From NCBI RefSeq assembly GCF_002909375.1, contig NZ_PPXD01000017.1, positions 1-64,000 on the forward strand: a stretch of 64,000 bases of DNA, in the 5' to 3' direction. This document shows positions 1-64,000 of this stretch, piece after piece (within the stretch, counting starts at the first letter, position 1; each line of letters begins with the position of its first letter). This stretch comes from Cryobacterium zongtaii (GTDB lineage Bacteria; Actinomycetota; Actinomycetes; Actinomycetales; Microbacteriaceae). The notes below the pieces were generated by a model, which saw only the letters and a list, made by a program, of their open reading frames with translations, did no database searches and was not told the DNA's origin. The position numbers were made by a program, and so were the translations under genes.

Positions 1-1130
1 ATGATGCCCTTGAGCTCCGGCGTCACCCCACCGCGCAGCGGGTGCAGGCCTTGGCTGAGCTTGCCGAACGAGAACGTGGACTTGGCCTCGAGGATCTCCA
101 CGGTGGGCGCGGCACCGTCCGGGTTCAACACCGCCTGCCACGTCGCCGCCATCTCCCGAATCCGGTCCGCCGGAAAAGTGAACCCCGCCGACGCACCCAG
201 ACGGCGGACCGGCCCCGTGCAGGCAGGCCCGGCACCATCGGTATCGGTATCGGTATCGGTATCGGTGGCGATGGCGATGTCGCCGGGTCCGGGGGTGCGG
301 CCGAATACCGACCCGGTTGCCGATTCCACCAGCTCGGCTTCACCGCCGTCCACCAGCGACTGGTCTGCATCGAAGCGGCCGTGCACCTTGTAGTCGGCCA
401 GGCCCTTGACGATGTTCTCGGCCGCGTCGATGCCGATCTCCCCGGCGGTCAGTGCCGCGGCCACGAACGGGAACTCGGGCTCGAGGACCGTGCCGCCCAG
501 CATCCGCGGTGCGACCTTCTCACCCAGGGCCACGCGTCGTTTCATCTCCGGACCCGACATGCCCGTCAACCGAATCAGCAAATCCGTGGGGTGCGAGGCG
601 CCCAACCGCCACGCCAACGACTCGGAACCCAACCCCGTACGAGCCCGGTAACCCACCACGGTCGCCGTGGCCACCCGGGCCGCATCCACCGGCCGACCGG
701 TGCGCTCGACCATCTGCGTCAACGCGACCACCTCCGGGTCACTCAACGCGTTCACGTCAATGGAGTCCATCACCGCCATCACCGTCCGCGCCGCATCATC
801 CAACGCCTGGAGCTTCTGACCGAACGCACCGGTATGCGCGCCCTGCACCCCGGGCAGCTCGGCCGGGTCTCTCCACTCAGGCCGTGGCTTAGAGCGGCCC
901 CGACCGGTCTGGCCGGGACGGGACGAGCCCGCGACAGGGCCAGTCGCAGGGCCGACTGCAGGGCCGGCTGCAGTGTCGGCCTTCATGTCGATGGTGCCGC
1001 TCAAACTGTGGGCATCCAGTGCCGTGAAAGGATCCGGACCGGCCAGGCCAGTGTTCCAGTCGTGCAGGTTCGACCCGGTGGGAGTCGTTCCCGTCGGTGC
1101 GGTGGAGCCACTATCCAGCTCGTCGTCCAT
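1..1130 (-). CDS. DUF222 domain protein (HNH endonuclease family), C-terminus cut by window edge
   Basis: The reverse strand is open from an ATG at 1130 to the left edge, giving about 376 codons without a stop. The translation begins with a low-complexity Gly/Pro/Ala-rich stretch, then contains the helical segments typical of DUF222 (LDDAARTVMAVMDSIDVNAL, later KSTFSFGKLSQGLHPLRGG). In complete members a C-terminal HNH nuclease domain follows; here it would lie beyond the edge, so its presence is inferred. These proteins are multicopy in actinobacteria and their role is not established. A Thr-Asp repeat is encoded at 237-266. The start is supported by a G-rich sequence just upstream and no other in-frame start nearby. 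A decayed relative lies at 51.6 kb. Confidence 0.85.
   Translation of the reverse strand, partial: MDDELDSGSTAPTGTTPTGSNLHDWNTGLAGPDPFTALDAHSLSGTIDMKADTAAGPAVGPATGPVAGSSRPGQTGRGRSKPRPEWRDPAELPGVQGAHTGAFGQKLQALDDAARTVMAVMDSIDVNALSDPEVVALTQMVERTGRPVDAARVATATVVGYRARTGLGSESLAWRLGASHPTDLLIRLTGMSGPEMKRRVALGEKVAPRMLGGTVLEPEFPFVAAALTAGEIGIDAAENIVKGLADYKVHGRFDADQSLVDGGEAELVESATGSVFGRTPGPGDIAIATDTDTDTDTDGAGPACTGPVRRLGASAGFTFPADRIREMAATWQAVLNPDGAAPTVEILEAKSTFSFGKLSQGLHPLRGGVTPELKGI
237..266. repeat. five tandem 6-bp repeats (ATCGGT)
   Basis: Five perfect head-to-tail copies of ATCGGT (ACCGAT on the coding strand) lie in frame in the DUF222 gene and encode alternating Thr-Asp. Because the unit is 6 bp, copy-number change would lengthen or shorten the protein without shifting frame. 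Confidence 0.95.
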
Positions 1131-1322
1131 ACCCCCATTCTCTCACGAATCGCACCTATATGCGAGGAAACGTCAGCAAATTCTCAAGCACATATCGAAC
1201 ACAGTTCTGAGCTAAAGGGGCGGGCAGCGAGGGTCTCGACAGGGTCGACCGATGGGCGGGGTCGGTCGCCCTCGAGGACAGGTTCCAGGGCCTGCTGCGA
1301 CCGGACCCGACCGGGCGCTCGG

Positions 1323-2225
1323 TTAGAAGCCCAGCCGACCGAGCTGCTTCGGGTCGCGCTGCCATTCCTTGGCGACCTTGACCCGCAACGAGAGGAATAC
1401 CCGCTTGCCGACGAGAGGTTCGATCTGCTTGCGGGCGCGCATGCCGACGTCTTTGAGCCGGCTGCCCGACTTGCCGATGATGATGCCCTTCTGGCTGTCC
1501 CGCTCCACGAAGAGGTTGGCGTAGATTTCGACGAGTTCCTGGTCGTCACGTTCGATGATGTCGTCGATGGTCACGGCGATCGAGTGCGGCAGTTCGTCGG
1601 TGACGCCCTCTAGCGCCGCCTCGCGGATGTACTCGGAGATGCGCGATTCCAGGCTTTCGTCGGTGACGGCATCCGCCGGGTACAGCGGCGCGTCGCTGAG
1701 CGGCAGCAGGCGCAGCAGCTCGCTGCTGAGCACATCGAGCTGGATGCGGCTGGTCGCCGAGATCGGCACGATCGCCTCCCAGTCGCGCAGCTGCGAGACC
1801 GCGAGAAGCTGGTTGGCGACGCTGGTCTTGGAGGACATGTCGATCTTCGTGACGATGGCCACCTTCTTGGCGCGCGGGAAGTTGTCCAGCTGTTCGTTGA
1901 TGAACTTGTCGCCGGGGCCGATCGGCTCGTTGGCCGGGATGCACAGGCCGACGACGTCGACGCCGCTGAGCGTCGACTGCACGAGACTGTTCAACCGCTC
2001 ACCGAGAAGCGTGCGGGGCCGGTGGATGCCGGGGGTATCGACCAGGATCAGCTGGCCGTTCTTCTGGTGCACGATGCCCCGGATGGCGCGGCGGGTGGTC
2101 TGCGGCTTCGACGAGGTGATCGCCACCTTCTCCCCCACCAGGGCGTTCGTCAGGGTGGACTTGCCCACGTTGGGGCGCCCGACGAAGGATACAAATCCCG
2201 CCCGGAAATCAGGTTCTTGTGTCAT
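1323..2225 (-). CDS. era: GTPase Era
   Basis: Ras-like GTPase that binds the 3' end of 16S rRNA and assists 30S assembly. The 300-residue product is full length. Visible motifs: G1 loop GRPNVGKST (residues 16-24), G3 DTPG (63-66), G4 TKID (126-129), and a C-terminal KH RNA-binding domain with IIIGKSGSRLKDVG. The ATG at 2225 lies inside the end of the upstream CNNM gene (17-bp overlap), so the two are translationally linked. It is the last gene of the phoH-ybeY-CNNM-era string, all four tied to ribosome or RNA maturation or commonly found with it. Confidence 0.97.
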   Translation of the reverse strand: MTQEPDFRAGFVSFVGRPNVGKSTLTNALVGEKVAITSSKPQTTRRAIRGIVHQKNGQLILVDTPGIHRPRTLLGERLNSLVQSTLSGVDVVGLCIPANEPIGPGDKFINEQLDNFPRAKKVAIVTKIDMSSKTSVANQLLAVSQLRDWEAIVPISATSRIQLDVLSSELLRLLPLSDAPLYPADAVTDESLESRISEYIREAALEGVTDELPHSIAVTIDDIIERDDQELVEIYANLFVERDSQKGIIIGKSGSRLKDVGMRARKQIEPLVGKRVFLSLRVKVAKEWQRDPKQLGRLGF

Positions 2226-3537
2226 TGCCGTGTGCTCCTTCGGTGTCCGGCATTCCCAGGAATGCGGACTGTGCGTTTCTCAACGCCTTGTCTGGTTCAA
2301 CCAGCACTGTGCTGATTCGTTTGCGTCGACCCTCGGTTCGCTCCGCGGTGAGGATCAACCCGCTGGTTCTGGCTTCGGAGCCGGCGACCGGCAACCTGCC
2401 GAGCGCCTTGGCCAACAGTCCGCCGACGGAGTCGACCTCGTCGTCGTCGAGGTCGAGGTCGAAGAGTTCGCCGAGTTCATCGACGGGCAGGCGGGCGCTG
2501 ACCCGGAAACGGCCGTGGCCGAGATCCTCGATCTCGACGACGTCCCGGTCGTACTCGTCAGAGATGTCCCCGACGAGTTCCTCGATCAGGTCCTCGAGGG
2601 TGACCAGGCCGGCGATGCCGCCGTACTCGTCGACGACCATGGCCAGGTGGTTCGACTCCAGTTGCATTTGGCGCAGCAGCGCGTCGGCCTTCTTGGACTC
2701 CGGCACGAACTGGGCGGGTTTGGCGAGTTCGCCCACCCGCAACGTCTCGAGGTTGCGGGGCCGTTCGTAGACCAGCCTGGACACGTCCCGCAGATACAGG
2801 ATGCCTGTCACGTCGTCGACTTCGCCGTCGACCACGGGGACCCGGGAAAAGCCCTTGCTGAGGAACAGACCCATCGCCGCACCGACGCTGGAATCGGCGT
2901 CGATGGTGACCATGTCGGTGCGCGGGATCATGAGCTCGCGCACGACGGTCTCACTGAACTCGAAGATCGAGTGGATCAGCTCGCGGTCGTCTTCCTCGAT
3001 CACGTCGAGTTCGGTGGCCTCGTCGACCATGCTCAGCAGCTGGTCCTCTGAGGTGAACGTGGCAAGCCGGCTGCGGCCGGGGGTCACCCGGTTGCCGAGG
3101 GCGACGAGGGCGTTGGCGACCGGGCCGAGAAGCACCCTGAGGAAGTGCACGAGGACGGCAGTGAGCGTGAGCAGGGTCTGCGGATGCGCCCGACCGACGC
3201 TGCGGGGGCTCGCACCGACGAGGACGAAGGACACCGCCGTCATCAGCAGAGCCGACAACAGCAGGGCAAGCCAGATCGCGTCGATGGTCGTGGCGAAGAC
3301 CAGGGTCACCAGCACCGCTGCGGTCGTCTCCGCGATGATGCGCACAAAGTTGATGGCGTTCAGGTGCGCGCCGGTGTCGGCGGCGATCGCGCTCAGGGAC
3401 CGCTTGGATCGCGCCGTCACGGCGAGCTCGGCGATATCCGCCCTGGACTGGGACATGATCGCCGCATCGACGGCGGCCATCAGCCCGCCGAAGGCGACGA
3501 GCAGGATGGCGGCGGCCAGGAACCACCCGACGATCAT
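2209..3537 (-). CDS. CNNM/hemolysin-C family membrane protein with CBS pair
   Basis: 442-residue membrane protein. The N-terminus ([20 protein letters not shown]) starts a DUF21/CNNM transmembrane domain of about four helices. A CBS-domain pair follows at roughly residues 200-320 ([33 protein letters not shown]) and a CorC/HlyC-type C-terminal domain ends it. Family members are linked to magnesium or cobalt efflux; the substrate here is not shown. The ATG at 3537 overlaps the ybeY stop as ATGA, the normal arrangement in this conserved operon. A longer upstream reading in the same frame exists but lies inside ybeY and has no family similarity. Confidence 0.92.
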
Positions 3538-4001
3538 CGGGGCCGGCGTCGTTCCTGCATGGCGAAGCCGATCAGGATGTCGCGCTGGATGCCGAACATT
3601 TCTTTCTCTTCGTCGGGCTCGGCGTGGTCGAAACCGAGCAGGTGCAGCACGCCGTGCGCGGTGAGCAGCAGCAGTTCGTCGAGGGTGCTGTGGCCGGCGG
3701 TTTCGGCCTGACCCTGGGCCACCTGCGGGCACAGCACGATGTCGCCGAGCAGACCCGGCGGGGTCTGGGCGTCTTCGGTGCCCGGGCGCAGCTCGTCCAT
3801 CGGAAAACTCAGGACGTCGGTGGGACCCGGCTCGTCCATCCACTGCACGTGCAGCGCTTCCATAGCGCCCTCGTCCACGAGGACGATGGCCAGTTCGGCG
3901 TCGGCATGCACATGCATGGTGTCCAGCGCGAAGGCGGCGAGGCGCTGGATGGTGGCTTCGTCGACCGGGATGGCCGACTCGTTGTTGATTTCGATGCTCA
4001 A
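3534..4001 (-). CDS. ybeY: endoribonuclease YbeY
   Basis: Zinc-dependent endoribonuclease for 16S rRNA 3'-end maturation and ribosome quality control. The 155-residue product carries the family's zinc motif H-x3-H-x5-H as [11 protein letters not shown], with histidines at 116, 120 and 126, and the upstream [10 protein letters not shown] block. The ATG at 4001 overlaps the phoH stop by 4 bp; its own stop overlaps the CNNM start by 4 bp, so translation is coupled through the operon. Length is normal for the family. Confidence 0.97.
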
Positions 4002-5089
4002 CTGGATCTCCGTTTCGGGGTGCGATCGCGCGGGTTCCCCTGGTGCGGAGCGCGGGAGGCGAAGTCGCGGGCCTGTTCGCTTTCGTAGCGTTGGGCCTGC
4101 TTCTGCGCGTCGTATTCGGTGTAGGCGTCGACGATGCGGCCGACGAGGCTGTGGCGCACGACGTCGGCGCTGGTCAGGCGCACGAAGGCGATGTCGTCGA
4201 TGCCGTCGAGAACCTTGGTGACCAGGCGGAGGCCGCTGGCGCCGGCGGGCAGGTCTACCTGGGTGATGTCGCCGGTGACCACCATCTGGGAGCCGAAGCC
4301 GAGGCGGGTGAGGAACATCTTCATCTGCTCCGGGGTGGTGTTCTGTGCTTCGTCGAGCACGATGAACGCCGAGTTGAGGGTGCGGCCGCGCATGTAGGCC
4401 AGCGGGGCCACCTCGATGGTGCCGGCCGCGAGGAGCTTGGGCACCAGCTCGGGGTCCATCATCTCGAACAGGGCGTCGTAGAGCGGCCGCAGGTACGGGT
4501 CGATCTTGTCGGTCAAGGTGCCGGGCAGGAAGCCGAGCCGTTCGCCGGCTTCGACGGCCGGCCGGGTGAGGATGATCCGGTCGACCTCCTTGCGCTGCAG
4601 GGCCTGCACGGCCTTGGCCATGGCGAGGTAGGTCTTGCCGGTGCCGGCAGGGCCGATGCCGAAGACGATGGCGTTCTCGTCGATCGCGTTGACGTAGTCG
4701 CTCTGCCCGAGGGTCTTAGGCCGCACGGTGAGGCCACGCGAGGTGAGGATGGCCTGCCCGAGCACCGTCGAGGGGCTGGAGGTCGCGTCGGCCCCGAGCA
4801 TCCTGGCGGAGGTGCTCACCTCGGCCTCGCCGAGGTCGGCGCCGGTGCGGAGCAGCAGCTGGAGCTCCTCGATCAACCGCACCACGGCCTCGACGGAGAC
4901 CGCCGCGCCGGTGAGGGTGACCTCGTTGCCGCGCACGTGCACGACGACATTGGGGTATTCCTTCTCGATGGTGCTGAGGAACCGGTCCTGCGGGCCGAGC
5001 AGGCGCACCATGGCGACGCCGTCCACCAGGAGCTTGCGCACCACGTCGAGCGCACCGCCGTCAGGAGTTTCGGCGTCAGAGGGCAGCAA
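3998..5089 (-). CDS. phoH: PhoH-like ATPase
   Basis: PhoH-family P-loop ATPase, commonly encoded directly upstream of ybeY. The Walker A motif GPAGTGKT lies near residues 136-143 and the Walker B region reads [10 protein letters not shown]; an N-terminal KH-like domain precedes it. I place the start at TTG 5089 (363 residues) because a strong Shine-Dalgarno GGAGGG sits five bases upstream, and further upstream the frame is only read-through of the HIT gene. The start overlaps the HIT stop by 14 bp. Its biochemical role is unsettled in the family; helicase or RNA-linked function is suggested by operon neighbours. Confidence 0.93.
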
Positions 5090-5438
5090 GCGTGCCCTCC
5101 TCAAGAGCGCCGCCGAGGACGTGCGCGTGCACGTGGAAGACGGTTTGACCGGCCGAGGCTCCGGTGTTGAAGACCAGGCGGTACTCACCGGCGCAGTGTT
5201 CGTCGGCCACCCGGCCGGCCACGGCGATCAGCTCGGCCAACAGCGCAGGGTCCCCCGCGGCGAGTTCACCGACGTTGCGGTACTGCTGCGACTTCGTGGT
5301 CACCACGACGTGCACGGGCGCCTGCGGGGCGATGTCGTTGAACGCGATGATGTCATCGGTTTCCGCGACGATGGTCGCGGGAATTTCGCGCGCGGTAATG
5401 CGGCTGAAGATCGTGGGTTCTGCACCGGAGGAAGCCAT
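5076..5438 (-). CDS. HIT family nucleotide-binding hydrolase
   Basis: 120-residue histidine-triad protein. The catalytic triad motif HVHAHVLGG is near the C-terminus and the N-terminal FSRITAREIPATIVAETDD block is typical of HinT-like proteins, which hydrolyse nucleoside phosphoramidates or related AMP conjugates. ATG at 5438 follows GGAGGAAGCC. It sits between rsmE (20-bp gap) and phoH (overlap), a common actinobacterial order. Confidence 0.93.
   Translation of the reverse strand: MASSGAEPTIFSRITAREIPATIVAETDDIIAFNDIAPQAPVHVVVTTKSQQYRNVGELAAGDPALLAELIAVAGRVADEHCAGEYRLVFNTGASAGQTVFHVHAHVLGGALEEGTLAAL
5095..5100 (-). promoter_or_regulatory. ribosome binding site deciding the phoH TTG start
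   Basis: GGAGGG on the reverse strand, 5 bases before TTG 5089, located inside the 3' end of the HIT gene. Confidence 0.75.
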
Positions 5439-5457
5439 GGTTCTATCTTAAGCGCTC

Positions 5458-6219
5458 CTACCAGCGCCCGAGGGTTGCGTTCAGGATGGCGACCGCGGCG
5501 GGACCGGCCGTCGAGGTGCGCAGCACGGTATCGCCCAGGCGCACCCGGCTGGCACCGGCCTGCTCGAGGATGTCCAGTTCACTCGGGGCGATGCCGCCCT
5601 CCGGCCCGACGACGAGCACGATATCCCGGTCGTCGGTGGGCACGGCGATCGCGGTCAACCTGAGCTCGGCGGTCGGCTCGAGCAACAGCATCCGGCTGGT
5701 CCCAGCGAGCTGGGCAAGCTGCTTGGTACTGGTCAGCGGCAGCACGTCCGGCAGCCACGGCCGGATGGACTGCTTGCTGGCCTCCCGCACGATGGCGGAC
5801 CAGCGCGCCTGCCCCTTGGCGATCTTGACACCCTCCCAGCGGGCCACCGACCGGGCGGCGGCCCACGCGATGACCCCGTCGACGCCGAGTTCGGTGGCGG
5901 CCTGCACGGCGAGTTCGTCGCGGTCACCCTTGGCCAGGGCCTGTACCAGCAGGATGCGCGGCACGGCCGGCGGCGTCCGGGTCACGGTGTCCACCCTCGC
6001 CGTGAGCTCGGCCGGTGCGGCCGACAGGACCGTGACGCCGAGCACCAGGCCGGCGCCGTTACCGAGCAGCAGGGTCTCGCCCGGGCGCACCCGGCTGACG
6101 GTGACGGCGTGCTTGGCCTCGGCCCCGGTGATGCTCACCGTGGCCCCGACCGCGGGGTCCGCGGTGGACGAGCCGTCGGCGGAGGCGCCGAGGGCCTCTG
6201 ACAGGAAGAAGTGCGCCAT
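5458..6219 (-). CDS. rsmE: 16S rRNA (uracil(1498)-N(3))-methyltransferase RsmE
   Basis: SPOUT-superfamily methyltransferase that modifies U1498 of 16S rRNA using S-adenosylmethionine. The 253-residue product has an N-terminal PUA-like part and the C-terminal knot signature LVVGPEGGIAPSELD followed by RLGDTVLRTSTAGPAA, characteristic of RsmE. It starts 11 bp downstream of the dnaJ stop, so it belongs to the hrcA-dnaJ operon. Confidence 0.95.
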   Translation of the reverse strand: MAHFFLSEALGASADGSSTADPAVGATVSITGAEAKHAVTVSRVRPGETLLLGNGAGLVLGVTVLSAAPAELTARVDTVTRTPPAVPRILLVQALAKGDRDELAVQAATELGVDGVIAWAAARSVARWEGVKIAKGQARWSAIVREASKQSIRPWLPDVLPLTSTKQLAQLAGTSRMLLLEPTAELRLTAIAVPTDDRDIVLVVGPEGGIAPSELDILEQAGASRVRLGDTVLRTSTAGPAAVAILNATLGRW

Positions 6220-6230
6220 CGAACGTTGTC

Positions 6231-7337
6231 CTAGCCGAGGAACCTGTCGCGGAGCTTCGCGAACAGGCCCTGCTGGAACTGGCTGAGGGCGGGCGCCGGA
6301 ACCTTGTGCCTGGCGGCGAAGGCCTCGATCAGTTCCCGCTCCTTGTGGTCGAGCTTGGTGGGGGTGAGCACCTGCACGCCGACCCGCAGGTCGCCGCGGC
6401 CGTTGCCGCGGAGCCTCGTGACGCCGCGGTCCTTGACCGTGAGGATCTCGCCGGCCTGGACGCCGGGGCGCAGTTCCACTTCGATGTCACCGTCGAGGGC
6501 CTTCACCGTGGCCGTCGCTCCGAGGATCGCGTCGGTCATCGGCACCTCGAGGGTGCAGAGCAGGTCGTCACCGTCGCGGCTGAAGACGTCGTGGTGGCGC
6601 ACCTTCATCTCCAGGTACAGGTCACCGTTCGGGCCACCGGCCGGCCCGGCCTCGCCGCTGCCGGGCATCTGCAGGCGCAGGCCCGTGTCCACGCCGGCGG
6701 GGATGTCGACCGGCACGGTGCGGCGGGCACGCACGCGGCCCTGGCCCTGGCAGGTGACGCACGGGGTGGCGATGATGGTTCCGTAGCCGCGGCAGGAGCC
6801 GCAGGGGCTGGAGGTCATCACATTGCCGAGCAGCGAACGCACGGCGCGCTGGATGCTGCCGGTGCCGTGGCAGATGTCGCAGGTGACCGGGGATGTACCC
6901 GGCTGGCAGCAGGTGCCCGAACAGGTGGCACAGACGATCGCCGTGTCCACCTCGATGTCGCGGTGGGTGCCGAAGATGACCTCGTCCAGGTCGAGTTCGA
7001 CGCGGATGAGGGCATCCTGGCCGCGTTCACGCCGGGATCGGGGGCCACGGCTGCCGCCGCCGCCCCCGCCAAAGAAGGTCTCGAAGATGTCGCCGAAGTT
7101 GCCGGCGTCGAAGCCGCCGCCCTGGCCGTTGCCGGAGCCGCCGCGGTCGTAGTTCTGGCGCTGCTTGGGGTCGCTGAGAACGTCGTACGCGTGCGTGACG
7201 GTCTTGAACCGTTCGGACGCCTCGGCGCCGGGGTTCACGTCGGGGTGCAGCTGGCGGGCGAGCTTGCGGTACGCCTTCTTGATTTCGTCGGTGCTGGCGT
7301 CGCGGGCGACGCCGAGTGCTTCGTAGTGGTCAGCCAA
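6231..7337 (-). CDS. dnaJ: chaperone DnaJ (DnaJ2 type)
   Basis: Hsp40 co-chaperone that stimulates DnaK. J domain at residues 1-70 with HPD (QLHPDVNPG), a Gly/Phe-rich linker ([20 protein letters not shown]), then a zinc-finger region of four Cys-x-x-Cys repeats and the C-terminal substrate-binding domains. The first zinc repeat reads CATCSGTC, ending in Cys rather than Gly, as I recall for the DnaJ2 paralogue next to hrcA. The start is TTG 7337 (368 residues), chosen because the J domain begins exactly there (ADHYEALGV) and AGGAGA lies seven bases upstream. Confidence 0.95.
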
Positions 7338-7344
7338 AGCTGGC

Positions 7345-7350
7345 TCTCCT
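7345..7350 (-). promoter_or_regulatory. ribosome binding site for the dnaJ TTG start
   Basis: AGGAGA on the reverse strand seven bases before TTG 7337, supporting the rare start codon. Confidence 0.7.
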
Positions 7351-7395
7351 TGGGGTTCTGGGGTGGGGAAGGCGGTCGAGATAGGTGTGGGGCGG

Positions 7396-8415
7396 CTAGT
7401 TCTCGCCGAGCAGTCGGGAGAGGTACCGGGCGACGGCGCGCACGGCCGCCATGTTGTTGGAGTAGTCCATCCGGGTCGGGCCGAGCACACCCAGGCGGGC
7501 GGCGTCGCCGCGGGAGGTATAGCCGCTGGTGAGCACGGAGGTCTCGCCGAGCCCGAACGGTGCGTTCTCCCGGCCGATGCTCACCGACACGCCGTGCTGG
7601 TCTGTGGCCATTTCGCCGAACAGGCGCAACAGCACCACCTGCTCCTCGATGGCCTCGAGAACCGGATAGATGCTCCCGGTGAAGTCTTCCTCGGTGCGCA
7701 CGAGGTTCGCGGCTCCGGCCATGACCAGGCGGTCCTGCCGGTTCGCTCCGACCTGATCGCGCAGGGTGCCGGTGATGAGATCGACGAGCTCGGTCTGCTC
7801 CGGCGATCCCAGACCGGTCGGGCCGCTCAGGGCCGTGGCGGCCGCCGCCATGCCGAGGCCGCCGACGACGGCGTTCAGCCTGGAGCGCAGCTCAGCCAGG
7901 GCGGCTTCCTCGATCGGGCGCGGCAGTTCAACGACCCGTTGCTCCACCCTGCCGGAGTCGGTGATCAGCACCGAGAGCACCCGGGTGTCGCTGAGCGGCA
8001 CGAGCTCGATGTGGCGGACCGTGGCCCGCGACAACGAGGGGTATTGCACCAGGGCCACCTGGTGGGTGAGCTGGGAGAGCAGGCGGACACTGCGGGCGAG
8101 GACTTCGTCGAGATCGGCGGACTGGCCGAGGAAGACCTCGATGGCCTGCCGTTGGACGCCCGTGAGTGGACGCAGGTCGGCCAGGTGATCCACGAACAGT
8201 CGGTAGCCCTTGTCGGTGGGGATGCGCCCCGACGACGTGTGCGGCGCGACGATGAGTTCTTCCTCTTCGAGCAGGGCCATGTCATTGCGGATCGTGGCGG
8301 CCGAGACGCCGAAAGCGTGCCGGTCGACGATCGACTTGGACCCGACCGGTTCGCGGGAGGCCACGTAGTCCTGCACGATGACCCGAAGGACTTCGAGGCT
8401 GCGGTCTGATACCAC
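7396..8415 (-). CDS. hrcA: heat-inducible transcription repressor HrcA
   Basis: Represses class I heat-shock genes by binding CIRCE elements. The 339-residue product begins with a winged helix ([58 protein letters not shown]) and continues into the HrcA GAF-like domain. I set the start at GTG 8415, where family similarity begins and an SD-like GGGAGG lies about ten bases upstream; a longer frame to 8481 would swallow the operator. A CIRCE-like inverted repeat at 8455-8481 precedes it, so autoregulation of hrcA-dnaJ is likely. Confidence 0.94.
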
Positions 8416-8454
8416 TGGACGCTCGCCTCCCTCTCCCGTTTGTGCCGCCGACGG

Positions 8455-8481
8455 CTGGCACTCTCTTCGTATGACTGCCAA
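8455..8481. promoter_or_regulatory. CIRCE-like HrcA operator
   Basis: CTGGCACTC, a 9-base spacer, then GACTGCCAA. Compared with the actinobacterial form TTGGCACTC-N9-GAGTGCCAA each arm matches 8 of 9 positions. It lies 39 bp upstream of the hrcA GTG, the expected place for autoregulation. Confidence 0.85.
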
Positions 8482-8617
8482 TCATAACGCGGGCGTCTGG
8501 GATACCCGTTGCTCACGGACGAATTCGCGCAGTACCGTGGTGGCACACGTATCTCCGTGGCGGTATCCACCGCTGTTTTTCATCGCTGAATCCACTTGCA
8601 CGTCGAAGGGCATCGTC

Positions 8618-9019
8618 ATGAGCTATCCCAATGGGCCTGGACAACCGACAGGGTCGGGCACCGCTGCTGCGCTGACTCCGGAGCAGGACAAGCTGTGGGC
8701 GTCCCTGGCGCACCTGGGCGGCATCCTCTCGTTCCTGCCGGCCCTGATCATCTGGCTGGTCTTCAAGGAGCGCGGGCGATTCACCGCCGGCGAGGCCAAG
8801 GAGGCGCTCAACTTCCAGATCACGCTGTTGATCGGCTATCTCGCCATCAGCGTGCTCAGCACCGTCCTGGCACTTCTCACCTTCGGCCTGCTGGCCGGGC
8901 TCGGCTCGCTCACCTGGGTGCTCTGGCTGATCGGCGCGATCTTCTCGGTACTCGGTTTTGTCAGCGCCCGCGACGGCCGCCCGTATCGCTACCCGTTCGC
9001 TCTGCGCCTGATCAACTAG
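8618..9019 (+). CDS. DUF4870 domain membrane protein (copy 1)
   Basis: 133 residues with a polar Gly/Pro-rich N-terminus, then LTPEQDKLWASLAHLGGIL, which opens a DUF4870 domain of three membrane helices (ILSFLPALIIWLVF; ITLLIGYLAISVLSTVLALLTFGLL; LTWVLWLIGAIFSVLGFV), ending in YRYPFALRLIN. The conserved EALNFQIT block sits between helices 1 and 2. Function of the family is unknown. Start ATG 8618 gives the family N-terminus MSYPNGP. It is divergent from hrcA and followed by a second copy at 9129. Confidence 0.88.
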   Translation: MSYPNGPGQPTGSGTAAALTPEQDKLWASLAHLGGILSFLPALIIWLVFKERGRFTAGEAKEALNFQITLLIGYLAISVLSTVLALLTFGLLAGLGSLTWVLWLIGAIFSVLGFVSARDGRPYRYPFALRLIN

Positions 9020-9128
9020 CGCCCGATCAGCTAGTTTTCTCACTGCGGGCGCCCGAGACCGGCGCTATTCTGGTGACAGCTCGACCAGCACCATCCTCGC
9101 TCCCCCGAGCGCCCACGAAGGAGATTTA

Positions 9129-9503
9129 ATGTCTGAGGCAACGCCTCCCCCCGCCAACCCGTACCAGGCACCCAGCCAGCTGAGCCCGGCCGACGAGAAG
9201 CTGTGGGCGACCCTGATCCACATCGGCGGAATCCTCTTCGGCTTCCTGCCCGCCCTGATCGGTTACATCGTGCTCAAGGACCGCGGTCCGTTCATCCGCG
9301 CACACGCCGCGACGGCCCTGAACTTCCAGATCACCCTGGCCATCGCCTACCTGGTCGGATCGATTCTCACCGTCATCCTCGTCGGCTTCCTGATCCTGGC
9401 CGCCGCCTGGATCCTCAGCATCGTCTTCAGCATCATGGCCGCGATCGCCGCGAACAAGGGCGAGTGGTACACCTACCCGCTGACGATCAAGTTCGTCAGC
9501 TGA
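9129..9503 (+). CDS. DUF4870 domain membrane protein (copy 2)
   Basis: 124-residue paralogue of the preceding gene: same architecture (Pro-rich N-terminus, LSPADEKLWATLIHIGGILFG, ALNFQITLAIAYLVG, C-terminal YTYPLTIKFVS). A clear ribosome binding site AAGGAGATTT precedes ATG 9129. Its gap of 109 bp from copy 1 could allow separate expression. Function unknown. Confidence 0.9.
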   Translation: MSEATPPPANPYQAPSQLSPADEKLWATLIHIGGILFGFLPALIGYIVLKDRGPFIRAHAATALNFQITLAIAYLVGSILTVILVGFLILAAAWILSIVFSIMAAIAANKGEWYTYPLTIKFVS

Positions 9504-9522
9504 TCGTAAGAACCGGGCCTCA

Positions 9523-10749
9523 CTAGTCGGTAAGCAGTCGGCGCACCACGGCGTCGGCGAGCAGCCGACCTGTGAGGGTCAGTTCGATGTTGCCGCCGAT
9601 GGCCGCGCGAGCGTCGATGAGCTCGTCGGCGATCAGGCCGGCGACCTCTCGGCGGCCGAGCGCCGACAACGTCGCCACCGGGATTCCCTCGCGGATGCGC
9701 GTGAGCAGCAGCACCCGTTCGGTTTCGCGGGTGGCCTCGTCCAGGGTTTCCCGTCCGGCGGCCGGTGAGTGGCCGGCCAGAATGCGGTCGGCGTACGCCG
9801 CCGGATGCTTGACGTTCCACCAACGCACCCCACCCACGTGGCTGTGCGCGCCGGGGCCGATGCCCCACCAGTCGGCGCTGCGCCAGTAGGACAGGTTGTG
9901 CCGGGACCGGTGTTCGGTTCCCCGGGACCAGTTACTGACCTCGTACCATCCGTAACCGGCCTCGGCCAGACGCGCATCCGCGAGTTCGTAGAAGTCGGCC
10001 TGCAGGTCTTCGTCGGGCTGGACGAGCTCGCCCCGGCGGATCTGCCTGGCCAGCTTGGTACCGTCCTCGACGATGAGCGAATAGGCGCTGATGTGGTCGG
10101 GCTGCTGGCCGATGGCCGCGTCCAGGCTGGCCCGCCAATCCTCGATGGTCTCCCCCGGTGTGCCGTAGATCAGGTCGAGACTCACGTCCAGGCCCGCCTC
10201 GCGCGCCCAGGCCACCACGAGCGGGACCCGTTCGGGATCATGCGTTCTCTCGAGGGTGGCCAGGACCCGCGGTACCGCGGACTGCATGCCGAAGGACACC
10301 CGGGTGAAACCGGCCTGCTTGAGCTGGCGGAGATAGGCGAGGTCGACGGAGTCAGGGTTGGCCTCGGTGGTGATCTCGGCGCCCGGCACGATACCGAAGG
10401 TGTCGCGCACGGCATGCAGCATCCGCACCAGATGGTCTGCGGGCAGCAGCGTGGGGGTGCCGCCGCCGAAGAAGACCGTCGCGGCGGGCCGGGCCGGCAC
10501 ACCGGATTCGGCCAGGATGCGGGCGGCGGACTCCACCTCGAGGACCGCCTGGCTGGCGTAGTCGCTCTGCTTCACCCCGCGCAGTTCCGTGGCGGTGTAG
10601 GTGTTGAAGTCGCAGTAGCCGCAGCGCACCTTGCAGAACGGTACGTGCAGGTAGACCCCGAAGTCGCGGGTCGAGGCGCCGAGCGCGGCCGAAGCCGGGA
10701 TGAGGCCATCCAGTGGTGCGGGGTCGCCGACCGGGTGCGGTCCAGCCAT
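9523..10749 (-). CDS. hemW: radical SAM protein HemW (coproporphyrinogen III oxidase-like)
   Basis: 408-residue radical S-adenosylmethionine protein. The iron-sulfur motif Cys-x3-Cys-x2-Cys appears as HVPFCKVRCGYCDFNTY near residues 34-50, followed by VFFGGGTPTLLPADHL and the SFGMQSAVPRVLATLERTH block, and a C-terminal HemN-type domain (HNLSYWRSADWWGIGPGAHSH). By family knowledge HemW is a heme chaperone rather than a true oxidase. It is the last gene of the lepA-DUF1990-hemW run, 4 bp after the DUF1990 gene. Confidence 0.94.
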   Translation of the reverse strand: MAGPHPVGDPAPLDGLIPASAALGASTRDFGVYLHVPFCKVRCGYCDFNTYTATELRGVKQSDYASQAVLEVESAARILAESGVPARPAATVFFGGGTPTLLPADHLVRMLHAVRDTFGIVPGAEITTEANPDSVDLAYLRQLKQAGFTRVSFGMQSAVPRVLATLERTHDPERVPLVVAWAREAGLDVSLDLIYGTPGETIEDWRASLDAAIGQQPDHISAYSLIVEDGTKLARQIRRGELVQPDEDLQADFYELADARLAEAGYGWYEVSNWSRGTEHRSRHNLSYWRSADWWGIGPGAHSHVGGVRWWNVKHPAAYADRILAGHSPAAGRETLDEATRETERVLLLTRIREGIPVATLSALGRREVAGLIADELIDARAAIGGNIELTLTGRLLADAVVRRLLTD

Positions 10750-10753
10750 CCGG

Positions 10754-11401
10754 TCAGCCTCGTCCGACGGGGTGCAGGGCGAGCAGGTACTTGCGGGTGT
10801 AGCGCTCCTGCTGGACGCGCAGGATGGGCCAGGCCAGCGTGTAGTACCAGGTGCTGGGACGCGAGAAGGAGCGGATGGTGAGCCAGACGGAGTCGTCAGC
10901 GCGACGGTCGACGATGAAGCACTCCTCGCCGGTCTGCGGGTGGCCGCGCATGGTTCCGTAGGCGAAGCCGATCTTGTCGGCCTCGTCGATGACGTAGACG
11001 ACCCGCACCGGTGCGGCGACGGTGAACGGGCCGGTGGGGATGGCCAGCTTGGCGGTCATCCCGTTGCTGATGAACGCGGTGCCGTCCTCGGCGAAGGTGG
11101 CCTCGTTCACCGGGTGTTCCTGGTTGGGCGCCGGGGTGCCGTTCTCGGTGAAGACGATGCCGGTGTACTGCACGCCGGTGCCGGCGTCGAGGTCGGTGAC
11201 GTCGATGCCGCTGCCGCGCTGGATGCCCCAGCTCATCAACGCCGTCGTGGCCACCCGGAACCGTTCCTCGCCGCTGCCCAGGCGCACCGTACGCTCCAGC
11301 GGGCGGTGGCCCTTGGGCGGGTAGCGCATCAGGTCGGGGGCCAGGGTGCCGCCGATGGCGGCGTAGGTCACGGCGGCGTCGGTGAAGGTCGAGCGGCGCA
11401 T
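10754..11401 (-). CDS. DUF1990 family protein
   Basis: 215 residues. The N-terminus (MRRSTFTDAAVTYAAIGGTL) and the RYPPKGHRPLERTVRLGSG segment, with C-terminal YTRKYLLALHPV, are characteristic of DUF1990, a cytoplasmic beta-rich family of unknown function. ATG 11401 lies 5 bp after the lepA stop. No signal peptide or membrane segment is seen. The pairing with lepA and hemW suggests only co-expression, not a function. Confidence 0.85.
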   Translation of the reverse strand: MRRSTFTDAAVTYAAIGGTLAPDLMRYPPKGHRPLERTVRLGSGEERFRVATTALMSWGIQRGSGIDVTDLDAGTGVQYTGIVFTENGTPAPNQEHPVNEATFAEDGTAFISNGMTAKLAIPTGPFTVAAPVRVVYVIDEADKIGFAYGTMRGHPQTGEECFIVDRRADDSVWLTIRSFSRPSTWYYTLAWPILRVQQERYTRKYLLALHPVGRG

Positions 11402-11406
11402 GATCG

Positions 11407-13260
11407 TTACTTCTTTTCCTTCTTGGCCGGCTCGTCGCCGGAGAGTGCGGCGATGAAAGCCTCCTGCGGAACCTCGACCCTGCCGACCATCTTCATGCGC
11501 TTCTTGCCTTCCTTCTGCTTCTCCAGCAGCTTGCGCTTGCGGGAGATGTCGCCGCCGTAACACTTGGCGAGGACGTCCTTGCGGATGGCGCTGATCGATT
11601 CGCGGGCGATGATGCGGGCTCCGATGGCGGCCTGGATGGGCACGTCGAACTGCTGGCGCGGGATGAGCTTCCGGAGCCGTCCGGTCATCAGTACGCCGTA
11701 GTCGTAGGCCTTGTCGCGGTGCACGATGGCGCTGAACGCGTCGACCTGTTCGCCCTGCAGCAGGATGTCGACCTTGACCAGGTCGGCCTCCTGCGAGCCG
11801 ATGGGCTCGTAGTCGAGGGACGCGTAGCCGGCGGTCTTGCTCTTGAGTTGGTCGAAGAAGTCGAACACGATCTCGCCCAACGGCATCGTGTACCGGATCT
11901 CGACCCGGTCCTCACCGAGGTACTCCATGCCGAGCAGGGTGCCGCGGCGACCCTGGCAGAGTTCCATGATCACGCCGACGTAGTCCTTGGGCGCGAGGAT
12001 CGCGGCCTTGACGATGGGTTCCTCGACGACAGCGATCTTGCCGTTGGGGAACTCGCTCGGGTTGGTGACCGTGACGGTCTTCTTGTCGTCGGTGGTGACC
12101 TCGTAGATCACGCTGGGCGCGGTGGTGATCAGGTCGAGGTTGAACTCCCGGTCGATGCGCTCGGTGATGATCTCCAGGTGCAGCAGGCCGAGGAAGCCGC
12201 ACCGGAAGCCGAAGCCGAGGGCGACGGAGGTTTCGGGCTCGTAGACCAGCGACGCATCCGAGAGCTTGAGCTTGTCGAGCGCTTCGCGCAGCGCCGGGTA
12301 GTCGCTGCCGTCGATCGGGTACAGGCCGGAGAACACCATCGGCTTGGGTTCGGTGTAGCCGGGCAGCGCCTCGGTGGCGGGCTTCATCGCGGTGGTGACG
12401 GTGTCGCCGACCTTGGACTGGCGCACGTCCTTCACGCCGGTGATCAGGTAGCCGACCTCTCCGACGCCCAGGCCCTTGCTGGGGGTGGGTTCCGGGCTGG
12501 TGACGCCGATCTCGAGGATGTCGTGGGTGGCGCGGGTCGACATCATCTGGATCTTCTCGCGCGGGCTGAGGTGCCCGTCGATCATGCGCACGTAGGTGAC
12601 GACGCCGCGATAGCTGTCGTAGACGGAGTCGAAGATCATGGCGCGGGCCGGCGCGTTCGCGTCGCCGACGGGGGCGGGGATCAGCGAGGTGGCCCGGTCG
12701 AGCAGTTCGGACACGCCGACGCCGGTCTTGCCGGAGACCCGAAGCACGTCGTCGGGGCTGCCGCCGATGAGGCTGGCGAGCTCCTTGGCGTACTTGTCGG
12801 GGTCGGCGGCCGGCAGGTCGATCTTGTTGAGCACCGGGATGATGGTGAGGTCGTTCTCGAGCGCCAGGTAGAGGTTGGCCAGGGTCTGGGCTTCGATGCC
12901 CTGGGCGGCGTCGACGAGCAGGATGGCGCCCTCGCAGGCCGCCAGGCTGCGGGAGACCTCGTAGGTGAAGTCGACGTGGCCGGGGGTGTCGATCATGTTC
13001 AGCGCGTAGGTCTGACCGTCCATCTCCCACGGCATCCGCACCGCTTGGCTCTTGATGGTGATGCCGCGTTCGCGTTCGATGTCCATCCGGTCCAGGTACT
13101 GGGCACGCATGGAACGGTCGTCGACGACGCCGGTGATCTGAAGCATCCGGTCGGCCAGCGTGGACTTGCCGTGGTCGATGTGCGCGATGATGCAGAAGTT
13201 ACGGATGAACGCGGGGGCGGTGGCGGCCGGTTCCAGCGCCTTGAGAGCTCTCGGTGACAT
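11407..13260 (-). CDS. lepA: elongation factor 4 (LepA)
   Basis: Ribosome-associated GTPase, 617 residues with ATG at 13260. The G domain shows [20 protein letters not shown], the DTPGHVDF switch and [11 protein letters not shown]; domains II, III and V follow, and the unique LepA C-terminal domain ends with [25 protein letters not shown] 21-codon upstream extension lacks similarity, so the ATG at 13260 is preferred. It heads the lepA-DUF1990-hemW unit and is divergent from a two-component kinase. Confidence 0.97.
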
Positions 13261-13357
13261 GATGGCCCAATTCTCCCATGCCCCGCAGCATCGGTGTGAC
13301 CTGCCCGGGTGGCAGTCGGTCATCCATTCGACGGATGACGGAACCAGCGGTCCTGAT

Positions 13358-13363
13358 TAGGCT
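13358..13363 (+). promoter_or_regulatory. candidate -10 element (TAGGCT) for the histidine kinase operon
   Basis: TAGGCT followed after nine bases by ATG 13373; there is no Shine-Dalgarno sequence between them, so the mRNA would have a very short leader. The same TAGGCTGG string precedes several other genes here. No good -35 is visible. Confidence 0.45.
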
Positions 13364-13372
13364 GGGCGCACC

Positions 13373-14638
13373 ATGTCCAGCCTCGCACTCCGCACGTCCC
13401 CGCTCCGCCGGGATCCCATGCCGCCCGCCAGCATCGGCGAGGGTCTTCCGCACTCAGCGCTCACCCCGGTGTTCTCCGGCCTGCGGATCGGCCTGCACGT
13501 TCTGATCATCGGGCTGACCGGGCTGGTCATCGTGCGGACCCTGTTGGGGGCGGTGCCGAACCCCGTCGCCGTGGTGAGCCTGTCGCTGCTCTTCCTGGCC
13601 AGCTATGTCGGCGGCAGCGAGCTGGCCCGCCGGCGGCCGTGGCGATGGGTCGTGCCGGTCTGGATGGCCGTGCTGCTGGTGGAGTGGCTCGCACTGACCC
13701 TGCTGGCACCGGATGCCGCCTTCATCGTTTTCCCGCTGTTCTTCCTGCAGCTGCACGTGCTGCCCCTCAGGGCCGGCATCCCCCTGGTCCTGCTCAGCGT
13801 GCTGTTGACGATCTGGGCGATGAGCTTCCACGTGGGCCTGAGCCTGGGCGCCACCCTCGGCCCGCTGGTGGGCGCGGGCGTGGCGGTGGCGGTGGGCCTG
13901 GGCTACCGGGCACTGCTGCGCGAGGCCGCCGAACGGCAGAACCTGATCGAAGATCTGCTCACCACCCGCACCGAGCTGGCGGCCACCGCACGTGACGCGG
14001 GCACCCTCGCCGAGAGGGAACGCCTGGCCAGGGAGATCCACGACACCGTGGCGCAGGGGCTGTCGAGCATCCAGATGCTGTTGCACGCCGTCGAGGGCCG
14101 GGTGTCCGATCCGGCGGCCCTGGAGCACCTGCGCCTGGCCAGGGATACCGCGGCAGCCAATCTGCAGGAGACCCGCCGGTTCATTCGGGAGCTCACCCCG
14201 CCGGCCCTGGACAGCCAGACCCTGCCGGGCGCACTCGCCAGGCTCGCCTCGTCGGCAGAGCGCACCGCACCGGTCGGCGACCATGCCACCAGGGTCAGCC
14301 TGCATGTGACGGGTGACCCGATCGCGCTGCCGATGTCGCTGGAGACGACCCTGCTGCGGATCGCGCAGGGCTCGCTCGCCAACGTCGCCCAACACGCCGG
14401 CGCCAACCGTGCCGAGGTCACCCTGAGCTACATGACCGATGAGGTGGCCCTCGACGTCGTCGACGACGGGCGCGGCTTCACCCTCACGGACGCCACGGCT
14501 CAGAGCCCTGACTCGTTCGGCCTGGTCGCCATCCGGCAACGTGTCGAAGCGCTCGGCGGCTCCTTCGTCCTGGAGTCCGCACCGGGCTTGGGCACCGCGG
14601 TCGCGGTGCGATTCCCGATTCGTCAGGCGCGGGCATGA
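13373..14638 (+). CDS. NarL-type sensor histidine kinase
   Basis: 421 residues. About five or six membrane helices fill residues 30-185 with no large extracellular sensor loop, suggesting membrane-embedded or intracellular sensing. A HisKA_3 dimerisation domain follows with the phospho-accepting His223 in LAREIHDTVAQGLSSIQ, then a HATPase_c domain (IAQGSLANVAQHAGANRAEV; DVVDDGRGF; GLVAIRQRVEALGG). It partners with the LuxR-type regulator whose ATG overlaps its stop by 4 bp. The stimulus cannot be read from the sequence; the co-transcribed hydrolase may be an effector. Confidence 0.94.
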   Translation: MSSLALRTSPLRRDPMPPASIGEGLPHSALTPVFSGLRIGLHVLIIGLTGLVIVRTLLGAVPNPVAVVSLSLLFLASYVGGSELARRRPWRWVVPVWMAVLLVEWLALTLLAPDAAFIVFPLFFLQLHVLPLRAGIPLVLLSVLLTIWAMSFHVGLSLGATLGPLVGAGVAVAVGLGYRALLREAAERQNLIEDLLTTRTELAATARDAGTLAERERLAREIHDTVAQGLSSIQMLLHAVEGRVSDPAALEHLRLARDTAAANLQETRRFIRELTPPALDSQTLPGALARLASSAERTAPVGDHATRVSLHVTGDPIALPMSLETTLLRIAQGSLANVAQHAGANRAEVTLSYMTDEVALDVVDDGRGFTLTDATAQSPDSFGLVAIRQRVEALGGSFVLESAPGLGTAVAVRFPIRQARA

Positions 14639-15291
14639 TCCGGGTGCTGCTCGCGGACGACCACCCCGTGGTGCGGGCGGGACTGCGCGCCATGCTCGGC
14701 GCCGAGCCGGACCTGGAGGTCGAGCTGGAGGCCGGCACGGCGGAGGAAGCCGTGGCCCTGGCCGCCTCCGGCCGGGTCGACGTGGTGCTGATGGACCTGC
14801 AGTTCGGTGGTGCGCTGCCCAATACCGACCCACCGGGCACCCCCATGCAGGGCGCGGAGGCCACCCGGTTGGTCCGGTCCCGACCCGGCGCCCCGCACGT
14901 GCTGATCCTCACCAATTACGACACGGATGCCGACATCCTCGGTGCCATCGAGGCCGGCGCCAGCGGGTACCTGCTCAAGGACGCGCCGCCCGCCGAACTC
15001 GTCGCCGCCGTGCGGGCCGCGGCGGCGGGACAGAGCGCACTCGCTCCGGCCATCGTGACCCGGCTGGCCGACCGGTCGCTCGTTCCGGAGGGCCGGCTCT
15101 CCCCCCGCGAGGTCGAGGTGCTTGCCCTCGTGGCGGCCGGCCGCTCCAACCGGCAGATCGGCCAGGACCTGTTCCTCAGCGAGGCGACGGTGAAGTCGCA
15201 CCTTGTGCACATCTTCGGCAAGCTCGGCGTCGGCTCGCGGACCTCCGCCGTCGCCAGCGCCCGCGCGTCGGGCACCCTGCGGGGCGCCTGA
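14635..15291 (+). CDS. NarL/FixJ-type response regulator
   Basis: 218 residues. Receiver domain with acidic pair DD (8-9) and phospho-acceptor Asp54 in VDVVLMDLQFGG, then a LuxR-type helix-turn-helix near residues 150-210 (LSPREVEVLALVAAGRSNRQ; LFLSEATVKSHLVHIFGKLG). The loop after Asp54 is slightly long (ALPNTDPPGTPMQG). Start ATG overlaps the kinase stop as ATGA, and its stop overlaps the next ATG as TGATG, so the three proteins are coupled in translation. Confidence 0.95.
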   Translation: MIRVLLADDHPVVRAGLRAMLGAEPDLEVELEAGTAEEAVALAASGRVDVVLMDLQFGGALPNTDPPGTPMQGAEATRLVRSRPGAPHVLILTNYDTDADILGAIEAGASGYLLKDAPPAELVAAVRAAAAGQSALAPAIVTRLADRSLVPEGRLSPREVEVLALVAAGRSNRQIGQDLFLSEATVKSHLVHIFGKLGVGSRTSAVASARASGTLRGA

Positions 15292-16058
15292 TGCCCACCG
15301 CCGGTTACCGGGTCCCCGTCGTGCTCGTGCACGGGATCCGCACCTCGGCCAGCATGTGGCGGCACCAGCTGGAGTGGCTGGAGGCGGCGGGACATCCGGT
15401 TGTCGCCGTTGACCTGCCCGGCCACGGCTCGCGCCTGGGCGAGCCGTTCACCCTCGACGGTGCGCTCGGTGCCATTGATGGGGCGGTGGACGCCGTCGAG
15501 GGGCCGGTGCTGCTCGTCGGGCTGTCGCTCGGCGGCTACTACGCCATCGCCTACGCGGCCAGGAACCCGGACCGGGTGCTCGGCCTGGTGGCCGCCGGGT
15601 CGTCGTTCGAACCGGGCGGGCCGGGACTGGCCGCCTATCGCTGGCTCGCCCGGATCATCCACAGGTTCCCGGACCGCGGTCTCTGGCTGCACACCTTCCT
15701 GGTCCGGCGGATGCTCCCGCCGGCCGGGGTGCGGGATGTGCTCGCCGGCGGCGTAGGCCTGGACGTCATGGACGCGGGCCTCGCGGCGACGGGGCGATTG
15801 TCGCCGCTAGCCGATCTCAGGGCGTTTCCCGGACCGGTCTGGCTGGTCAACGGCGCGTACGATCACTTCCGCCTGCACCAACGACGGTTCCTCGTGGCGG
15901 CGCAGCGAGGCACCCTCGTGACGGTTCCCGGGGCCGGCCACCTGGTCAGCCTGCATCGGCCGCACCGGTTTGATACTGTGCTCAGGCGCATCATCACTGA
16001 GATCGAGGCCGATCTCGATCAGAACTCGCCCGATTCGGTCAGCCAGCCGGGCAGATAA
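15291..16058 (+). CDS. alpha/beta hydrolase
   Basis: 255 residues of the alpha/beta-hydrolase fold. Oxyanion region VLVHGIRTSASMW, nucleophile elbow GLSLGGYY with Ser79, and a C-terminal catalytic His in PGAGHLVSLHRP. The acid residue is probably in VNGAYDHF. No signal peptide, so cytoplasmic. Start ATG 15291 overlaps the regulator's TGA by one base. Substrate unknown; esterases and lyases look alike at this level. It closes the kinase operon, followed by a terminator-like hairpin at 16083. Confidence 0.9.
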   Translation: MPTAGYRVPVVLVHGIRTSASMWRHQLEWLEAAGHPVVAVDLPGHGSRLGEPFTLDGALGAIDGAVDAVEGPVLLVGLSLGGYYAIAYAARNPDRVLGLVAAGSSFEPGGPGLAAYRWLARIIHRFPDRGLWLHTFLVRRMLPPAGVRDVLAGGVGLDVMDAGLAATGRLSPLADLRAFPGPVWLVNGAYDHFRLHQRRFLVAAQRGTLVTVPGAGHLVSLHRPHRFDTVLRRIITEIEADLDQNSPDSVSQPGR

Positions 16059-16082
16059 CTGGTATCGTTGCCTGTTGGCTTG

Positions 16083-16110
16083 CGTGTTGGGTCCCACCCC
16101 ACACGATTTT
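16083..16110 (+). terminator. likely intrinsic terminator after the hydrolase gene
   Basis: Ten-base-pair stem CGTGTTGGGT / ACCCCACACG with one mismatch and a CCC loop, followed by ATTTTC. It lies 24 bp after the hydrolase stop and 70 bp before rpsT, so it could also be part of an rpsT leader if transcription starts upstream. Confidence 0.55.
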
Positions 16111-16177
16111 CGCCGCACGGTGCCCTCTATCGCCGGGCGGCCCATCCGAACAAGAACCTAACGAAAGCGTATAAAAC

Positions 16178-16438
16178 GTGGCAAACATCAAGTCGCAGAT
16201 CAAGCGGATCCTCACGAACAAGAAGTCGCAGGAGCGCAACAAGGCGGTCAAGAGCGAGTTCAAGACCGCCATCCGGGCCACGCGCCTCGCCGTCACCGCT
16301 GGTGACAAGGACAAGGCTGTCGCCAGCCTCGCCGTTGCTTCCAAGAAGCTCGACAAGGCCGTCAGCAAGGGCGTCATCCACCAGAACCAGGCAGCGAACA
16401 AGAAGTCCGCTATCGCCAAGGCTGTCAACGCGCTCTAA
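16178..16438 (+). CDS. rpsT: 30S ribosomal protein S20
   Basis: 86-residue Lys-rich ribosomal protein that binds 16S rRNA. The sequence [20 protein letters not shown] and the C-terminal [19 protein letters not shown] are typical S20. Start is GTG 16178. It is followed by a strong terminator and is divergent from holA further downstream, a neighbourhood conserved in actinobacteria. Confidence 0.97.
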
Positions 16439-16475
16439 GCAGCACCGCTCTTCAGCAGTTCAGAAGTACAGACAC

Positions 16476-16504
16476 ACCCCCGCCCTCCTGGGCGGGGGTT
16501 TTCT
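16476..16504 (+). terminator. intrinsic terminator of rpsT
   Basis: Perfect GC stem ACCCCCGCCC / GGGCGGGGGT with loop TCCT, followed by TTTTCT. Located 38 bp after the rpsT stop. Confidence 0.92.
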
Positions 16505-16553
16505 GTGTTGCCGCCGGATCCGGCCGGCCCTTTCCGAGGTGCCCGGCCGACGC

Positions 16554-16559
16554 TATGGT
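16554..16559 (+). promoter_or_regulatory. candidate -10 element (TATGGT), leaderless start
   Basis: TATGGT is followed by exactly six bases and GTG 16566, so transcription would begin at or next to the start codon. No Shine-Dalgarno is present. Confidence 0.45.
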
Positions 16560-16565
16560 GGCGTC

Positions 16566-17255
16566 GTGACAAGCGAGCAGACCGGCCCGGTAAAACCGTC
16601 CGCCTGGCGCCATCAGGCCCGGTTCCTCGGCGGCGCGTTCGCCGTGGCAGCCGCCGTCATCGCCGTCGGCCTCTGGTCGGCCCCCGCAGTCACCGCATAC
16701 GAGGGCCTGAACCCCTGGGTGTTCGCGGGGCTGCTCGGTTTCATCCTCGTGTTGACCGGGGCCTGCGTCCTGTTCGCGGCCTCGCTGCCCACCGCGCCCC
16801 CCAACACGGCACCGTCCACCGCCGCACTGTCCATCACCGCGCCCGCCGCAGCGCCGCCGGCCACCGAAGCTGCCGCGCAGCCCGCAGCTCAGCCTGCAGC
16901 GCACCCGGCAGCACACACGGCAGCCCCTCGGCGGGGGCTGACCATCCTCGGGTCGGTGTTCGGCGTCGTCGGCCTCGCGCTGGCCGCTCTCGCGGTGGTG
17001 CTCACGGTACTGTTGCCGATGCCCACCCAGCGGATCATGGTGCAGTTCACCGACCTGTATGGCAGGGTCCAACTGGAATACTGCCCGTCCCTGCCGGCGT
17101 CGTTCGCCGCGACGGCATCGCGGGCCGATCTGGCCGGCTCCTCGACCATTTTGCCGGTGAAGGTGAGCGGGGATATCTGCGGCGACCCCGAGTTCACCGA
17201 CGGGGTGTGGATCTACCTGAACCGCTCGTCGGTCACGGTGTCCGGCCAGCCCTGA
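16566..17255 (+). CDS. unknown three-helix membrane protein with Ala/Pro/His linker
   Basis: 229 residues, start GTG 16566. Predicted membrane helices near 19-40, 50-73 and 125-151. Between helices 2 and 3 lies a 50-residue Ala/Pro-rich linker containing the repeat AAQPAAQPAAHPAAHTAA. After helix 3 about 75 residues form a domain with two cysteines (LEYCPSLPASF; SGDICGDPEF) that could be disulfide bonded outside the cell. I recognise no family. It stands alone between the rpsT terminator and holA and is convergent with holA. Confidence 0.75.
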   Translation: MTSEQTGPVKPSAWRHQARFLGGAFAVAAAVIAVGLWSAPAVTAYEGLNPWVFAGLLGFILVLTGACVLFAASLPTAPPNTAPSTAALSITAPAAAPPATEAAAQPAAQPAAHPAAHTAAPRRGLTILGSVFGVVGLALAALAVVLTVLLPMPTQRIMVQFTDLYGRVQLEYCPSLPASFAATASRADLAGSSTILPVKVSGDICGDPEFTDGVWIYLNRSSVTVSGQP

Positions 17256-17291
17256 GTCGGCCTCGGCCGCCCGGTCCGTGACCGGCCGCCC

Positions 17292-18335
17292 TCATTCGCC
17301 GCGTTTGGCGATGACCGTGACGAGCCGCTCGAGGGCGAAGATCGGGTCTCTGCCGGCGCCCTTCACGGCCGCGTCGGTCTCGGCGAGCATCACGATGCAC
17401 CGGGCCAGACCGTCATCGCTCCAGCCGCGCAGATCGCGTTGGGCGCGCTCCACCTGCCAGGGGGCCAGGCTGTAGGTGGCCGCCAGCTGGGCGGACCCGC
17501 CGCGCACGCCGAACAGCTTCGCCATGGTGCGGATCTTGCTGGCGAACGCGGCGACGATCGGGACCGGGTCGGCTCCTGACGACAGCGCGTGCCGCAGGGT
17601 GACGAGTGCCTCGCCGAGACGCCCGGCGATGGCGGAATCGGCGACCTTGAACGCGTTGGTCTCGACTCGGCCGCCGTAATAGCGGTCTACCGTGGTCTCG
17701 GTGACCTCGGCTCCGGTGTCGGCGATGAGCTGCTGGCAGGCGGCGGAGAGCTCGGCCAGGTCGTCGGAGAACGCGGCCACCAGCGACCGCAATGCGCTCG
17801 GGGTGACTCTTTTGCCCGCCGAGCGGAATTCGGCGGTGGCGAAGTCGTGCTTGTCCGAATCCTTCTTGAGCTCGGCGCAGACCACTTCCACGGCGCCGCC
17901 CACGCCGCTGCGGATGGTGTCCAGGAGCTTCTTGCCGCGCACGCCGCCGCCGTGGCGCAGCACGACGTAGGTGTCGTCTGCGGGGTTCTGCAGGTAATCG
18001 ATGGCCTCGGTGAGGAAGGTGTCGCTGCACTTCTCGACGTTGCTCACGCGGATCAGCCGCGGCTCGCCGAACAGCGAGGGGCTGGCCAGGGTGAGCAGCT
18101 CACCGGGCGCGTAGCTGTCGGCCTGAATGTCGCTGACCTCGAGGCTGGGGTCCTCCAGCTTGAGGAAGTCCCGCAGCGACCGGATGGCGCGTTCGGCGAG
18201 GAAGGTCTCGGTGCCAGAGACGAGCACGACGGGCGCCGGGCGCACCTGATGCCAGGCGAGCTGCGGGATCTTCGCCGCGCCGGCCTTGGGGGCCGGTTTG
18301 CCGGCTCGTGCCTGTGCGGTTGTTCGTGCGGCCAC
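17292..18335 (-). CDS. holA: DNA polymerase III subunit delta
   Basis: Clamp-loader delta subunit, 347 residues. Features: VVLVSGTETFLAERAIRSL at the start of the AAA-like domain, SLFGEPRLIRVSNVEK, and the C-terminal collar region ending RDPIFALERLVTVI. The N-terminal 25 residues are Ala/Pro-rich and probably disordered. GTG 18335 is preceded by GAAGGGAG. It follows comEC in the same direction with the promoter element overlapping the comEC stop, the comEA-comEC-holA order usual in actinobacteria. Confidence 0.95.
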   Translation of the reverse strand: MAARTTAQARAGKPAPKAGAAKIPQLAWHQVRPAPVVLVSGTETFLAERAIRSLRDFLKLEDPSLEVSDIQADSYAPGELLTLASPSLFGEPRLIRVSNVEKCSDTFLTEAIDYLQNPADDTYVVLRHGGGVRGKKLLDTIRSGVGGAVEVVCAELKKDSDKHDFATAEFRSAGKRVTPSALRSLVAAFSDDLAELSAACQQLIADTGAEVTETTVDRYYGGRVETNAFKVADSAIAGRLGEALVTLRHALSSGADPVPIVAAFASKIRTMAKLFGVRGGSAQLAATYSLAPWQVERAQRDLRGWSDDGLARCIVMLAETDAAVKGAGRDPIFALERLVTVIAKRGE

Positions 18336-18358
18336 GCGGCTCCCTTCGCTACCAACCC

Positions 18359-18364
18359 AGCCTA
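18359..18364 (-). promoter_or_regulatory. candidate -10 element (TAGGCT) for holA
   Basis: TAGGCTGGGT on the reverse strand, 23 bases before the holA GTG and overlapping the comEC stop. Here a Shine-Dalgarno lies between it and the start, so the transcript would have a short normal leader. Confidence 0.4.
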
Positions 18365-20806
18365 ACCGGCACCTGTGACCTTCTCCGTCCAGACCACGAG
18401 TCCCCGGCGGGCCGTCGGGGCACCGGTGCCGGGCGCGACCACCACCATCCCGTCCCGGTCGGTGCGCAGCACGGTGGTTCCCGCCGCGCCGAGGATGTCG
18501 AGCACCGACCTGGTGGGGTGTCCGTAGCCGTTGTCCGCACCGACCGATACGACTCCGATGCTCGCCTCGATCTCGGCGTAGAGGGCGGCACTCTGGTCGC
18601 GAGAACCGTGATGGGCGACCTTGACCACGTCGACGGCAGCGATCTGACCGGCGGCCATCAGCCCCTTTTGCGCCTCTTCGTCGAGGTCGCCGAGGAAAAG
18701 CGACCGGATGCCGCCGCCGTCGAACGCCATGCTGACGCTACCGGGGTTCCCGGTCTGCATGAAGGTCGAGCCGCGGATCGGCCACAGGATCTCCCAGGTC
18801 AGTGCGCCGAGGGCGCCGGTGTCGCCGCGGGCGGTTTCGCGTACGTCGGCCCCGCCGGCGGCGAGCCGGTCGAGCAGCGCCGCATCCTGGCTGGTCTCCG
18901 GCCGGCCCACCAGTGCGGTGTCCACCCGGCCGATCACCGCGGCCAGACCGCCGATGTGGTCCAGGTCGTAGTGGGTGAGGACCAGCAGATCGACCCTGTC
19001 GACGCCGAGGGTGTCCAGGCAGTCGGCCAGCAGCGCCGGGTCCGGGCCCACGTCGACGAGCGCGACCGACGCACCGTCACGCACGAGCACGGCATCGCCC
19101 TGGCCGATGTCGCAGGCGGCGATCTGCCAGGCCGGGGGAAAGACTGCGGCCCGGCCCAGCTCGTAGCCGACCGCGCCTCCGATCGCCCACCCGGCGACCA
19201 CGCAGACCAAGGTCCCGCTGACGGTCCGCACCAGCACTGCCACCCGGCCGGAGCCGCGGGCGGCAAGCAGAGTCAGCACGGCGACGGTACAGGCCACGAC
19301 GAGGACCACTCCGAACGGTCCACCCGGCCAGGGCAGGCTGTTGGCAGGCATACCGGCGGTCGTGGTCGCGACAGCGGCGATCCAGGTGGCCGGCAGCCAG
19401 GCCAGCCACACCAGCGGGGTCGCGAGAACGGGTGCCCAGGGCAGGAGCAGACAGGCGACCAGGCCGGCGACAGTGGCCACCGGCGCGGCGGGGGCTGCGA
19501 GCAGGTTTGCCGGCACCCCGTACATCGGGAGCGTCGGACTGAGCATGACCAGCACCGGCTGGCAGGCCAGCTGAGCGGCGATCGGGATCGAGAGTACCGC
19601 GGCGACGGGTGTGGGAAGCCAGCGTCTGAGCCGTCGGCTGAGCGGCCCTGCCAGCACCAGCAGCCCGAGGGTGGCCAGCACCGACAGCGCGAAGCCGTAA
19701 TTGCGGGCCAGCCAGGGATCGAAGATCAGCAGACACAGCGAGGCCATGGCCAGGGCAGGGAGTCCCCGCCCTGGCCGACCGAGCGAACCTGACAGCAGAA
19801 CGATGGTCGCCATGGTCGCGGCCCTCACCACGCTCGGTTCCGGAGTGACGAGCACCACGAAGCCGGCCAGCACGACCAGCCCGCAGACCAGCCGCCACAC
19901 CCGGCCGAGGCCCAGCGCGGCTGCTGCCACCAGGACGATGGCGAGCACAATGGCGCAATTGGCTCCGGACACCGCGGTGAGGTGGCTGAGCGAGCTCGTC
20001 TTCATGTCCTGGTCGAGGCTGTCATCCACCGCCGTGGTGTCGCCGATCGCCAGCCCGGGCAGCAGGCCGGCTCCATCACCGGGCAGCTCGGCGGACGCTG
20101 TCGCGAACCCCTCGCGAACGGCGTTCGCCCAGGCCAGCCACCACGGCGCGGGGTGAACCGGTTCCGGTGGGGCTCGCCCGAAGATCAGGACGGCGGCCGC
20201 GTCACCCGGCTCCGTTGCGCCGAGAGTGCCCGTCATCCGGATCCCAGCGCCGATGGCGGGGGTCTCAGCGGATGCCGGGGCGAATACGACGGCGGGCACC
20301 GACAGGCCGGTCCCGGCTGGGGAAGCCTCCCCCGTGCTCGCCTGACCGGGTGGCTCGCCGATGGAGGTGAGCGTGGCCCGGAACCGCATCTGCACCCCAC
20401 CCCCGATGGCCGACCGGCGACTCTGCGCCGGCGCCGACCAGACCGTGAGAACCACTGAGGCCTCGCCGTGTTCGGCTGCGACGGCGCGAACGGATTCGGG
20501 CAACCGCACCGGCGCCTGCACCGCGACGGACAGCCCGGCCAATGCGGCCGCAGCGCAGCACACGGCCAGGGTGGCCAGTACCGGGCGGACGCGCTCCACC
20601 AGGAAGCCCGCGCCACGTGCTCGCGACCCGGTCACGAGTGCACCAACGGTCAGCAGGATAGCGGCGGCCGCAGCCAGGCCGGCCACGAGGGCGGCATCCG
20701 TCGTCGTCGCCACCAGCAGCCCGGCCGACAACCAACATGCCATGGCCGGCAGCACCAGCCGCAGGTCCACACTGTTCCGGCTTCGGGTCATGCCGTCCTG
20801 GTTCAT
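18362..20806 (-). CDS. comEC: ComEC/Rec2 DNA-uptake channel protein
   Basis: 814-residue membrane protein. N-terminal helices and a DUF4131-like soluble part, then the Competence domain (GLAIGDTTAVDDSLDQDMKT; HLTAVSGANCAIVLAI) with many helices, and a C-terminal metallo-beta-lactamase-like domain (VLTHYDLDHIGGL; KVAHHGSRDQSAAL). In transforming bacteria it carries single-stranded DNA across the membrane. Its ATG overlaps the comEA stop as ATGA. Whether this organism is naturally competent is not shown; comEA-comEC-holA occurs widely in actinobacteria without known competence. Confidence 0.94.
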   Translation of the reverse strand: MNQDGMTRSRNSVDLRLVLPAMACWLSAGLLVATTTDAALVAGLAAAAAILLTVGALVTGSRARGAGFLVERVRPVLATLAVCCAAAALAGLSVAVQAPVRLPESVRAVAAEHGEASVVLTVWSAPAQSRRSAIGGGVQMRFRATLTSIGEPPGQASTGEASPAGTGLSVPAVVFAPASAETPAIGAGIRMTGTLGATEPGDAAAVLIFGRAPPEPVHPAPWWLAWANAVREGFATASAELPGDGAGLLPGLAIGDTTAVDDSLDQDMKTSSLSHLTAVSGANCAIVLAIVLVAAAALGLGRVWRLVCGLVVLAGFVVLVTPEPSVVRAATMATIVLLSGSLGRPGRGLPALAMASLCLLIFDPWLARNYGFALSVLATLGLLVLAGPLSRRLRRWLPTPVAAVLSIPIAAQLACQPVLVMLSPTLPMYGVPANLLAAPAAPVATVAGLVACLLLPWAPVLATPLVWLAWLPATWIAAVATTTAGMPANSLPWPGGPFGVVLVVACTVAVLTLLAARGSGRVAVLVRTVSGTLVCVVAGWAIGGAVGYELGRAAVFPPAWQIAACDIGQGDAVLVRDGASVALVDVGPDPALLADCLDTLGVDRVDLLVLTHYDLDHIGGLAAVIGRVDTALVGRPETSQDAALLDRLAAGGADVRETARGDTGALGALTWEILWPIRGSTFMQTGNPGSVSMAFDGGGIRSLFLGDLDEEAQKGLMAAGQIAAVDVVKVAHHGSRDQSAALYAEIEASIGVVSVGADNGYGHPTRSVLDILGAAGTTVLRTDRDGMVVVAPGTGAPTARRGLVVWTEKVTGAG

Positions 20807-21600
20807 ACGGTGATCAGGTCCGTGAGCGCGGCGAAGGTCTTCTCGCCGATCCCGGTCACATTGCGCAGGTCGTCGATGCTCGCGAATCTGCCCTCCGCCG
20901 CGCGGTAGTCGAGGATGTGCTGGGCCATAACCGGTCCGATCCGAGGCAGTGTGTCGAGGTCCGCCAACGTGGCCGTGTTGAGGTCGACTTTCGCCGCCGC
21001 ACCCCCGTTTCCGGTTCCCGGTGCGCCGCCGGGCGTCCCGGCGCCTCCGGCCTGCGCCCCGGCAGGCGGACCGGGCACGACCTCGCCGTGCGCCGGAACG
21101 TAGAGCTGCTCGCCGTCGGCGACGAGTCTGGCCAGATTGAGGCCGGCCTCGTCTGCGGTGGGCAGCAGACCGCCAGCGGCGGCGACCACGTCGATGACCC
21201 TGGCACCCTCGTGCACTTCGAAAAGACCGGGATGCGCGACGGCACCCAGCACGTGCACAAACACTCCGGGCGCTTCCGCTTCGCCGGTCGGCGCACCGGT
21301 GCCGCGCGGGTCGGCCTGTGCTTCCGGGGTCGCGCCGGTGGGCGGACCCGCTGTCTGGCTCGCAGTCGCGTCGTCCACCAGCGGGTCCGCGCCCGGATTC
21401 GCCGGTACCGCAACGCTGTGGCCGACCTGCCCGATGGCGGTCACGGTCACGCTGATGCCGAGCGCCGCGAGCAACAGGACGATGGCCGCGCCCACCCCGA
21501 CGCGTATCCGGGTGCGGCCGGGGCCGGCCGACAGGGCCCCTGGCCTCCCAGAGCGCGGGCGGGATGACGGCGTCAAACTGGCGAACGGGTCAAAATCCAT
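20803..21600 (-). CDS. comEA: ComEA-type helix-hairpin-helix DNA-binding protein
   Basis: 265 residues. Cytoplasmic N-terminus, one membrane helix near 31-55 (VGAAIVLLLAALGISVTVTA), an Ala/Pro/Gly-rich stretch, an SLBB domain (FVHVLGAVAHPGLFEVHEGARVI) near 125-180, and a double helix-hairpin-helix at the C-terminus (VDLNTATLADLDTLPRIGPV; RFASIDDLRNVTGIGEKTF). The SLBB-HhH order is typical of ComEA. It would present DNA to ComEC at the outer face of the membrane. Confidence 0.94.
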   Translation of the reverse strand: MDFDPFASLTPSSRPRSGRPGALSAGPGRTRIRVGVGAAIVLLLAALGISVTVTAIGQVGHSVAVPANPGADPLVDDATASQTAGPPTGATPEAQADPRGTGAPTGEAEAPGVFVHVLGAVAHPGLFEVHEGARVIDVVAAAGGLLPTADEAGLNLARLVADGEQLYVPAHGEVVPGPPAGAQAGGAGTPGGAPGTGNGGAAAKVDLNTATLADLDTLPRIGPVMAQHILDYRAAEGRFASIDDLRNVTGIGEKTFAALTDLITV

Positions 21601-21606
21601 GCGGAC

Positions 21607-21612
21607 AGGCTA
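21607..21612 (-). promoter_or_regulatory. candidate -10 element (TAGCCT) for comEA, leaderless
   Basis: TAGCCT on the reverse strand, exactly six bases from ATG 21600, with no Shine-Dalgarno between. Confidence 0.45.
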
Positions 21613-21739
21613 AACAGCGCCGCCGCTCGCACCGGTTCCGTGAGGAATCTGTGTCGGGGCGACTACCGGCCAGCCTGTGGAGGAACCCACCGCGGGGCGC
21701 CGGGGTTTTAGAGCCGGTCCGCGTTGTGGTGGTTACAGC

Positions 21740-21789
21740 GCTCCGCCCCGCGCACCGGCCCTCAGGGGAACCTGTGCGCGGGGCGGAGC
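21740..21789. repeat. perfect 15-bp inverted repeat between comEA and leuS
   Basis: Arms GCTCCGCCCCGCGCA (21740-21754) and TGCGCGGGGCGGAGC (21775-21789) enclose a 20-base loop. A second smaller hairpin (CCCGCCT / AGGCGGG) lies at 21794-21811. Both are downstream of leuS on its strand and may together end its transcript, although no T-run follows the larger stem. Confidence 0.8.
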
Positions 21790-21820
21790 CGGGCCCGCCT
21801 GTGGAGGCGGGGCGTGCGGC

Positions 21821-24433
21821 CTAAGCGGCGGGCTTGGTGACGATGCTCACCATCCGGGGCGCCCGCACGATCACCTTGATGATCTCGCGGTCGCCGATCG
21901 AACGGATCGCGGCGGCCGATGCACGGGCGAGGGCCTCGAGATCGTCGCTGCTGATCTTCGGGGAAACCTCGAGGCGGTCGCGCACCTTGCCGTCGACCTG
22001 CACCACCGCGGTCACCGACTCGGCGACCAGGAGGCTGCGGTCGGGCTTCCGCCACAGGGCGAGCGCGACGCACGGTTCGTAGCCGAGCCGCTCCCACATG
22101 TCTTCGGCCGTGTACGGGGAGAACAGGTTCAACGCCATCGCGGTGACCTCGGCGGCTTCGCGCACGGCGGCATCGGCCGGTCCGGCACCGGTATCGATCA
22201 CCTTGCGGGTCGCGTTGACGAGCTCCATCATTCGCGCCACGACGACGTTGAACTTGAACGACTCGATCAGCGAAGGGGCGTCGGCCAGGAACCGGTGGGT
22301 GACGCGGCGCAGGGCAACGTCCCCGGTCTTCCACTCCACATCCGGGGCGCTGGTGACGTCGCGCGCGACGCGCCAGGCACGGGCCAGGAACTTCGCCGAA
22401 CCGACCGGGGACACGTCGGCCCAGTCGATGTCGTCTTCGGGCGGGCCGGCGAACGCCATGGTCAACCGGACGGCGTCGACGCCGTACTTGTCGACCTCCT
22501 CCGTGAAATAGACCAGGTTGCCCTTGCTCTTGGACATCTTGGCACCGTCGAGGATGACCATGCCCTGGTTCAGCAGAGCCGTGAACGGTTCGGTGAAGGT
22601 GACGTAGCCGAGGTCGAAGAGCACCTTGGTGATGAAGCGGGCGTAGAGCAGATGCAGGATGGCGTGCTCGACGCCTCCGACGTACTGGTCGACGGGGGCC
22701 CACTTGTCGGCTTCCTTCGGGTCGAACGCCTTGGTGTCGTCGGTGGGGTTGAGGAAGCGCAGGAAATACCAGGAGCTGTCCACGAAGGTGTCCATGGTGT
22801 CGGCGTCGCGCTTGGCCGGGGTACCGTCAATCGGGTTCACGACGTTCACCCAGTCCGCGGCACCACCGAGCGGGGAGGTGCCCTTGGGCTTGAGGTCGAG
22901 GCCGTCAGTGGGCGGCAGCAGCACCGGCAGCTGGTCTTCAGGCACCGGGATCTCGGTGCCGTCTTCGCCGTGAATGATCGGGATCGGGGTTCCCCAGTAG
23001 CGCTGGCGGGAGATCAGCCAGTCGCGCAGGCGGTAGTTCTTGGCCGCCCGCCCGGTGCCGTCGGCGACGAGCTTGTCGATCATCCGCTTGATGGCGTTGG
23101 CCTTGGTGAGGCCGTTGAGGGCCCCGGAGTTGACCAGGCGGCCGTCGCCGGTGAGCGCGACGCCGGTCTGGGCGGGGTCGAGGGCGTCGGAGTCGAGGGA
23201 CGGCAGTTCTTCGGAGCCGTCCAGCATCCCCGGGGTGATCACCGGGATGACACCGGTGACCGGCGCCGTGGTGTCCACGACGACGCGTACCGGCAGGTCG
23301 AACCGCAGGGCGAAGTCGAGGTCGCGCTGGTCGTGGGCCGGAACCGACATCACGGCGCCGTGACCGTAGTCGGCCAGCACGTAGTCCGCGGCCCAGATCG
23401 GCAGGCGCTCACCGTTGGCGGGGTTGATCGCGTACCGTTCGAGGAAGACGCCGGTCTTCTCCCGGTCGGTGGCCTGGCGTTCGATCTCTGTGCTGTTCTG
23501 CACCTGCACCAGGTACGCCGCGAAGCGCTCGCGTACCTCGGGTGAGGCGTCGGCGACGAGGTCGGCGGCCAGGTCGGCGTCGGGGGCGACGACCATGAAC
23601 GTGGCACCGAAGAGGGTGTCCGGGCGGGTCGTGAAGACGCTGACCGGCTCCGCGCGACCTTCGATAGTGAAGTCGACGTCGGCGCCGATGGAGCGGCCGA
23701 TCCAGTTGCGCTGCATGTTCAGGACCTTGGCCGGCCAGGTGCCCTCGAGCTGGTTGAGGTCATCGAGCAAGCGGTCGGCGTAGTCGGTGATCTTGAAGTA
23801 CCACTGGGTGAGCTTCTTCTTCACCACGACGGCGCCGCTGCGTTCGCTGGTGCCGTCGGCGAGCACCTGCTCGTTGGCGAGCACGGTCTGGTCGATCGGG
23901 TCCCAGTTGACCCAGCTGTCCTTGCGGTAGGCCAGGCCCTTCTTGTACAGCTGCAGGAACAGCCACTGGTTCCACTTGTAGTACTCGGGGTCGCTGGTGT
24001 GCAGCTCGCGGGACCAGTCGAAGGATGCCGCGTAGAGCTTCATGCTCTTCTTCTGCTGCGCGATGTTGTCGTAGGTCCAGCCGCGCGGGTCGATGCCGCG
24101 CTTGATGGCGGCGTTCTCGGCGGGCAGGCCGAAGGAGTCCCAGCCGATCGGGTGCAGCACGTTGAAGCCCTGCTGGCGCCAGTAGCGAGCGACGATGTCG
24201 CCGAGCGCGTACACCTCGGCGTGGCCCATGTGCAGGTCGCCGGACGGGTACGGGAACATGTCCAGCACGTACTTGCGCGGCCGGGTGTCGTCGGGGTCGC
24301 TGGTGCGGAACGGCTCCAGCTCGTCCCAGATCGGCGCCCACTTCGCCTGGATGGCGGCGAAGTCGTAACCGTCTTCGTCCTCGGGGCCGTTGGACATGGT
24401 GTCGTGCTCGTGTGCCACGTGACTCTCATTCAT
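21821..24433 (-). CDS. leuS: leucyl-tRNA synthetase
   Basis: Class I aminoacyl-tRNA synthetase, 870 residues from ATG 24433. Visible: HIGH-type motif [13 protein letters not shown], the editing CP1 domain ([20 protein letters not shown]), [14 protein letters not shown], and KMSKS as [11 protein letters not shown], then the anticodon-binding and C-terminal domains. The start is uncertain: ATG 24397 would give 858 residues and begin just before conserved sequence ([20 protein letters not shown]), and TTG 24487 would give 888. None has a good Shine-Dalgarno. Confidence 0.97.
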
Positions 24434-24491
24434 TGTGGTGAGGTGGCGTTCTGCACAGCGGGTATGTACCCCGTTGGCGACGCCCAAGCTC

Positions 24492-26018
24492 CTAGGTTAC
24501 TAAACCCTGGCCATCCGCCGGGTCCGGCGCCGCGGCGGAGGCCAGGATCGCGCCGATCAGGGCCCTGGCTTTGATTCGGGTCTCCTCGATTTCCTCGTCG
24601 GCCACCGACAGAGCGGTGATCCCACCGCCGGTCCCGATGGAGGCGCCGGCCGGGCCGAGCACGATACTGCGGATGACCATGGCCAGATCGACGGCGCCGT
24701 CACAACCGAGGTAGCCGAACGCGCCGGCGTAGACGCCGCGCTCGCCGCCCTCGAGCCCCCGGAGGATACTCATGGCGCTGGTCTTGGGCGCCCCGGTCAT
24801 CGATCCGGCTGGGAAGCAGGCCTCGATGGCGTCGACCGGCGTCAGGCCGGGCGCGAGGCGCGCCTCGACCGTGCTGACCAGCTGATGCACGTGCGGGTAG
24901 CTTTCCACCTGCAGCAGCGACGTCACGGCGACAGTGCCGAGCGCGGCGACGCGGCCCAGGTCGTTGCGCATGAGGTCGACGATCATGAGGTTCTCCGCCC
25001 GCTCCTTGTCGCTGGCGAGCAGCTCCGAGGCCAGCATCCGGTCGGTTGCCGGGTCGAGGGACCGGGGCCTGGTGCCCTTGATGGGGCGGGTGCGCACCCT
25101 CCCCCGCGGGCTCACGGAGAGGAATTCCTCCGGCGAGGCGCTCAACAGCGCATGCGCGCCGAATCTGAGCAGACCGCCGTGGTGGCTCGGGCTCCCGACG
25201 CGCAGCGCGCTGTAGACATCGAGGGGGTCGAAGCGGCCGCTGACGGTGACTTCGTTGGTGAGGCAGAGCTGGTAGGCGTCGCCCGCCGCGATGCGCTCCT
25301 GACAGGCGCCGATCAGCCGGGTGTACTGCGCCCTGTCATGCCGCCAGCGCACCTCGGGCGGCGCGGCGGGTGTCTGCGGCCGGTGGGCCGCGACGGGTGC
25401 GCCAGCCAGCCGGGCGTCGAAACGGCGGGCGGTGTCGAGCAGCCAGTCCTCGACGTCGTTCCCCGGCTCCCCCGCCGCCGCGCGGGCCAGCAGCGTGACG
25501 GTGCGCGCAGCGTGGTCGAAGGCGATGGCTCGGTCCACACAAAGCAGCGCTGCGTCAGGCGCCGCGTCGGGCGCCGGGCCGACCGCGAGGCTGTCGGACG
25601 CCTCCCCCGACCTGACCAGTCCGTAGCCGAACCAGCCCACCCAGCCGAGCCGGAAACCGACGTCGTCCCTGGCGTCGGCTGAGGCTGCCTCGGCGCCAAC
25701 CGGTTCCGACCGAAGGAAGTCGAAGACGGTGCTGACCGACGTGACGGGTGCCGTAGCGGGGTCCATCGGCCGGGAGCAGGTTACGGTGCCGGCGCGGGCC
25801 GATGCAGTAACGAACCGCGAGCCGTGGTGCGCGGCGGCGAGGTAGCTCACCCCGGTGCTCGCGCCGGCCCCGGCATCCAGCCAGACGGCGTACGGCGACT
25901 CCGCGTACAGCAGGTCGAAGGCATCGGCAGGGTCAAGCCAGTGCGGCAGCGAAACCGAGCGCAACGCCTCTGAGTGCACCGGGAGGCCCCGGTCGGGGCG
26001 GCTGGAGGTGGTCGGCAC
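24492..26018 (-). CDS. pabB: aminodeoxychorismate synthase component I (PabB-like)
   Basis: 508-residue chorismate-binding enzyme. The C-terminal half shows [20 protein letters not shown], the motif [27 protein letters not shown] and [15 protein letters not shown]. The Lys in PIKGT separates aminodeoxychorismate synthases from anthranilate synthases, which have Ala there, so a folate role (4-amino-4-deoxychorismate from chorismate) is favoured. No PabA or PabC gene lies next to it. The N-terminus ([20 protein letters not shown]) is the usual lead-in domain. Start GTG 26018. Confidence 0.92.
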
Positions 26019-26024
26019 CCGTCC

Positions 26025-26030
26025 AGCCTA
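26025..26030 (-). promoter_or_regulatory. candidate -10 element (TAGGCT) for pabB, leaderless
   Basis: TAGGCTGGACGG on the reverse strand runs directly into GTG 26018: the hexamer is exactly six bases from the start codon. Confidence 0.5.
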
Positions 26031-26065
26031 GGGTGCGGCAGGCCCTGGTCCCCGGGATGCGCGGG

Positions 26066-26437
26066 TCAACCGAGTCGCCAGGGGAAGATGCCGTGGGTGA
26101 CAACGGCCACGAGGAGTCCCCACAGGGTGCCGATGGCGAGGGCGACAACGATCCTCACGGTGCGCGGCTTGAGCCAGGCGATAAGCGCGAAGGGAACGGT
26201 CATGACCACGGCGGCGAAGATGCACGCGCGGACCGCGAGTCCGGCATCACTCGTATCGAGTCCGTAACCGCCACCGCTGCAGCCGCTGATCCCGCACCAT
26301 GAAATTCCGGCCACTGCGGCTGCCGGCAGGCTGATGAGGATGACCACGGGGACGGCCCACAGCAGGTGCAGTGCCTGGCGCGATTGCAACCCGTTGGTCA
26401 CATACCGGGACCGGCCGGAATTCCCGATTTTGGTCAC
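26066..26437 (-). CDS. small membrane protein of unknown function
   Basis: 123 residues from GTG 26437. Three likely membrane helices at about 22-47, 66-89 and 93-115, with a short Gly/Cys-rich loop (SWCGISGCSGGGYG) between the first two whose cysteines may pair. The C-terminus is very short. I recognise no family. It stands alone between pabB and the divergent dedA gene. The coding call rests on hydrophobic pattern and third-position GC; a non-coding alternative cannot be excluded. Confidence 0.6.
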   Translation of the reverse strand: MTKIGNSGRSRYVTNGLQSRQALHLLWAVPVVILISLPAAAVAGISWCGISGCSGGGYGLDTSDAGLAVRACIFAAVVMTVPFALIAWLKPRTVRIVVALAIGTLWGLLVAVVTHGIFPWRLG

Positions 26438-26534
26438 TGTTCAGTGTCGCGCTTCGCGGCCGGTCGTCACCAGGGCCCAGAACACGGGCCAGCACCGCCG
26501 ACGCGGCACACAACACGAGTTCGCAGACACGCTT

Positions 26535-26540
26535 TAGGCT
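26535..26540 (+). promoter_or_regulatory. candidate -10 element (TAGGCT) for dedA, leaderless
   Basis: TAGGCTGGCGGG is followed immediately by GTG 26547; the hexamer sits six bases from the start codon. Confidence 0.5.
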
Positions 26541-26546
26541 GGCGGG

Positions 26547-27200
26547 GTGAACGACGTACTCAACTGGATCCTGGATGCCGTGAGCGCCGTCGACCCCGTC
26601 GTGCGCACCCTTCTCGCGGGTGTGGGGATGCTCCTGGAAACCTCCGTGCTGATCGGGTTGGTCGTTCCCGGCGACACCATCGTGATCGTGGCCAGCACCG
26701 CGGTGGAGGGCCCCGTCGAATACATCGCCCTGGTGTTGGCGGTCATCCTGGGTGCGCTGGTCGGCGAGAGCATCGGCTTTTACCTGGGACGCCGGTTCGG
26801 ACCCTGGATCCGGCGCAGCTGGCTGGGCCGGCGGATCGGGGAGAAGAATTGGGCAGCCGCGGAGCGCTATCTCGCCCGGCGGGGCGGTATCGCCGTGTTC
26901 CTCTCGAGGTTCCTGCCGGTGCTGCACTCTGTCATCCCGCTCACCGTGGGCATGAGCACCATGCGGTACCGCACCTTCCTGACCTGGACCGTGCCCGCCT
27001 GTGTGCTCTGGACCGTGGCCTACGTGAGCGTCGGCGCCGCCGCGGCCGAGGGCTACCGCAGCATCTCAGACCAGTTGCACTTCGCGGGCTACCTCTTCGT
27101 CGGGGCGATCGCGGCGTTCGGTGTCGTCGTGGTCGTCATCAAACGGTGGCTGAAGCGCCGGGAAGCCCGGTTCATGGAGCGAGAGCTTCCCCCGGAGTAG
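26547..27200 (+). CDS. DedA family membrane protein
   Basis: 217 residues of the DedA/VTT family of membrane transporters or scramblases involved in lipid-carrier recycling and envelope homeostasis. Signatures: ETSVLIGLVVPGDTIVIVAS, GALVGESIGFYLGRRFG and FLSRFLPVLHSVIPLTVGMS, where the E/G-R-F-x-P motif lines the re-entrant loop. The substrate is not shown. Its last 29 bp overlap the 3' end of cydC on the other strand. Confidence 0.94.
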   Translation: MNDVLNWILDAVSAVDPVVRTLLAGVGMLLETSVLIGLVVPGDTIVIVASTAVEGPVEYIALVLAVILGALVGESIGFYLGRRFGPWIRRSWLGRRIGEKNWAAAERYLARRGGIAVFLSRFLPVLHSVIPLTVGMSTMRYRTFLTWTVPACVLWTVAYVSVGAAAAEGYRSISDQLHFAGYLFVGAIAAFGVVVVVIKRWLKRREARFMERELPPE

Positions 27201-28926
27201 CCTCCAGCTGGAGTCCGGACCCGGCCGTGAGCGTCAGAGTGCGAGTGATCAGCTCCGCGGGCACCGGCGTGTGGGAGATAAGCAGCACCGCCCGGCCGGC
27301 GCCGGCCGCCGCCGACAGGATGTCCCGCACGAGAGTGTCGCCGAGGCCGGTGTCTACGTTGGCCGTGGGCTCATCGACGATGAGGACCGGGAAGTCGGCC
27401 AGCAGCGCCCTGGCCAGGGCTATCCGCTGGGCCTGGCCGCCGGAGACGAGGGCCCCGCGCTCGCCCACCCGGGCATCCAGGCCGCCGCGCCGGCGAACCC
27501 AGTCGGCGAGCCCGACCCGGGCGAGCACGTCGAGAAGGTCATCGTCGGTGGCGGTGTCCCGCGCGAAGAGCAGGTTCTGCCGTACGGTGTCGTCGAACAG
27601 CCACGGTCGTTGCTCGCACAGTCCCACGATCCGCCGCACCTCGGCCGGAGCCAGGTCTCTGGCTTCGACGCCGTTGACCCCGTATGACCCTGTGTAGTCG
27701 AGGAAACGCACCAAGGTCTGCGCGAGGGTGGTCTTGCCCGCTCCACTGGCCCCCGCCAGGTGGACGCGGTCGCCGGCGTTCAGCCGTAGCGTCACCCCGG
27801 CCAGCGCGGGATGATCTGTTCCCGGCCAGCTGGCTCCCAGCGCCGTGAGCTCAATGAGCGGGTTGCCGGTCTGAGGCACGACGGCGGTCGGCTCTGACGC
27901 CTCTCGCAGGGCGACATCCGACGGGATTTCGGCTGGAATCGTCTCAGGCACCGCCGTCGCCACCCGCTCAGCACTGGAGCGGACCTGGCGCCAGGCACTG
28001 ATGGCCGGGGGGATCATGGCGAAGACCTCGAACACTGCCATGGGAATCAGCACGACCACGGCGAGGGCGGGGCCGGACACGCCGCCGGAGCCCAGGGCCG
28101 GGATTGCCGCAATGAGTGCGAGCACGGTCGCGGCGCCGGCGCACAGTGAGATCACGGCGGCCTGCACTCCGGCTCCCGTTGAGCTGCGGAGCGACGCCGT
28201 CCGCAGCCTGTTCTCCACCGCTGCGAGTTCGGTCAGTCGGGTCTCGAGGGCGCCGAAGGCCGTGAGCACGTCGAGGTTCTCGACGACCTCGAGCACCTCG
28301 TCGGCCAGGGCACCTCGAAGCGGTGCCAGGTCGCGCTCGGAGCGGGCCGACAGCGCCGCTGTCGCGAGGGTGCCGACGATGCCGGCCACGATCAGGCACA
28401 CCATCAGGATGAGCCCCGCCGACGGCAGCACCCACCAGACCCCGACGACGCTGAGAACGGCCACCAGGCCCGAGGTCGCCAGGGGCTGCACTACCCGCAG
28501 CGGCAGGTCCTGCAGGTCGTCGACATCGCGCACCAGCCGGGTCAGTAGGTCGCCCCTCCTGGTGCCGGCGAGTCCGGCGGGGGCCAGGGGCAGCAGACGG
28601 GCGAAGATCCCCAGCCGCAGTTCTCCGAGCTGGCGGAACGCCGCATCGTGGCTGAGCAGTCGCTCCAGATAGCGGAGCGCCGCGCGGGACAGGGCGAACG
28701 CGCGTACACCGACGACGGCCAGGCCGAGGAACAGGATCGGTGGCATTTCGGCGGCGCGGGTGATGAGCCACGCCGAGCAGGCCAGGAGCGCCACCGCACT
28801 GGCGGCGCTGCCCACCCCGGCCGCGAGGCCGGGCAGGCTGCGGCGTGCCGGCGGTTGGGCGAGTCTGAGCACGGACCGGGTCGCCGTGGACACACCCAAT
28901 GCGAAGGGTGAACGTCGATCAGACAT
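27172..28926 (-). CDS. cydC: thiol reductant ABC exporter, CydC subunit
   Basis: 584-residue fused membrane/ATPase half-transporter. Six helices occupy residues 35-300; the nucleotide-binding domain shows Walker A GASGAGKTTLAQTL, signature LVSGGQAQRIALARALL and Walker B FPVLIVDEPTAN. CydDC exports cysteine and glutathione and is required for cytochrome bd assembly. ATG 28926 overlaps the cydD stop by 8 bp. It is the last gene of cydABDC. Confidence 0.95.
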   Translation of the reverse strand: MSDRRSPFALGVSTATRSVLRLAQPPARRSLPGLAAGVGSAASAVALLACSAWLITRAAEMPPILFLGLAVVGVRAFALSRAALRYLERLLSHDAAFRQLGELRLGIFARLLPLAPAGLAGTRRGDLLTRLVRDVDDLQDLPLRVVQPLATSGLVAVLSVVGVWWVLPSAGLILMVCLIVAGIVGTLATAALSARSERDLAPLRGALADEVLEVVENLDVLTAFGALETRLTELAAVENRLRTASLRSSTGAGVQAAVISLCAGAATVLALIAAIPALGSGGVSGPALAVVVLIPMAVFEVFAMIPPAISAWRQVRSSAERVATAVPETIPAEIPSDVALREASEPTAVVPQTGNPLIELTALGASWPGTDHPALAGVTLRLNAGDRVHLAGASGAGKTTLAQTLVRFLDYTGSYGVNGVEARDLAPAEVRRIVGLCEQRPWLFDDTVRQNLLFARDTATDDDLLDVLARVGLADWVRRRGGLDARVGERGALVSGGQAQRIALARALLADFPVLIVDEPTANVDTGLGDTLVRDILSAAAGAGRAVLLISHTPVPAELITRTLTLTAGSGLQLEATPGEALAP

Positions 28927-30589
28927 GGGCGACCTCGTTCAGGTGGACGACGTGGTCGGCGGCGGACACGAAGGCCGGGCGATGACTCACGACGATGACG
29001 ATGCGGCCCTGTCCGGCCAACCGGCGCAGTCCCACGATGAGGGCCTGTTCCGACGTCGTGTCGAGAGCCGAACTCGGCTCGTCGAGCACGAGGACCGGAC
29101 AGTCCAGGGAGATGCATCGGTAGATGGCCCTCGCGGCGGCGACCCGCTGGGATTGACCGCCGGACAGTCCGGCCCCGTTGACACCCAGGCGCAGTGCGGG
29201 ATCCAGATCGCCGGCGCCCGCCCACCGCAGCGCGGTGGTGACCAGGGCATCGTCGGTGACGTCTGCGCCGAGGGCGACGTTGCTCGAGATACTGCCGGAA
29301 AATAGGCCGGCGCGTTGCCCGGACCAGGCGAGCCAATGCCGGCTGTCGTCGGGGAGCACGGCCCTGGCGCCGAGGAACAGCCTGCCGTCGTACGGAATGA
29401 AGCCCTGAAGGGCACCGATCAGGGTGGACTTGCCCACGCCGCTCGGGCCGCTGAGCACACTGAGCTGCCCGGCGGCGAAGTCAGCGCGGAGACTGTCGAT
29501 AATCGTGGCGTCGCCGCGGCGGATGGTCACCGCGTCGAAGAGGAGGGTGTCGACACTGTCGACGTTGTGGGGCGTTGCGGGAACAGTCGCGCCGGCCGTC
29601 CCTTCCGAACCGACCCGGGGCATACGGTCCGGGAGGTCGTCGTTTTCCAGGATGGCGAACACCTCTTCGGCCGCGGCGAGGCCGTCGGCCGCAGCGTGGA
29701 ACTGTGCGCCGACCTGTCGCACCGGCAGGAAGGCTTCCGGCGCCAGCAGCAGCACGAACAGGCCCACACCCAGCAGCAACGACCCGTCGACGAGCCGCAG
29801 TCCGATGGACACGGCGATCAGGGCCACCGAGAGGCTGCCGGCGAGCTCCAGCGCGAATCCGCTGAGGAACGAGACCCGCAGCACCTTCATGGTGCGGCCC
29901 CGGTACTCGTCGGTGAGGTTGCCCAGGCGGGCGGCTTGGCGGCGGTCCCGACCGAAGATCTTCAGGGTGGCCAGGCCGCCGACCACGTCGAGGAAACCCG
30001 CCGACAGCCGTTGCAGGGCATCCCATTGCTGACGTTGCACGACCTGGGTGGCCTGGCCGATCAGGATCATGAACACGGGGATGAGCGGAAGAACGATGAT
30101 CACCGTGATGCCGCTGGCCGGGTCCTGCCAGAGCATCACCAGCACCAGGATCGGCGTGGCGATGGCCGTCAACAGCAGTTGGGGCAGGTACCTCGCGAAG
30201 TAGTTGTCGAGTGCGTCCAATCCGCTGGTGACCACTGTCGCAACCCGGGCGGACTGCTGGCCGGCCAGCCAGTCCGGTCCTCGCTCAGCCAGCCGGCGAA
30301 GAACCGCGGTGCGCAGCTGACTCTTCACGGCTGCGGCCCCCCGGCTGGCGGCGACCTCGAGAAGCCACACCAGTGTGGCGCGCAGGATGACCACGGCGGC
30401 CAGCGCGGCGACGGTGCTGCTGAGCGACTCCAGCGACTCGCCGCTGACCGCGAGCGTGATGCTCTGGCTCAGGAACCAGGCGAACGCGACGATGGTGAGG
30501 GTCTGGGCCAGGCCCAGAACCGCACCGACGAGGAGGAACCACCGGGCTGCGGAGGCATGGGTGAGAAGCCGAGGATCGAGGGGACGCAT
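28919..30589 (-). CDS. cydD: thiol reductant ABC exporter, CydD subunit
   Basis: 556 residues from ATG 30589. Six membrane helices, then an ATPase domain with Walker A GPSGVGKSTLIGAL, signature GLSGGQSQRVAAARAIY and Walker B CPVLVLDEPSSALD. Partner of CydC in a heterodimer. The start lies 5 bp after the cydB stop. Longer in-frame starts exist but fall inside cydB. Confidence 0.95.
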   Translation of the reverse strand: MRPLDPRLLTHASAARWFLLVGAVLGLAQTLTIVAFAWFLSQSITLAVSGESLESLSSTVAALAAVVILRATLVWLLEVAASRGAAAVKSQLRTAVLRRLAERGPDWLAGQQSARVATVVTSGLDALDNYFARYLPQLLLTAIATPILVLVMLWQDPASGITVIIVLPLIPVFMILIGQATQVVQRQQWDALQRLSAGFLDVVGGLATLKIFGRDRRQAARLGNLTDEYRGRTMKVLRVSFLSGFALELAGSLSVALIAVSIGLRLVDGSLLLGVGLFVLLLAPEAFLPVRQVGAQFHAAADGLAAAEEVFAILENDDLPDRMPRVGSEGTAGATVPATPHNVDSVDTLLFDAVTIRRGDATIIDSLRADFAAGQLSVLSGPSGVGKSTLIGALQGFIPYDGRLFLGARAVLPDDSRHWLAWSGQRAGLFSGSISSNVALGADVTDDALVTTALRWAGAGDLDPALRLGVNGAGLSGGQSQRVAAARAIYRCISLDCPVLVLDEPSSALDTTSEQALIVGLRRLAGQGRIVIVVSHRPAFVSAADHVVHLNEVAHV

Positions 30590-30594
30590 CCGTT

Positions 30595-31599
30595 TTAGTG
30601 TACGGCGGCTTCGATGTGCGACCGGCTGATCCGCTTGCGGAACACCCAGTAGGTCCACCCCTGGTAGCCCAGGATCACGGGGGCCGCGATCAGCGCGGTC
30701 CAGCTCATCACCTGCAGCGTGTACGGCGTGGACGAAGCGTTCTCGATGGTCAGGCTGTTGGCCACATCGTTGCTGGCCGGCATCACATCAGGGAACAGCG
30801 ACGCGAACAGGGTCAGCACGGCGAAACCGATGGTGACGGCCATGAGGCCGAACGCGGTGCGCTCGTTGCCGCGCAGGTTGGCCAGGTACGCGGTGATCAG
30901 GGCCACGGCCGCGACGGCGGCGAGGATGCCGGAGGCGAGGGTGCCGTAGGCGAGCGTTGTCCAGACCAGGAAGGTCGCTGCCACGACGATGGTGACCAGC
31001 CCCGACTTGATCGCCAGGGCGCGGGCCCGCACCCGGATGTCGCCCTCGGTCTTGGTGGAGACGAAGATCACGCCGTGCGTGAAGAAGAGCAGCAGCGTGG
31101 TGAGGCCCGCGAGCAACGCGTAGGGGTTGAGCAGATCGAAGAAGCTGCCGATGTAGTTGAAGTTCTCATCCAGCGGCACGCCGCGGACGACGTTGCCGAA
31201 GGCCACACCCCAGAGCAGGGCGGGCACGGCCGAACCGACCACGATCATGGTGTCGAAGGACTTCTTCCACTTCAGCTCGGGCCGCTGGTGCCGGTACTCG
31301 AACGACACGCCCCGGGCGATCAAGGCCAACAGGATGAGCAGCAACGCCAGGTAGAAGCCGCTGAACATCGTGGCGTACCACTCGGGGAACGCGGCGAACA
31401 GCGAGGCGCCGGCCACGATGACCCAGGTCTCGTTGAGGTCCCAGACCGGGCCGATGGTGTTGATCAGGACGCGGCGGTCGGTGTCGTCCTTGCCGAGGAA
31501 CGGCAGGGACATGCCCACCCCGAAGTCGAACCCGTCGAGGACGAAGTAGCCGATGAACATCGCGGCGATGATCCAGAACCACAGGATATTGAGTTCCAT
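30595..31599 (-). CDS. cydB: cytochrome bd ubiquinol oxidase subunit II
   Basis: 334-residue membrane protein with eight to nine helices. The N-terminus (LNILWFWIIAAMFIGYFVLDGFDFGVG) and GPVWDLNETWVIVAGASLFAAFP are classical CydB signatures. With CydA it forms the high-affinity terminal oxidase that reduces oxygen to water using quinol. ATG 31599, 9 bp after cydA. Confidence 0.97.
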   Translation of the reverse strand: MELNILWFWIIAAMFIGYFVLDGFDFGVGMSLPFLGKDDTDRRVLINTIGPVWDLNETWVIVAGASLFAAFPEWYATMFSGFYLALLLILLALIARGVSFEYRHQRPELKWKKSFDTMIVVGSAVPALLWGVAFGNVVRGVPLDENFNYIGSFFDLLNPYALLAGLTTLLLFFTHGVIFVSTKTEGDIRVRARALAIKSGLVTIVVAATFLVWTTLAYGTLASGILAAVAAVALITAYLANLRGNERTAFGLMAVTIGFAVLTLFASLFPDVMPASNDVANSLTIENASSTPYTLQVMSWTALIAAPVILGYQGWTYWVFRKRISRSHIEAAVH

Positions 31600-31608
31600 G
31601 GTGAGCTC

Positions 31609-33018
31609 CTAGTAGACCGTGGTCGTGTGCTTGATTTCGCCGGACACCGGGTCCGGCGCCGGAGCGTCGTCCGGCCCCTTCTGGACCGCCTTGAGGATCA
31701 GGCGGAATTCCACCACGGCGAGGGCGCCGTAGAGCAGGGTGAAGGCGATCAGAGAAATGAGGATCTCGAGCCCGCTGACGTTCGGCGAGACACCGTCTGC
31801 GGTTTTGAGGAGGCCGAAGACCAGCCACGGTTGCCGGCCCATCTCGGTGAAGACCCAGCCCACACTCATGGCCAGCAACGACATCGGGAAGGACCAGATC
31901 GCGATCTTCCACATCCAGGTCTTCGGGCTCCGTCCCTTGCGGGTGAACCAGAGGCCGGCGACGGCGACGAGGATGTGGGCGATGCCGAGTCCGATCATCC
32001 ACCGGAACGACCAGTAGGTGACCCAGATGATCGGCGCGTAGTCGCCGGGACCGTAGAGCTGCACGTACTGCTCCTGGAGGTTGTTGATGCCCTCCACCGT
32101 GCCGTCGAAGGTGTGCGTGGACAGGAACGACAGCAGGTACGGGATGCGCACGGAGAAAAGTTCACTGACACCGTCGGGGGTGCCGAGGGTGAAGATCGAG
32201 AAGGAGGCCTCGGCGCCGGTGGCCGTGTTGTACATGGCCTCGGCCGCGGCCATCTTCATCGGCTGCGCCGCCACCATCGCCAGGCTCAGCTGGTCGCCCA
32301 TCAGGGTGGTGAGGGCTCCGGAGATGACCATCATCCAGAGGCCGAACTTGAGCGCGGGCCGCATGGTCTCGAGGTGTTGATTGCGGGACAGGTGCCAGGC
32401 GGCGACCGAGATGATCAGGCCGGCGGAGACCATGAAGCAGGCGAAGATCGTGTGCGGGAAGGCCGCGAGGGCGATCGGGTTGGTGAGCAGCTCGCCGATG
32501 CTGGTGAGCTCGGCCCGACCCTTTTCCTCGTTGATCTGGTACGCGACAGGATTCTGCATGAAGGCGTTCGCGGCGATGATGAAGTACGCCGACGCGATGC
32601 TGCCCACCGTGGTGAGCCAGATGGTGGCCAGGTGCAGGCCCTTGGGCAGTTTGTCCCAGCCGAAGATCCACAGGCCGATGAAGGTGGCCTCGAGGAAGAA
32701 GGCGGTGATGCCCTCAAAGGCCAAGGGCGCTCCGAAGACGTCGCCGACGAACCGGGAGTAGTCCGACCAGTTCATGCCGAACTGGAACTCCTGCACGATG
32801 CCGGTCACGACGCCCATGGCGAAGTTGATCAGGAAGATCTTGCCGAAGAAGTGGGTCAGTTGGAGGTACATGGCCTTGTTGGTGCGGTACCAGGCGGTCT
32901 GGAAGATCGCCACCGTCGTGACCAGGCCGATGGTCAGTGGTACGAACAGGAAGTGGTAGATCGTCGTCAGGCCGAACTGCCAGCGCGACAGGAGTAACGG
33001 GTCAAGCCACTCGTTCAT
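31609..33018 (-). CDS. cydA: cytochrome bd ubiquinol oxidase subunit I
   Basis: 469-residue heme-bearing subunit. The N-terminal RWQFGLTTIYHFLFVPLTIGL carries the conserved heme-ligand His; FAMGVVTGIVQEFQFGMNWSDY and the Met/Glu helices follow. It is shorter than the 522-residue E. coli protein, consistent with the short-Q-loop type. GGAGGG precedes ATG 33018. The promoter region upstream contains two palindromes shared with the divergent BlaI-type gene, so repression by that protein is likely. Confidence 0.96.
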   Translation of the reverse strand: MNEWLDPLLLSRWQFGLTTIYHFLFVPLTIGLVTTVAIFQTAWYRTNKAMYLQLTHFFGKIFLINFAMGVVTGIVQEFQFGMNWSDYSRFVGDVFGAPLAFEGITAFFLEATFIGLWIFGWDKLPKGLHLATIWLTTVGSIASAYFIIAANAFMQNPVAYQINEEKGRAELTSIGELLTNPIALAAFPHTIFACFMVSAGLIISVAAWHLSRNQHLETMRPALKFGLWMMVISGALTTLMGDQLSLAMVAAQPMKMAAAEAMYNTATGAEASFSIFTLGTPDGVSELFSVRIPYLLSFLSTHTFDGTVEGINNLQEQYVQLYGPGDYAPIIWVTYWSFRWMIGLGIAHILVAVAGLWFTRKGRSPKTWMWKIAIWSFPMSLLAMSVGWVFTEMGRQPWLVFGLLKTADGVSPNVSGLEILISLIAFTLLYGALAVVEFRLILKAVQKGPDDAPAPDPVSGEIKHTTTVY

Positions 33019-33037
33019 TTGCCCTCCAAGACGGTTT

Positions 33038-33054
33038 TTCTACGTGTCGTAGAA
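33038..33054. promoter_or_regulatory. palindromic operator 1 (BlaI-type)
   Basis: TTCTACG-TGT-CGTAGAA: perfect 7-bp arms with a 3-base centre, 20 bp upstream of cydA. The size and dyad fit a winged-helix dimer of the BlaI/MecI/CopY family encoded by the divergent gene. Confidence 0.8.
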
Positions 33055-33062
33055 GACTACTA

Positions 33063-33079
33063 TTCTACGTTCGGTAGAA
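33063..33079. promoter_or_regulatory. palindromic operator 2 (BlaI-type)
   Basis: TTCTACG-TTC-GGTAGAA: same design as operator 1 with one arm mismatch. The two centres are 25 bp apart. It lies 30 bp upstream of the BlaI-type gene and would overlap promoters in both directions. Confidence 0.8.
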
Positions 33080-33096
33080 AGCGCCGTTTCGCTTGG

Positions 33097-33102
33097 TAAA
33101 GT
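33097..33102 (+). promoter_or_regulatory. candidate -10 element (TAAAGT) for the BlaI-type gene, leaderless
   Basis: TAAAGT, six bases, then ATG 33109; no Shine-Dalgarno. Located 17 bp after operator 2. Confidence 0.45.
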
Positions 33103-33108
33103 TTCCTC

Positions 33109-33489
33109 ATGGGAAGTCTGGGCGTGCTCGAGCGAATGTTGATGGACCTGCTCTGGTCTGCCGACGCTCCCCTGACCGCCAACGAACTGCGTGATGCTCT
33201 GCTCGATCCCGCCGCCACCGGCGCGAAGCCCCTCGCAACGACGACGGTGCTCACCGTGCTGTCGCGCTTGGAGAGCAAGGGCTTCGTCACTCGCGACCGC
33301 GATAGCCGGCCGCACGGGTACACGGCAGTGAGCTCCCGGGCACAGCACACCGCCGAGCTCATGCACGAGGTTCTGGGCACGACGAGCGACCGCACGGCGA
33401 CGCTGGCCCGGTTCATCGGCAACGTCAGCCCGCAGGAGGCGCAGACCCTGCGCGCCCTGCTCGAGAGCATCGGCCCGTCGCCGGAGTGA
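33109..33489 (+). CDS. BlaI/MecI/CopY family transcriptional repressor
   Basis: 126 residues. Winged helix: LGVLERMLMDLLWSADAPLT, then a recognition segment KPLATTTVLTVLSRLESKGFV, wing VTRDRDSRPHGYTAV, and a helical dimerisation tail. In BlaI and MecI, cleavage by the partner M56 protease within the dimer arm relieves repression. The partner follows after 53 bp. The gene is divergent from cydABDC and both share two palindromes, making cyd genes and its own operon the obvious targets. This target is inferred, not shown. Confidence 0.93.
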   Translation: MGSLGVLERMLMDLLWSADAPLTANELRDALLDPAATGAKPLATTTVLTVLSRLESKGFVTRDRDSRPHGYTAVSSRAQHTAELMHEVLGTTSDRTATLARFIGNVSPQEAQTLRALLESIGPSPE

Positions 33490-33542
33490 CGATGGCCGTC
33501 ATCCCCGGCACGAGCCTGTCGGCCCTGGCCGGGTAGCGCGCC

Positions 33543-34496
33543 GTGCTCAACACCGCACTGGCCCTGATGGCGCTGGCCGTACTCCTGGCCTGGCCCGTTC
33601 CGATTCTCCTTGCCGGGGCAGACTGGCCGCCTCGCGCGCCCGGCCTGGCCCTCGCCCTGTGGCAGGCGATCGCTCTGGCCGGTGGCATCTCGATGATCGG
33701 CTCGTTGCTGGTCTTCGGCCTGATCCCGTTCGGAGCCACCCCCGTGTCGGCCCTCGGCGCCCTCGCCGTGCACGTCGCGGCCGGCACTCTACCCGCCGGG
33801 GCCACGCTGGCGGGGGTGATGGCGCTCTGCCTGGCGTTGATCCTCGGCACCCACCTGCTGCTCAACCTCAGTGCCACGTTCATCCGCGCCGAGCGGCAGC
33901 GCCGTCGTCACCACACCCTGATCGGACTGCTCAGCGATCCGTTGCCCTTCGATACCGAGGGCACCAGGGTCATCGACCATGCCGCGCCGATCGCGTACTG
34001 CTTGCCCGGGGGCACCAGATCGGCCACGGTGTTGTCCAGAGGTCTGCTGCACCTGCTGGATGCCGACCAGCTGCGTGGCGTCGTGGCGCACGAGCGCGCC
34101 CACTTGCGTCAGCAGCACCACGTGGTATTGCTGGCGTTCAAGTCCTGGCACAGCGCCCTGCCCTGGTTCCCCATCGCCAACCGCGCCGAAAATGCGGTGG
34201 CCCTGCTGGTGGAGATGATGGCCGACGACCAGGCCAGGCAGGCTGTCGACGACCGCACCCTGGCCAGGGCGATCGCGCTCGTGGGCACCGCCCACCTGTC
34301 GGAGGTCTCCGGTACCCAGACGCCGCTCGCGGCCGCGGGCGGCCTCGATGACGTCTCCTCGGCCGACCTGGTCGGGCCGCGGGTGAGCCGTCTGCTGGGC
34401 GAGGTCCCCGGGCTGAGCACGACGGCGCGCACCCTGGTGGTCTGCACGACCGTCGCCCTGCTCCTGCTGCCCCCGGCGCTGCTGCTGACGAGCTGA
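33543..34496 (+). CDS. M56 family membrane metallopeptidase
   Basis: 317 residues, start GTG 33543. Three N-terminal helices (about 3-25, 35-60, 85-110), a cytoplasmic zinc-protease domain with HExxH at 183-187 (VVAHERAHLRQQHHV), and one C-terminal helix (LVVCTTVALLLLPPALLL). Unlike BlaR1 and MecR1 it has no large extracellular penicillin-binding sensor after the last helix, so whatever it senses must act on the membrane part. It probably cleaves or otherwise inactivates the adjacent BlaI-type repressor. Confidence 0.92.
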   Translation: MLNTALALMALAVLLAWPVPILLAGADWPPRAPGLALALWQAIALAGGISMIGSLLVFGLIPFGATPVSALGALAVHVAAGTLPAGATLAGVMALCLALILGTHLLLNLSATFIRAERQRRRHHTLIGLLSDPLPFDTEGTRVIDHAAPIAYCLPGGTRSATVLSRGLLHLLDADQLRGVVAHERAHLRQQHHVVLLAFKSWHSALPWFPIANRAENAVALLVEMMADDQARQAVDDRTLARAIALVGTAHLSEVSGTQTPLAAAGGLDDVSSADLVGPRVSRLLGEVPGLSTTARTLVVCTTVALLLLPPALLLTS

Positions 34497-34545
34497 CGTT
34501 CGGGGGTTGCCCCCAGAACGGTCCCCGGGACGGTTCCCCGGGAAC
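34497..34545. terminator. hairpins between convergent genes
   Basis: CGTTC-GGGGG with loop TTG and CCCCC-A-GAACG (34497-34520), then the palindrome GTTCCCCGGGAAC (34533-34545). They lie between the convergent M56 and DUF2142 genes. There is no long T-run, so terminator function is likely but not certain. Confidence 0.5.
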
Positions 34546-34555
34546 GTCTGCGCGG

Positions 34556-36130
34556 TTAAGCCGCAGAGGCCGGTTCGGGCCTGGCGGCGTCGAGCGGGCC
34601 CACCGCCGTGCGGGATTCGCGGAATGCCGCCCGGTACGTGAGCTGCGCGCCCACCGTCACGGCGGCGACGAGAACGGCCGTGAGAATGAGCCATCCCACC
34701 GGCGGTTGCCAACTCGGTGCCATGAACATGGCTTCGATGCCGCCATTGACCGTGACCATGTACCGCCGGAGGGTGGAGACGAAGGAGAACACCTGCCCGA
34801 TCGACAAAAGAGCAAGCAGGGTGATCACGAAGCGTTTGAGGCTCGCGGAAGGCTGTGGCCGCTGATCGGAATCGTCGATCGCCAGGCCGCAGGCGACGAG
34901 CAGGCACATCATCATGGCCAGCATGTAGCGACCCTGCCAGATGCTGCCGATCGAACTGATCAGAATGGCCTGCGTGATCGCCGGCACCAGCACCATGACC
35001 AGGGCCAGGCCGAGAACGGCGAACTTTCCCCGCCGCGATCCCCAGGCCACGGCGGCGACCAGCACGGTCACGATACCGAAGCTGAACACGATGATGCTGA
35101 AGCTGGGCGACGGTGTGTCGGTCCAACCGAAGAACCCGATCAGCCCGTCGCTGAAGTCGAGCGTACGCAGCACCATCGTGAAGAACTCGATGGTCGGGCT
35201 ACTCCCGGTATTGGCGGTGGGGTGCTCCGCGAAGGTGGCCAGGCCGAGGTACCACGCGACCGTCAGTCCGCTGACGAGGCCGCATGCTCCGATGGCCACC
35301 CAGGCAGCCGGTTGGCGGACCAGACCCGCCACGACACGCGGATTGGCGAACACGAGTGCCGCCCCGACGATGATCAGCACCCAGAGCAGCGAGATGCTTC
35401 GTGTGCTCAGGAGCGCCGCGGCCGTGACGACTACCAGTGCGGCGCGTTCCCACAGGAGACGTCTGGAGGCCGGTGTCTGCAGGGTGAGCACCAGGGTGGC
35501 GAACAGCGCCCCCGCTGACGCGACTTCGACGCCGTTGGGATTGATCGACCCGCCGAGATACAGCACCATCGGCGTCACCGCGACCGCGGCAGCGACGATG
35601 ACCCATCGGGACCGGGGCAACTGCATCAACTGCATGAACATCACGGCCAGGGCGGCGGCGGACAGTACCGCGCTGAGCGCTCGCATCGCATACAGCGCCG
35701 GTGTCCCGTCCATCACCAGCGTCGGCAGCCCGACGATGGCGTAGTAGGCGGGGCTGTTCAGCCCGGCGGACGTTCCGGTGACCACGATGTCGGTCGGATC
35801 GCCCTCGACAGGGCGAACGCAGCCGGCAGAGATATCCGGCCGGAATTTGTAGCAGCTGAGTTCGTGGGCGTGGGCAACGGACCGCGGGACCTCAGCGCGA
35901 GCCAGCGACCGGTCCTGGTCCCAGGGCACACTCTCGATCTGTCCGCGGGCGACGGCGGCGGCGCGGATCGCATGCGACGCCTCATCGGGTGCTGACATCA
36001 TCGGCGACGCCAGGGCCCACAGCAGCATCGGGGCCAGGATGACCACAAAACTGGTGACAAAGACCCGCCATCGGCGGCCGGTGCGATCCGATGGTGCCGA
36101 TGACGTATCGCTGGTTGCTGCTGTCTTCAT
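34556..36130 (-). CDS. DUF2142 multi-pass membrane protein
   Basis: 524 residues from ATG 36130. A short cytoplasmic tail, then about 12 membrane helices. The segment SPMMSAPDEASHAIRAAAVA just after helix 1 is the DUF2142 hallmark, and the first outside loop has two cysteines (ELSCYKFRPDISAGCVRP). The architecture resembles GT-C glycosyltransferases that use lipid-linked sugars, and such genes cluster with polysaccharide loci, as here beside a GT2 protein and DUF2304. Enzymatic function is inferred only. Confidence 0.88.
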   Translation of the reverse strand: MKTAATSDTSSAPSDRTGRRWRVFVTSFVVILAPMLLWALASPMMSAPDEASHAIRAAAVARGQIESVPWDQDRSLARAEVPRSVAHAHELSCYKFRPDISAGCVRPVEGDPTDIVVTGTSAGLNSPAYYAIVGLPTLVMDGTPALYAMRALSAVLSAAALAVMFMQLMQLPRSRWVIVAAAVAVTPMVLYLGGSINPNGVEVASAGALFATLVLTLQTPASRRLLWERAALVVVTAAALLSTRSISLLWVLIIVGAALVFANPRVVAGLVRQPAAWVAIGACGLVSGLTVAWYLGLATFAEHPTANTGSSPTIEFFTMVLRTLDFSDGLIGFFGWTDTPSPSFSIIVFSFGIVTVLVAAVAWGSRRGKFAVLGLALVMVLVPAITQAILISSIGSIWQGRYMLAMMMCLLVACGLAIDDSDQRPQPSASLKRFVITLLALLSIGQVFSFVSTLRRYMVTVNGGIEAMFMAPSWQPPVGWLILTAVLVAAVTVGAQLTYRAAFRESRTAVGPLDAARPEPASAA

Positions 36131-36237
36131 GCCGCTGCTGTGTCCGCATCTATTGAACCGTTCGGCGGGGGCGACCGCGGACGGGAGGAAAGGAATCACG
36201 GCGGGCTGCCCACGCCGCGGAAAGTTTAGCGCTCGGG

Positions 36238-36657
36238 TCAGAGCTCCTGGGTATCCTGCAGCCGCTCTCCGCGGCCGGTCGCGGTACCGTGCAGATCTTC
36301 GGAATCCACGCGGCTTTCCAACTCCCGGAGGCGCAGATCCTGCAATGCGGACATCTCCACGAGAGTGCGGGTCTTGCTTTCCAGATCGGTCAATTCGGCG
36401 CTGTGCTGGATACAGACGAGGAACAACACGGCGATGCTCACGAAGAAGACCAGGTTGGTCGGCACGTCCACTCCGAAGCGCGCTGCCGCCCAGATGAGAG
36501 TGTCGGGGAACACGCTGATGACAAGCGCGAGAAGGCCGGCGATGACCCACCACAGCGCGTGGCGCTCGCGCAGGCGACGTCGGCGCAGCATCTCGATCAC
36601 TACGCCCAGCGTCGCGAGAGCGGCAAGGACGCCGATGATATAGGTGGAAAAGCTCAC
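36238..36657 (-). CDS. DUF2304 membrane protein
   Basis: 139 residues, start GTG 36657, 4 bp after the glycosyltransferase stop. Three helices (STYIIGVLAALATLGVVIEML; HALWWVIAGLLALVISVFP; TNLVFFVSIAVLFLVCIQ) and a C-terminal coiled coil (LTDLESKTRTLVEMSALQDL) are the usual DUF2304 form. Members sit next to polyprenyl-phosphate GT2 enzymes and probably anchor or assist them. A 107-bp gap separates it from the DUF2142 gene. Confidence 0.88.
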   Translation of the reverse strand: MSFSTYIIGVLAALATLGVVIEMLRRRRLRERHALWWVIAGLLALVISVFPDTLIWAAARFGVDVPTNLVFFVSIAVLFLVCIQHSAELTDLESKTRTLVEMSALQDLRLRELESRVDSEDLHGTATGRGERLQDTQEL

Positions 36658-36661
36658 GGAC

Positions 36662-38380
36662 TCAGGCCTCCGGTCGAAGTGGCAGCGACGGACGGATGAG
36701 TGCGAAGCACAGGGCGACGAAGGCCCGGCCGAGGTAAGCGGCGGATCGAAGCGGGTTGTGTGACGGCTGCCCCCCTGCGCGCACCCGCATGACGACAGGC
36801 ACCTGTTCGATGCGGCAGCCGGCACGAGAAGCGATGACAAGGGCCTCGATGGTATCGCCCAGGTATTCCGCCGGATAGTGCGACGCGAACAGTGCGACCG
36901 CACGAGGCCCGGAGGCCTTGAACCCGGAGGTCGTATCGGTCAGCGTGGTCCGCGCGGTCCGGCTGAGAATGACGGACAGCACACGCATAGCCCATCGACG
37001 AGGTCCGCGTGCCTCGTAGTCGCCGACTCCGGCGAAGCGGGCACCGATGACCAGGTCAGCGTCATCGAGTCGCTCGAGCAGGGCCAGCACGTTCGCCGGA
37101 TCATGCTGGCCATCTGAATCGATCTGAACGACATTGTCGAAGCCGTGAGCAATGGCGTACTTGAAGCCCAGTCGCATGGCACCGCCGACCCCGAGGTTGA
37201 CGGGAAGCTCAGCGACGACGGCGCCGGCGCGACGGGCAAAGGCCGTCGTCTGGTCGGCCGAACCGTCATTGACCACCAGGCAGTGCACCCCCGGCAGAGC
37301 GGAGAAGACTTCACGCACGACGTCACCGACCGACTCTTCCTCGTTGAAGGCCGGCATGACGATCAGGGTGCGCGCGAGGACCGACGACATGTCCTGGGCG
37401 AGCCTCACCGGGCTGGCCCCGACCGGCGGGACCGAGACGCTCCCGAGGGAGCGGTCCCCCGGCGTGATCGCCAGGGCGTGGCCGAGAAGAGCGCGGGTGC
37501 CCCGGCGGTCCCTGGCCGTGATGGACGCGGGGATGCGGGTCACGGCGTTGAGCCGGGAAGAGTAGTGGCGCGAGGCGACCCGCGCCGCACGTTTCCACCC
37601 CATGGCGGTCATCCGCTCCGCACACTCCGCGAAGTAGCGCTGCTCTTCGACGAAGCGGGACCCGTCGTCTGCCTTCCACGAGGAGACGCTGCCGGAGTGC
37701 CGGCGATACCGGAAACTCGGCTGGTCGTCGAGCACGAGCGTGCCACCGGCTACGACGATGTCGATGAGCAGGGCGAGGTCGAGGGCGACATCGAGGTCGT
37801 CCCGGAAGCCGTGTCGGTGCAGACGTGACGTGCGCCACGCGATGGAGGGGAAGTAGGTCCAGGCGCCAGCGAGGAGACTCGATGCCAGCCGTTCTCCCGA
37901 GATCTGCGTCGCCCCGGTCACGCGCGGCCGATACCAGCCCTTGACCCGATCAGCCAGGGGCAGGACATCCTGGCCGGTGGCGTCCATGACCTGAACCCCC
38001 GGCTGAACGAAGTCCGCTTCGGGGAATTCCTCGACAAGCTGGCGAATCCGGGCCACGTAGTTGGGCAGGAGGAGGTCGTCGCATCCGACGATGGTCGTGA
38101 AATCCGCAGTGGCCAGTTCGGCGCACTTCTTGAAGTTGCCGCTCACGCCCAGATTGATCTCGTTGCGGAGGTAGACGATGCGGGGATCGTCCAGACCGGC
38201 CACCCAGGCTCCCGGGGCGGCATCCGGGTACTGGTCATCGATCACAACGAGACGCCAGTTCGGATCCGTCTGCGCCAGAACACTCTCCACGGCAAGCCGG
38301 AACAGAGCCGGATCGCCGTAGAACGGCATCATCAGGTCGACGGAAAGGGCCTGGATCGGGCGAGCGCTCGACGACGTCAT
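36662..38380 (-). CDS. double GT2 glycosyltransferase (two catalytic domains in one protein)
   Basis: 572 residues in one uninterrupted frame. Domain 1 (about 13-240) is a GT-A fold of the GT2 kind: MPFYGDPALFRLAVESVLAQ, VVIDDQYPD, VGCDDLLLPNY. Domain 2 (about 335-565) begins at LIVMPAFNEEESVGDVV and shows CLVVNDGSADQTT, QIDSDGQHDP and TTSGFKASG, the pattern of polyprenyl-phosphate sugar transferases. A linker of some 90 residues joins them. An ATG at 37390 could give domain 2 alone but has no good ribosome site. Domain 2 plus DUF2304 is a usual pair; the fused domain 1 is not. Likely makes and transfers a lipid-linked sugar. Confidence 0.9.
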   Translation of the reverse strand: MTSSSARPIQALSVDLMMPFYGDPALFRLAVESVLAQTDPNWRLVVIDDQYPDAAPGAWVAGLDDPRIVYLRNEINLGVSGNFKKCAELATADFTTIVGCDDLLLPNYVARIRQLVEEFPEADFVQPGVQVMDATGQDVLPLADRVKGWYRPRVTGATQISGERLASSLLAGAWTYFPSIAWRTSRLHRHGFRDDLDVALDLALLIDIVVAGGTLVLDDQPSFRYRRHSGSVSSWKADDGSRFVEEQRYFAECAERMTAMGWKRAARVASRHYSSRLNAVTRIPASITARDRRGTRALLGHALAITPGDRSLGSVSVPPVGASPVRLAQDMSSVLARTLIVMPAFNEEESVGDVVREVFSALPGVHCLVVNDGSADQTTAFARRAGAVVAELPVNLGVGGAMRLGFKYAIAHGFDNVVQIDSDGQHDPANVLALLERLDDADLVIGARFAGVGDYEARGPRRWAMRVLSVILSRTARTTLTDTTSGFKASGPRAVALFASHYPAEYLGDTIEALVIASRAGCRIEQVPVVMRVRAGGQPSHNPLRSAAYLGRAFVALCFALIRPSLPLRPEA

Positions 38381-38767
38381 GAGCGACTGACGTCTGCGCT
38401 AGGTGCGGACGCGGAAGAAGCGACGTCAGCGTCGCTGCAAACCGTGTGTTCCAGCGAAGATGTGCTTAACATTCTGATTAGGACTCTCTGGTGACTATCG
38501 ATCGGATCTCCTGCGGCCCAGGGCCATGTTGCCGCGACGTTCACCCACCATTCTAACGACGGGAATTCCAAAGAGCCGCGCTGACCCGCGAGATGGGGTG
38601 CTATCGCCAGAGTGTCGTCGAGGGGGTGTAGCCGACGCGGTGTAATAGAGTACCTAAAAGTACTGAATGGCAACACGCGTTCAGCTGCTGGGGGGAGCGC
38701 GCGATTGCCTGTGGGCGGCCACCCGAATCTGACCTCTGAACGCGCTGGCCAACGTAGGGAAACGCTC
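38381..38767. other. 387-bp intergenic region with long leader of the secreted repeat protein
   Basis: No gene seen. It separates the divergent glycosyltransferase and secreted-protein genes. Visible elements: a short dyad AGTAC-CTAAAA-GTACT (38649-38664) next to TAATAG (38643-38648, a possible -10), then a stem CGCGTTCAG / CTGAACGCG enclosing 51 bases (38676-38744), then AGGGAAACGCTC before ATG 38768. Confidence 0.7.
38676..38744 (+). ncRNA. candidate structured leader RNA
   Basis: Perfect 9-bp stem CGCGTTCAG (38676-38684) / CTGAACGCG (38736-38744). The enclosed 51 bases are G-rich at the start (CTGGGGGGAGCGCGCG) and hold an inner hairpin around GTGGGCGGCCAC. It ends 23 bases before the start codon of a secreted wall-type protein. 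It may be a regulatory leader; I cannot match it to a known riboswitch class. Confidence 0.3.
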
Positions 38768-41101
38768 ATGATCCGTCTGCCGAATGTCTTACGGATGAGC
38801 GCTCGGCGCTGGACGGGATTCCTCGCGGCGATCATCGCCGTCGTGCTCATTGCCCCGCTTCTGGTGGTCGGCCAGGCGCCGTCCCGCGCGGAAGCCGCCT
38901 CGGCCGCCGACTTCAACCCCGGCAACATCATCTCTGACGCTCAGTTCTACAACTCGAAAACGATGAGCGTCGCGCAGGTGCAGGCGTTCCTCAATGCCAA
39001 GGTGCCCTCCTGCCGCTCCGGCTACACCTGCCTCAAGGACTACCGCGCAGACTCGTCCTATCAGCCGCAACGGGCCGCCGGCTGCGCCGCTTACCCCGGC
39101 CCGGCCAATCAGAGCGCTGCGGAGATCATCTGGCAGGTGTCCTCCCTCTGCGGCATCAACCCGCAGGTGATGCTGGTCCTGCTGGAAAAAGAACAGGGAC
39201 TGGTGAGTGCAACCGCACCCACGTCCGGCATCTACCGCAAGGCGACGGGGTTCGGCTGCCCGGATACCGCCGACTGCGACGCCGTGTACTACGGCTTCTT
39301 CAATCAGGTTTACAACGCCGCATACCAGTACAAGAAGTACCAGGCCACACCGAGCGGACGTAACTTCCAGGCCGGCCGGACGAACACCATCCAGTGGCAC
39401 CCCAACGCCGGATGCGGATCGTCACAGGTGTACATCGAGAACCAGGCCACGGCAGGCCTCTACAACTACACCCCGTATCGACCCAACAGTGCCTCGTTGG
39501 CCAACATGTACGGCACCGGCGACGGCTGTTCCACCTACGGCAACCGCAACTTCTTCCGTATTTTCACGGACTGGTTCGGCAACACCCAGGGCGGGGGCGA
39601 CTTCGCTCGCACCGAATCGAACGGCACGATCTACCTGCTCTCCGGAACCACGAAGTACGCCGTTCCGTCGATGGACGTCCTGAACGGCCTCGGCGCGCTC
39701 GGCCCGTTCCGGATCGTTTCGCAGAGCTACCTCGACAGCTTCTCGACCTCGCCCCTCCTGGCGAGCACCCTGGTGCGTGACGCGGGCAGCGGCGATATCT
39801 CCCTCGTCCAAGCCGGTGTGCGGCATCGCTTCACCTCGTGTGAGCTCGTGAGCTCGTACGGATTCGCCTGTGCCGCGGCCGTCAACCTCTCCCCTGCCCA
39901 GCTGGCCAAGCTGCCGGTGGGTGGCGAGATGAGCAAGTTCTTCGTGGTCAACGATGGAACCGTCTACATGCTGTCACCGGGCGGCCGCACCGCGATCACC
40001 GCGTGGGAGACCGTCATCAGCCTCAACGGAGGCACGGTCCCCTACATCGCCACCATGAGCGCCCAGGCGGCCGCAGCGCTTCCCATCGTCCAGGCGGTGC
40101 TGGCACCGATGAGCCTGGCCAAGTCGTCCAGTTCGGCAACCGTTTACTTCATCGACGGGCTCAAGCGCAAGCTCCCGATCGCCTCGTTCGGTCTGGCGAG
40201 CGAGTTCGGTGCGAACGGCTTCAAGACCGTGCCGCAGTCCCAACTCGATACCTACTCCACGGGTGCGGCACTGACGCAGACCGTTCGGTGCGACGGCAAG
40301 GCTTACTTCGCGGCCGCCGGCACCTTGCGCGAGTTGGCGCAGGGCGCGGAAGCGGCAGGCCTGCCGGTCACCGATCTGTCGGCCGACTCGTGCGCCCGGC
40401 TGCCCCGGGGCGAAACCATTGCCGGCGCGTTGTTCGTGATCTCGCCGGAAAGCCCGACCGTCTACGGGGTCAAGGCCGGCACGGCTCGCGCCGTACCGAC
40501 CTGGACCACGTTGCTCGCCTTGAACAACGGTTCCGCTCCTCAGATCGTGTGGATTTCGCAGGGCGCACGATCCGTGATCCCGCTCGCGTCCCCGTACCTG
40601 CCGGGCGCCTCGCTCGTTCGCAGCCCGGGTGACACCACGATCTACTTCGTTGACGGTGCCACCCGCAAGATCCCGGTGGCCTCGTTCACGACGACGTCGG
40701 CGTTCGGAATCAACTCGTGGTCGTACGCCACCGATGCGTCACTGGCCACCTATACCGCGGCCCCCGGGAGCCTCACGCGCGTCGTGCGGTGCAATTCCAC
40801 CGAGTATTTCGCCGCGGGCGATCGAATCTACCCGCTGGCCGGTGGAGTCACTCATGGAATGCCCGTGACCGACCTGACCGGAGGAACCTGCGCTGTGCTT
40901 GCCCAGGGCGGCGGCGCACCCATCGAGCACGTCTTCGTGAAGACCTCCGACAACGGCACGGTGTACGTGGTCGAGGCCGGGACACGACGTCCGCTCGGTT
41001 CGTGGAACCAGATCGTAGCGATCAACGGCGGCAAGCAGCCGGTCATCCTGGTGGATGGCCCGGGAACGCTCAACGACATCCCGGTCGGTCCCGCCGTCTA
41101 G
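38768..41101 (+). CDS. secreted repeat protein with lysozyme-like N-terminal domain
   Basis: 777 residues. Sec signal peptide at 1-45 (helix AAIIAVVLIAPLLVVGQA, cleavage near AEAASA-AD). Residues 50-275 form a Cys-rich domain with IIWQVSSLCGINPQVMLVLL followed by EKEQGLV (Glu140, Glu142); this looks like the catalytic helix of transglycosylase or glucosaminidase folds, so wall hydrolysis is possible. From about 285 to the end run roughly eight to ten repeats of the form T-(I/V)-Y-x3-G-x-x-(R/K)-x-(I/V)-P, for example TVYFIDGLKRKLPIASF and TIYFVDGATRKIPVASF, likely beta-propeller or beta-solenoid blades. No LPxTG or membrane anchor. Confidence 0.85.
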   Translation: MIRLPNVLRMSARRWTGFLAAIIAVVLIAPLLVVGQAPSRAEAASAADFNPGNIISDAQFYNSKTMSVAQVQAFLNAKVPSCRSGYTCLKDYRADSSYQPQRAAGCAAYPGPANQSAAEIIWQVSSLCGINPQVMLVLLEKEQGLVSATAPTSGIYRKATGFGCPDTADCDAVYYGFFNQVYNAAYQYKKYQATPSGRNFQAGRTNTIQWHPNAGCGSSQVYIENQATAGLYNYTPYRPNSASLANMYGTGDGCSTYGNRNFFRIFTDWFGNTQGGGDFARTESNGTIYLLSGTTKYAVPSMDVLNGLGALGPFRIVSQSYLDSFSTSPLLASTLVRDAGSGDISLVQAGVRHRFTSCELVSSYGFACAAAVNLSPAQLAKLPVGGEMSKFFVVNDGTVYMLSPGGRTAITAWETVISLNGGTVPYIATMSAQAAAALPIVQAVLAPMSLAKSSSSATVYFIDGLKRKLPIASFGLASEFGANGFKTVPQSQLDTYSTGAALTQTVRCDGKAYFAAAGTLRELAQGAEAAGLPVTDLSADSCARLPRGETIAGALFVISPESPTVYGVKAGTARAVPTWTTLLALNNGSAPQIVWISQGARSVIPLASPYLPGASLVRSPGDTTIYFVDGATRKIPVASFTTTSAFGINSWSYATDASLATYTAAPGSLTRVVRCNSTEYFAAGDRIYPLAGGVTHGMPVTDLTGGTCAVLAQGGGAPIEHVFVKTSDNGTVYVVEAGTRRPLGSWNQIVAINGGKQPVILVDGPGTLNDIPVGPAV

Positions 41102-41123
41102 GGCACTGAGCACACACCCGAAC

Positions 41124-41168
41124 ACACAAGAAACGGCCCCGTGAAGATCACGGGGCCGTTTCTTGTGT
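41124..41168. terminator. bidirectional terminator, 21-bp perfect stem
   Basis: Arms of 21 bp (41124-41144 and 41148-41168) with a 3-base loop AGA. The GC core CGGCCCCGTGA is flanked by AAGAAA on one side and TTTCTT on the other, so it can end transcription from both the secreted-protein gene (plus) and the transporter operon (minus). Confidence 0.93.
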
Positions 41169-41178
41169 ACGCAGGCGG

Positions 41179-42102
41179 CTAGATCAGGCCTTCCTGGGTC
41201 AGCCACTCCGTCGCGATCGTGTCGGCGGCGGCCTGGTCGTTCACGCTCTGGGCGTTCAGGGCCATCAGGGTGTCGGTGTCCAGGGCAGCGCTGACGGCGT
41301 TCAGGATGTCCGCGGCCGAGTCGTCGACCTTGTCGGAGACGACGGGCACGACGTTGTCCGGCAGGAACAGGTTGTCGGGGTCGTCAAGGGCGATGAGGTT
41401 GTTCGAGGTGATGTTGGGATCCGCCGTGTAGATGTTCGCGAGCTGGATCTTGTTGTCGACAAGAGCCTTGACCGTCAGAGGTCCGCCGCTGTCCTCAACC
41501 GGGGTGAAGCCGGCGATCTCGATGCCGTACTCCTCCTTGAGGGCGGTCGGTCCATACGGGCGGGTCTCAAGCTCGGAGTTGCCGCCGACGGTGATCGGTT
41601 CGGTGACCTCGGACAGCGAGGCGATGTCGGTGAGGCCGTAGGTGTCCGCGAACGCCTGGGTGACGGTCCAGGAGTTCTGGTCGCTGGCCTCGGCCCGGTC
41701 GAGCACGGTCAAGCCCTCCGGCAGGGCCGCTTCCAGGGCCGTGTAGACCTCGTCGGCGGTGCCGGTCGGGGCATCGGCATCCAGGGCCTGCAGCAGGCTG
41801 CCGCTGTATTCGGGGAACACGTCGATCGAGCCTGCCTCGATCTCGGGGAGGTAGGCCTCACGCTGGCCGATGCGGAACTGGCGGTCGACCGTGAAACCGC
41901 CGTTCTCCAGCGCCTGCGCGTAGATCTCCGCGATGATCTCGTTGGAGTAGTAGTCCTGCGATCCGACGACCAGAGTGTCGGATCCGGCCGAACTCTCTCC
42001 CTCGTCCAGGGGATCCCCGGACGCGCACCCTGCAAGGGCTACGACAGCCCCAACCGCGACCGCGCTGACAAGCGCGAGCCGGCCTCGTGTGTTTGTGAAC
42101 AT
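41179..42102 (-). CDS. osmoprotectant ABC transporter, substrate-binding lipoprotein
   Basis: 307 residues from ATG 42102, with AAGGA upstream. Lipoprotein signal peptide ending VALAGC, so it is anchored by a lipidated Cys. The mature part is an OpuAC-type binding domain (VVGSQDYYSNEIIAEIYAQA; IDVFPEYSGSLLQAL; ANIYTADPNITSNNLIALDD) for glycine betaine, choline or related quaternary amines. Last gene of a four-gene transporter operon. The exact ligand is not readable. Confidence 0.92.
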   Translation of the reverse strand: MFTNTRGRLALVSAVAVGAVVALAGCASGDPLDEGESSAGSDTLVVGSQDYYSNEIIAEIYAQALENGGFTVDRQFRIGQREAYLPEIEAGSIDVFPEYSGSLLQALDADAPTGTADEVYTALEAALPEGLTVLDRAEASDQNSWTVTQAFADTYGLTDIASLSEVTEPITVGGNSELETRPYGPTALKEEYGIEIAGFTPVEDSGGPLTVKALVDNKIQLANIYTADPNITSNNLIALDDPDNLFLPDNVVPVVSDKVDDSAADILNAVSAALDTDTLMALNAQSVNDQAAADTIATEWLTQEGLI

Positions 42103-42143
42103 GCTGTTGTCCTTCCTCAGGTACCGAAGATTCGGTAGATGTA

Positions 42144-42857
42144 TCACCGTGCGGCTGCGGGGCCGCCGGTGCGAAGCTTGGGGGCTGTGCCGAGGCGCCC
42201 GGAGACACCCCGCGGTACAACAAACCGTTGGATCAGCGCAAAGATTCCCTCCAGCGCCAGGGCCAGCAGGATTACGAGGATCGACCCGCCCAGCATCTCG
42301 GCATAATCCCTGGTTTTCAACCCCGAGAACAGATATCGACCCAGACCGAGATCGGCCACATAAGCGGCCAGGGTCGCTGTCGCGATCACCTGCAGGGTGG
42401 CCGAGCGCAGCCCGCCGATCAACAGGGGCAGGCCCAGGGGCAGTTCGACCTTCCTCACGATCTGCAGTTCGCTCATTCCCACGGCGCGCGCTGCGTCGAT
42501 GGTGCGCCGGTCGATCGCCTCGAACCCTGTGTACGCGCCGGCCAGGATGGGCGGGATCGCGAGCACCGTGAGGGCCACGTACGGGGCCACGACGCCGATG
42601 CCGACCCAGAGCGCGACCAGGGTCAGCAGGCCCAGGGTGGGAATGGCCCGCAGCCCTCCCGACGTCGTCACCGCGAGGCCGCGGCCTCGGCCGGTGTGAC
42701 CGATGAGGTAGCCCAGCGGGATCGCGATAGCCGACGCGAATACCAGGGTGACGAGGGAGAAGACGAGGTGCTGTCCGATGCGCAGCGGAATCGCGTTGAG
42801 CCCGACGTAGTTGGCCGGGTCGAGGATCCAGTCGATGGCGCTGGCGAAGAGGTTCAT
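42144..42857 (-). CDS. osmoprotectant ABC transporter permease (second)
   Basis: 237 residues, about five to six helices. The permease coupling loop EAIDRRTIDAARAVGMSELQ follows helix-rich IGVVAPYVALTVLAIPPILAG. C-terminus is Pro/Ala rich. The ATG overlaps the stop of the first permease as ATGA. Family: OpuCB/OpuCD-like. Confidence 0.93.
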   Translation of the reverse strand: MNLFASAIDWILDPANYVGLNAIPLRIGQHLVFSLVTLVFASAIAIPLGYLIGHTGRGRGLAVTTSGGLRAIPTLGLLTLVALWVGIGVVAPYVALTVLAIPPILAGAYTGFEAIDRRTIDAARAVGMSELQIVRKVELPLGLPLLIGGLRSATLQVIATATLAAYVADLGLGRYLFSGLKTRDYAEMLGGSILVILLALALEGIFALIQRFVVPRGVSGRLGTAPKLRTGGPAAAR

Positions 42858-43531
42858 GCTGCGCTCACCTCGAGAGGAACACTCGGCTTGGGCGGGGCGA
42901 CCCGTCGGGTCCAGGGCATCAGCAGCCGACCGGCGAGCACCAGCGCACCGTCGAAGACGAGCGCAAGGGCCACCGTGGCGACGAGGCCGGCGACGATCTC
43001 GGCCTGGATTCCGCGCTGGAAACCGTCGGTGAAGAGGCTGCCCAGGCTCTGCACCCCGATCACCGCGCCGACGGTGACCAGGCTGACGGTGCTGACCGCC
43101 ACGACCCGCATGCCCGCGAGCAGGACCGGGCCGGACAGCGGGAGCTCCACCTGCCAGAACCGCGACCAGGTGGAATAGCCCATCGCGGAGGCGGACTGGC
43201 GGACGTCGGCATCCACCGAATCGAGACCGTCGGTGACGACCCGCACCATGAGGGCGATGCCGTACAGGGTCAGGGCGATGATCACGTTCACCGGGGACAG
43301 CAGGCTGGTGCCGATCACGGCGGGCAGCACGAAGATCAGCGGCAGCGAGGGCACCGCGTAGAGCAGGCCGGCGCCGGTGAGGATGATCCCGCGGCTCACC
43401 CGGTAGCGCCGGGCGAACCAGCCCAACGGAACGGCGATCACGAAGCAGATCACGATCGGCGGCAGGCTCAGCACCACGTGGTCGAGGGTGCGCGCCCAGA
43501 TCAGGCCGAGGTTGGCCAGGACCCAGGTCAT
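42854..43531 (-). CDS. osmoprotectant ABC transporter permease (first)
   Basis: 225 residues with five to six helices. Features FARRYRVSRGIILTGAGLLYAVPSLP and the coupling segment GLDSVDADVRQSASAMGYST are OpuC-type. Both its ends overlap neighbouring genes by 4 bp, so ATPase and permeases are translated together. It pairs with the second permease to form the channel. Confidence 0.93.
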   Translation of the reverse strand: MTWVLANLGLIWARTLDHVVLSLPPIVICFVIAVPLGWFARRYRVSRGIILTGAGLLYAVPSLPLIFVLPAVIGTSLLSPVNVIIALTLYGIALMVRVVTDGLDSVDADVRQSASAMGYSTWSRFWQVELPLSGPVLLAGMRVVAVSTVSLVTVGAVIGVQSLGSLFTDGFQRGIQAEIVAGLVATVALALVFDGALVLAGRLLMPWTRRVAPPKPSVPLEVSAA

Positions 43532-44352
43532 CGGGCGCTTTCTGGCTTCAGCACACCGGCTAGGCGCCCGTCGCTGTCGACCACGACGTCCTCGTTCCCG
43601 TGCCGCTCCACGTGCAGCGCCCGCCGGCCCCGATCGGCGCCCACGAAACTGGCGACGAAGTCGTCGGCGGGGTTGGCGAGCAGTTCGGCGGGCGAGCCCA
43701 CTTGGGCGATGCGGCCGCCGTCCCGCAGGATCACGATCTGGTCTCCCAGCAGGAACGCTTCCTCGATGTCGTGGGTGACGAAGACGACGGTCTTGTCCAG
43801 CTCCTTCTGCAGCCGAACCAACTCCTGCTGGAGCTCGGCGCGCACGATGGGGTCAACGGCACCGAACGGTTCGTCCATCAGCAGGATGTTCGGGTTGACC
43901 GCCAACCCCCTGGCCACGCCGACGCGTTGCTGCTGACCGCCGGAGAGCTGGCTCGGGTATCGGTCGGCCAGCGCGCGGTCCAGCCCGACGGTGTCCAGCA
44001 TCGCCAGGGCATCCGCTCTGGCTTGACGCTTCGGCGTGCCGCGCAGCAGCGGCACCGTGGCGACGTTGTCGAGGACCGTGCGGTGCGGCAGGAGTCCGGA
44101 GTTCTGCATGACATAGCCGATTCCGCGGCGCAGCTTCACGGGGGGCAGAGTGGCGATGTCCTCGCCGTCGATCTCGACCGAGCCGCTGGTGGGGTCGACC
44201 ATGCGGTTGATCATCCGCAGCAGGGTGGTCTTGCCCGATCCGGAGGACCCGACGAGCACTGTCGTCTTGTGGGAGGGCAGGACCAGGCTGAAATCCTCGA
44301 CTGCGAGGGTGCCGTCGGGGAAGCGCTTGCTGACGGAACGGAACTCGATCAT
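43528..44352 (-). CDS. osmoprotectant ABC transporter ATP-binding protein
   Basis: 274 residues from ATG 44352 (a TTG four codons upstream is possible). Walker A VGSSGSGKTTLLRMINR, Q-loop MQNSGLLPHRTV, signature LSGGQQQRVGVARGLA, Walker B NILLMDEPFGAVDP and the H-loop VFVTHDIEEAFLL. The C-terminal tail is short and lacks a clear CBS pair, unlike OpuAA. First gene of the transporter operon. Confidence 0.94.
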   Translation of the reverse strand: MIEFRSVSKRFPDGTLAVEDFSLVLPSHKTTVLVGSSGSGKTTLLRMINRMVDPTSGSVEIDGEDIATLPPVKLRRGIGYVMQNSGLLPHRTVLDNVATVPLLRGTPKRQARADALAMLDTVGLDRALADRYPSQLSGGQQQRVGVARGLAVNPNILLMDEPFGAVDPIVRAELQQELVRLQKELDKTVVFVTHDIEEAFLLGDQIVILRDGGRIAQVGSPAELLANPADDFVASFVGADRGRRALHVERHGNEDVVVDSDGRLAGVLKPESAR

Positions 44353-44384
44353 GGCTGGGCTCAATCCTCGGTGCGGGCTTGACG

Positions 44385-44416
44385 TCCGTCACCCCCTTCG
44401 AATGCGGGGCGACGGA
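44385..44416. promoter_or_regulatory. dyad in the leader of the osmoprotectant operon
   Basis: TCCGTC-A-CCCC, then CTTCGAATGC, then GGGG-C-GACGGA: 10 paired positions with one mismatch, 33 bp upstream of the ATPase start. It could be an operator for the adjacent TetR protein or an RNA hairpin in the leader. Confidence 0.4.
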
Positions 44417-44513
44417 AGCAGGCAAGTGCGGATGACCAGCCAACCATTCTTCGGAGCCGAATCCAAAGCGGATTGCCGTTGTTCGTCTTCAGCGCCACAG
44501 GCGACGAGTCGGG

Positions 44514-45170
44514 CTAGGCGTCCGTACCGTAGTAGCCGACGAGGTAATCGTGCATGATGCGTCGGCACTCTGCGATGAAGCGCTCATCACCCTGGGTGTT
44601 CCAGGTGAAGGCGCGAGACAGCAGGGAGTCGGCCATTTCGACGGCGACTTCGAGTCTGAAGATGAGGTCGGGGCCACCGGACAGGCCGAATTCCTCCGAC
44701 AGGACTCCGGCGATCTGGTTGGCGAAGAATCCCGAATCCAGCTGGTCCGGCCCGGTGGACTGGGCGCGTTCACGATCGGCGAAGTGCAGGATGCGGAATC
44801 CTGGCTCGGCGCGATACAGCTCCACGAAGGCCGAGATCCCGCAGTCGACGGCTTCCCACCAGGTTCCCGGCTGGGTCTCCTTGAGGGTGTCGGCGACACG
44901 CTGGCGGAAGCGCTGGACCGCACGCTCGCGAAGTCCCTCGAGGACCGCGACCCGGTCGGGGTAGTAACGGTACACAGTGCCGATCGAGGCTCCCGCACGT
45001 TCGGCGACCATGGCCGTCGTGATGCGGTCGAAACCGACCTCGTCGACGACCTCGGCCGCAGCGTCCAGAAGTGCGGTCAACCTGGCGGCACTGCGCTGCT
45101 GGATGGGCTCGGTGCGGATCTGCCGTCCCTGTGCGACAGAGTCTCCCCCGAATGTGTCGATCAGCGCCAC
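44514..45170 (-). CDS. TetR family transcriptional regulator
   Basis: 218 residues, start GTG 45170 with a perfect AGGAGG four bases upstream. N-terminal helix-turn-helix ITTAMVAERAGASIGTVYRYYPDRVAVLEG, followed by an all-helical ligand domain (SAFVELYRAEPGFRILHFAD). It lies upstream of and in the same direction as the osmoprotectant operon with 161 bp between, so control of that operon is plausible but the ligand is unknown. Confidence 0.93.
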   Translation of the reverse strand: MALIDTFGGDSVAQGRQIRTEPIQQRSAARLTALLDAAAEVVDEVGFDRITTAMVAERAGASIGTVYRYYPDRVAVLEGLRERAVQRFRQRVADTLKETQPGTWWEAVDCGISAFVELYRAEPGFRILHFADRERAQSTGPDQLDSGFFANQIAGVLSEEFGLSGGPDLIFRLEVAVEMADSLLSRAFTWNTQGDERFIAECRRIMHDYLVGYYGTDA

Positions 45171-45174
45171 GTGT

Positions 45175-45180
45175 CCTCCT
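45175..45180 (-). promoter_or_regulatory. ribosome binding site deciding the TetR GTG start
   Basis: AGGAGG on the reverse strand, four bases before GTG 45170; longer in-frame starts upstream have no such signal. Confidence 0.75.
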
Positions 45181-45337
45181 TGAATATACGTCACAATCTT
45201 AGGGCCCCCGACTGACACCCCAGACACAGAACACACCCCCCAAATGGAGTGGGGAGTCTGCCCCGGGCGGGTCGCCGTGGTGGTTCTCCAGCCCGGGACC
45301 GTGCCAAGCAGCCCCGCGGCGCATGAGAGACTGAACT

Positions 45338-46438
45338 GTGTCAAAGTCCCCCGCCACACCTTCCACTCCCCTCAACCCCGTGCGCCTCATGCACCGAGCC
45401 GCGCGGATCGAGGATTGGCTTCACGACAAGCGGGAAAAGTTCGCCCGTCGGCGCGGACACCTGCCGGTCGTCATCCCCTATACCGGCTATGGCACCACGG
45501 AACGCGTGCGGATTCTCTGCCGCGTCCTGTTGGCGAAACCCGTGAAGTCCACCGGCACCACCCCCAAGCGACGTCGCACCGACAGGCGTGACGCGAGCAT
45601 CCGGGGCTGGCGGAGCTTCACCAGCGTGCCGGTCAACGACGTCACCGTCACCATCGACATCGGCGGCAAGGCACACCGGGTGCAGGCCGACCGCGGCGGA
45701 GTCGTCGACACCGTGATGCAGGTCAACCTCGAGCCGGGCTGGCACACCGCTTCGCTGCACACCCACGCCTCCGGCAGCGTCGACGCTCCGGTCTTCGTGG
45801 TCGCCCCCGATGTGCGCACCGGCGTGATCTCCGACGTCGACGACACCGTCATGGTCACCACCTTGCCCCGTCCGCTCCTGGCCGCGTGGAACACCTTCGT
45901 CCTCGACGAGCACGCTCGCGTTCCGACGCCGGGCATGGCGGTGCTGCTGGACCGCCTCGCCGATGCGACACCGGGGGCTCCGGTGATCTACCTGTCCACA
46001 GGTGCCTGGAATGTTGCGCCGACGCTCAGCCGGTTCCTCTCCCGTAACCTCTACCCGGCCGGGGCGCTGCTGCTCACCGACTGGGGACCCACCCACGACA
46101 GGCTGTTCCGCAGTGGCAAGGAGCACAAGCGCGACAACCTGCGCAGGCTGGCGCACGAGTTCCCCGACATGAAGTGGGTCCTCATCGGCGACGACGGTCA
46201 GCACGACGAGGCGATTTACAGCGAGTTCCAACAGGATTTCCCGCAGTGCGTCGCCGCGGTGGCCATCCGTCGGCTGTCGCCGAGCGAGGCCGTGCTGGCC
46301 GGCCGTAGGGCCAAGGACGCCGTGGAGGCCAAGCCGGATCCGCTCTGGGTCTACGGACCCGACGGCGCGAGCCTCGCGGCCCAGCTGGCCGGCCTCGGAC
46401 TCATCACTGATCCCGGAGCGCCCGGACCCACCGATTGA
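45338..46438 (+). CDS. App1-type (DUF2183) phosphatase-domain protein
   Basis: 366 residues, start GTG 45338. An N-terminal basic helical region and a beta-rich domain (residues 90-155) precede the App1 phosphatidate-phosphatase-like catalytic domain with GVISDVDDTVMVT, the haloacid-dehalogenase DxDxT motif, then FRSGKEHKRDNLRRLAHEFP and LIGDDGQHDEAIYSEF. In yeast App1 is a phosphatidate phosphatase; bacterial members are untested to my knowledge. No signal peptide. It stands alone between divergent tetR and convergent pyrD. Confidence 0.9.
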   Translation: MSKSPATPSTPLNPVRLMHRAARIEDWLHDKREKFARRRGHLPVVIPYTGYGTTERVRILCRVLLAKPVKSTGTTPKRRRTDRRDASIRGWRSFTSVPVNDVTVTIDIGGKAHRVQADRGGVVDTVMQVNLEPGWHTASLHTHASGSVDAPVFVVAPDVRTGVISDVDDTVMVTTLPRPLLAAWNTFVLDEHARVPTPGMAVLLDRLADATPGAPVIYLSTGAWNVAPTLSRFLSRNLYPAGALLLTDWGPTHDRLFRSGKEHKRDNLRRLAHEFPDMKWVLIGDDGQHDEAIYSEFQQDFPQCVAAVAIRRLSPSEAVLAGRRAKDAVEAKPDPLWVYGPDGASLAAQLAGLGLITDPGAPGPTD

Positions 46439-46474
46439 CCCGTGGCCGGGCGCCGGCGGGTGCCGGCCTGCCGG

Positions 46475-47530
46475 TCAGGAGAGGATCGGGGCGGTGGAAC
46501 GACCCGCGAGGAGCCTGTCGAGTCCGCGGTTGATCTGGCGTGCCCAGAGCGGTCCGCGGTAGAGAAAGCCGGTGTAGCCCTGCACGAGGGTGGCGCCGGC
46601 GTCGAGACGCTCGACGACCTGATGCGCAGTCTCGACGCCGCCGACCGAGATGACGCACAGTTCGGCCGGCACGGAGGCCCGGATGAGGCGCAGGACGGCC
46701 AGCGACCGGTCGTTCAGGGGCGCTCCGGAGAGCCCGCCGGCGCCGGCCGCGGCCACGACGGCCGGGTCGGTCAACAGATTGTCCCGGCTGATGGTGGTGT
46801 TGGTGGCGATGATGCCGGCCAGGCCGAGTTCCACGGTGAGGCCGGCGATGCGGGTCACCTCGTCATCGGTGAGGTCGGGTGCGATCTTGACCAGCAGCGG
46901 GGTATCGCCGGCGTGTTCCTGCACCGCCCGCAACAGTGGGGCGAGCTGATCGAGTTCTTGCAGGCCACGCAGGCCCGGGGTGTTGGGGGAGCTCACGTTG
47001 ACCACCAGGTAGTCCGCGAGAGGGGCCAGTGCAACGGTGCTGACCAGGTAGTCGGCCGTGGCGTCTTCGACCGCGGTGACTCGGCTCTTGCCGATGTTGA
47101 TGCCCAGGACCGGACGGTTGGGGGTACGGCGAACCTGGCCCAGGCGCGCGACGGCCGCCTCGGCACCGCCGTTATTGAAGCCCATCCGGTTGATGACAGC
47201 GCGGTCGGATACGAGACGGAACAGGCGCGGTGTGGGGTTGCCGGGCTGGGCGACCGCGGTGAGCGTGCCGACCTCGACGTGCCCGAAGCCGAGCCGGCCG
47301 AGCCCGATGACGGCGTGGCCGTCTTTGTCGAACCCGGCCGCAACACCGAACGGCGAGTCGAAATGCAAGCCGAGGGTGTCCACCCCGATGTCGGTGCGCG
47401 GGCGGGTGAACCTGTGCACAAGCGGGCCGAGGCCGAGGCGCGGCATCCACCGGATGACCTCGAAGGCCAAGTGGTGAGCCCGCTCGGGGTCGATCCGGGT
47501 GAGCACCAGCTTGAAAAGGGTGGGGTACAC
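46475..47530 (-). CDS. pyrD: dihydroorotate dehydrogenase (quinone)
   Basis: Class 2 enzyme of pyrimidine synthesis, oxidising dihydroorotate to orotate with quinone as acceptor at the membrane face. 351 residues. The N-terminal amphipathic helix (YPTLFKLVLTRIDPERAHH), RMGFNNGGAEAAVARL, VLGINIGKS, VNVSSPNTPGLRGLQ with the catalytic Ser, and GGVETAHQVVERLDAGA are all visible. GTG 47530 lies 2 bp after the nrdR stop. Confidence 0.96.
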   Translation of the reverse strand: MYPTLFKLVLTRIDPERAHHLAFEVIRWMPRLGLGPLVHRFTRPRTDIGVDTLGLHFDSPFGVAAGFDKDGHAVIGLGRLGFGHVEVGTLTAVAQPGNPTPRLFRLVSDRAVINRMGFNNGGAEAAVARLGQVRRTPNRPVLGINIGKSRVTAVEDATADYLVSTVALAPLADYLVVNVSSPNTPGLRGLQELDQLAPLLRAVQEHAGDTPLLVKIAPDLTDDEVTRIAGLTVELGLAGIIATNTTISRDNLLTDPAVVAAAGAGGLSGAPLNDRSLAVLRLIRASVPAELCVISVGGVETAHQVVERLDAGATLVQGYTGFLYRGPLWARQINRGLDRLLAGRSTAPILS

Positions 47531-47532
47531 GT

Positions 47533-48015
47533 CTACCGTTCGGGTTCGGGATCGGATTCCGACGCGGCGGTGTGCTCGGTGCGCAGCTGGCCGATCGCAC
47601 TCTCGAAGTCTTCCAACGAATCGAAGGCCTGGTAGACGCTGGCGAAGCGCAAGTAGGCCACTTCGTCGAGGTCACGCAGCGGGGCGAGGATGGCCAGGCC
47701 GATGTCGTTGGCCTCGATCTGGGACGCACCGGTCTGACGGATGGTCTCCTCGACCTTCTGCGCGAGCATGGCCAGGTCAGAGTCGGTGACCGGGCGGCCC
47801 TGGCAGGCCTTGCGCACGCCGGAGACGATCTTCTCCCGGCTGAACGGTTCGACCACGCCGCTGCGCTTGATGATGTTCAGGCTGGCGGTTTCGGTGGTGC
47901 TGAACCGGCGACCGCACTCCGGGCACTGCCGGCGGCGACGGATCGAGAGCCCGTCGTCGCTGGTGCGGGAGTCGATGACACGGGAATCTGGGTGGCGACA
48001 GAACGGGCAATACAT
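47533..48015 (-). CDS. nrdR: transcriptional repressor NrdR
   Basis: 160 residues. N-terminal zinc ribbon [15 protein letters not shown] ... [12 protein letters not shown] (four cysteines) and an ATP-cone domain ([19 protein letters not shown]). NrdR represses ribonucleotide reductase genes in response to nucleotides; no nrd gene lies in this window. ATG 48015 follows the hisD stop by 13 bp. The C-terminus ends in an acidic tail. Confidence 0.97.
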
Positions 48016-48025
48016 TGTGCCTACG

Positions 48026-48031
48026 AGCCTA
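48026..48031 (-). promoter_or_regulatory. candidate -10 element (TAGGCT) for nrdR
   Basis: TAGGCT on the reverse strand ten bases before ATG 48015, overlapping the hisD stop; would give a very short leader. Confidence 0.35.
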
Positions 48032-49348
48032 CCGTTCCGCGGCCGTGCTGAATCGGACGCTGACGGCGTCACCGTGGGCGGGCAGCGCCTCTGCAGCGGA
48101 CAGGGCGAGGATGTGGTCGGCCACGCCGGCGAGGCCGTCTCTGGTGTAGCGCACGACCTGCTGCGGGCGCAGGAAGGTGTACGCGCCGAGGGCCGCCGAG
48201 AACCGCGCCTGTCCCCCGGTGGGCAGCACGTGGTTGGAGCCGGCGGCATAGTCGCCGAGGCTGACCGGCGCGTACGGGCCCAGGAAGATGGCGCCGGCGT
48301 TGTCGATCTGGCCGAGGACGGCGTCGGGGGCTTCGGTCTGGATCTCGAGGTGCTCCGGACCGAACGCGTTGCTGAACGCGGCGGCTTGCTCGAGGTCGTC
48401 CACCAGCACGATGGCCGATTGGCTGCCACCCAGCGATGCGGTGACCCGTTCGGCGTGCGTGGTGGTGGTGGCCAGGTCGTTCAGGAGCGCTTCGACGGCT
48501 TCGGCGAGCTCGGCGGAGTCCGTGACGAGCACGGCGGCGGCGAGTTCGTCGTGCTCGGCCTGGCTGACCAGGTCTGCGGCGACGAAGGCCGGGTCGGCCG
48601 CGGCATCGGCGATCACGAGGATGTCGGTCGGTCCGGCTTCGGAGTCGATCCCGGTGACGCCGCGCACGAGCCGCTTGGCGGCGGCGACGTAGACGTTGCC
48701 GGGGCCGGTGACGAGCTGCACGGGGTCGAGGCCGAGGCCGGGCACGCCGTAGGCGAAGGCGCCCACGGCGCCGGCGCCGCCCATGGCGTAGATCTCGTCG
48801 ACGCCGAGAAGACCGGCGACGGCGAGGATGGTGGGGTGCACTCGTCCATCGAAGTGACTCTGCGGCGGGGATGCGAGGGCGATGGAGGTGACCCCGGCCA
48901 CCTGCGCGGGCACCACGTTCATCACGACGCTGGACGGGTAGACGGCCTTGCCGCCGGGAACGTAGAGGCCGACCCGCTGCACGGGGCGCCAGCGCTGCAC
49001 GATCTCGGCGCCGTCGGCGATCGTGGTGGTCACCAGAGGCGGCACCTGTGCGGCACTGGCCAGGCGCACCCGGCGGATGGTCTCCTCGATCGCGACGCGG
49101 ACATCCGGGTCGAGGGCCTCAAGGGCCTCGGCGACGTGGGAAGCCGGAACGCGAACGTGCTCGGGGCGTACCCTGTCGAGGCGCTCGGCCTGGTCGAGCA
49201 GGGCCTGTTCGCCGCGTGCGCGCACATCATCGATCAGTTCGGCGGCAACGTCGCTGGCGACCGTGACGCTGGTGAGCGCCCGGGGCACCGAGGCCAAAAG
49301 TTCGGCCGGAGCAGGCCGCGTTCCTCGAAGGTCAATCGTCTGGATCAT
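48029..49348 (-). CDS. hisD: histidinol dehydrogenase
   Basis: Last enzyme of histidine synthesis, oxidising L-histidinol to histidine with NAD and zinc. 439 residues from ATG 49348 (GGAGTGAC upstream). Seen: [63 protein letters not shown] and [13 protein letters not shown] with the catalytic and metal residues. No other his gene is adjacent. Confidence 0.97.
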
Positions 49349-49387
49349 GTCACTCCAGCTTATCCAAGAACGGTGCTCGCACGGGAA

Positions 49388-49393
49388 TAGGCT
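49388..49393 (+). promoter_or_regulatory. candidate -10 element (TAGGCT) for the flavin reductase gene
   Basis: TAGGCT followed after five bases by GTG 49399, which opens an 8-codon reading frame ending as ATGA over the flavin reductase start. Confidence 0.35.
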
Positions 49394-49418
49394 GATCGGT
49401 GAAACGATTGGCACCACT

Positions 49419-49985
49419 ATGAACGAACGCATCACCGCACCGGCGGGTCTCCCCTCCGCAGGTCTCCCCCACGCCCCGGCCCTCGACACCGACCCGAACG
49501 CGCCTGGCGACCTGGCCGCGTTCAAGAACGCGTTTCGCCGTCATGCGGCCGGCGTCGCGGTCGTGACCGCGCTGGACGCTCAGGGCAAGCCCGTCGGATT
49601 CACCGCGACATCCCTGGCGTCCATGTCGGCGGTGCCGCCCCTGGCTACCTTCAACATGGCGAAGTCGGCCAGCTCGTGGCCGGCCATCAACGAGACCGAG
49701 CGCGTCGTCATCCACCTGCTCGGACTGCGCAACCGCACCCTGGCCGAGCGGCTGGCCGGACCCAACGCCGAGCGCTTCGTCGGCGATCACTGGCGGGTGG
49801 GACCGTACGGCCTGCCCGTTCTCAACAACGTGACGTCGTGGATGGTGGGACGGATCGTGGAGCGCGTGACCGTGCACAACTCTGCTGTGGTCGTAGTGCA
49901 GATCGAGGGCGGCGGCCTCGGCGATGACGACGAGGCGCTGATCTATCACGAACGCCAGTACCGGGCGTTGGGCGAAACGCTCTAG
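49419..49985 (+). CDS. flavin reductase family protein
   Basis: 188 residues from ATG 49419. FMN-binding split barrel: FRRHAAGVAVVTALDAQGKPVGFTATSLASMSAVPPLATF, then INETERVVIHLLG and a C-terminal IEGGGLGDDDEALIYHERQY. Such proteins reduce flavin with NAD(P)H for a partner monooxygenase; no partner is nearby. The first 30 residues are Pro/Ala rich. No Shine-Dalgarno precedes the ATG; an 8-codon frame from GTG 49399 overlaps it. Confidence 0.92.
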   Translation: MNERITAPAGLPSAGLPHAPALDTDPNAPGDLAAFKNAFRRHAAGVAVVTALDAQGKPVGFTATSLASMSAVPPLATFNMAKSASSWPAINETERVVIHLLGLRNRTLAERLAGPNAERFVGDHWRVGPYGLPVLNNVTSWMVGRIVERVTVHNSAVVVVQIEGGGLGDDDEALIYHERQYRALGETL

Positions 49986-50046
49986 CTCATCCGGTTCGGG
50001 CCGGTGGGTGCCGACCCCGCGGTGGCCAACCTGCGGACGGCGCGGT

Positions 50047-50832
50047 TCACCCGGCCGGGGTTTGGGCCGCTCTGGCGGCCGCCTTGCGTCGCTGTCGTTC
50101 CGCTTCCGTCGCGGCAGCCTCCGCCGGGGTGGGCGCGGTTCCGCCCAGGTGGGCGGGCTGCCACCAGCGGCCGGCACCAGGCTCCGGGTAACGCGCCTGC
50201 AGGCCGTCCACGAGCTCCTGCAGCACGCCGTGCAGTCGCTGGGTCACCTGCTGCGGATCGTCCTCGGCGTCTACACGTACCGGCGTGCCGACCGCGAAGG
50301 AGACCGGGGTGCGATAGGCCTCCCGCACGGATGGCTTGTGGTTTTTCGTGAGCAGCCGGTGGCCACCCCAGACAGCGATGGGCACGATGGGCATCCCGGC
50401 CTCCATCGCCATCCGCGCCGCACCGGTCTTCAGGTCCCGCACGGTGAACGACGCGTTCACTCCCCCTTCGGGAAACACCCCGACGAGTTCGCCGGCGTTG
50501 AGCGCCCGCACCGCGTCGGCGTAGGCCTGGGCCCCGGCCGTCATGTCGACGTTGATGTGCCGCATCCCACGCAACAGCCAGCCGACGACGGGCTTGTCGA
50601 ACGCACCCTTCTTGGCCATGAAGCGGATGTGCCGGCGGTTCTTTCGCCAGGTCATCCACTCCACGAGGGCGAAGTCCGCGTAGCCGAAGTGGGTGATGGC
50701 GAGGACCGCCCCTCCGGCGTCCGGAAGGTTGGTGAGGCCCGACGCCGACGGCCTGAGCCTGAAGGCTCCGAAAATTGTGCGACCCGCTGCAATCGCCGTG
50801 CTGTAGATCGGTTCCCCGCTGCGCCTTCTCAT
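50047..50832 (-). CDS. lysophospholipid acyltransferase family protein
   Basis: 261 residues from ATG 50832. PlsC-type acyltransferase with the H-x4-D motif in ITHFGYADFALVEW, VFPEGGVNASF and IVPIAVWGGHRLL. Probably acylates lysophosphatidate or a related lipid at the inner membrane. The C-terminal 45 residues are Ala/Gln/Arg-rich and likely disordered. TACGCT lies six bases before the ATG, so a leaderless transcript is possible. Confidence 0.92.
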   Translation of the reverse strand: MRRRSGEPIYSTAIAAGRTIFGAFRLRPSASGLTNLPDAGGAVLAITHFGYADFALVEWMTWRKNRRHIRFMAKKGAFDKPVVGWLLRGMRHINVDMTAGAQAYADAVRALNAGELVGVFPEGGVNASFTVRDLKTGAARMAMEAGMPIVPIAVWGGHRLLTKNHKPSVREAYRTPVSFAVGTPVRVDAEDDPQQVTQRLHGVLQELVDGLQARYPEPGAGRWWQPAHLGGTAPTPAEAAATEAERQRRKAAARAAQTPAG

Positions 50833-50838
50833 GCCCCC

Positions 50839-50844
50839 AGCGTA
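50839..50844 (-). promoter_or_regulatory. candidate -10 element (TACGCT) for the acyltransferase gene
   Basis: TACGCT on the reverse strand, six bases (GGGGGC) from ATG 50832. The G-run could alternatively serve as a weak ribosome site. Confidence 0.4.
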
Positions 50845-50976
50845 GAACAAACGGCTGTCAAACTGCTGGTCACACGGGGGTCATTGGTCCCGCGCCGTGG
50901 CCGGTGTCGGGCACCGATGGGTTCATGACGATCGGAGCGGTCGCGCTATCGTGTCGGCATCCGAGCGAAGGCAACC

Positions 50977-51474
50977 ATGGACGAGACAGTGACGACAGGC
51001 TGGGGTGACTTCGCCGTGGCCATGGTGGGCGCCGCCGCGGCGCTGGCGGGCCTCGTCATGGTGGCGATCTCGGTGAACATCCGGGAGATCCTCGCGCTGC
51101 CCGGGCTGACGGCACGGGCCGCGGCCGCCGTCGGCTCCCTCGTGCTGGTGGTGGTGACCGGCGGCCTCCTTCTGGTGCCCGGCCAGCCCGGGGCGGTCCT
51201 GGGCGTCGAGGTTCTCGTCGCCGTCGCCCCGGCGGTCGTCCTGCATACGATCTCACTCCGCCACCGGGCACGGAACAGCGCGAGTGGGCGGTTCTCCCTT
51301 GCCCTCTATCTACCGCTCGCGGCCCTTCAACTGCTTCCCTTCGCGCTGGGCGCGGTGCTCCTCATCGTCACGAGCACCTCCACCGGCATCTACCTGGTCG
51401 CGGCCGGGGTGATCCTCACCGTCATCGGCTCCATGCTCGACGCCTGGGTCCTGATGGTGGAAATCCTCCGTTGA
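50977..51474 (+). CDS. four-helix membrane protein of unknown function
   Basis: 165 residues, ATG 50977 preceded by GAAGGC. Four hydrophobic helices (about 10-34, 48-68, 72-90, 105-160 as two spans) connected by short loops; the first is followed by SVNIREILALPGLTARA, a segment I associate with a small actinobacterial membrane family without assigned function. No neighbours suggest a role. Confidence 0.75.
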   Translation: MDETVTTGWGDFAVAMVGAAAALAGLVMVAISVNIREILALPGLTARAAAAVGSLVLVVVTGGLLLVPGQPGAVLGVEVLVAVAPAVVLHTISLRHRARNSASGRFSLALYLPLAALQLLPFALGAVLLIVTSTSTGIYLVAAGVILTVIGSMLDAWVLMVEILR

Positions 51475-51480
51475 TACCCT

Positions 51481-51541
51481 CGCGAACTGTGACTTAAGCA
51501 CATAAGAGTCGCGCGTTTTGGGGCTTTTCTCACAGCTCGCG
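51481..51541. repeat. imperfect 12-bp inverted repeat
   Basis: CGCGAACTGTGA (51481-51492) and TCACAGCTCGCG (51530-51541) pair at 11 of 12 positions around a 37-base centre. It lies between the membrane protein stop and the DUF222 relic and might mark an old insertion boundary or a terminator. Confidence 0.5.
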
Positions 51542-51596
51542 GATGCTGTGGCCGTGGGGCGGGGTGAGTGTCGGGGGTAGGTGAGACGATCTCAGT

Positions 51597-52759
51597 ATGA
51601 GTATCGCTGACGAGGGACTACCGCCCACTCCGGACGGTGACGACTATTCTCCGGAGCCCACCCTGGACGACCGTGTCCAGGCCGATCTGGTCCGGCACAC
51701 CGAACGGATCGCGGCCGATGACCGCGTCATCGCCCGGGCCCAGGCCCGCCGGATCGAGCACCTGCTGGACCTGCAGGACTGGAGCGAACAACCCCGGGTC
51801 GCCTCGCGGTTGCACGGCAACCCGGCGAACATTCGCCTCGCCGACGACAATGCGGCCAGCCTGACCGAGGACCCGGCCCGTGCGGCCGCGTACAACCGGT
51901 GGGACGACCGGGAGGTCGCCCGGCGCACGATCGTGAGTGAGACCGCGTGTCTGACCCGGGTGGCCGAGCGCACCATCGACCGGCAACTAAACGAGGCCCG
52001 GTTCCTCAGCTCCTACGCACCGGCGACGTTCGCGGCGTTCTCGAGAGGGGAGATCAGCTACCGGCATGCCACGACCCTGCTCGGGCAGCTGCTCACCCTG
52101 CCGGATGGGGGCCAGGCGGCGTTTGAGGAACGGGTGTTACCGGAGGCGAAACGGCTGCCGGTGTCCGGGTCATCGACAAGGCCCGCCGGTTGCGGGAGAA
52201 GCTGCACCCGGAATCGATCGTGACCCGGCACAAGAACGCCCTCGCCGACCGGCGTGCGTACTGGGAGGCCGCCTCGGACGGGATGGCGTGGTTGCACTGG
52301 TACGGCACCGCGCACGGCACCAAGGCCGCCTTCGACCGGATCAACGGCATGGCCGTGCAACTCACGCACCTCGGCGACCCGACCCCGGCCGACCAGACGG
52401 ATGGCGCCAGCAGCGGCGGCACGGTCATGGTCACGGTGCCCGTGCTGACCCTGCTGGGCTTGGACGAGGAACCCGGCACCCTCGAAGGGTACGGGCCGAT
52501 CTCGCCGGAGGTCGCGCGACTCAAACACCGCAGCCAGTGGCGAGTCACGCAGGAACCCGACGGGATCCTGCACTGGACCTCACCCGGCACACGCAGCTAC
52601 CGCGCCGATCCGGCCAACCCGATGGGACCACCCCGACCCCGGCCACCGGTCGCCGGGCCCAAGACCCGGAAGCGGCCCGGCGACGATAGTCACCTGATGC
52701 CCCGGCCGAGGCCGACCCGGCAGCCGACACCGCCGGCACCCGGGAACCCACCGTTCTGA
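51597..52759 (+). pseudogene. degenerate DUF222/HNH endonuclease gene (frameshift and internal deletion)
   Basis: Two overlapping frames form one broken gene. The first (51597-52223) reads DUF222 sequence to LPEAKRLPVSG and then goes out of frame; the second resumes as DKARRLREKLHPESIVTRH near 52170 and runs to 52759. Loss of one base (probably a T at about 52170) restores the frame. Downstream, GPISPEVAR is joined directly to LKHRSQWRVTQEPDGILHWTS at about 52515; in intact members some 80-90 residues containing the HNH nuclease lie between these, so the catalytic domain is deleted. The remainder ends in a Pro-rich tail. Confidence 0.85.
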
Positions 52760-52799
52760 CCGGGGCCTCCGCCCGAATTCATCTGGAGCGGGCAGAGGG

Positions 52800-55700
52800 T
52801 CAAGTCAGGCAGTACGGGCCCAGGAGGCTCTTGAGTTCGCCGAAGAGGTCGGCGGTCACGGTGACCCGGCTCGGCAGCTCGAAGACGCGGGCGGTGTCAC
52901 CCTTGATCAACTTCAGGCGCACCTCTGAGGTACCGCCGTGTCTCTTGAGCACCTCGCCGAGCTGGGTGACGGTATCGGTGGTGGCTCGCGCCTCGAACAG
53001 AGTGATCGACAGGGTGCCGTGATCGGACGCCTGACCGAGCTCGGGCGCAAAGATGCTGTACGCGTGCAGGTTCATTCCGTCATCGCGCATACTCACCCGG
53101 CCGCGCACCACCACGACGGAGTCGCTGACGAGGTCAAGGGAGAACTCTTGGTACGCCTTGCCCATGAACATGACGTCGATCTCGCCGCCGAAGTCCTCGA
53201 CCGAGATGATGCCGTACTGGTTGCCCGACTTCTTGGCGATGCGATGCTGCACATTGGTGATGAGGCCGGCCACGGTGACGGTATCGGCATCCTGGGTGTG
53301 CTCGGAACTGATCAGATCGGTGATCGTGGTGCTGGCGTGCTTGGCCAGCGGAATCTCGAGGCCGGCCAGAGGGTGGTCGGAGACGTAGAGGCCGAGCATG
53401 TCGCGCTCCAGTGCGAGCTTCTCCTTCTTGCTCCACTCCGGCCGGTCCGGCACCTGGTCGGTCTCCTGAGGGTCGTCGAAGAGGCTGTCGAAGTCGAAGC
53501 CGACCATGCCGTGCGACTCGTCACGTTTGATCTTGACGGCGGAGTCGACGGCTCCCTCGTGAATCTCGAACATGGCGCGGCGGGTGGCGCCGAGGGAGTC
53601 GAAGGCGCCGGACTTGATCAGGGACTCGACGGTGCGCTTGTTGGTGACCTGCAGCGGGACCTTGCGGAGGAAATCGTGGAACGACTCGAAGTCGCCCTTC
53701 TCAGTGCGGGCGGCCCGGATGGCTTCCACCACGTTGAAACCGACGTTACGCACGGCGCCCAGGCCGAAGCGGATGTCGGTGCCGACGGCGGCGAAGAAGC
53801 CGATCGACTCGTTGACATCCGGCGGCAGCACCTGGATGCCCATCCGGCGGCACTCGTTGAGGTACAGCGCGAGCTTGTCGCGGGCATCGCCGACGCTGGT
53901 CAGCAGGGCGGCCATGTACTCGGCCGGATAGTGCGCCTTAAGGTATGCGGTCCAGTAGGACAGCACTCCGTAGGCCGCGGAGTGGGCTTTGTTGAAGGCG
54001 TAGTCAGAGAACGGTAGAAGGATGTTCCATACGGTGGTAATGGCTTCCATTGAGTAGCCGTTGGCTATCATTCCGCCGGAGAAACCCTCGAACTGCTTGT
54101 CCAGCTCGGACTTCTTCTTCTTGCCCATCGCGCGTCGCAGCAGGTCGGCCTGACCCAGGGTGAAGCCGGCCAGCTTCTGCGCGATCGACATCACCTGCTC
54201 CTGATAGACGATGAGGCCGTAGGTGCCGCCGATGATGTCTTTGAGGGGCTCCTCGAGCTCTTTGTGGATCGGGATGATCTCCTGCTGACCGGTCTTCCGC
54301 AGCGCGTAGTTGGTGTGCGAGTTCGCGCCCATGGGGCCGGGCCGGTAGAGCGCGATGACGGCGGAGATGTCTTCGAAGTTGTCGGGCTTCATGCTGCGCA
54401 GGAGCGCGCGCATCGGGCCGCCGTCCAGCTGGAACACCCCGAGGGTGTCGCCGCGGGCGAGCAGTTCGTAGGCGAGCACGTCGTCGAGGTCGAGGTCTTC
54501 GAGCACCGGGCGGTGGCCACGGTTCGCTTCGATGTTGTCGAGGGTGTCGTCGATGATGGTGAGGTTGCGGAGCCCCAGGAAGTCCATCTTGATCAGGCCC
54601 AGGCTCTCGCAGGCCGGGTAGTCGAACTGCGTGACGATCTGGCCGTCGGCCTCGCGGCGCATGATCGGGATGATGTCGATGAGCGGGTCGGACGACATGA
54701 TCACGCCGGCGGCGTGCACACCCCACTGGCGCTTGAGGTTCTCGATACCGAGCGCGGTGTCGAAGACCGTGCGCGCTTCAGCATCTGTCTCGATGACGGC
54801 GCGGAAGTCGCCGGCCTCGCGGTAGCGGGGGTGGTCCTTGTCGAACATGCCGGTGAGCGGCATGTCCTTGCCCATGATGGGCTGCGGCATGGCCTTGGTG
54901 AGCTTGTCGCCCATGCCGAACGGGAAGCCCAAAACCCGGCTGGAGTCCTTCAGCGCCTGCTTGGCCTTGATGGTGCCGTAGGTGACGATCTGCGCGACGC
55001 GCTCGGAGCCGTACTTCTCGGTGACGTAGTGGATGACCTCGCCGCGGCGACGGTCGTCGAAGTCGACGTCGAAGTCGGGCATGGAGACGCGGTCGGGGTT
55101 GAGGAAGCGCTCGAAGATCAGGCCGTGCACCAGCGGGTCGAGGTCGGTGATGCCCATGGCGTACGCGACCATCGAGCCGGCGCCGGAGCCACGACCTGGA
55201 CCGACTCTGATGCCGTTCTCCTTGGACCAGTTGATGAAGTCGGCGACGACCAGGAAGTAGCCGGGGAAGCCCATCTGGGTGATGACGCCGACCTCGTAGT
55301 CGGCCTGCTTGCGCACCGCTGCCGTGATGCCGTTCGGATAGCGACGCAGGAGGCCGAGTTCGGTCTCCTTGATGAACCAGCTTTCCTCGTTCTCGCCCTC
55401 AGGGGTGGGGAACCGGGGCATGTAGTTGGCCGAGGTGTTGAACTTGACCTCGCACCGCTCGGCGATGAGCAGAGTGTTGTCGCACGCCTCCGGGTTGTCC
55501 CGGAACAGGTGCCGCATCTCGGCGGCGGTCTTGAGGTAGAACTCGTTGGAGTCGAACTTGAACCGGTTGGGGTCGTCCAGGGTGGATGCCGACTGCACGC
55601 AGAGCAGCGCCGCGTGCGCTGTCGCGTCGTGCGCGTGGGTGTAGTGCAGGTCGTTGGTGGCCACCAGCGGCAGATCGAGTTCCTTGGCCAACTTGAGCAG

Positions 55701-56321
55701 GTCCGTCATGGTGCGGCGCTCGATGTCGATGCCGTGGTCCATGATCTCGCAGAAGAAGTTGTCCTTCCCGAAGATGTCCCGCAGCTCCCCCGCGGCCTGC
55801 CTGGCCTCGTCGTACTGGCCGAGCCGGAGGCGGGTCTGCACCTCGCCACCCACGCATCCGGTCGTACCGATCAGACCCTTGGAATAGGTGCTGAGCAGTT
55901 CGCGGTCCATTCGCGGCTTGAAGTAGTAGCCCTCCAGCGACGCGAGGGACGAGAGCCTGAACAGGTTGTGCATTCCCTCGGTGTTCTCCGAGAGCAGGGT
56001 CATGTGGGTGTACGCACCGCTACCGCCGACGTCGTCGCGGTTTTGGGCGTTGGTGCCCCAGCGCACCCGGGTCTTGTCGCGACGGTCGGTGCCCGGCGTG
56101 ATGTAAGCCTCGGTGCCGATGATCGGCTTGATCCCGGCATCCGTGGCGGTCTTCCAGAAATCGAACGCGCCGAACACGTTGCCGTGGTCGGTGACGGCGA
56201 TGGCCGGCATCTTCTGTTCAGCGGCCGCCGCGATCAACGGCTTGACCCGCGCGGCGCCGTCGAGCATGGAGTACTCGCTGTGCACGTGAAGGTGGACGAA
56301 CGAATCATTCTGCGGCGACAC
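52800..56321 (-). CDS. dnaE: DNA polymerase III subunit alpha
   Basis: Replicative polymerase catalytic subunit, 1173 residues, start GTG 56321. N-terminal PHP domain (FVHLHVHSEYSMLDG), polymerase active site with MPDFDVDFDDRRR and GPGRGSGAGSMVAYAMG, RLGFGAVRNVG-like fingers region, tandem helix-hairpin-helix, and a C-terminal OB fold (VTVAGLITNVQHRIAKKSGNQYG). This is the DnaE1 type by its full C-terminal part; no imuA or imuB neighbours. It precedes the rluD-lspA-divIVA run by about 100 bp. Confidence 0.97.
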   Translation of the reverse strand: MSPQNDSFVHLHVHSEYSMLDGAARVKPLIAAAAEQKMPAIAVTDHGNVFGAFDFWKTATDAGIKPIIGTEAYITPGTDRRDKTRVRWGTNAQNRDDVGGSGAYTHMTLLSENTEGMHNLFRLSSLASLEGYYFKPRMDRELLSTYSKGLIGTTGCVGGEVQTRLRLGQYDEARQAAGELRDIFGKDNFFCEIMDHGIDIERRTMTDLLKLAKELDLPLVATNDLHYTHAHDATAHAALLCVQSASTLDDPNRFKFDSNEFYLKTAAEMRHLFRDNPEACDNTLLIAERCEVKFNTSANYMPRFPTPEGENEESWFIKETELGLLRRYPNGITAAVRKQADYEVGVITQMGFPGYFLVVADFINWSKENGIRVGPGRGSGAGSMVAYAMGITDLDPLVHGLIFERFLNPDRVSMPDFDVDFDDRRRGEVIHYVTEKYGSERVAQIVTYGTIKAKQALKDSSRVLGFPFGMGDKLTKAMPQPIMGKDMPLTGMFDKDHPRYREAGDFRAVIETDAEARTVFDTALGIENLKRQWGVHAAGVIMSSDPLIDIIPIMRREADGQIVTQFDYPACESLGLIKMDFLGLRNLTIIDDTLDNIEANRGHRPVLEDLDLDDVLAYELLARGDTLGVFQLDGGPMRALLRSMKPDNFEDISAVIALYRPGPMGANSHTNYALRKTGQQEIIPIHKELEEPLKDIIGGTYGLIVYQEQVMSIAQKLAGFTLGQADLLRRAMGKKKKSELDKQFEGFSGGMIANGYSMEAITTVWNILLPFSDYAFNKAHSAAYGVLSYWTAYLKAHYPAEYMAALLTSVGDARDKLALYLNECRRMGIQVLPPDVNESIGFFAAVGTDIRFGLGAVRNVGFNVVEAIRAARTEKGDFESFHDFLRKVPLQVTNKRTVESLIKSGAFDSLGATRRAMFEIHEGAVDSAVKIKRDESHGMVGFDFDSLFDDPQETDQVPDRPEWSKKEKLALERDMLGLYVSDHPLAGLEIPLAKHASTTITDLISSEHTQDADTVTVAGLITNVQHRIAKKSGNQYGIISVEDFGGEIDVMFMGKAYQEFSLDLVSDSVVVVRGRVSMRDDGMNLHAYSIFAPELGQASDHGTLSITLFEARATTDTVTQLGEVLKRHGGTSEVRLKLIKGDTARVFELPSRVTVTADLFGELKSLLGPYCLT

Positions 56322-56421
56322 GACTGCTCCAGCTGCTCTGGGGTTTATCTGATGACGAAGTGGGGGGTGCTGGTCTTCCAGCCTAAGCGCCGGAGGACGC
56401 CCCTGCCCTGATCAACGCAGC

Positions 56422-57342
56422 CTAATCGCCGCGCAGTAAGCGCAGAGCGTTGGCCAGGTCGTCCGGGTACTCGGCGTTGAAGGTGACCCATTCGCCGCTG
56501 GTCGGGTGATCGAAGGAGAGCTGCTTGGCGACCAGCCACTGCCGGGTGAGGCCGAGCCTGGCCGAGATCTTCGCGTCGGCCCCGTACATGGCGTCGCCGA
56601 CACACGGATGCCGCTGGGCGGCCATGTGCACCCGGATCTGGTGGGTTCGACCGGTCTCCAGATGTACCTCGAGCAGGGACGCGGAGGGGAAGGCTTCCAG
56701 GGTCTCGTAGTGAGTGACGGAGTCCTTGCCTCCGGCGATCACAGCGAACTTCCAGTCGGAGCGCGGGTGGCGCCCGATCGGCGCGTCGATGGTGCCGCTG
56801 GACGGGTCTGGGTGGCCCTGCACGACGGCGTGGTAGATCTTGTCGACCTCCCGGTCGTGGAAGGCCCGTTTGAGGTGCGTGTACGCGTGCTCGGACTTCG
56901 CGACGACCATGAGGCCGCTGGTCCCGACGTCGAGACGGTGCACGATGCCGGCCCGTTCGGACGCACCGGAGGTGGCGATGCGGTAGCCGGCGGCGGCGAG
57001 GGCGCCGAGCACCGTCGGGCCGGTCCAGCCCACGCTGGGGTGGGCCGCGACGCCGGATGGCTTGTTGACGACGACGATGTCGTCGTCGTCGTGCACGATC
57101 GTGAGATCGGGTACCGCGATGGGCACGATGACGAGGTCCTGCTTGGGCGCCCAGCTCACGTCGAGCCAGGCCCCGGCACGCAGCTTGTCCGACTTGCCGA
57201 CCACGACGCCGTCCTGGGTGACCCCGTCGGACTCGGCGACTTCGGCCGCGAAGCTGCGGGAGAAGCCGAACAGCTTGGCGATGCCCGCGTCAACGCGTAC
57301 ACCGTCCAAACCATCGGGCAGGGGAAGGGCTCGGTTTTCCAT
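56422..57342 (-). CDS. rluD: RluA family pseudouridine synthase
   Basis: 306 residues from ATG 57342. N-terminal S4 RNA-binding domain ([21 protein letters not shown]) and catalytic domain with [16 protein letters not shown] (catalytic Asp) and [21 protein letters not shown]. RluD-type enzymes modify 23S rRNA helix 69 uridines; RluA/RluC specificity cannot be excluded. It follows lspA by 8 bp, the usual lspA-rluD pairing. Confidence 0.93.
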
Positions 57343-57350
57343 GATGCCGT

Positions 57351-57944
57351 TCAGTTGGAGGGAGTGAGGGGCGCGGCGCTGCCGGCGGGCACGGTGCTGG
57401 CGGCCGGTTGGGCGGCATCCGGGTCGGATGTCGGCGTGCGACGGCCGTCGAGGCCGATGCCACGCAGGGTGAGCAGCATGAAGAGCGCCATGCTCACCAC
57501 GATGCAGCAGTCCGCGATGTTGTAGATGGCCGGCATCATCCACGGGGTGTAAAGGAAATCTACGACGTGCCCGAGGCCGAAAGACGGCTCCCGGAACAGT
57601 CGGTCGGTCAGGTTGCCGAGCACACCGCCGAGCAGGAGACCGAAAACGATCGCCCACAGGCTCGAGCGGATGCGTGGGGCGAACCACACGACAAACACGA
57701 CGACACCGGCCGCAATGAGTGAGAACACCCAGGTGAGGCCGGTGGCGAAGGAGAAGGCCGCGCCGGGGTTCCGGATGAAGTGCAGTTGAAGCACATCACC
57801 CAGAACCCGGGCGGTCTGACCCTCGGTCATCAAGCTGACGACGAGGGCCTTGCTGATCTGATCGAACGCATACCCACCCACGGCCACGAGGGCCAGGACG
57901 ATAAGTGCGCGGTAACTGATCTTCGACGGGTTGTTACGCGCCAA
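57351..57944 (-). CDS. lspA: signal peptidase II (prolipoprotein)
   Basis: Inner-membrane aspartyl protease that removes lipoprotein signal peptides. 197 residues from TTG 57944. Four helices; catalytic Asp regions [13 protein letters not shown] and [10 protein letters not shown], and the conserved RNPGAAFSF. The C-terminus is a Ser/Pro/Ala-rich tail. The TTG overlaps the divIVA stop by 11 bp; the frame upstream of it is Arg-rich read-through of divIVA and has no similarity. Confidence 0.93.
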
Positions 57945-58614
57945 AGCCCTGGAAGCTCGCCTTCGGCGAGTTGCCCGAGTCCTTGCCCGCACCCGCGCCG
58001 ACGGGCGACGTGGAGTCGAGGTCGCGCAGCTGACCCTCGATGTAGCTCTTCAGCTTCTGGCGGTACTCGCGCTCGAAGGTGCGCAGTTCCTCGATCTTGT
58101 TCTCGAGGACGGCACGCTCCTTGTCGAGGACGTTGATCTGGGCGCGCTGCTTGGCTTCGGACTCCGCGATCACGCGGGCAGCCGTGGCGTGGCCCTCAGC
58201 GATCAGGGCGTCACGCTTCTCGGCGCCTTCCTTGACGTGCTCCTCGTGCAGGCGGCGGGCCAGCTGCAACAGGTTCGTCGTGCCGGCGGTCTCGTCGATC
58301 GGCTCGGCAACCGGCGCCGGGGCGACGGGTGCTGCAGCGACGGGCTCGGGCACGACGGCAGCGACGGGCTCTGCGACGGGCTCAGGAGTGTTGACGGGCT
58401 CAGCGGTCTTGGCCGCAGCGGCACTGACCGGAGCAGCAGGTGCGACCTCGCCGCCGGAGAGACGGGCCTTGAGGTCCTCGTTCTCCTGGGTCAGGCGTCG
58501 CAGCTCGACAACGACCTCGTCGAGGAAGTCGTCAACCTCGTCCTGGTCATATCCCTCGCGGAACTTGGTCGACTGAAACCTCTTGTTGACTACATCTTCC
58601 GGAGTTAGCGCCAT
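57934..58614 (-). CDS. divIVA: DivIVA / Wag31 polar growth protein
   Basis: 226-residue coiled-coil protein that marks poles and organises peptidoglycan synthesis in actinobacteria. N-terminal DivIVA domain LTPEDVVNKRFQSTKFREGY and DQDEVDDFLDEVVVELRRL, a 55-residue Pro/Ala/Val/Glu-rich linker (about 58-112), then a long coiled coil (LARRLHEEHVKEGAEKRDAL; ENKIEELRTFEREYRQKLKS). ATG 58614 follows GAGGTGGAAAGCC. A 136-bp gap to yggT probably carries its own promoter. Confidence 0.96.
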   Translation of the reverse strand: MALTPEDVVNKRFQSTKFREGYDQDEVDDFLDEVVVELRRLTQENEDLKARLSGGEVAPAAPVSAAAAKTAEPVNTPEPVAEPVAAVVPEPVAAAPVAPAPVAEPIDETAGTTNLLQLARRLHEEHVKEGAEKRDALIAEGHATAARVIAESEAKQRAQINVLDKERAVLENKIEELRTFEREYRQKLKSYIEGQLRDLDSTSPVGAGAGKDSGNSPKASFQGFGA

Positions 58615-58750
58615 GGCTTTCCACCTCAAAACTTAATTGCGAACAGTTGTGCGAACACGTGCTTACGACCAACTGGCACTCGGTGTTGTACCGGGCCGGT
58701 TGGCCGTCATCGATCAAGAATACATGCCGAGGCCCTGGTGAGGCTGCGTG

Positions 58751-59047
58751 TCAGAACCGAATCGCCGTAATCCACATGCCGATGATGCAGCACAGCATGG
58801 TCAGGCTCCAGCCAAAGTCGAACGCGATCGGGCCGACGCGGAGCGGCGGGAAGATCCGACGGAAGAAATTGATCGGCGGGTCGGTGAGTGTGTAGACCAG
58901 CTCAATGAGAACCAGGACGAACCCGTGCGGCCGCCACGACCTGTTGATTCCCCGGACGAGGTCGACGATGAATCGGCCCCACATGACGAAGAAGTACAGC
59001 AGCAGGAAGTAGTAGGCGATCCCCAGGATCAGGTTGACTACGGACAC
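58751..59047 (-). CDS. YggT family membrane protein
   Basis: 98 residues, start GTG 59047, 6 bp after sepF. Two to three helices (VVNLILGIAYYFLLLYFFVMWGRF; LVLIELVYTLTDPPINFFRRIFPPLRVG; a C-terminal helix). Conserved partner in the sepF-yggT-divIVA stretch; suggested roles are in division or osmotic tolerance but none is firm. Confidence 0.95.
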   Translation of the reverse strand: MSVVNLILGIAYYFLLLYFFVMWGRFIVDLVRGINRSWRPHGFVLVLIELVYTLTDPPINFFRRIFPPLRVGPIAFDFGWSLTMLCCIIGMWITAIRF

Positions 59048-59053
59048 GTCGGG

Positions 59054-59548
59054 TTATGACTGGGCGAAGAAGGAGGAATCGGCGTCCCCCTCCTCGACGG
59101 CGTTGTCGCCGGAGATGACGACGTGCGACGGCGACAGCAGGAAGACCTTGGCCGTTACGCGCTCGATCTTGCCGTAGAGACCCTGAGACAGGCCGCTGGC
59201 GAAGTCGATGAGACGGCGCGCATCGGCATCGCTCATCTGGGAGAGGTTGATGATGACCGGGATTCCATCACGGAAGGACTCGGCGATCACCTGCGCGTCG
59301 CGGTACTGGCGCGGGTGGACGGTAAGGATCTCGTTCATTTCGGACACGACAACATTCTTGGGGGTGGAGGTCTTGTGCAACGGCGTGACCGGTGCGCGGC
59401 CGGCGTTCGCCGGAGCAGCGTGGGACGACGCGACATGGGCTGACTGGGTGGGGAGAGTGGAGACGGGAGCCGCTGCCGGCGCCTCATATTCCAGCTCTTC
59501 GTCTGCCAGACCCAGGTAGACCATGGTTTTCTTGAGCGGGTTGGACAT
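59054..59548 (-). CDS. sepF: cell division protein SepF
   Basis: 164 residues. N-terminal amphipathic membrane-binding part ([20 protein letters not shown]), a Pro/Ala-rich linker, and the SepF core ([59 protein letters not shown]). It tethers FtsZ to the membrane; actinobacteria use it because they lack FtsA and ZipA. It lies 19 bp after yggS. Confidence 0.97.
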
Positions 59549-59567
59549 CTCGACCTCCGTGTTGGTA

Positions 59568-60290
59568 TTACGACGTTTTCAGATTAACCGCTGCCGGGCG
59601 ATTCCCGGTGATTGCGGTGCCAATTCGCAGGTGTGTCGCGCCTTCGGCGATGGCGGCCGCGTAGTCCTGGGACATTCCCATCGACAGGTACCTGGCGTCG
59701 GGAGCGATGCCGCGCATCTGGGCGCCCAGCTCGCTGACCAGGGCGAAGGAGCGCTTCGGTTCCGCGCCGAGCGGCGCGACGGCCATGAGCCCAAGCAGCC
59801 TGAGGCCCGGGGCCGACAGAACCCGCTCCACCAACGGTGCGAGGTCCGGAATCGACACCCCGCCCCTGGCCGGGTCCTCGGTGAGGTTGACCTGCACGAA
59901 GCAGTCCACCTCGGCACCGGCCTCGACGGCGCCGGTGTGCTCCGCCACCGGGGTGGCAAGGCCGGTCACGAGCGACTCCCGGTCCACCGAGTGGATCACC
60001 GACGAGTAGGCCCGCACCTGGCGGGCCTTCTTGCCCTGCACCTGACCGACAAAGTGCCAGCGGATGCCGGCTCCGGCCAGTTCGGCCGCCTTGGCCTGGG
60101 CCTCCTGGTGCCTGCTCTCGCCGAGGTCCCGCACCCCGAGCTCGAGGAGCTCACGGATCAGGGACACCGGTTGGAACTTGGTCACCACGACCGTGGTGAT
60201 GTCGTCCACCGAGCGACCGGCGAGCCGTGCGGCGTCGGCTATGCCGCCGCGCACGTTCGCCAGCCTTTGGGCGAGGTCCGGTTCGCTCAT
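59568..60290 (-). CDS. YggS family pyridoxal-phosphate homeostasis protein
   Basis: 240 residues of the PLP-binding alanine-racemase-like barrel without racemase activity. The PLP lysine is in [35 protein letters not shown] and [23 protein letters not shown] are conserved blocks. It buffers free PLP. Its ATG overlaps the ftsZ stop by one base. Confidence 0.96.
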
Positions 60291-61477
60291 TACTTCAGGA
60301 AATCGGGGATGTCCAGGTCGTCTGAATCGTCCTCGAAGGCCGGGTCGGCGACCGGAGTGCTCGCAGCGGGGTCGCTGGACCAGACCGAGCCGCTGGGCTC
60401 GGCGACCGGGGCGTTGTCTGCTGCGGCAGAGGCACCGGCGATGGCACCGGCGGCGCCACCGGAGACTCCCGCTGCCACACCGGCGGCGACCAGGTCGGAA
60501 CGACGGACCTCGGCAACCTTGGCACCGGGCTCACCGCCGTCGAAACCCGCGGCGATGACGGTGACGCGCACCTCGTCACCGAGGGTGTCGTCAATGACGG
60601 CACCGAAGATGATGTTGGCTTCGGGGTGCACGGCCTCCTGCACCAGGCGGGCGGCGTCGTTGATCTCGAAGATGCCGAGGTTCGAGCCACCCTGGATGGA
60701 GAGCAGCACGCCGTGGGCGCCATCGATCGACGCCTCGAGCAGAGGAGAGGCAACGGCGAGTTCCGCCGCCTTGATGGCCCGGTCCGCTCCGCGCGAGGAA
60801 CCGATGCCCATGAGGGCGGAGCCGGCTCCCTGCATGACCGACTTGACGTCGGCGAAGTCGAGGTTGATCAGGCCGGGTGTGGTGATCAGGTCGGTGATTC
60901 CCTGCACACCGGCGAGGAGCACCTGGTCAGCGGTGGCGAAGGCCTCGAGCATGCTGATGCCGCGGTCGCTGATTTCCAGCAGGCGGTCGTTCGGCACGAC
61001 GATGAGGGTGTCGACCTCGTTCTTGAGCGAGGCGACACCGGTCTCGGCCTGAGCCTGACGACGCTTGCCCTCGAAGCCGAACGGCTTGGTGACGACACCG
61101 ATGGTCAGAGCGCCGATGGACTTGGCGATCCGGGCGACGACGGGGGCGCCACCGGTACCGGTACCGCCGCCTTCGCCGGCGGTGACGAACACCATGTCGG
61201 CTCCGGCCAGCGCTTCTTCGATTTCCTCGGCGTGGTCCTCGGCGGCGCGACGGCCGACCTCGGGGTCCGCTCCGGCGCCGAGACCCCTGGTGAGGTCGCG
61301 GCCGACGTCGAGCTTGACGTCTGCATCGCTCATCAGGAGTGCCTGGGCATCCGTATTGATGGCGATGAATTCGACCCCTCGGAGGCCGAGCTCGATCATG
61401 CGGTTGACGGCGTTCACGCCGCCGCCGCCAATTCCAACAACCTTGATGACTGCTAGGTAGTTCTGATTAGTTGACAC
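60290..61477 (-). CDS. ftsZ: cell division protein FtsZ
   Basis: Tubulin-like GTPase forming the Z ring, 395 residues, start GTG 61477 preceded by [21 protein letters not shown], tubulin signature [18 protein letters not shown]7 region [12 protein letters not shown], and the C-terminal peptide [10 protein letters not shown] that binds SepF, reached through an Ala/Gly-rich linker (about 320-385). The upstream 138 bp are AT-rich for this genome and may hold a promoter. Confidence 0.98.
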
Positions 61478-61615
61478 GTCCGGCCTCCGGTGGAACCCTA
61501 AACCTCTACTCGAGGCTTAAAGTTATTCTGAGTATGCAATTCTAAATTCGAAGTTAGGTGCCACCGCTGATGGCTTGGGGAGGCGCGCCCGCGTGTCGCG
61601 AATACCCGGTCGGTT
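61478..61615 (-). promoter_or_regulatory. ftsZ leader, probable promoter region
   Basis: 138 bp between ftsQ and ftsZ. The part at 61500-61560 is strikingly AT-rich for this genome (for example GAATTTAGAATTGCATAC on the ftsZ strand). CATACT and TAACTT hexamers could be -10 elements but no convincing -35 is seen. GGAGG lies 7 bases before the GTG. Confidence 0.4.
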
Positions 61616-62737
61616 TCAGCGAACGACGGCGCTGTCCGGCGATGACACGTCGTATTCGGTCACGCTGCCGACGGGGTGGCTCACAAGTAGGGCCGCCAGA
61701 ACGAGCGCCTTGTACTCGCTGCGCTCAGCGTTGCCCCAAAGGACCCGCGCTCCCCCACCCAGGGTGAGCGTCACGTCGTCCTTGGTGGCGGCTGTCACGC
61801 TGTCCAACTGGCCGCGGATGCCCTCCGGCAGTGCTCCGACCACGGCGACCGCGGCCTGGAAACCGGCACCGCTGGCACCGCCAGCGGCGTCGATGAGGGG
61901 GTAGCCCTGCGGCCGGTCCGGTCCACTCTGGATGACCACACCGGCCGCGTCGACGAGGTCGAAGCCGGCGGCGGACGTGATCGCGCCGACGGGCTCCCGT
62001 TCGACGATGCGCACCACGAGGGTATCCGGCGGCCGGCTCTCCGTGACGTAGCTGCGGATGAGGCTGAATTCGCTCAGTTGCCCCTTCACCTCGGCGAGGT
62101 CGAGGAGCGGCAGCGGGGTACCCAGCTGCCCCTCGAGCGCCTGCGCCACGTCGGCGGCCGGGATGCGGTTGGTTCCGGTGATCTCGATGGTGCGCAACGC
62201 CATCAGCGGGGAGAACACGCCGACCAGGACGAAGGCCACCAGGGCGACCACGGTGCCGCCGGCGGCGAGCCAGAGATTGCGGCGGTGGCGGGAGCGGGAG
62301 GTGAAGCGACGCACCTCGTTGCGCTCGTACTGCTTCCGGGCTCGCCGCGCCGCTCGCAGCCGGGCCCGGGCCGCTCGCGCGGTCAGCGGGGGCTCCTGTC
62401 CCAACGATTGTGGAGTCGACGTCTCCGGAGCGTCCCGTGCGGCGGCGGCCTTAACGCCTCGTTTAGGCAGACTGAAGCCGCCGGGGCGCCGCCGTGTCGG
62501 TGGGGTATCCGTCGCTGGGGTGTCGGACGCAGCGCTGGCCGGCAGGACGATGGGCTCGGTCAGCGCCTCAGGCTCGGCACGGGTGGGCGCGGCGCCGGGG
62601 CCGGCGGCAGGCCGTTTAGGCCCGCGGGCAGGCTGCTGTCGCGGCTCAGGGGCACGCGGCGGTGTCGCCGCAGCTGGTTTCGCTGCAGCGGGCTTAGGTG
62701 CCGCTGGTCGCGCCGCAGGGCCTGCGGGACGCTTCAT
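61616..62737 (-). CDS. ftsQ: cell division protein FtsQ
   Basis: 373 residues from ATG 62737. A 165-residue cytoplasmic Ala/Pro/Arg-rich tail, one membrane helix (LWLAAGGTVVALVAFVLVGVFSPL), a POTRA domain (LRTIEITGTNRIPAADVAQA) and the FtsQ domain (RPPDTLVVRIVEREPVGAI). It links FtsB/FtsL to the divisome. ATG 62788 would add 17 basic residues and overlap murC by 29 bp; neither start has a clear ribosome site. Confidence 0.92.
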   Translation of the reverse strand: MKRPAGPAARPAAPKPAAAKPAAATPPRAPEPRQQPARGPKRPAAGPGAAPTRAEPEALTEPIVLPASAASDTPATDTPPTRRRPGGFSLPKRGVKAAAARDAPETSTPQSLGQEPPLTARAARARLRAARRARKQYERNEVRRFTSRSRHRRNLWLAAGGTVVALVAFVLVGVFSPLMALRTIEITGTNRIPAADVAQALEGQLGTPLPLLDLAEVKGQLSEFSLIRSYVTESRPPDTLVVRIVEREPVGAITSAAGFDLVDAAGVVIQSGPDRPQGYPLIDAAGGASGAGFQAAVAVVGALPEGIRGQLDSVTAATKDDVTLTLGGGARVLWGNAERSEYKALVLAALLVSHPVGSVTEYDVSSPDSAVVR

Positions 62738-62759
62738 GCGCGAGCGCCTGGACGGTGAC

Positions 62760-64000
62760 TCATCCGCGCGTACCCGCCGCCGGCTCATCGGCGAGAGATT
62801 CGAGCAGCTGCGGAACGATGCGGTACACGTCACCACAGCCGAGTGTCACGACGAAGTCGCCGTCTCTGGCGATGGTGCCGAGGTAGTCGGCGGCATCCTG
62901 CCATTCGGGGATATAGGCGACGTGAGCCGGGTCCTGGAAGCGTTCGGAGACCAGCGCACCGGTCACGCCGGGTTCGGGGTCTTCCCGGGCGCCGTAGACC
63001 GCCAGCACGATGGTCTCGTCGGCGTATTTCTCCAGTGTGTCGGCGAATTCCTGGGCGAACAGCCGGGTGCGGCTGTACAGGTGCGGCTGGTGCACGGCGA
63101 TGATCCGGCCGGCGCCGACCACCGTGCGTGCGGCGGACAGCGCCGCGGCGACCTCGGTGGGGTGGTGGGCATAGTCGTCGTAGACGCTCACACCGCGCAC
63201 GGTGCCGTGCAGCTCGAACCGGCGCTCGGTGCCGCCGAACGCCGAGATCGCCGCCAGGGAAGCGGCCGGCTCGAAGCCGAGCCCCACGAGTACGGCGAAG
63301 GCGCCCGCCGCGTTGATGGCGTTGTGCCGGCCGGGGATGCGCAGGGTGGCGGAGTAGTCGACGCCGTCCCAGGTCACGGTGAAACTCACCGGTCCGCTGG
63401 TGCCGATGGAGTGCACCCGCGCCGTGGCGCCCTCGGCCTCGCCGAAGGTGATGATGCGCTTGTCGGTGAGCCGGGCGGTGACGTGCACGGCGCCGGGGTC
63501 GTCCGATGAGACCACGACGAATTCGTCGGCGTTCTGGGCGAATTCGACGAAGGCCGCTTCGAAGGCCTCGAGCGAGCCGTAGTGGTCGAGGTGGTCGGGG
63601 TCGACGTTGGTGATCAGCGCGACGCCGGTGTTGTAGAGCAGGAACGAGCCGTCGGACTCGTCGGCCTCCACGACGAAGAGGTCGTCGGCGCCGCTGCCGG
63701 CGCTGACGCCGAGGGATTCGATCACCCCGCCGTTGACGAAACTGGGGTCCTGGCCGAGGCCGAGCAGGCCGGTGACGATCATGCCCGTCGAGGTGGTCTT
63801 GCCGTGCGCGCCGGCGACCGAGACAAGCCGGTGCGAGCGGATCAGCCAGGCCAGCGCCTGGGACCTGTGCAGCACCGGGAGACCGCGTTCGGTGGCGAGG
63901 ACGTACTCGGGGTTGTCCTGCCAGAGTGCGCCGGTGACGACGAGGCTGTCCGCGTCGCCGACGTTGGCGGCGTCGTGACCGATGGTGATGGTCGCGCCCA
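62760..64000 (-). CDS. murC: UDP-N-acetylmuramate-L-alanine ligase, N-terminus cut by window edge
   Basis: Peptidoglycan precursor ligase adding L-Ala to UDP-MurNAc. The frame is open to the right edge (about 413 codons); the N-terminal nucleotide-fold start is outside. Visible: ATP loop [49 protein letters not shown] and [13 protein letters not shown]. The reading continues through 63876-64000 with [19 protein letters not shown], which is normal MurC sequence. Followed by ftsQ, standard dcw order. Confidence 0.96.

What the first reader, a model, noticed from the sequence alone, without database searches (positions are those of the whole stretch)
33018..34496. BlaI-type repressor and sensorless M56 protease facing cydABDC across two palindromes
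Seen: a 126-residue BlaI/MecI/CopY winged helix and a 317-residue M56 protease (HExxH at 183-187) are divergent from cydABDC, and the 90-bp gap contains two 17-bp dyads, TTCTACGTGTCGTAGAA and TTCTACGTTCGGTAGAA, 25 bp apart. Known: in BlaR1/BlaI and MecR1/MecI the M56 protein triggers cleavage of the repressor on beta-lactam binding. Inferred: here the same two-part switch controls the high-affinity oxidase and its thiol exporter, with a membrane or redox signal replacing the antibiotic sensor, since this M56 protein lacks the extracellular penicillin-binding domain.
Basis: partly seen in the sequence, partly recalled or inferred. Interest (0 to 1): 0.65.

Follow-up and report, generated by a model that had tools for sequence, protein, structure and literature searches.

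The report
Protease-repressor switch guarding backup respiratory oxidase
A repressor and a membrane protease, relatives of a well-known antibiotic-resistance switch but without the antibiotic sensor, sit head-to-head with the genes for a backup breathing enzyme, an arrangement and DNA code kept across many actinobacteria, which suggests the switch watches respiration rather than antibiotics.

Summary
In a Cryobacterium-like genome a 126-aa BlaI-family repressor and a 317-aa BlaR1-like protease without sensor domain diverge from cydABDC across 90 bp with two TTCTAC-N5-GTAGAA dyads: the genome's only Penicillinase_R protein and only intact dyads.

It is conserved. Of 59 close BlaI loci in the family (window included) 58 face cydA, 55 with dyads. 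So do 75 of 80 named loci from several actinobacterial families (the query came from cyd-facing members). The regulator was kept while cydA was exchanged. In 11 of 11 genomes of a family taken to be Mycobacteriaceae the pair lies elsewhere, yet a cognate dyad precedes cydA, and in the 6 Mycobacterium-like ones the ATP-synthase operon too. Some other dyad-bearing BlaI loci lie beside copper-chaperone or oxidase-assembly genes.

Best reading: a BlaI/M56 proteolytic switch reporting failure of the heme-copper oxidase branch. Its link to cyd is strongly supported; proteolytic release and the signal are inferred. M. tuberculosis BlaI binding at cyd and atp promoters is already reported second-hand (PMC5473688), so this is a new variant of a known kind.

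The parts
33109..33489 (+). blaI-like repressor gene (126 aa, winged helix, PF03965); recognition-helix position T44; conserved R101-F102-x-G104 at the place of the staphylococcal BlaI cleavage bond (bond recalled)
   Evidence: R101 129/138, F102 138/138, G104 135/138 of BlaI rows
33543..34496 (+). sensorless BlaR1-like membrane metalloprotease (317 aa; long predicted helices 2-24, 33-63, 89-130 and 293-316, taken as the TM helices; HExxH 183-187, E224; invariant C153)
33019..33108 (.). 90-bp divergent control region between cydA and blaI
33038..33054 (.). operator dyad 1, TTCTAC-N5-GTAGAA, 19 bases from the cydA start codon
33063..33079 (.). operator dyad 2, TTCTAC-N5-GTAGAA, 29 bases from the blaI start codon
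31609..33018 (-). cydA, cytochrome bd oxidase subunit I
   Evidence: PF01654 3.7e-158
30595..31599 (-). cydB, cytochrome bd oxidase subunit II
   Evidence: PF02322 3.6e-107, TIGR00203 over cut-off
28919..30658 (-). cydD, thiol reductant ABC exporter subunit (listed start overlaps cydB; the true start may be the ATG 23 codons in)
   Evidence: TIGR02857 4.5e-159
27172..28926 (-). cydC, thiol reductant ABC exporter subunit
   Evidence: TIGR02868 1.3e-159

Best explanation
A dedicated proteolytic switch for the copper-free backup oxidase. BlaI binds the two dyads and shuts both the cydABDC promoter and its own (shown: operator conservation and position; inferred: binding and repression). The M56 protein, a BlaR1 transmembrane-plus-protease body without the penicillin sensor, comes from the gene behind blaI. 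When electron flow through the heme-copper (aa3) oxidase branch fails (low oxygen, copper shortage, inhibitor), a membrane or redox cue switches the protease on. It then cuts BlaI at the conserved R-F bond between the DNA-binding and dimerisation parts, the dyads empty, and cydABDC plus more blaI and M56 are made; fresh BlaI resets the system once respiration recovers (all inferred, by analogy with BlaR1/BlaI and from the kind of genes controlled). The genome has one heme-copper oxidase subunit I gene, so cyd would be the alternative branch.
For: Only one Penicillinase_R protein (E up to 0.01) and only two intact dyads in the genome, both in this gap. 58/59 close BlaI loci in the family face cydA, 55/59 with a dyad. 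75/80 named loci have blaI facing cydA with the M56 gene; 70/75 of those gaps hold dyads, 129 in all, 40 of 59 neighbour spacings at 21-27 bp. A BlaI-blind scan for the exact 17-mer in 150 family genomes gave 35 sites against 5 for the reversed control; 24 of the 35 lie beside a BlaI gene (my count). Genomes with this BlaI clade all have cydA: 59/59 against 55/91 of the rest, p 5e-10. Regulator kept through an exchange of cydA type. Unlinked operators: a dyad 14-68 bases from the first aligned cydA codon in 11/11 Mycobacteriaceae-like genomes and at the atp operon in 6/6 Mycobacterium-like ones. Some dyad-bearing BlaI loci outside the clade lie by PCuAC, SCO1, cydA or ctaD. Protease: top VIA match BlaR1 8exs, Z 11.3, model 5-275 on BlaR1 1-289; zinc-site residues 65/65. 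Published behaviour fits in part: copper-starved M. tuberculosis delta-sigC raises cyd and rv1303-1305, blaI named in the same passage (PMC7924339 section 8); copper deprivation (in delta-nrp) or Q203 raises cydABDC and ATP synthase (PMC12140626 section 6). One COX1 in the genome.
Against: No binding, cleavage or expression data for this organism. 55 of 114 cydA-bearing family genomes have no BlaI of this clade, so it is not required for cyd control in general. 4 of 59 close loci lack an intact dyad in the 400 bp examined (L035, L042, L097, L098) and 5 of 75 named gaps lack one. In the 11 Mycobacteriaceae-like genomes the number of dyads is no higher than the reversed control, and the pattern was read off their own blaI promoters, so only the cydA and atp positions are independent. 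No sigma-70 promoter match in the gap. Published data that do not fit a joint cyd-atp regulon: amoxicillin-clavulanate raises blaI-blaR and cydAB but lowers atpC, atpG and atpH (PMC5473688 passages); in bc1-aa3 deletion mutants ndh and cydA, not atpE, are named as consistently raised (PMC6823465 passage); qcrABC also rises with copper deprivation and I have no dyad evidence for it. SenX3/RegX3 and CRP are the regulators credited for mycobacterial cyd (PMC7719681 passages). By Foldseek two M48-type peptidases rank just above BlaR1. The signal is inferred only from the genes controlled.
Confidence: 0.68

Rival explanations
1. Copper-specific switch: the pair senses copper shortage (or loss of copper from a membrane site) rather than respiratory failure, and so turns on the copper-free oxidase here and copper-delivery proteins (PCuAC, SCO1) elsewhere.
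For: In dyad-bearing BlaI loci of the family outside the cyd-facing clade the neighbour is PCuAC in 4 of 7 (L108, L113, L124, L130); in two distant actinobacterial loci it is CtaG (L240, no intact dyad) or SCO1 (L243, with dyad). A further dyad lies upstream of PCuAC in L047. Copper starvation raises cyd and atp genes in M. tuberculosis mutants. CopY, a relative, is copper-responsive (recalled).
Against: In M. tuberculosis the QcrB inhibitor Q203 raises cyd and ATP synthase too, with no copper chelator. BlaI has no cysteine in 135/138 rows, so no CopY-type CxC site. ATP synthase and pta targets are not copper genes.
Confidence: 0.25
2. BlaI represses cyd, but the M56 protein is not its protease: BlaI is released by a ligand, or by another protease, and the M56 protein is a neighbouring membrane quality-control enzyme.
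For: Pfam places the window protein in M48 (HtpX-like) rather than M56; Foldseek ranks two M48-type peptidases just above BlaR1 and VIA puts BepA (Z 10.0) and ZMPSTE24 (9.8) close behind it. Among less related family loci some BlaI genes had no M56 match nearby (for example L106, L107, L110). No cleavage data.
Against: M56 gene within 350 bases behind BlaI in 58 of 59 close family loci (L033 has only a piece about 1.3 kb away), and BlaI beside 79 of 80 named M56 genes; zinc-site residues invariant in 65/65; BlaR1 is the top VIA match and covers more of the model (216 aligned) than BepA or ZMPSTE24 4aw6; R-F-x-G at the BlaI cleavage place nearly invariant.
Confidence: 0.15
3. A beta-lactam or cell-wall-damage switch that happens to control cyd as part of antibiotic tolerance.
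For: Family names, and BlaI control of blaC in M. tuberculosis (PMC5473688, PMC12565901, passages); amoxicillin-clavulanate raises blaI-blaR and cydAB there.
Against: No sensor domain: the window protein ends one residue after its last predicted helix, and its 64 homologues match only M48 and M56 plus one DUF6782. The neighbours and most identified unlinked operators are respiratory genes.
Confidence: 0.05

Closest known systems
Mycobacterium tuberculosis BlaI/BlaR (Rv1846c/Rv1845c)
   Same: Only solved repressor matched (2g9w, 9.8e-15). Sensorless BlaR is stated for all mycobacterial species, and BlaI binding at cytochrome bd and ATP synthase promoters is stated (PMC5473688 passages). Mycobacterium-like genomes here carry cognate dyads at blaI, cydA and atp.
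   Different: In the Mycobacterium-like genomes blaI/M56 is not beside cyd and the half-site is TACKAC, not TTCTAC; the literature seen reads it mainly as a beta-lactamase regulator. Here the pair is a local, apparently single-target switch next to cydABDC.
Staphylococcus BlaR1/BlaI and MecR1/MecI
   Same: Repressor family; TM-protease body (8exs Z 11.3); divergent operator region with dyads (recalled for staphylococci).
   Different: No extracellular penicillin-binding domain; target is a respiratory oxidase.
CopY/TcrY copper repressors
   Same: Winged helix of the same superfamily; weak TIGR02698 match (23.6 bits against cut-off 121.95).
   Different: No cysteines; has an M56 partner; target is not copper export.
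ArcBA, Rex, SenX3/RegX3 and CRP control of cyd
   Same: Physiological role: raising the bd oxidase when the main branch fails.
   Different: Unrelated proteins and mechanisms (ArcBA, SenX3/RegX3 and CRP from PMC7719681 passages; Rex recalled).

Membership tests
BlaI/MecI/CopY repressor family (PF03965) | Penicillinase_R winged-helix domain above the curated cut-off | tested here: met
   72 bits, cut-off 22.6, residues 4-119
BlaI/MecI/CopY repressor family (PF03965) | binds inverted repeats with TAC/GTA core arms at its own promoter | tested here: inconclusive
   Operators conserved by sequence and position; position 44 of BlaI goes with base 2 of the half-site in 116 of 116 rows but with only 1-2 independent changes; no binding assay
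BlaI/MecI/CopY repressor family (PF03965) | protease-sensitive bond before a conserved Phe between the DNA-binding and dimerisation parts | tested here: inconclusive
   F102 138/138, R101 129/138; place of the S. aureus bond is recalled; cleavage not testable here
M56 / BlaR1-type membrane protease | PF05569 profile match | tested here: inconclusive
   Window protein: only PF01435 M48; of 65 aligned proteins 47 match PF05569 and 65 match M48
M56 / BlaR1-type membrane protease | HExxH plus downstream Glu in a domain between TM3 and TM4 | tested here: met
   H183, E184, H187, E224 in 65/65; long predicted helices 2-24, 33-63, 89-130, 293-316 read as TM helices
M56 / BlaR1-type membrane protease | fold of the BlaR1 TM and protease part | tested here: inconclusive
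   BlaR1 8exs top by VIA, Z 11.3, rmsd 6.1, 216 aligned, with M48-type BepA Z 10.0 and ZMPSTE24 9.8 behind; Foldseek E 9e-3, probability 1.00, third by E-value
BlaR1/MecR1 beta-lactam receptor | C-terminal extracellular penicillin-binding sensor domain | tested here: not met
   317 aa, last helix 293-316; no transpeptidase-type Pfam hit in the window protein or its 64 aligned homologues
CopY copper repressor | C-terminal CxC metal-binding cysteines | tested here: not met
   No cysteine in the window protein and in 135/138 rows; TIGR02698 far under cut-off
Cytochrome bd operon cydABDC | cydA, cydB, cydD, cydC in order, each matching its family | tested here: met

The most novel reading that the evidence does not exclude
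Sensorless BlaI/M56 pairs are the general actinobacterial sensor of terminal-oxidase failure. The M56 protein itself reads the state of the quinol pool, membrane potential or copper site, with the invariant Cys153 on a strand of the protease domain as a candidate switch residue, and by cutting BlaI it opens either the bypass (cydABDC), the repair (PCuAC, SCO1, CtaG, ctaD) or the energy response (atp, pta), according to lineage. This would be a missing relay by which mycobacteria raise cyd and atp when bc1-aa3 is blocked.
Probability: 0.38. Interest if true: 0.82.

Novelty: new variant of a known kind. Interest (0 to 1): 0.62.

Why it matters
It moves a textbook antibiotic-resistance switch into energy metabolism across actinobacteria, and offers a concrete, testable candidate for a question in mycobacterial bioenergetics: what tells the cell to raise the bd oxidase (and, in some data sets, ATP synthase) when the bc1-aa3 branch is inhibited. 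Organisms such as Cryobacterium, Arthrobacter and Micrococcus, where repressor, protease, operators and cydA lie within about 3 kb, are simple places to test it.

Tried and rejected
Beta-lactam sensing as the input: rejected for lack of a sensor domain. CopY-type metal or thiol sensing by the repressor: rejected, no cysteines. Promoter placement: the sigma-70 scan found nothing in 32950-33200, so operator-promoter overlap could not be judged. Repressor-operator covariation (position 44 against base 2): 105 TTCTAC rows non-aromatic and 11 TACKAC rows Y or H, but only 1-2 independent changes on a poorly resolved tree, so not counted as proof. Dyads against oxidase or copper neighbours in the 31 less related family loci (L102-L132): 7/7 with dyad against 0/24 without (p 4e-7), but the query genes were found by looking at the dyad loci, so the test is biased; as a check, the upstream neighbours (picked by codon composition) of 10 of the 24 dyad-less loci were scanned with all of Pfam and none was an oxidase or copper gene. 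Among loci outside cyd, L203 and L211 (with dyad) and L205 (with a TACKAC dyad) had no respiratory neighbour among those scanned; L097, the one close relative away from cydA, has no dyad. Of the 11 exact dyads in the family that are not beside BlaI, 2 precede atpB, 2 pta and 1 PCuAC; the other 6 make no clear sense: L061 amidase, L072 sigma factor, L215 molybdopterin-binding protein, L213 hydrolase, L059 no family, L066 an ORF of no family. In the 11 Mycobacteriaceae-like genomes, by my count from the list with overlapping hits merged, 26 of 39 sites are at cydA (11), blaI (8) or atp (7); 13 are elsewhere and were tested only with the BlaI, M56, cydA, atp, pta, ctaD, PCuAC, SCO1 and CtaG queries (one PCuAC match about 1 kb from a site in L280). 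The VIA Z of 11.3 to BlaR1 is above the unrelated rows but below what the tool calls safe for helical proteins. Tree: quick method, midpoint root, SH-aLRT 88 for the first cydA type as one side.

'Mycobacterium-like' (g92) rests on one BlaI matching 2g9w at 3.3e-58; that f6 is Mycobacteriaceae is inferred from this.

Rows dropped before counts: 90 of the 94 BlaI hits were examined (left out: the hits in G067, G095, G027 and the second in G121; two of these were fetched later, L217 and L218, and not analysed). Alignment A2 left out 16 of the 80 named loci as close relatives or fragments. The tree dropped rows over 90% alike, aligned pieces under 95 aa and loci with no dyad or both dyad types. 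The 80 named loci are the best 80 of 379 matches to a profile of 32 cyd-facing proteases, so 75/80 is not an unbiased rate, and their M56 gene is there by construction.

Print searches for prior art. Seen as passages only: PMC5473688, PMC12565901, PMC5874750, PMC11561320, PMC8765290, PMC7719681, PMC6823465, PMC8351954, PMC10581053 (the last irrelevant, blaIII). Named sections read: PMC7924339 section 8, PMC12140626 section 6, besides passages. Sala et al. 2009 not held, nothing seen. In these searches I found no paper describing the blaI-M56-cydABDC arrangement; most subscription papers are not in that library.

Full report
What is there. The window lies in a 4.05-Mb Cryobacterium-like genome (nearest named M56 94% identical, Cryobacterium sp. 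N22). cydABDC (33018 down to 27172, minus strand) is divergent from a two-gene pair: a 126-aa BlaI-family repressor (33109-33489) and a 317-aa membrane metalloprotease (33543-34496). The 90-bp gap holds two dyads with perfect 6-bp arms, TTCTAC-N5-GTAGAA, 25 bp start to start, 19 bases from the cydA and 29 from the blaI start codon. They are the only two places in the genome that keep both arms, and this is the only Penicillinase_R protein at E up to 0.01. So this looks like a local, single-target switch. The genome has one heme-copper oxidase subunit I and one ATP synthase A chain; the latter lies on another contig than the dyads.

Conservation in the family. In 150 family genomes 88 have a BlaI relative. 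Of 94 hits I examined 90. The 59 with at least 49% identity (window included) form a clear group: 58 of 59 face cydA divergently, 58 of 59 have the M56 gene directly behind BlaI, and 55 of 59 have one to four intact dyads in the 400 bp upstream. All 59 of these genomes carry cydA (58 adjacent, G097 elsewhere), against 55 of the other 91 (p 5e-10). The reverse does not hold: 55 cydA genomes have no BlaI of this clade. A BlaI-blind scan for the exact 17-mer gave 35 sites in 27 of 150 genomes, against 5 for the reversed control, and 24 of the 35 lie beside a BlaI gene (my count).

Wider conservation. 80 named loci, the best matches to a profile of cyd-facing proteases, span Microbacteriaceae, Micrococcaceae, Brevibacteriaceae, Dietziaceae, Ruaniaceae, Geodermatophilaceae, Catenulisporaceae and others; 79 of 80 have BlaI and 75 of 80 have it facing cydA. 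The 75 gaps hold 129 dyads in 70 gaps; none arise in 500 mononucleotide shuffles. 40 of 59 spacings between neighbouring dyads are 21-27 bp, about two helical turns; the spacer begins with a purine in 98 and ends with a pyrimidine in 117 of 129. The cydA genes belong to distinct types (about 76-97% and 40-46% identical to the window's, plus a 29% type in Catenulispora). On a tree of repressor plus protease the first type sits inside the second (quick tree, midpoint root, SH-aLRT 88), so the regulator appears to have stayed while the oxidase was exchanged.

Operators without synteny. In a survey of 296 phylum genomes 78 had an M56 relative at E up to 1e-10. In family f6, taken to be Mycobacteriaceae because one of its genera has a BlaI matching M. 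tuberculosis BlaI 2g9w at 3.3e-58, the pair is not beside cydA in any of 11 loci. The repeated element in front of their blaI genes reads TACKAC-N5-GTAGTA. Scanning these 11 genomes for it put a dyad 14-68 bases from the first aligned cydA codon, cydA pointing away, in 11 of 11. In all 6 genomes of the Mycobacterium-like genus dyads also lie in front of blaI (where the pattern was read) and upstream of the ATP synthase A-chain gene, with a small ORF in between (ATP-synt_A by Pfam in 6 of 6; in the one locus where it was scanned, L277, the ORF on the other side is a glycosyltransferase). The number of dyads in these genomes is not above the reversed-pattern control; the evidence is their position. 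In one Microbacteriaceae genus extra exact dyads precede atpB (L067, L214) and pta (L065, L216) by about 40 bases. In Amycolatopsis two BlaI genes and an M56 gene are followed by a dyad and ctaD. The less related family BlaI loci that still carry a dyad (7 of 31) sit beside PCuAC copper chaperones (4), cydA (2) or a molybdopterin oxidoreductase with a cytochrome b561-type membrane part (1), while the 24 without a dyad have none of these (biased by how the queries were found, see Tried and rejected; one search is the check). Two distant loci have CtaG (L240) and SCO1 (L243) neighbours.

The proteins. The repressor has no cysteine (135 of 138 rows) and an almost invariant R-F-x-G at 101-104 (F in 138 of 138), where the staphylococcal cleavage bond lies (bond recalled; counts). 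The protease model is confident (pLDDT 92.3) and ends after its last long helix; its top VIA relative is BlaR1, aligned over BlaR1 1-289, that is without the sensor, with M48-type BepA and ZMPSTE24 not far behind. Zinc-site residues, Cys153, R280 and R283 are invariant in 65 of 65. In the family, Cys153 is found in the cyd-linked proteases and close relatives but not in most other M56-like proteins, several of which have a cysteine one position earlier.

Mechanism. Shown: synteny, operators, their sharing between blaI, cydA and, in other lineages, atp and pta. Inferred: BlaI repression, M56 cleavage, and the signal. The set of genes (copper-free oxidase, ATP synthase, copper delivery, cytochrome oxidase) points to failure of the heme-copper oxidase branch. 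Two published M. tuberculosis data sets fit: a copper-starved sigC mutant raises cyd and rv1303-1305, with blaI named in the same passage (PMC7924339 section 8), and copper deprivation of an nrp mutant, or the inhibitor Q203, raises cydABDC and ATP synthase subunits, but also qcrABC (PMC12140626 section 6). Two do not fit a simple joint regulon: amoxicillin-clavulanate raises blaI-blaR and cydAB while lowering ATP synthase genes (PMC5473688 passages), and bc1-aa3 deletion is said to raise ndh and cydA consistently, without atpE being named (PMC6823465 passage). Because Q203 acts without copper chelation, a respiratory signal is preferred to a purely copper one.

Relation to what is known. PMC5473688 (passages) states that M. 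tuberculosis BlaI binds the cytochrome bd and ATP synthase promoters and that mycobacterial BlaR lacks the sensor; PMC12565901 (passages) reports BlaI binding the Rv1303 promoter and lowering its M. smegmatis homologue when overexpressed. A 2020 review (passages of PMC7719681) credits SenX3/RegX3 and CRP for cyd, and the word BlaI does not occur in its held text. New here, as far as my searches go: the dedicated blaI-M56-cydABDC module, its operator grammar, its spread, the oxidase exchange under one regulator, and the wider link to oxidase and copper genes. Verdict: real, well supported as a cyd-linked repressor module; a new variant of a known kind.

Noticed in passing
L067:1501, L214:2001 (genomes G085, G148): Exact BlaI dyads about 45 bases upstream of the ATP synthase A-chain gene in a Microbacteriaceae genus that also has the cyd-linked pair.
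   Followed up: yes
L065:1501, L216:2001 (genomes G148, G001): Exact dyads 36-39 bases upstream of pta (phosphate acetyltransferase), suggesting that overflow metabolism joins the regulon in that genus.
   Followed up: partly
L108, L113, L124, L130 (upstream of BlaI) and L047:1501: BlaI-type dyads facing PCu(A)C copper chaperone genes in genomes of 1.3-2.2 Mb (L047: unlinked site, 1.7-Mb genome); two of them (G059 of L124, G131 of L113) are not among the cydA-bearing genomes.
   Followed up: partly
L206:3214-6848 (Amycolatopsis palatopharyngis): Two BlaI genes in a row with a dyad between them, then the M56 gene, a second dyad and ctaD on the same strand.
   Followed up: partly
L225 (genome G341): blaI, M56 and a cydA-like gene (34% identical) on the same strand, as one apparent operon.
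   Followed up: no
window 33109-33489, codon 44; BlaI relatives: Residue before the TT of the recognition helix is Y or H in the TACKAC-type rows (11 of 11) and not aromatic in the TTCTAC-type rows (105 of 105); too few independent changes to prove co-evolution.
   Followed up: yes
window 33543-34496, codon 153: Invariant cysteine (65 of 65) on a predicted strand (151-154) of the protease domain; function unknown.
   Followed up: partly
L019, L021, L031: Some cyd-linked M56 proteins (277-295 aa) end before the last long helix, so even that helix seems dispensable.
   Followed up: no
L033 (genome G132): A close BlaI relative facing cydA whose M56 match is only a piece about 1.3 kb away; the partner gene may be displaced or broken.
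   Followed up: no
window 26547-27200 (+): Small membrane protein resembling the DedA family (recalled from the sequence, not tested), convergent with the end of cydC.
   Followed up: no
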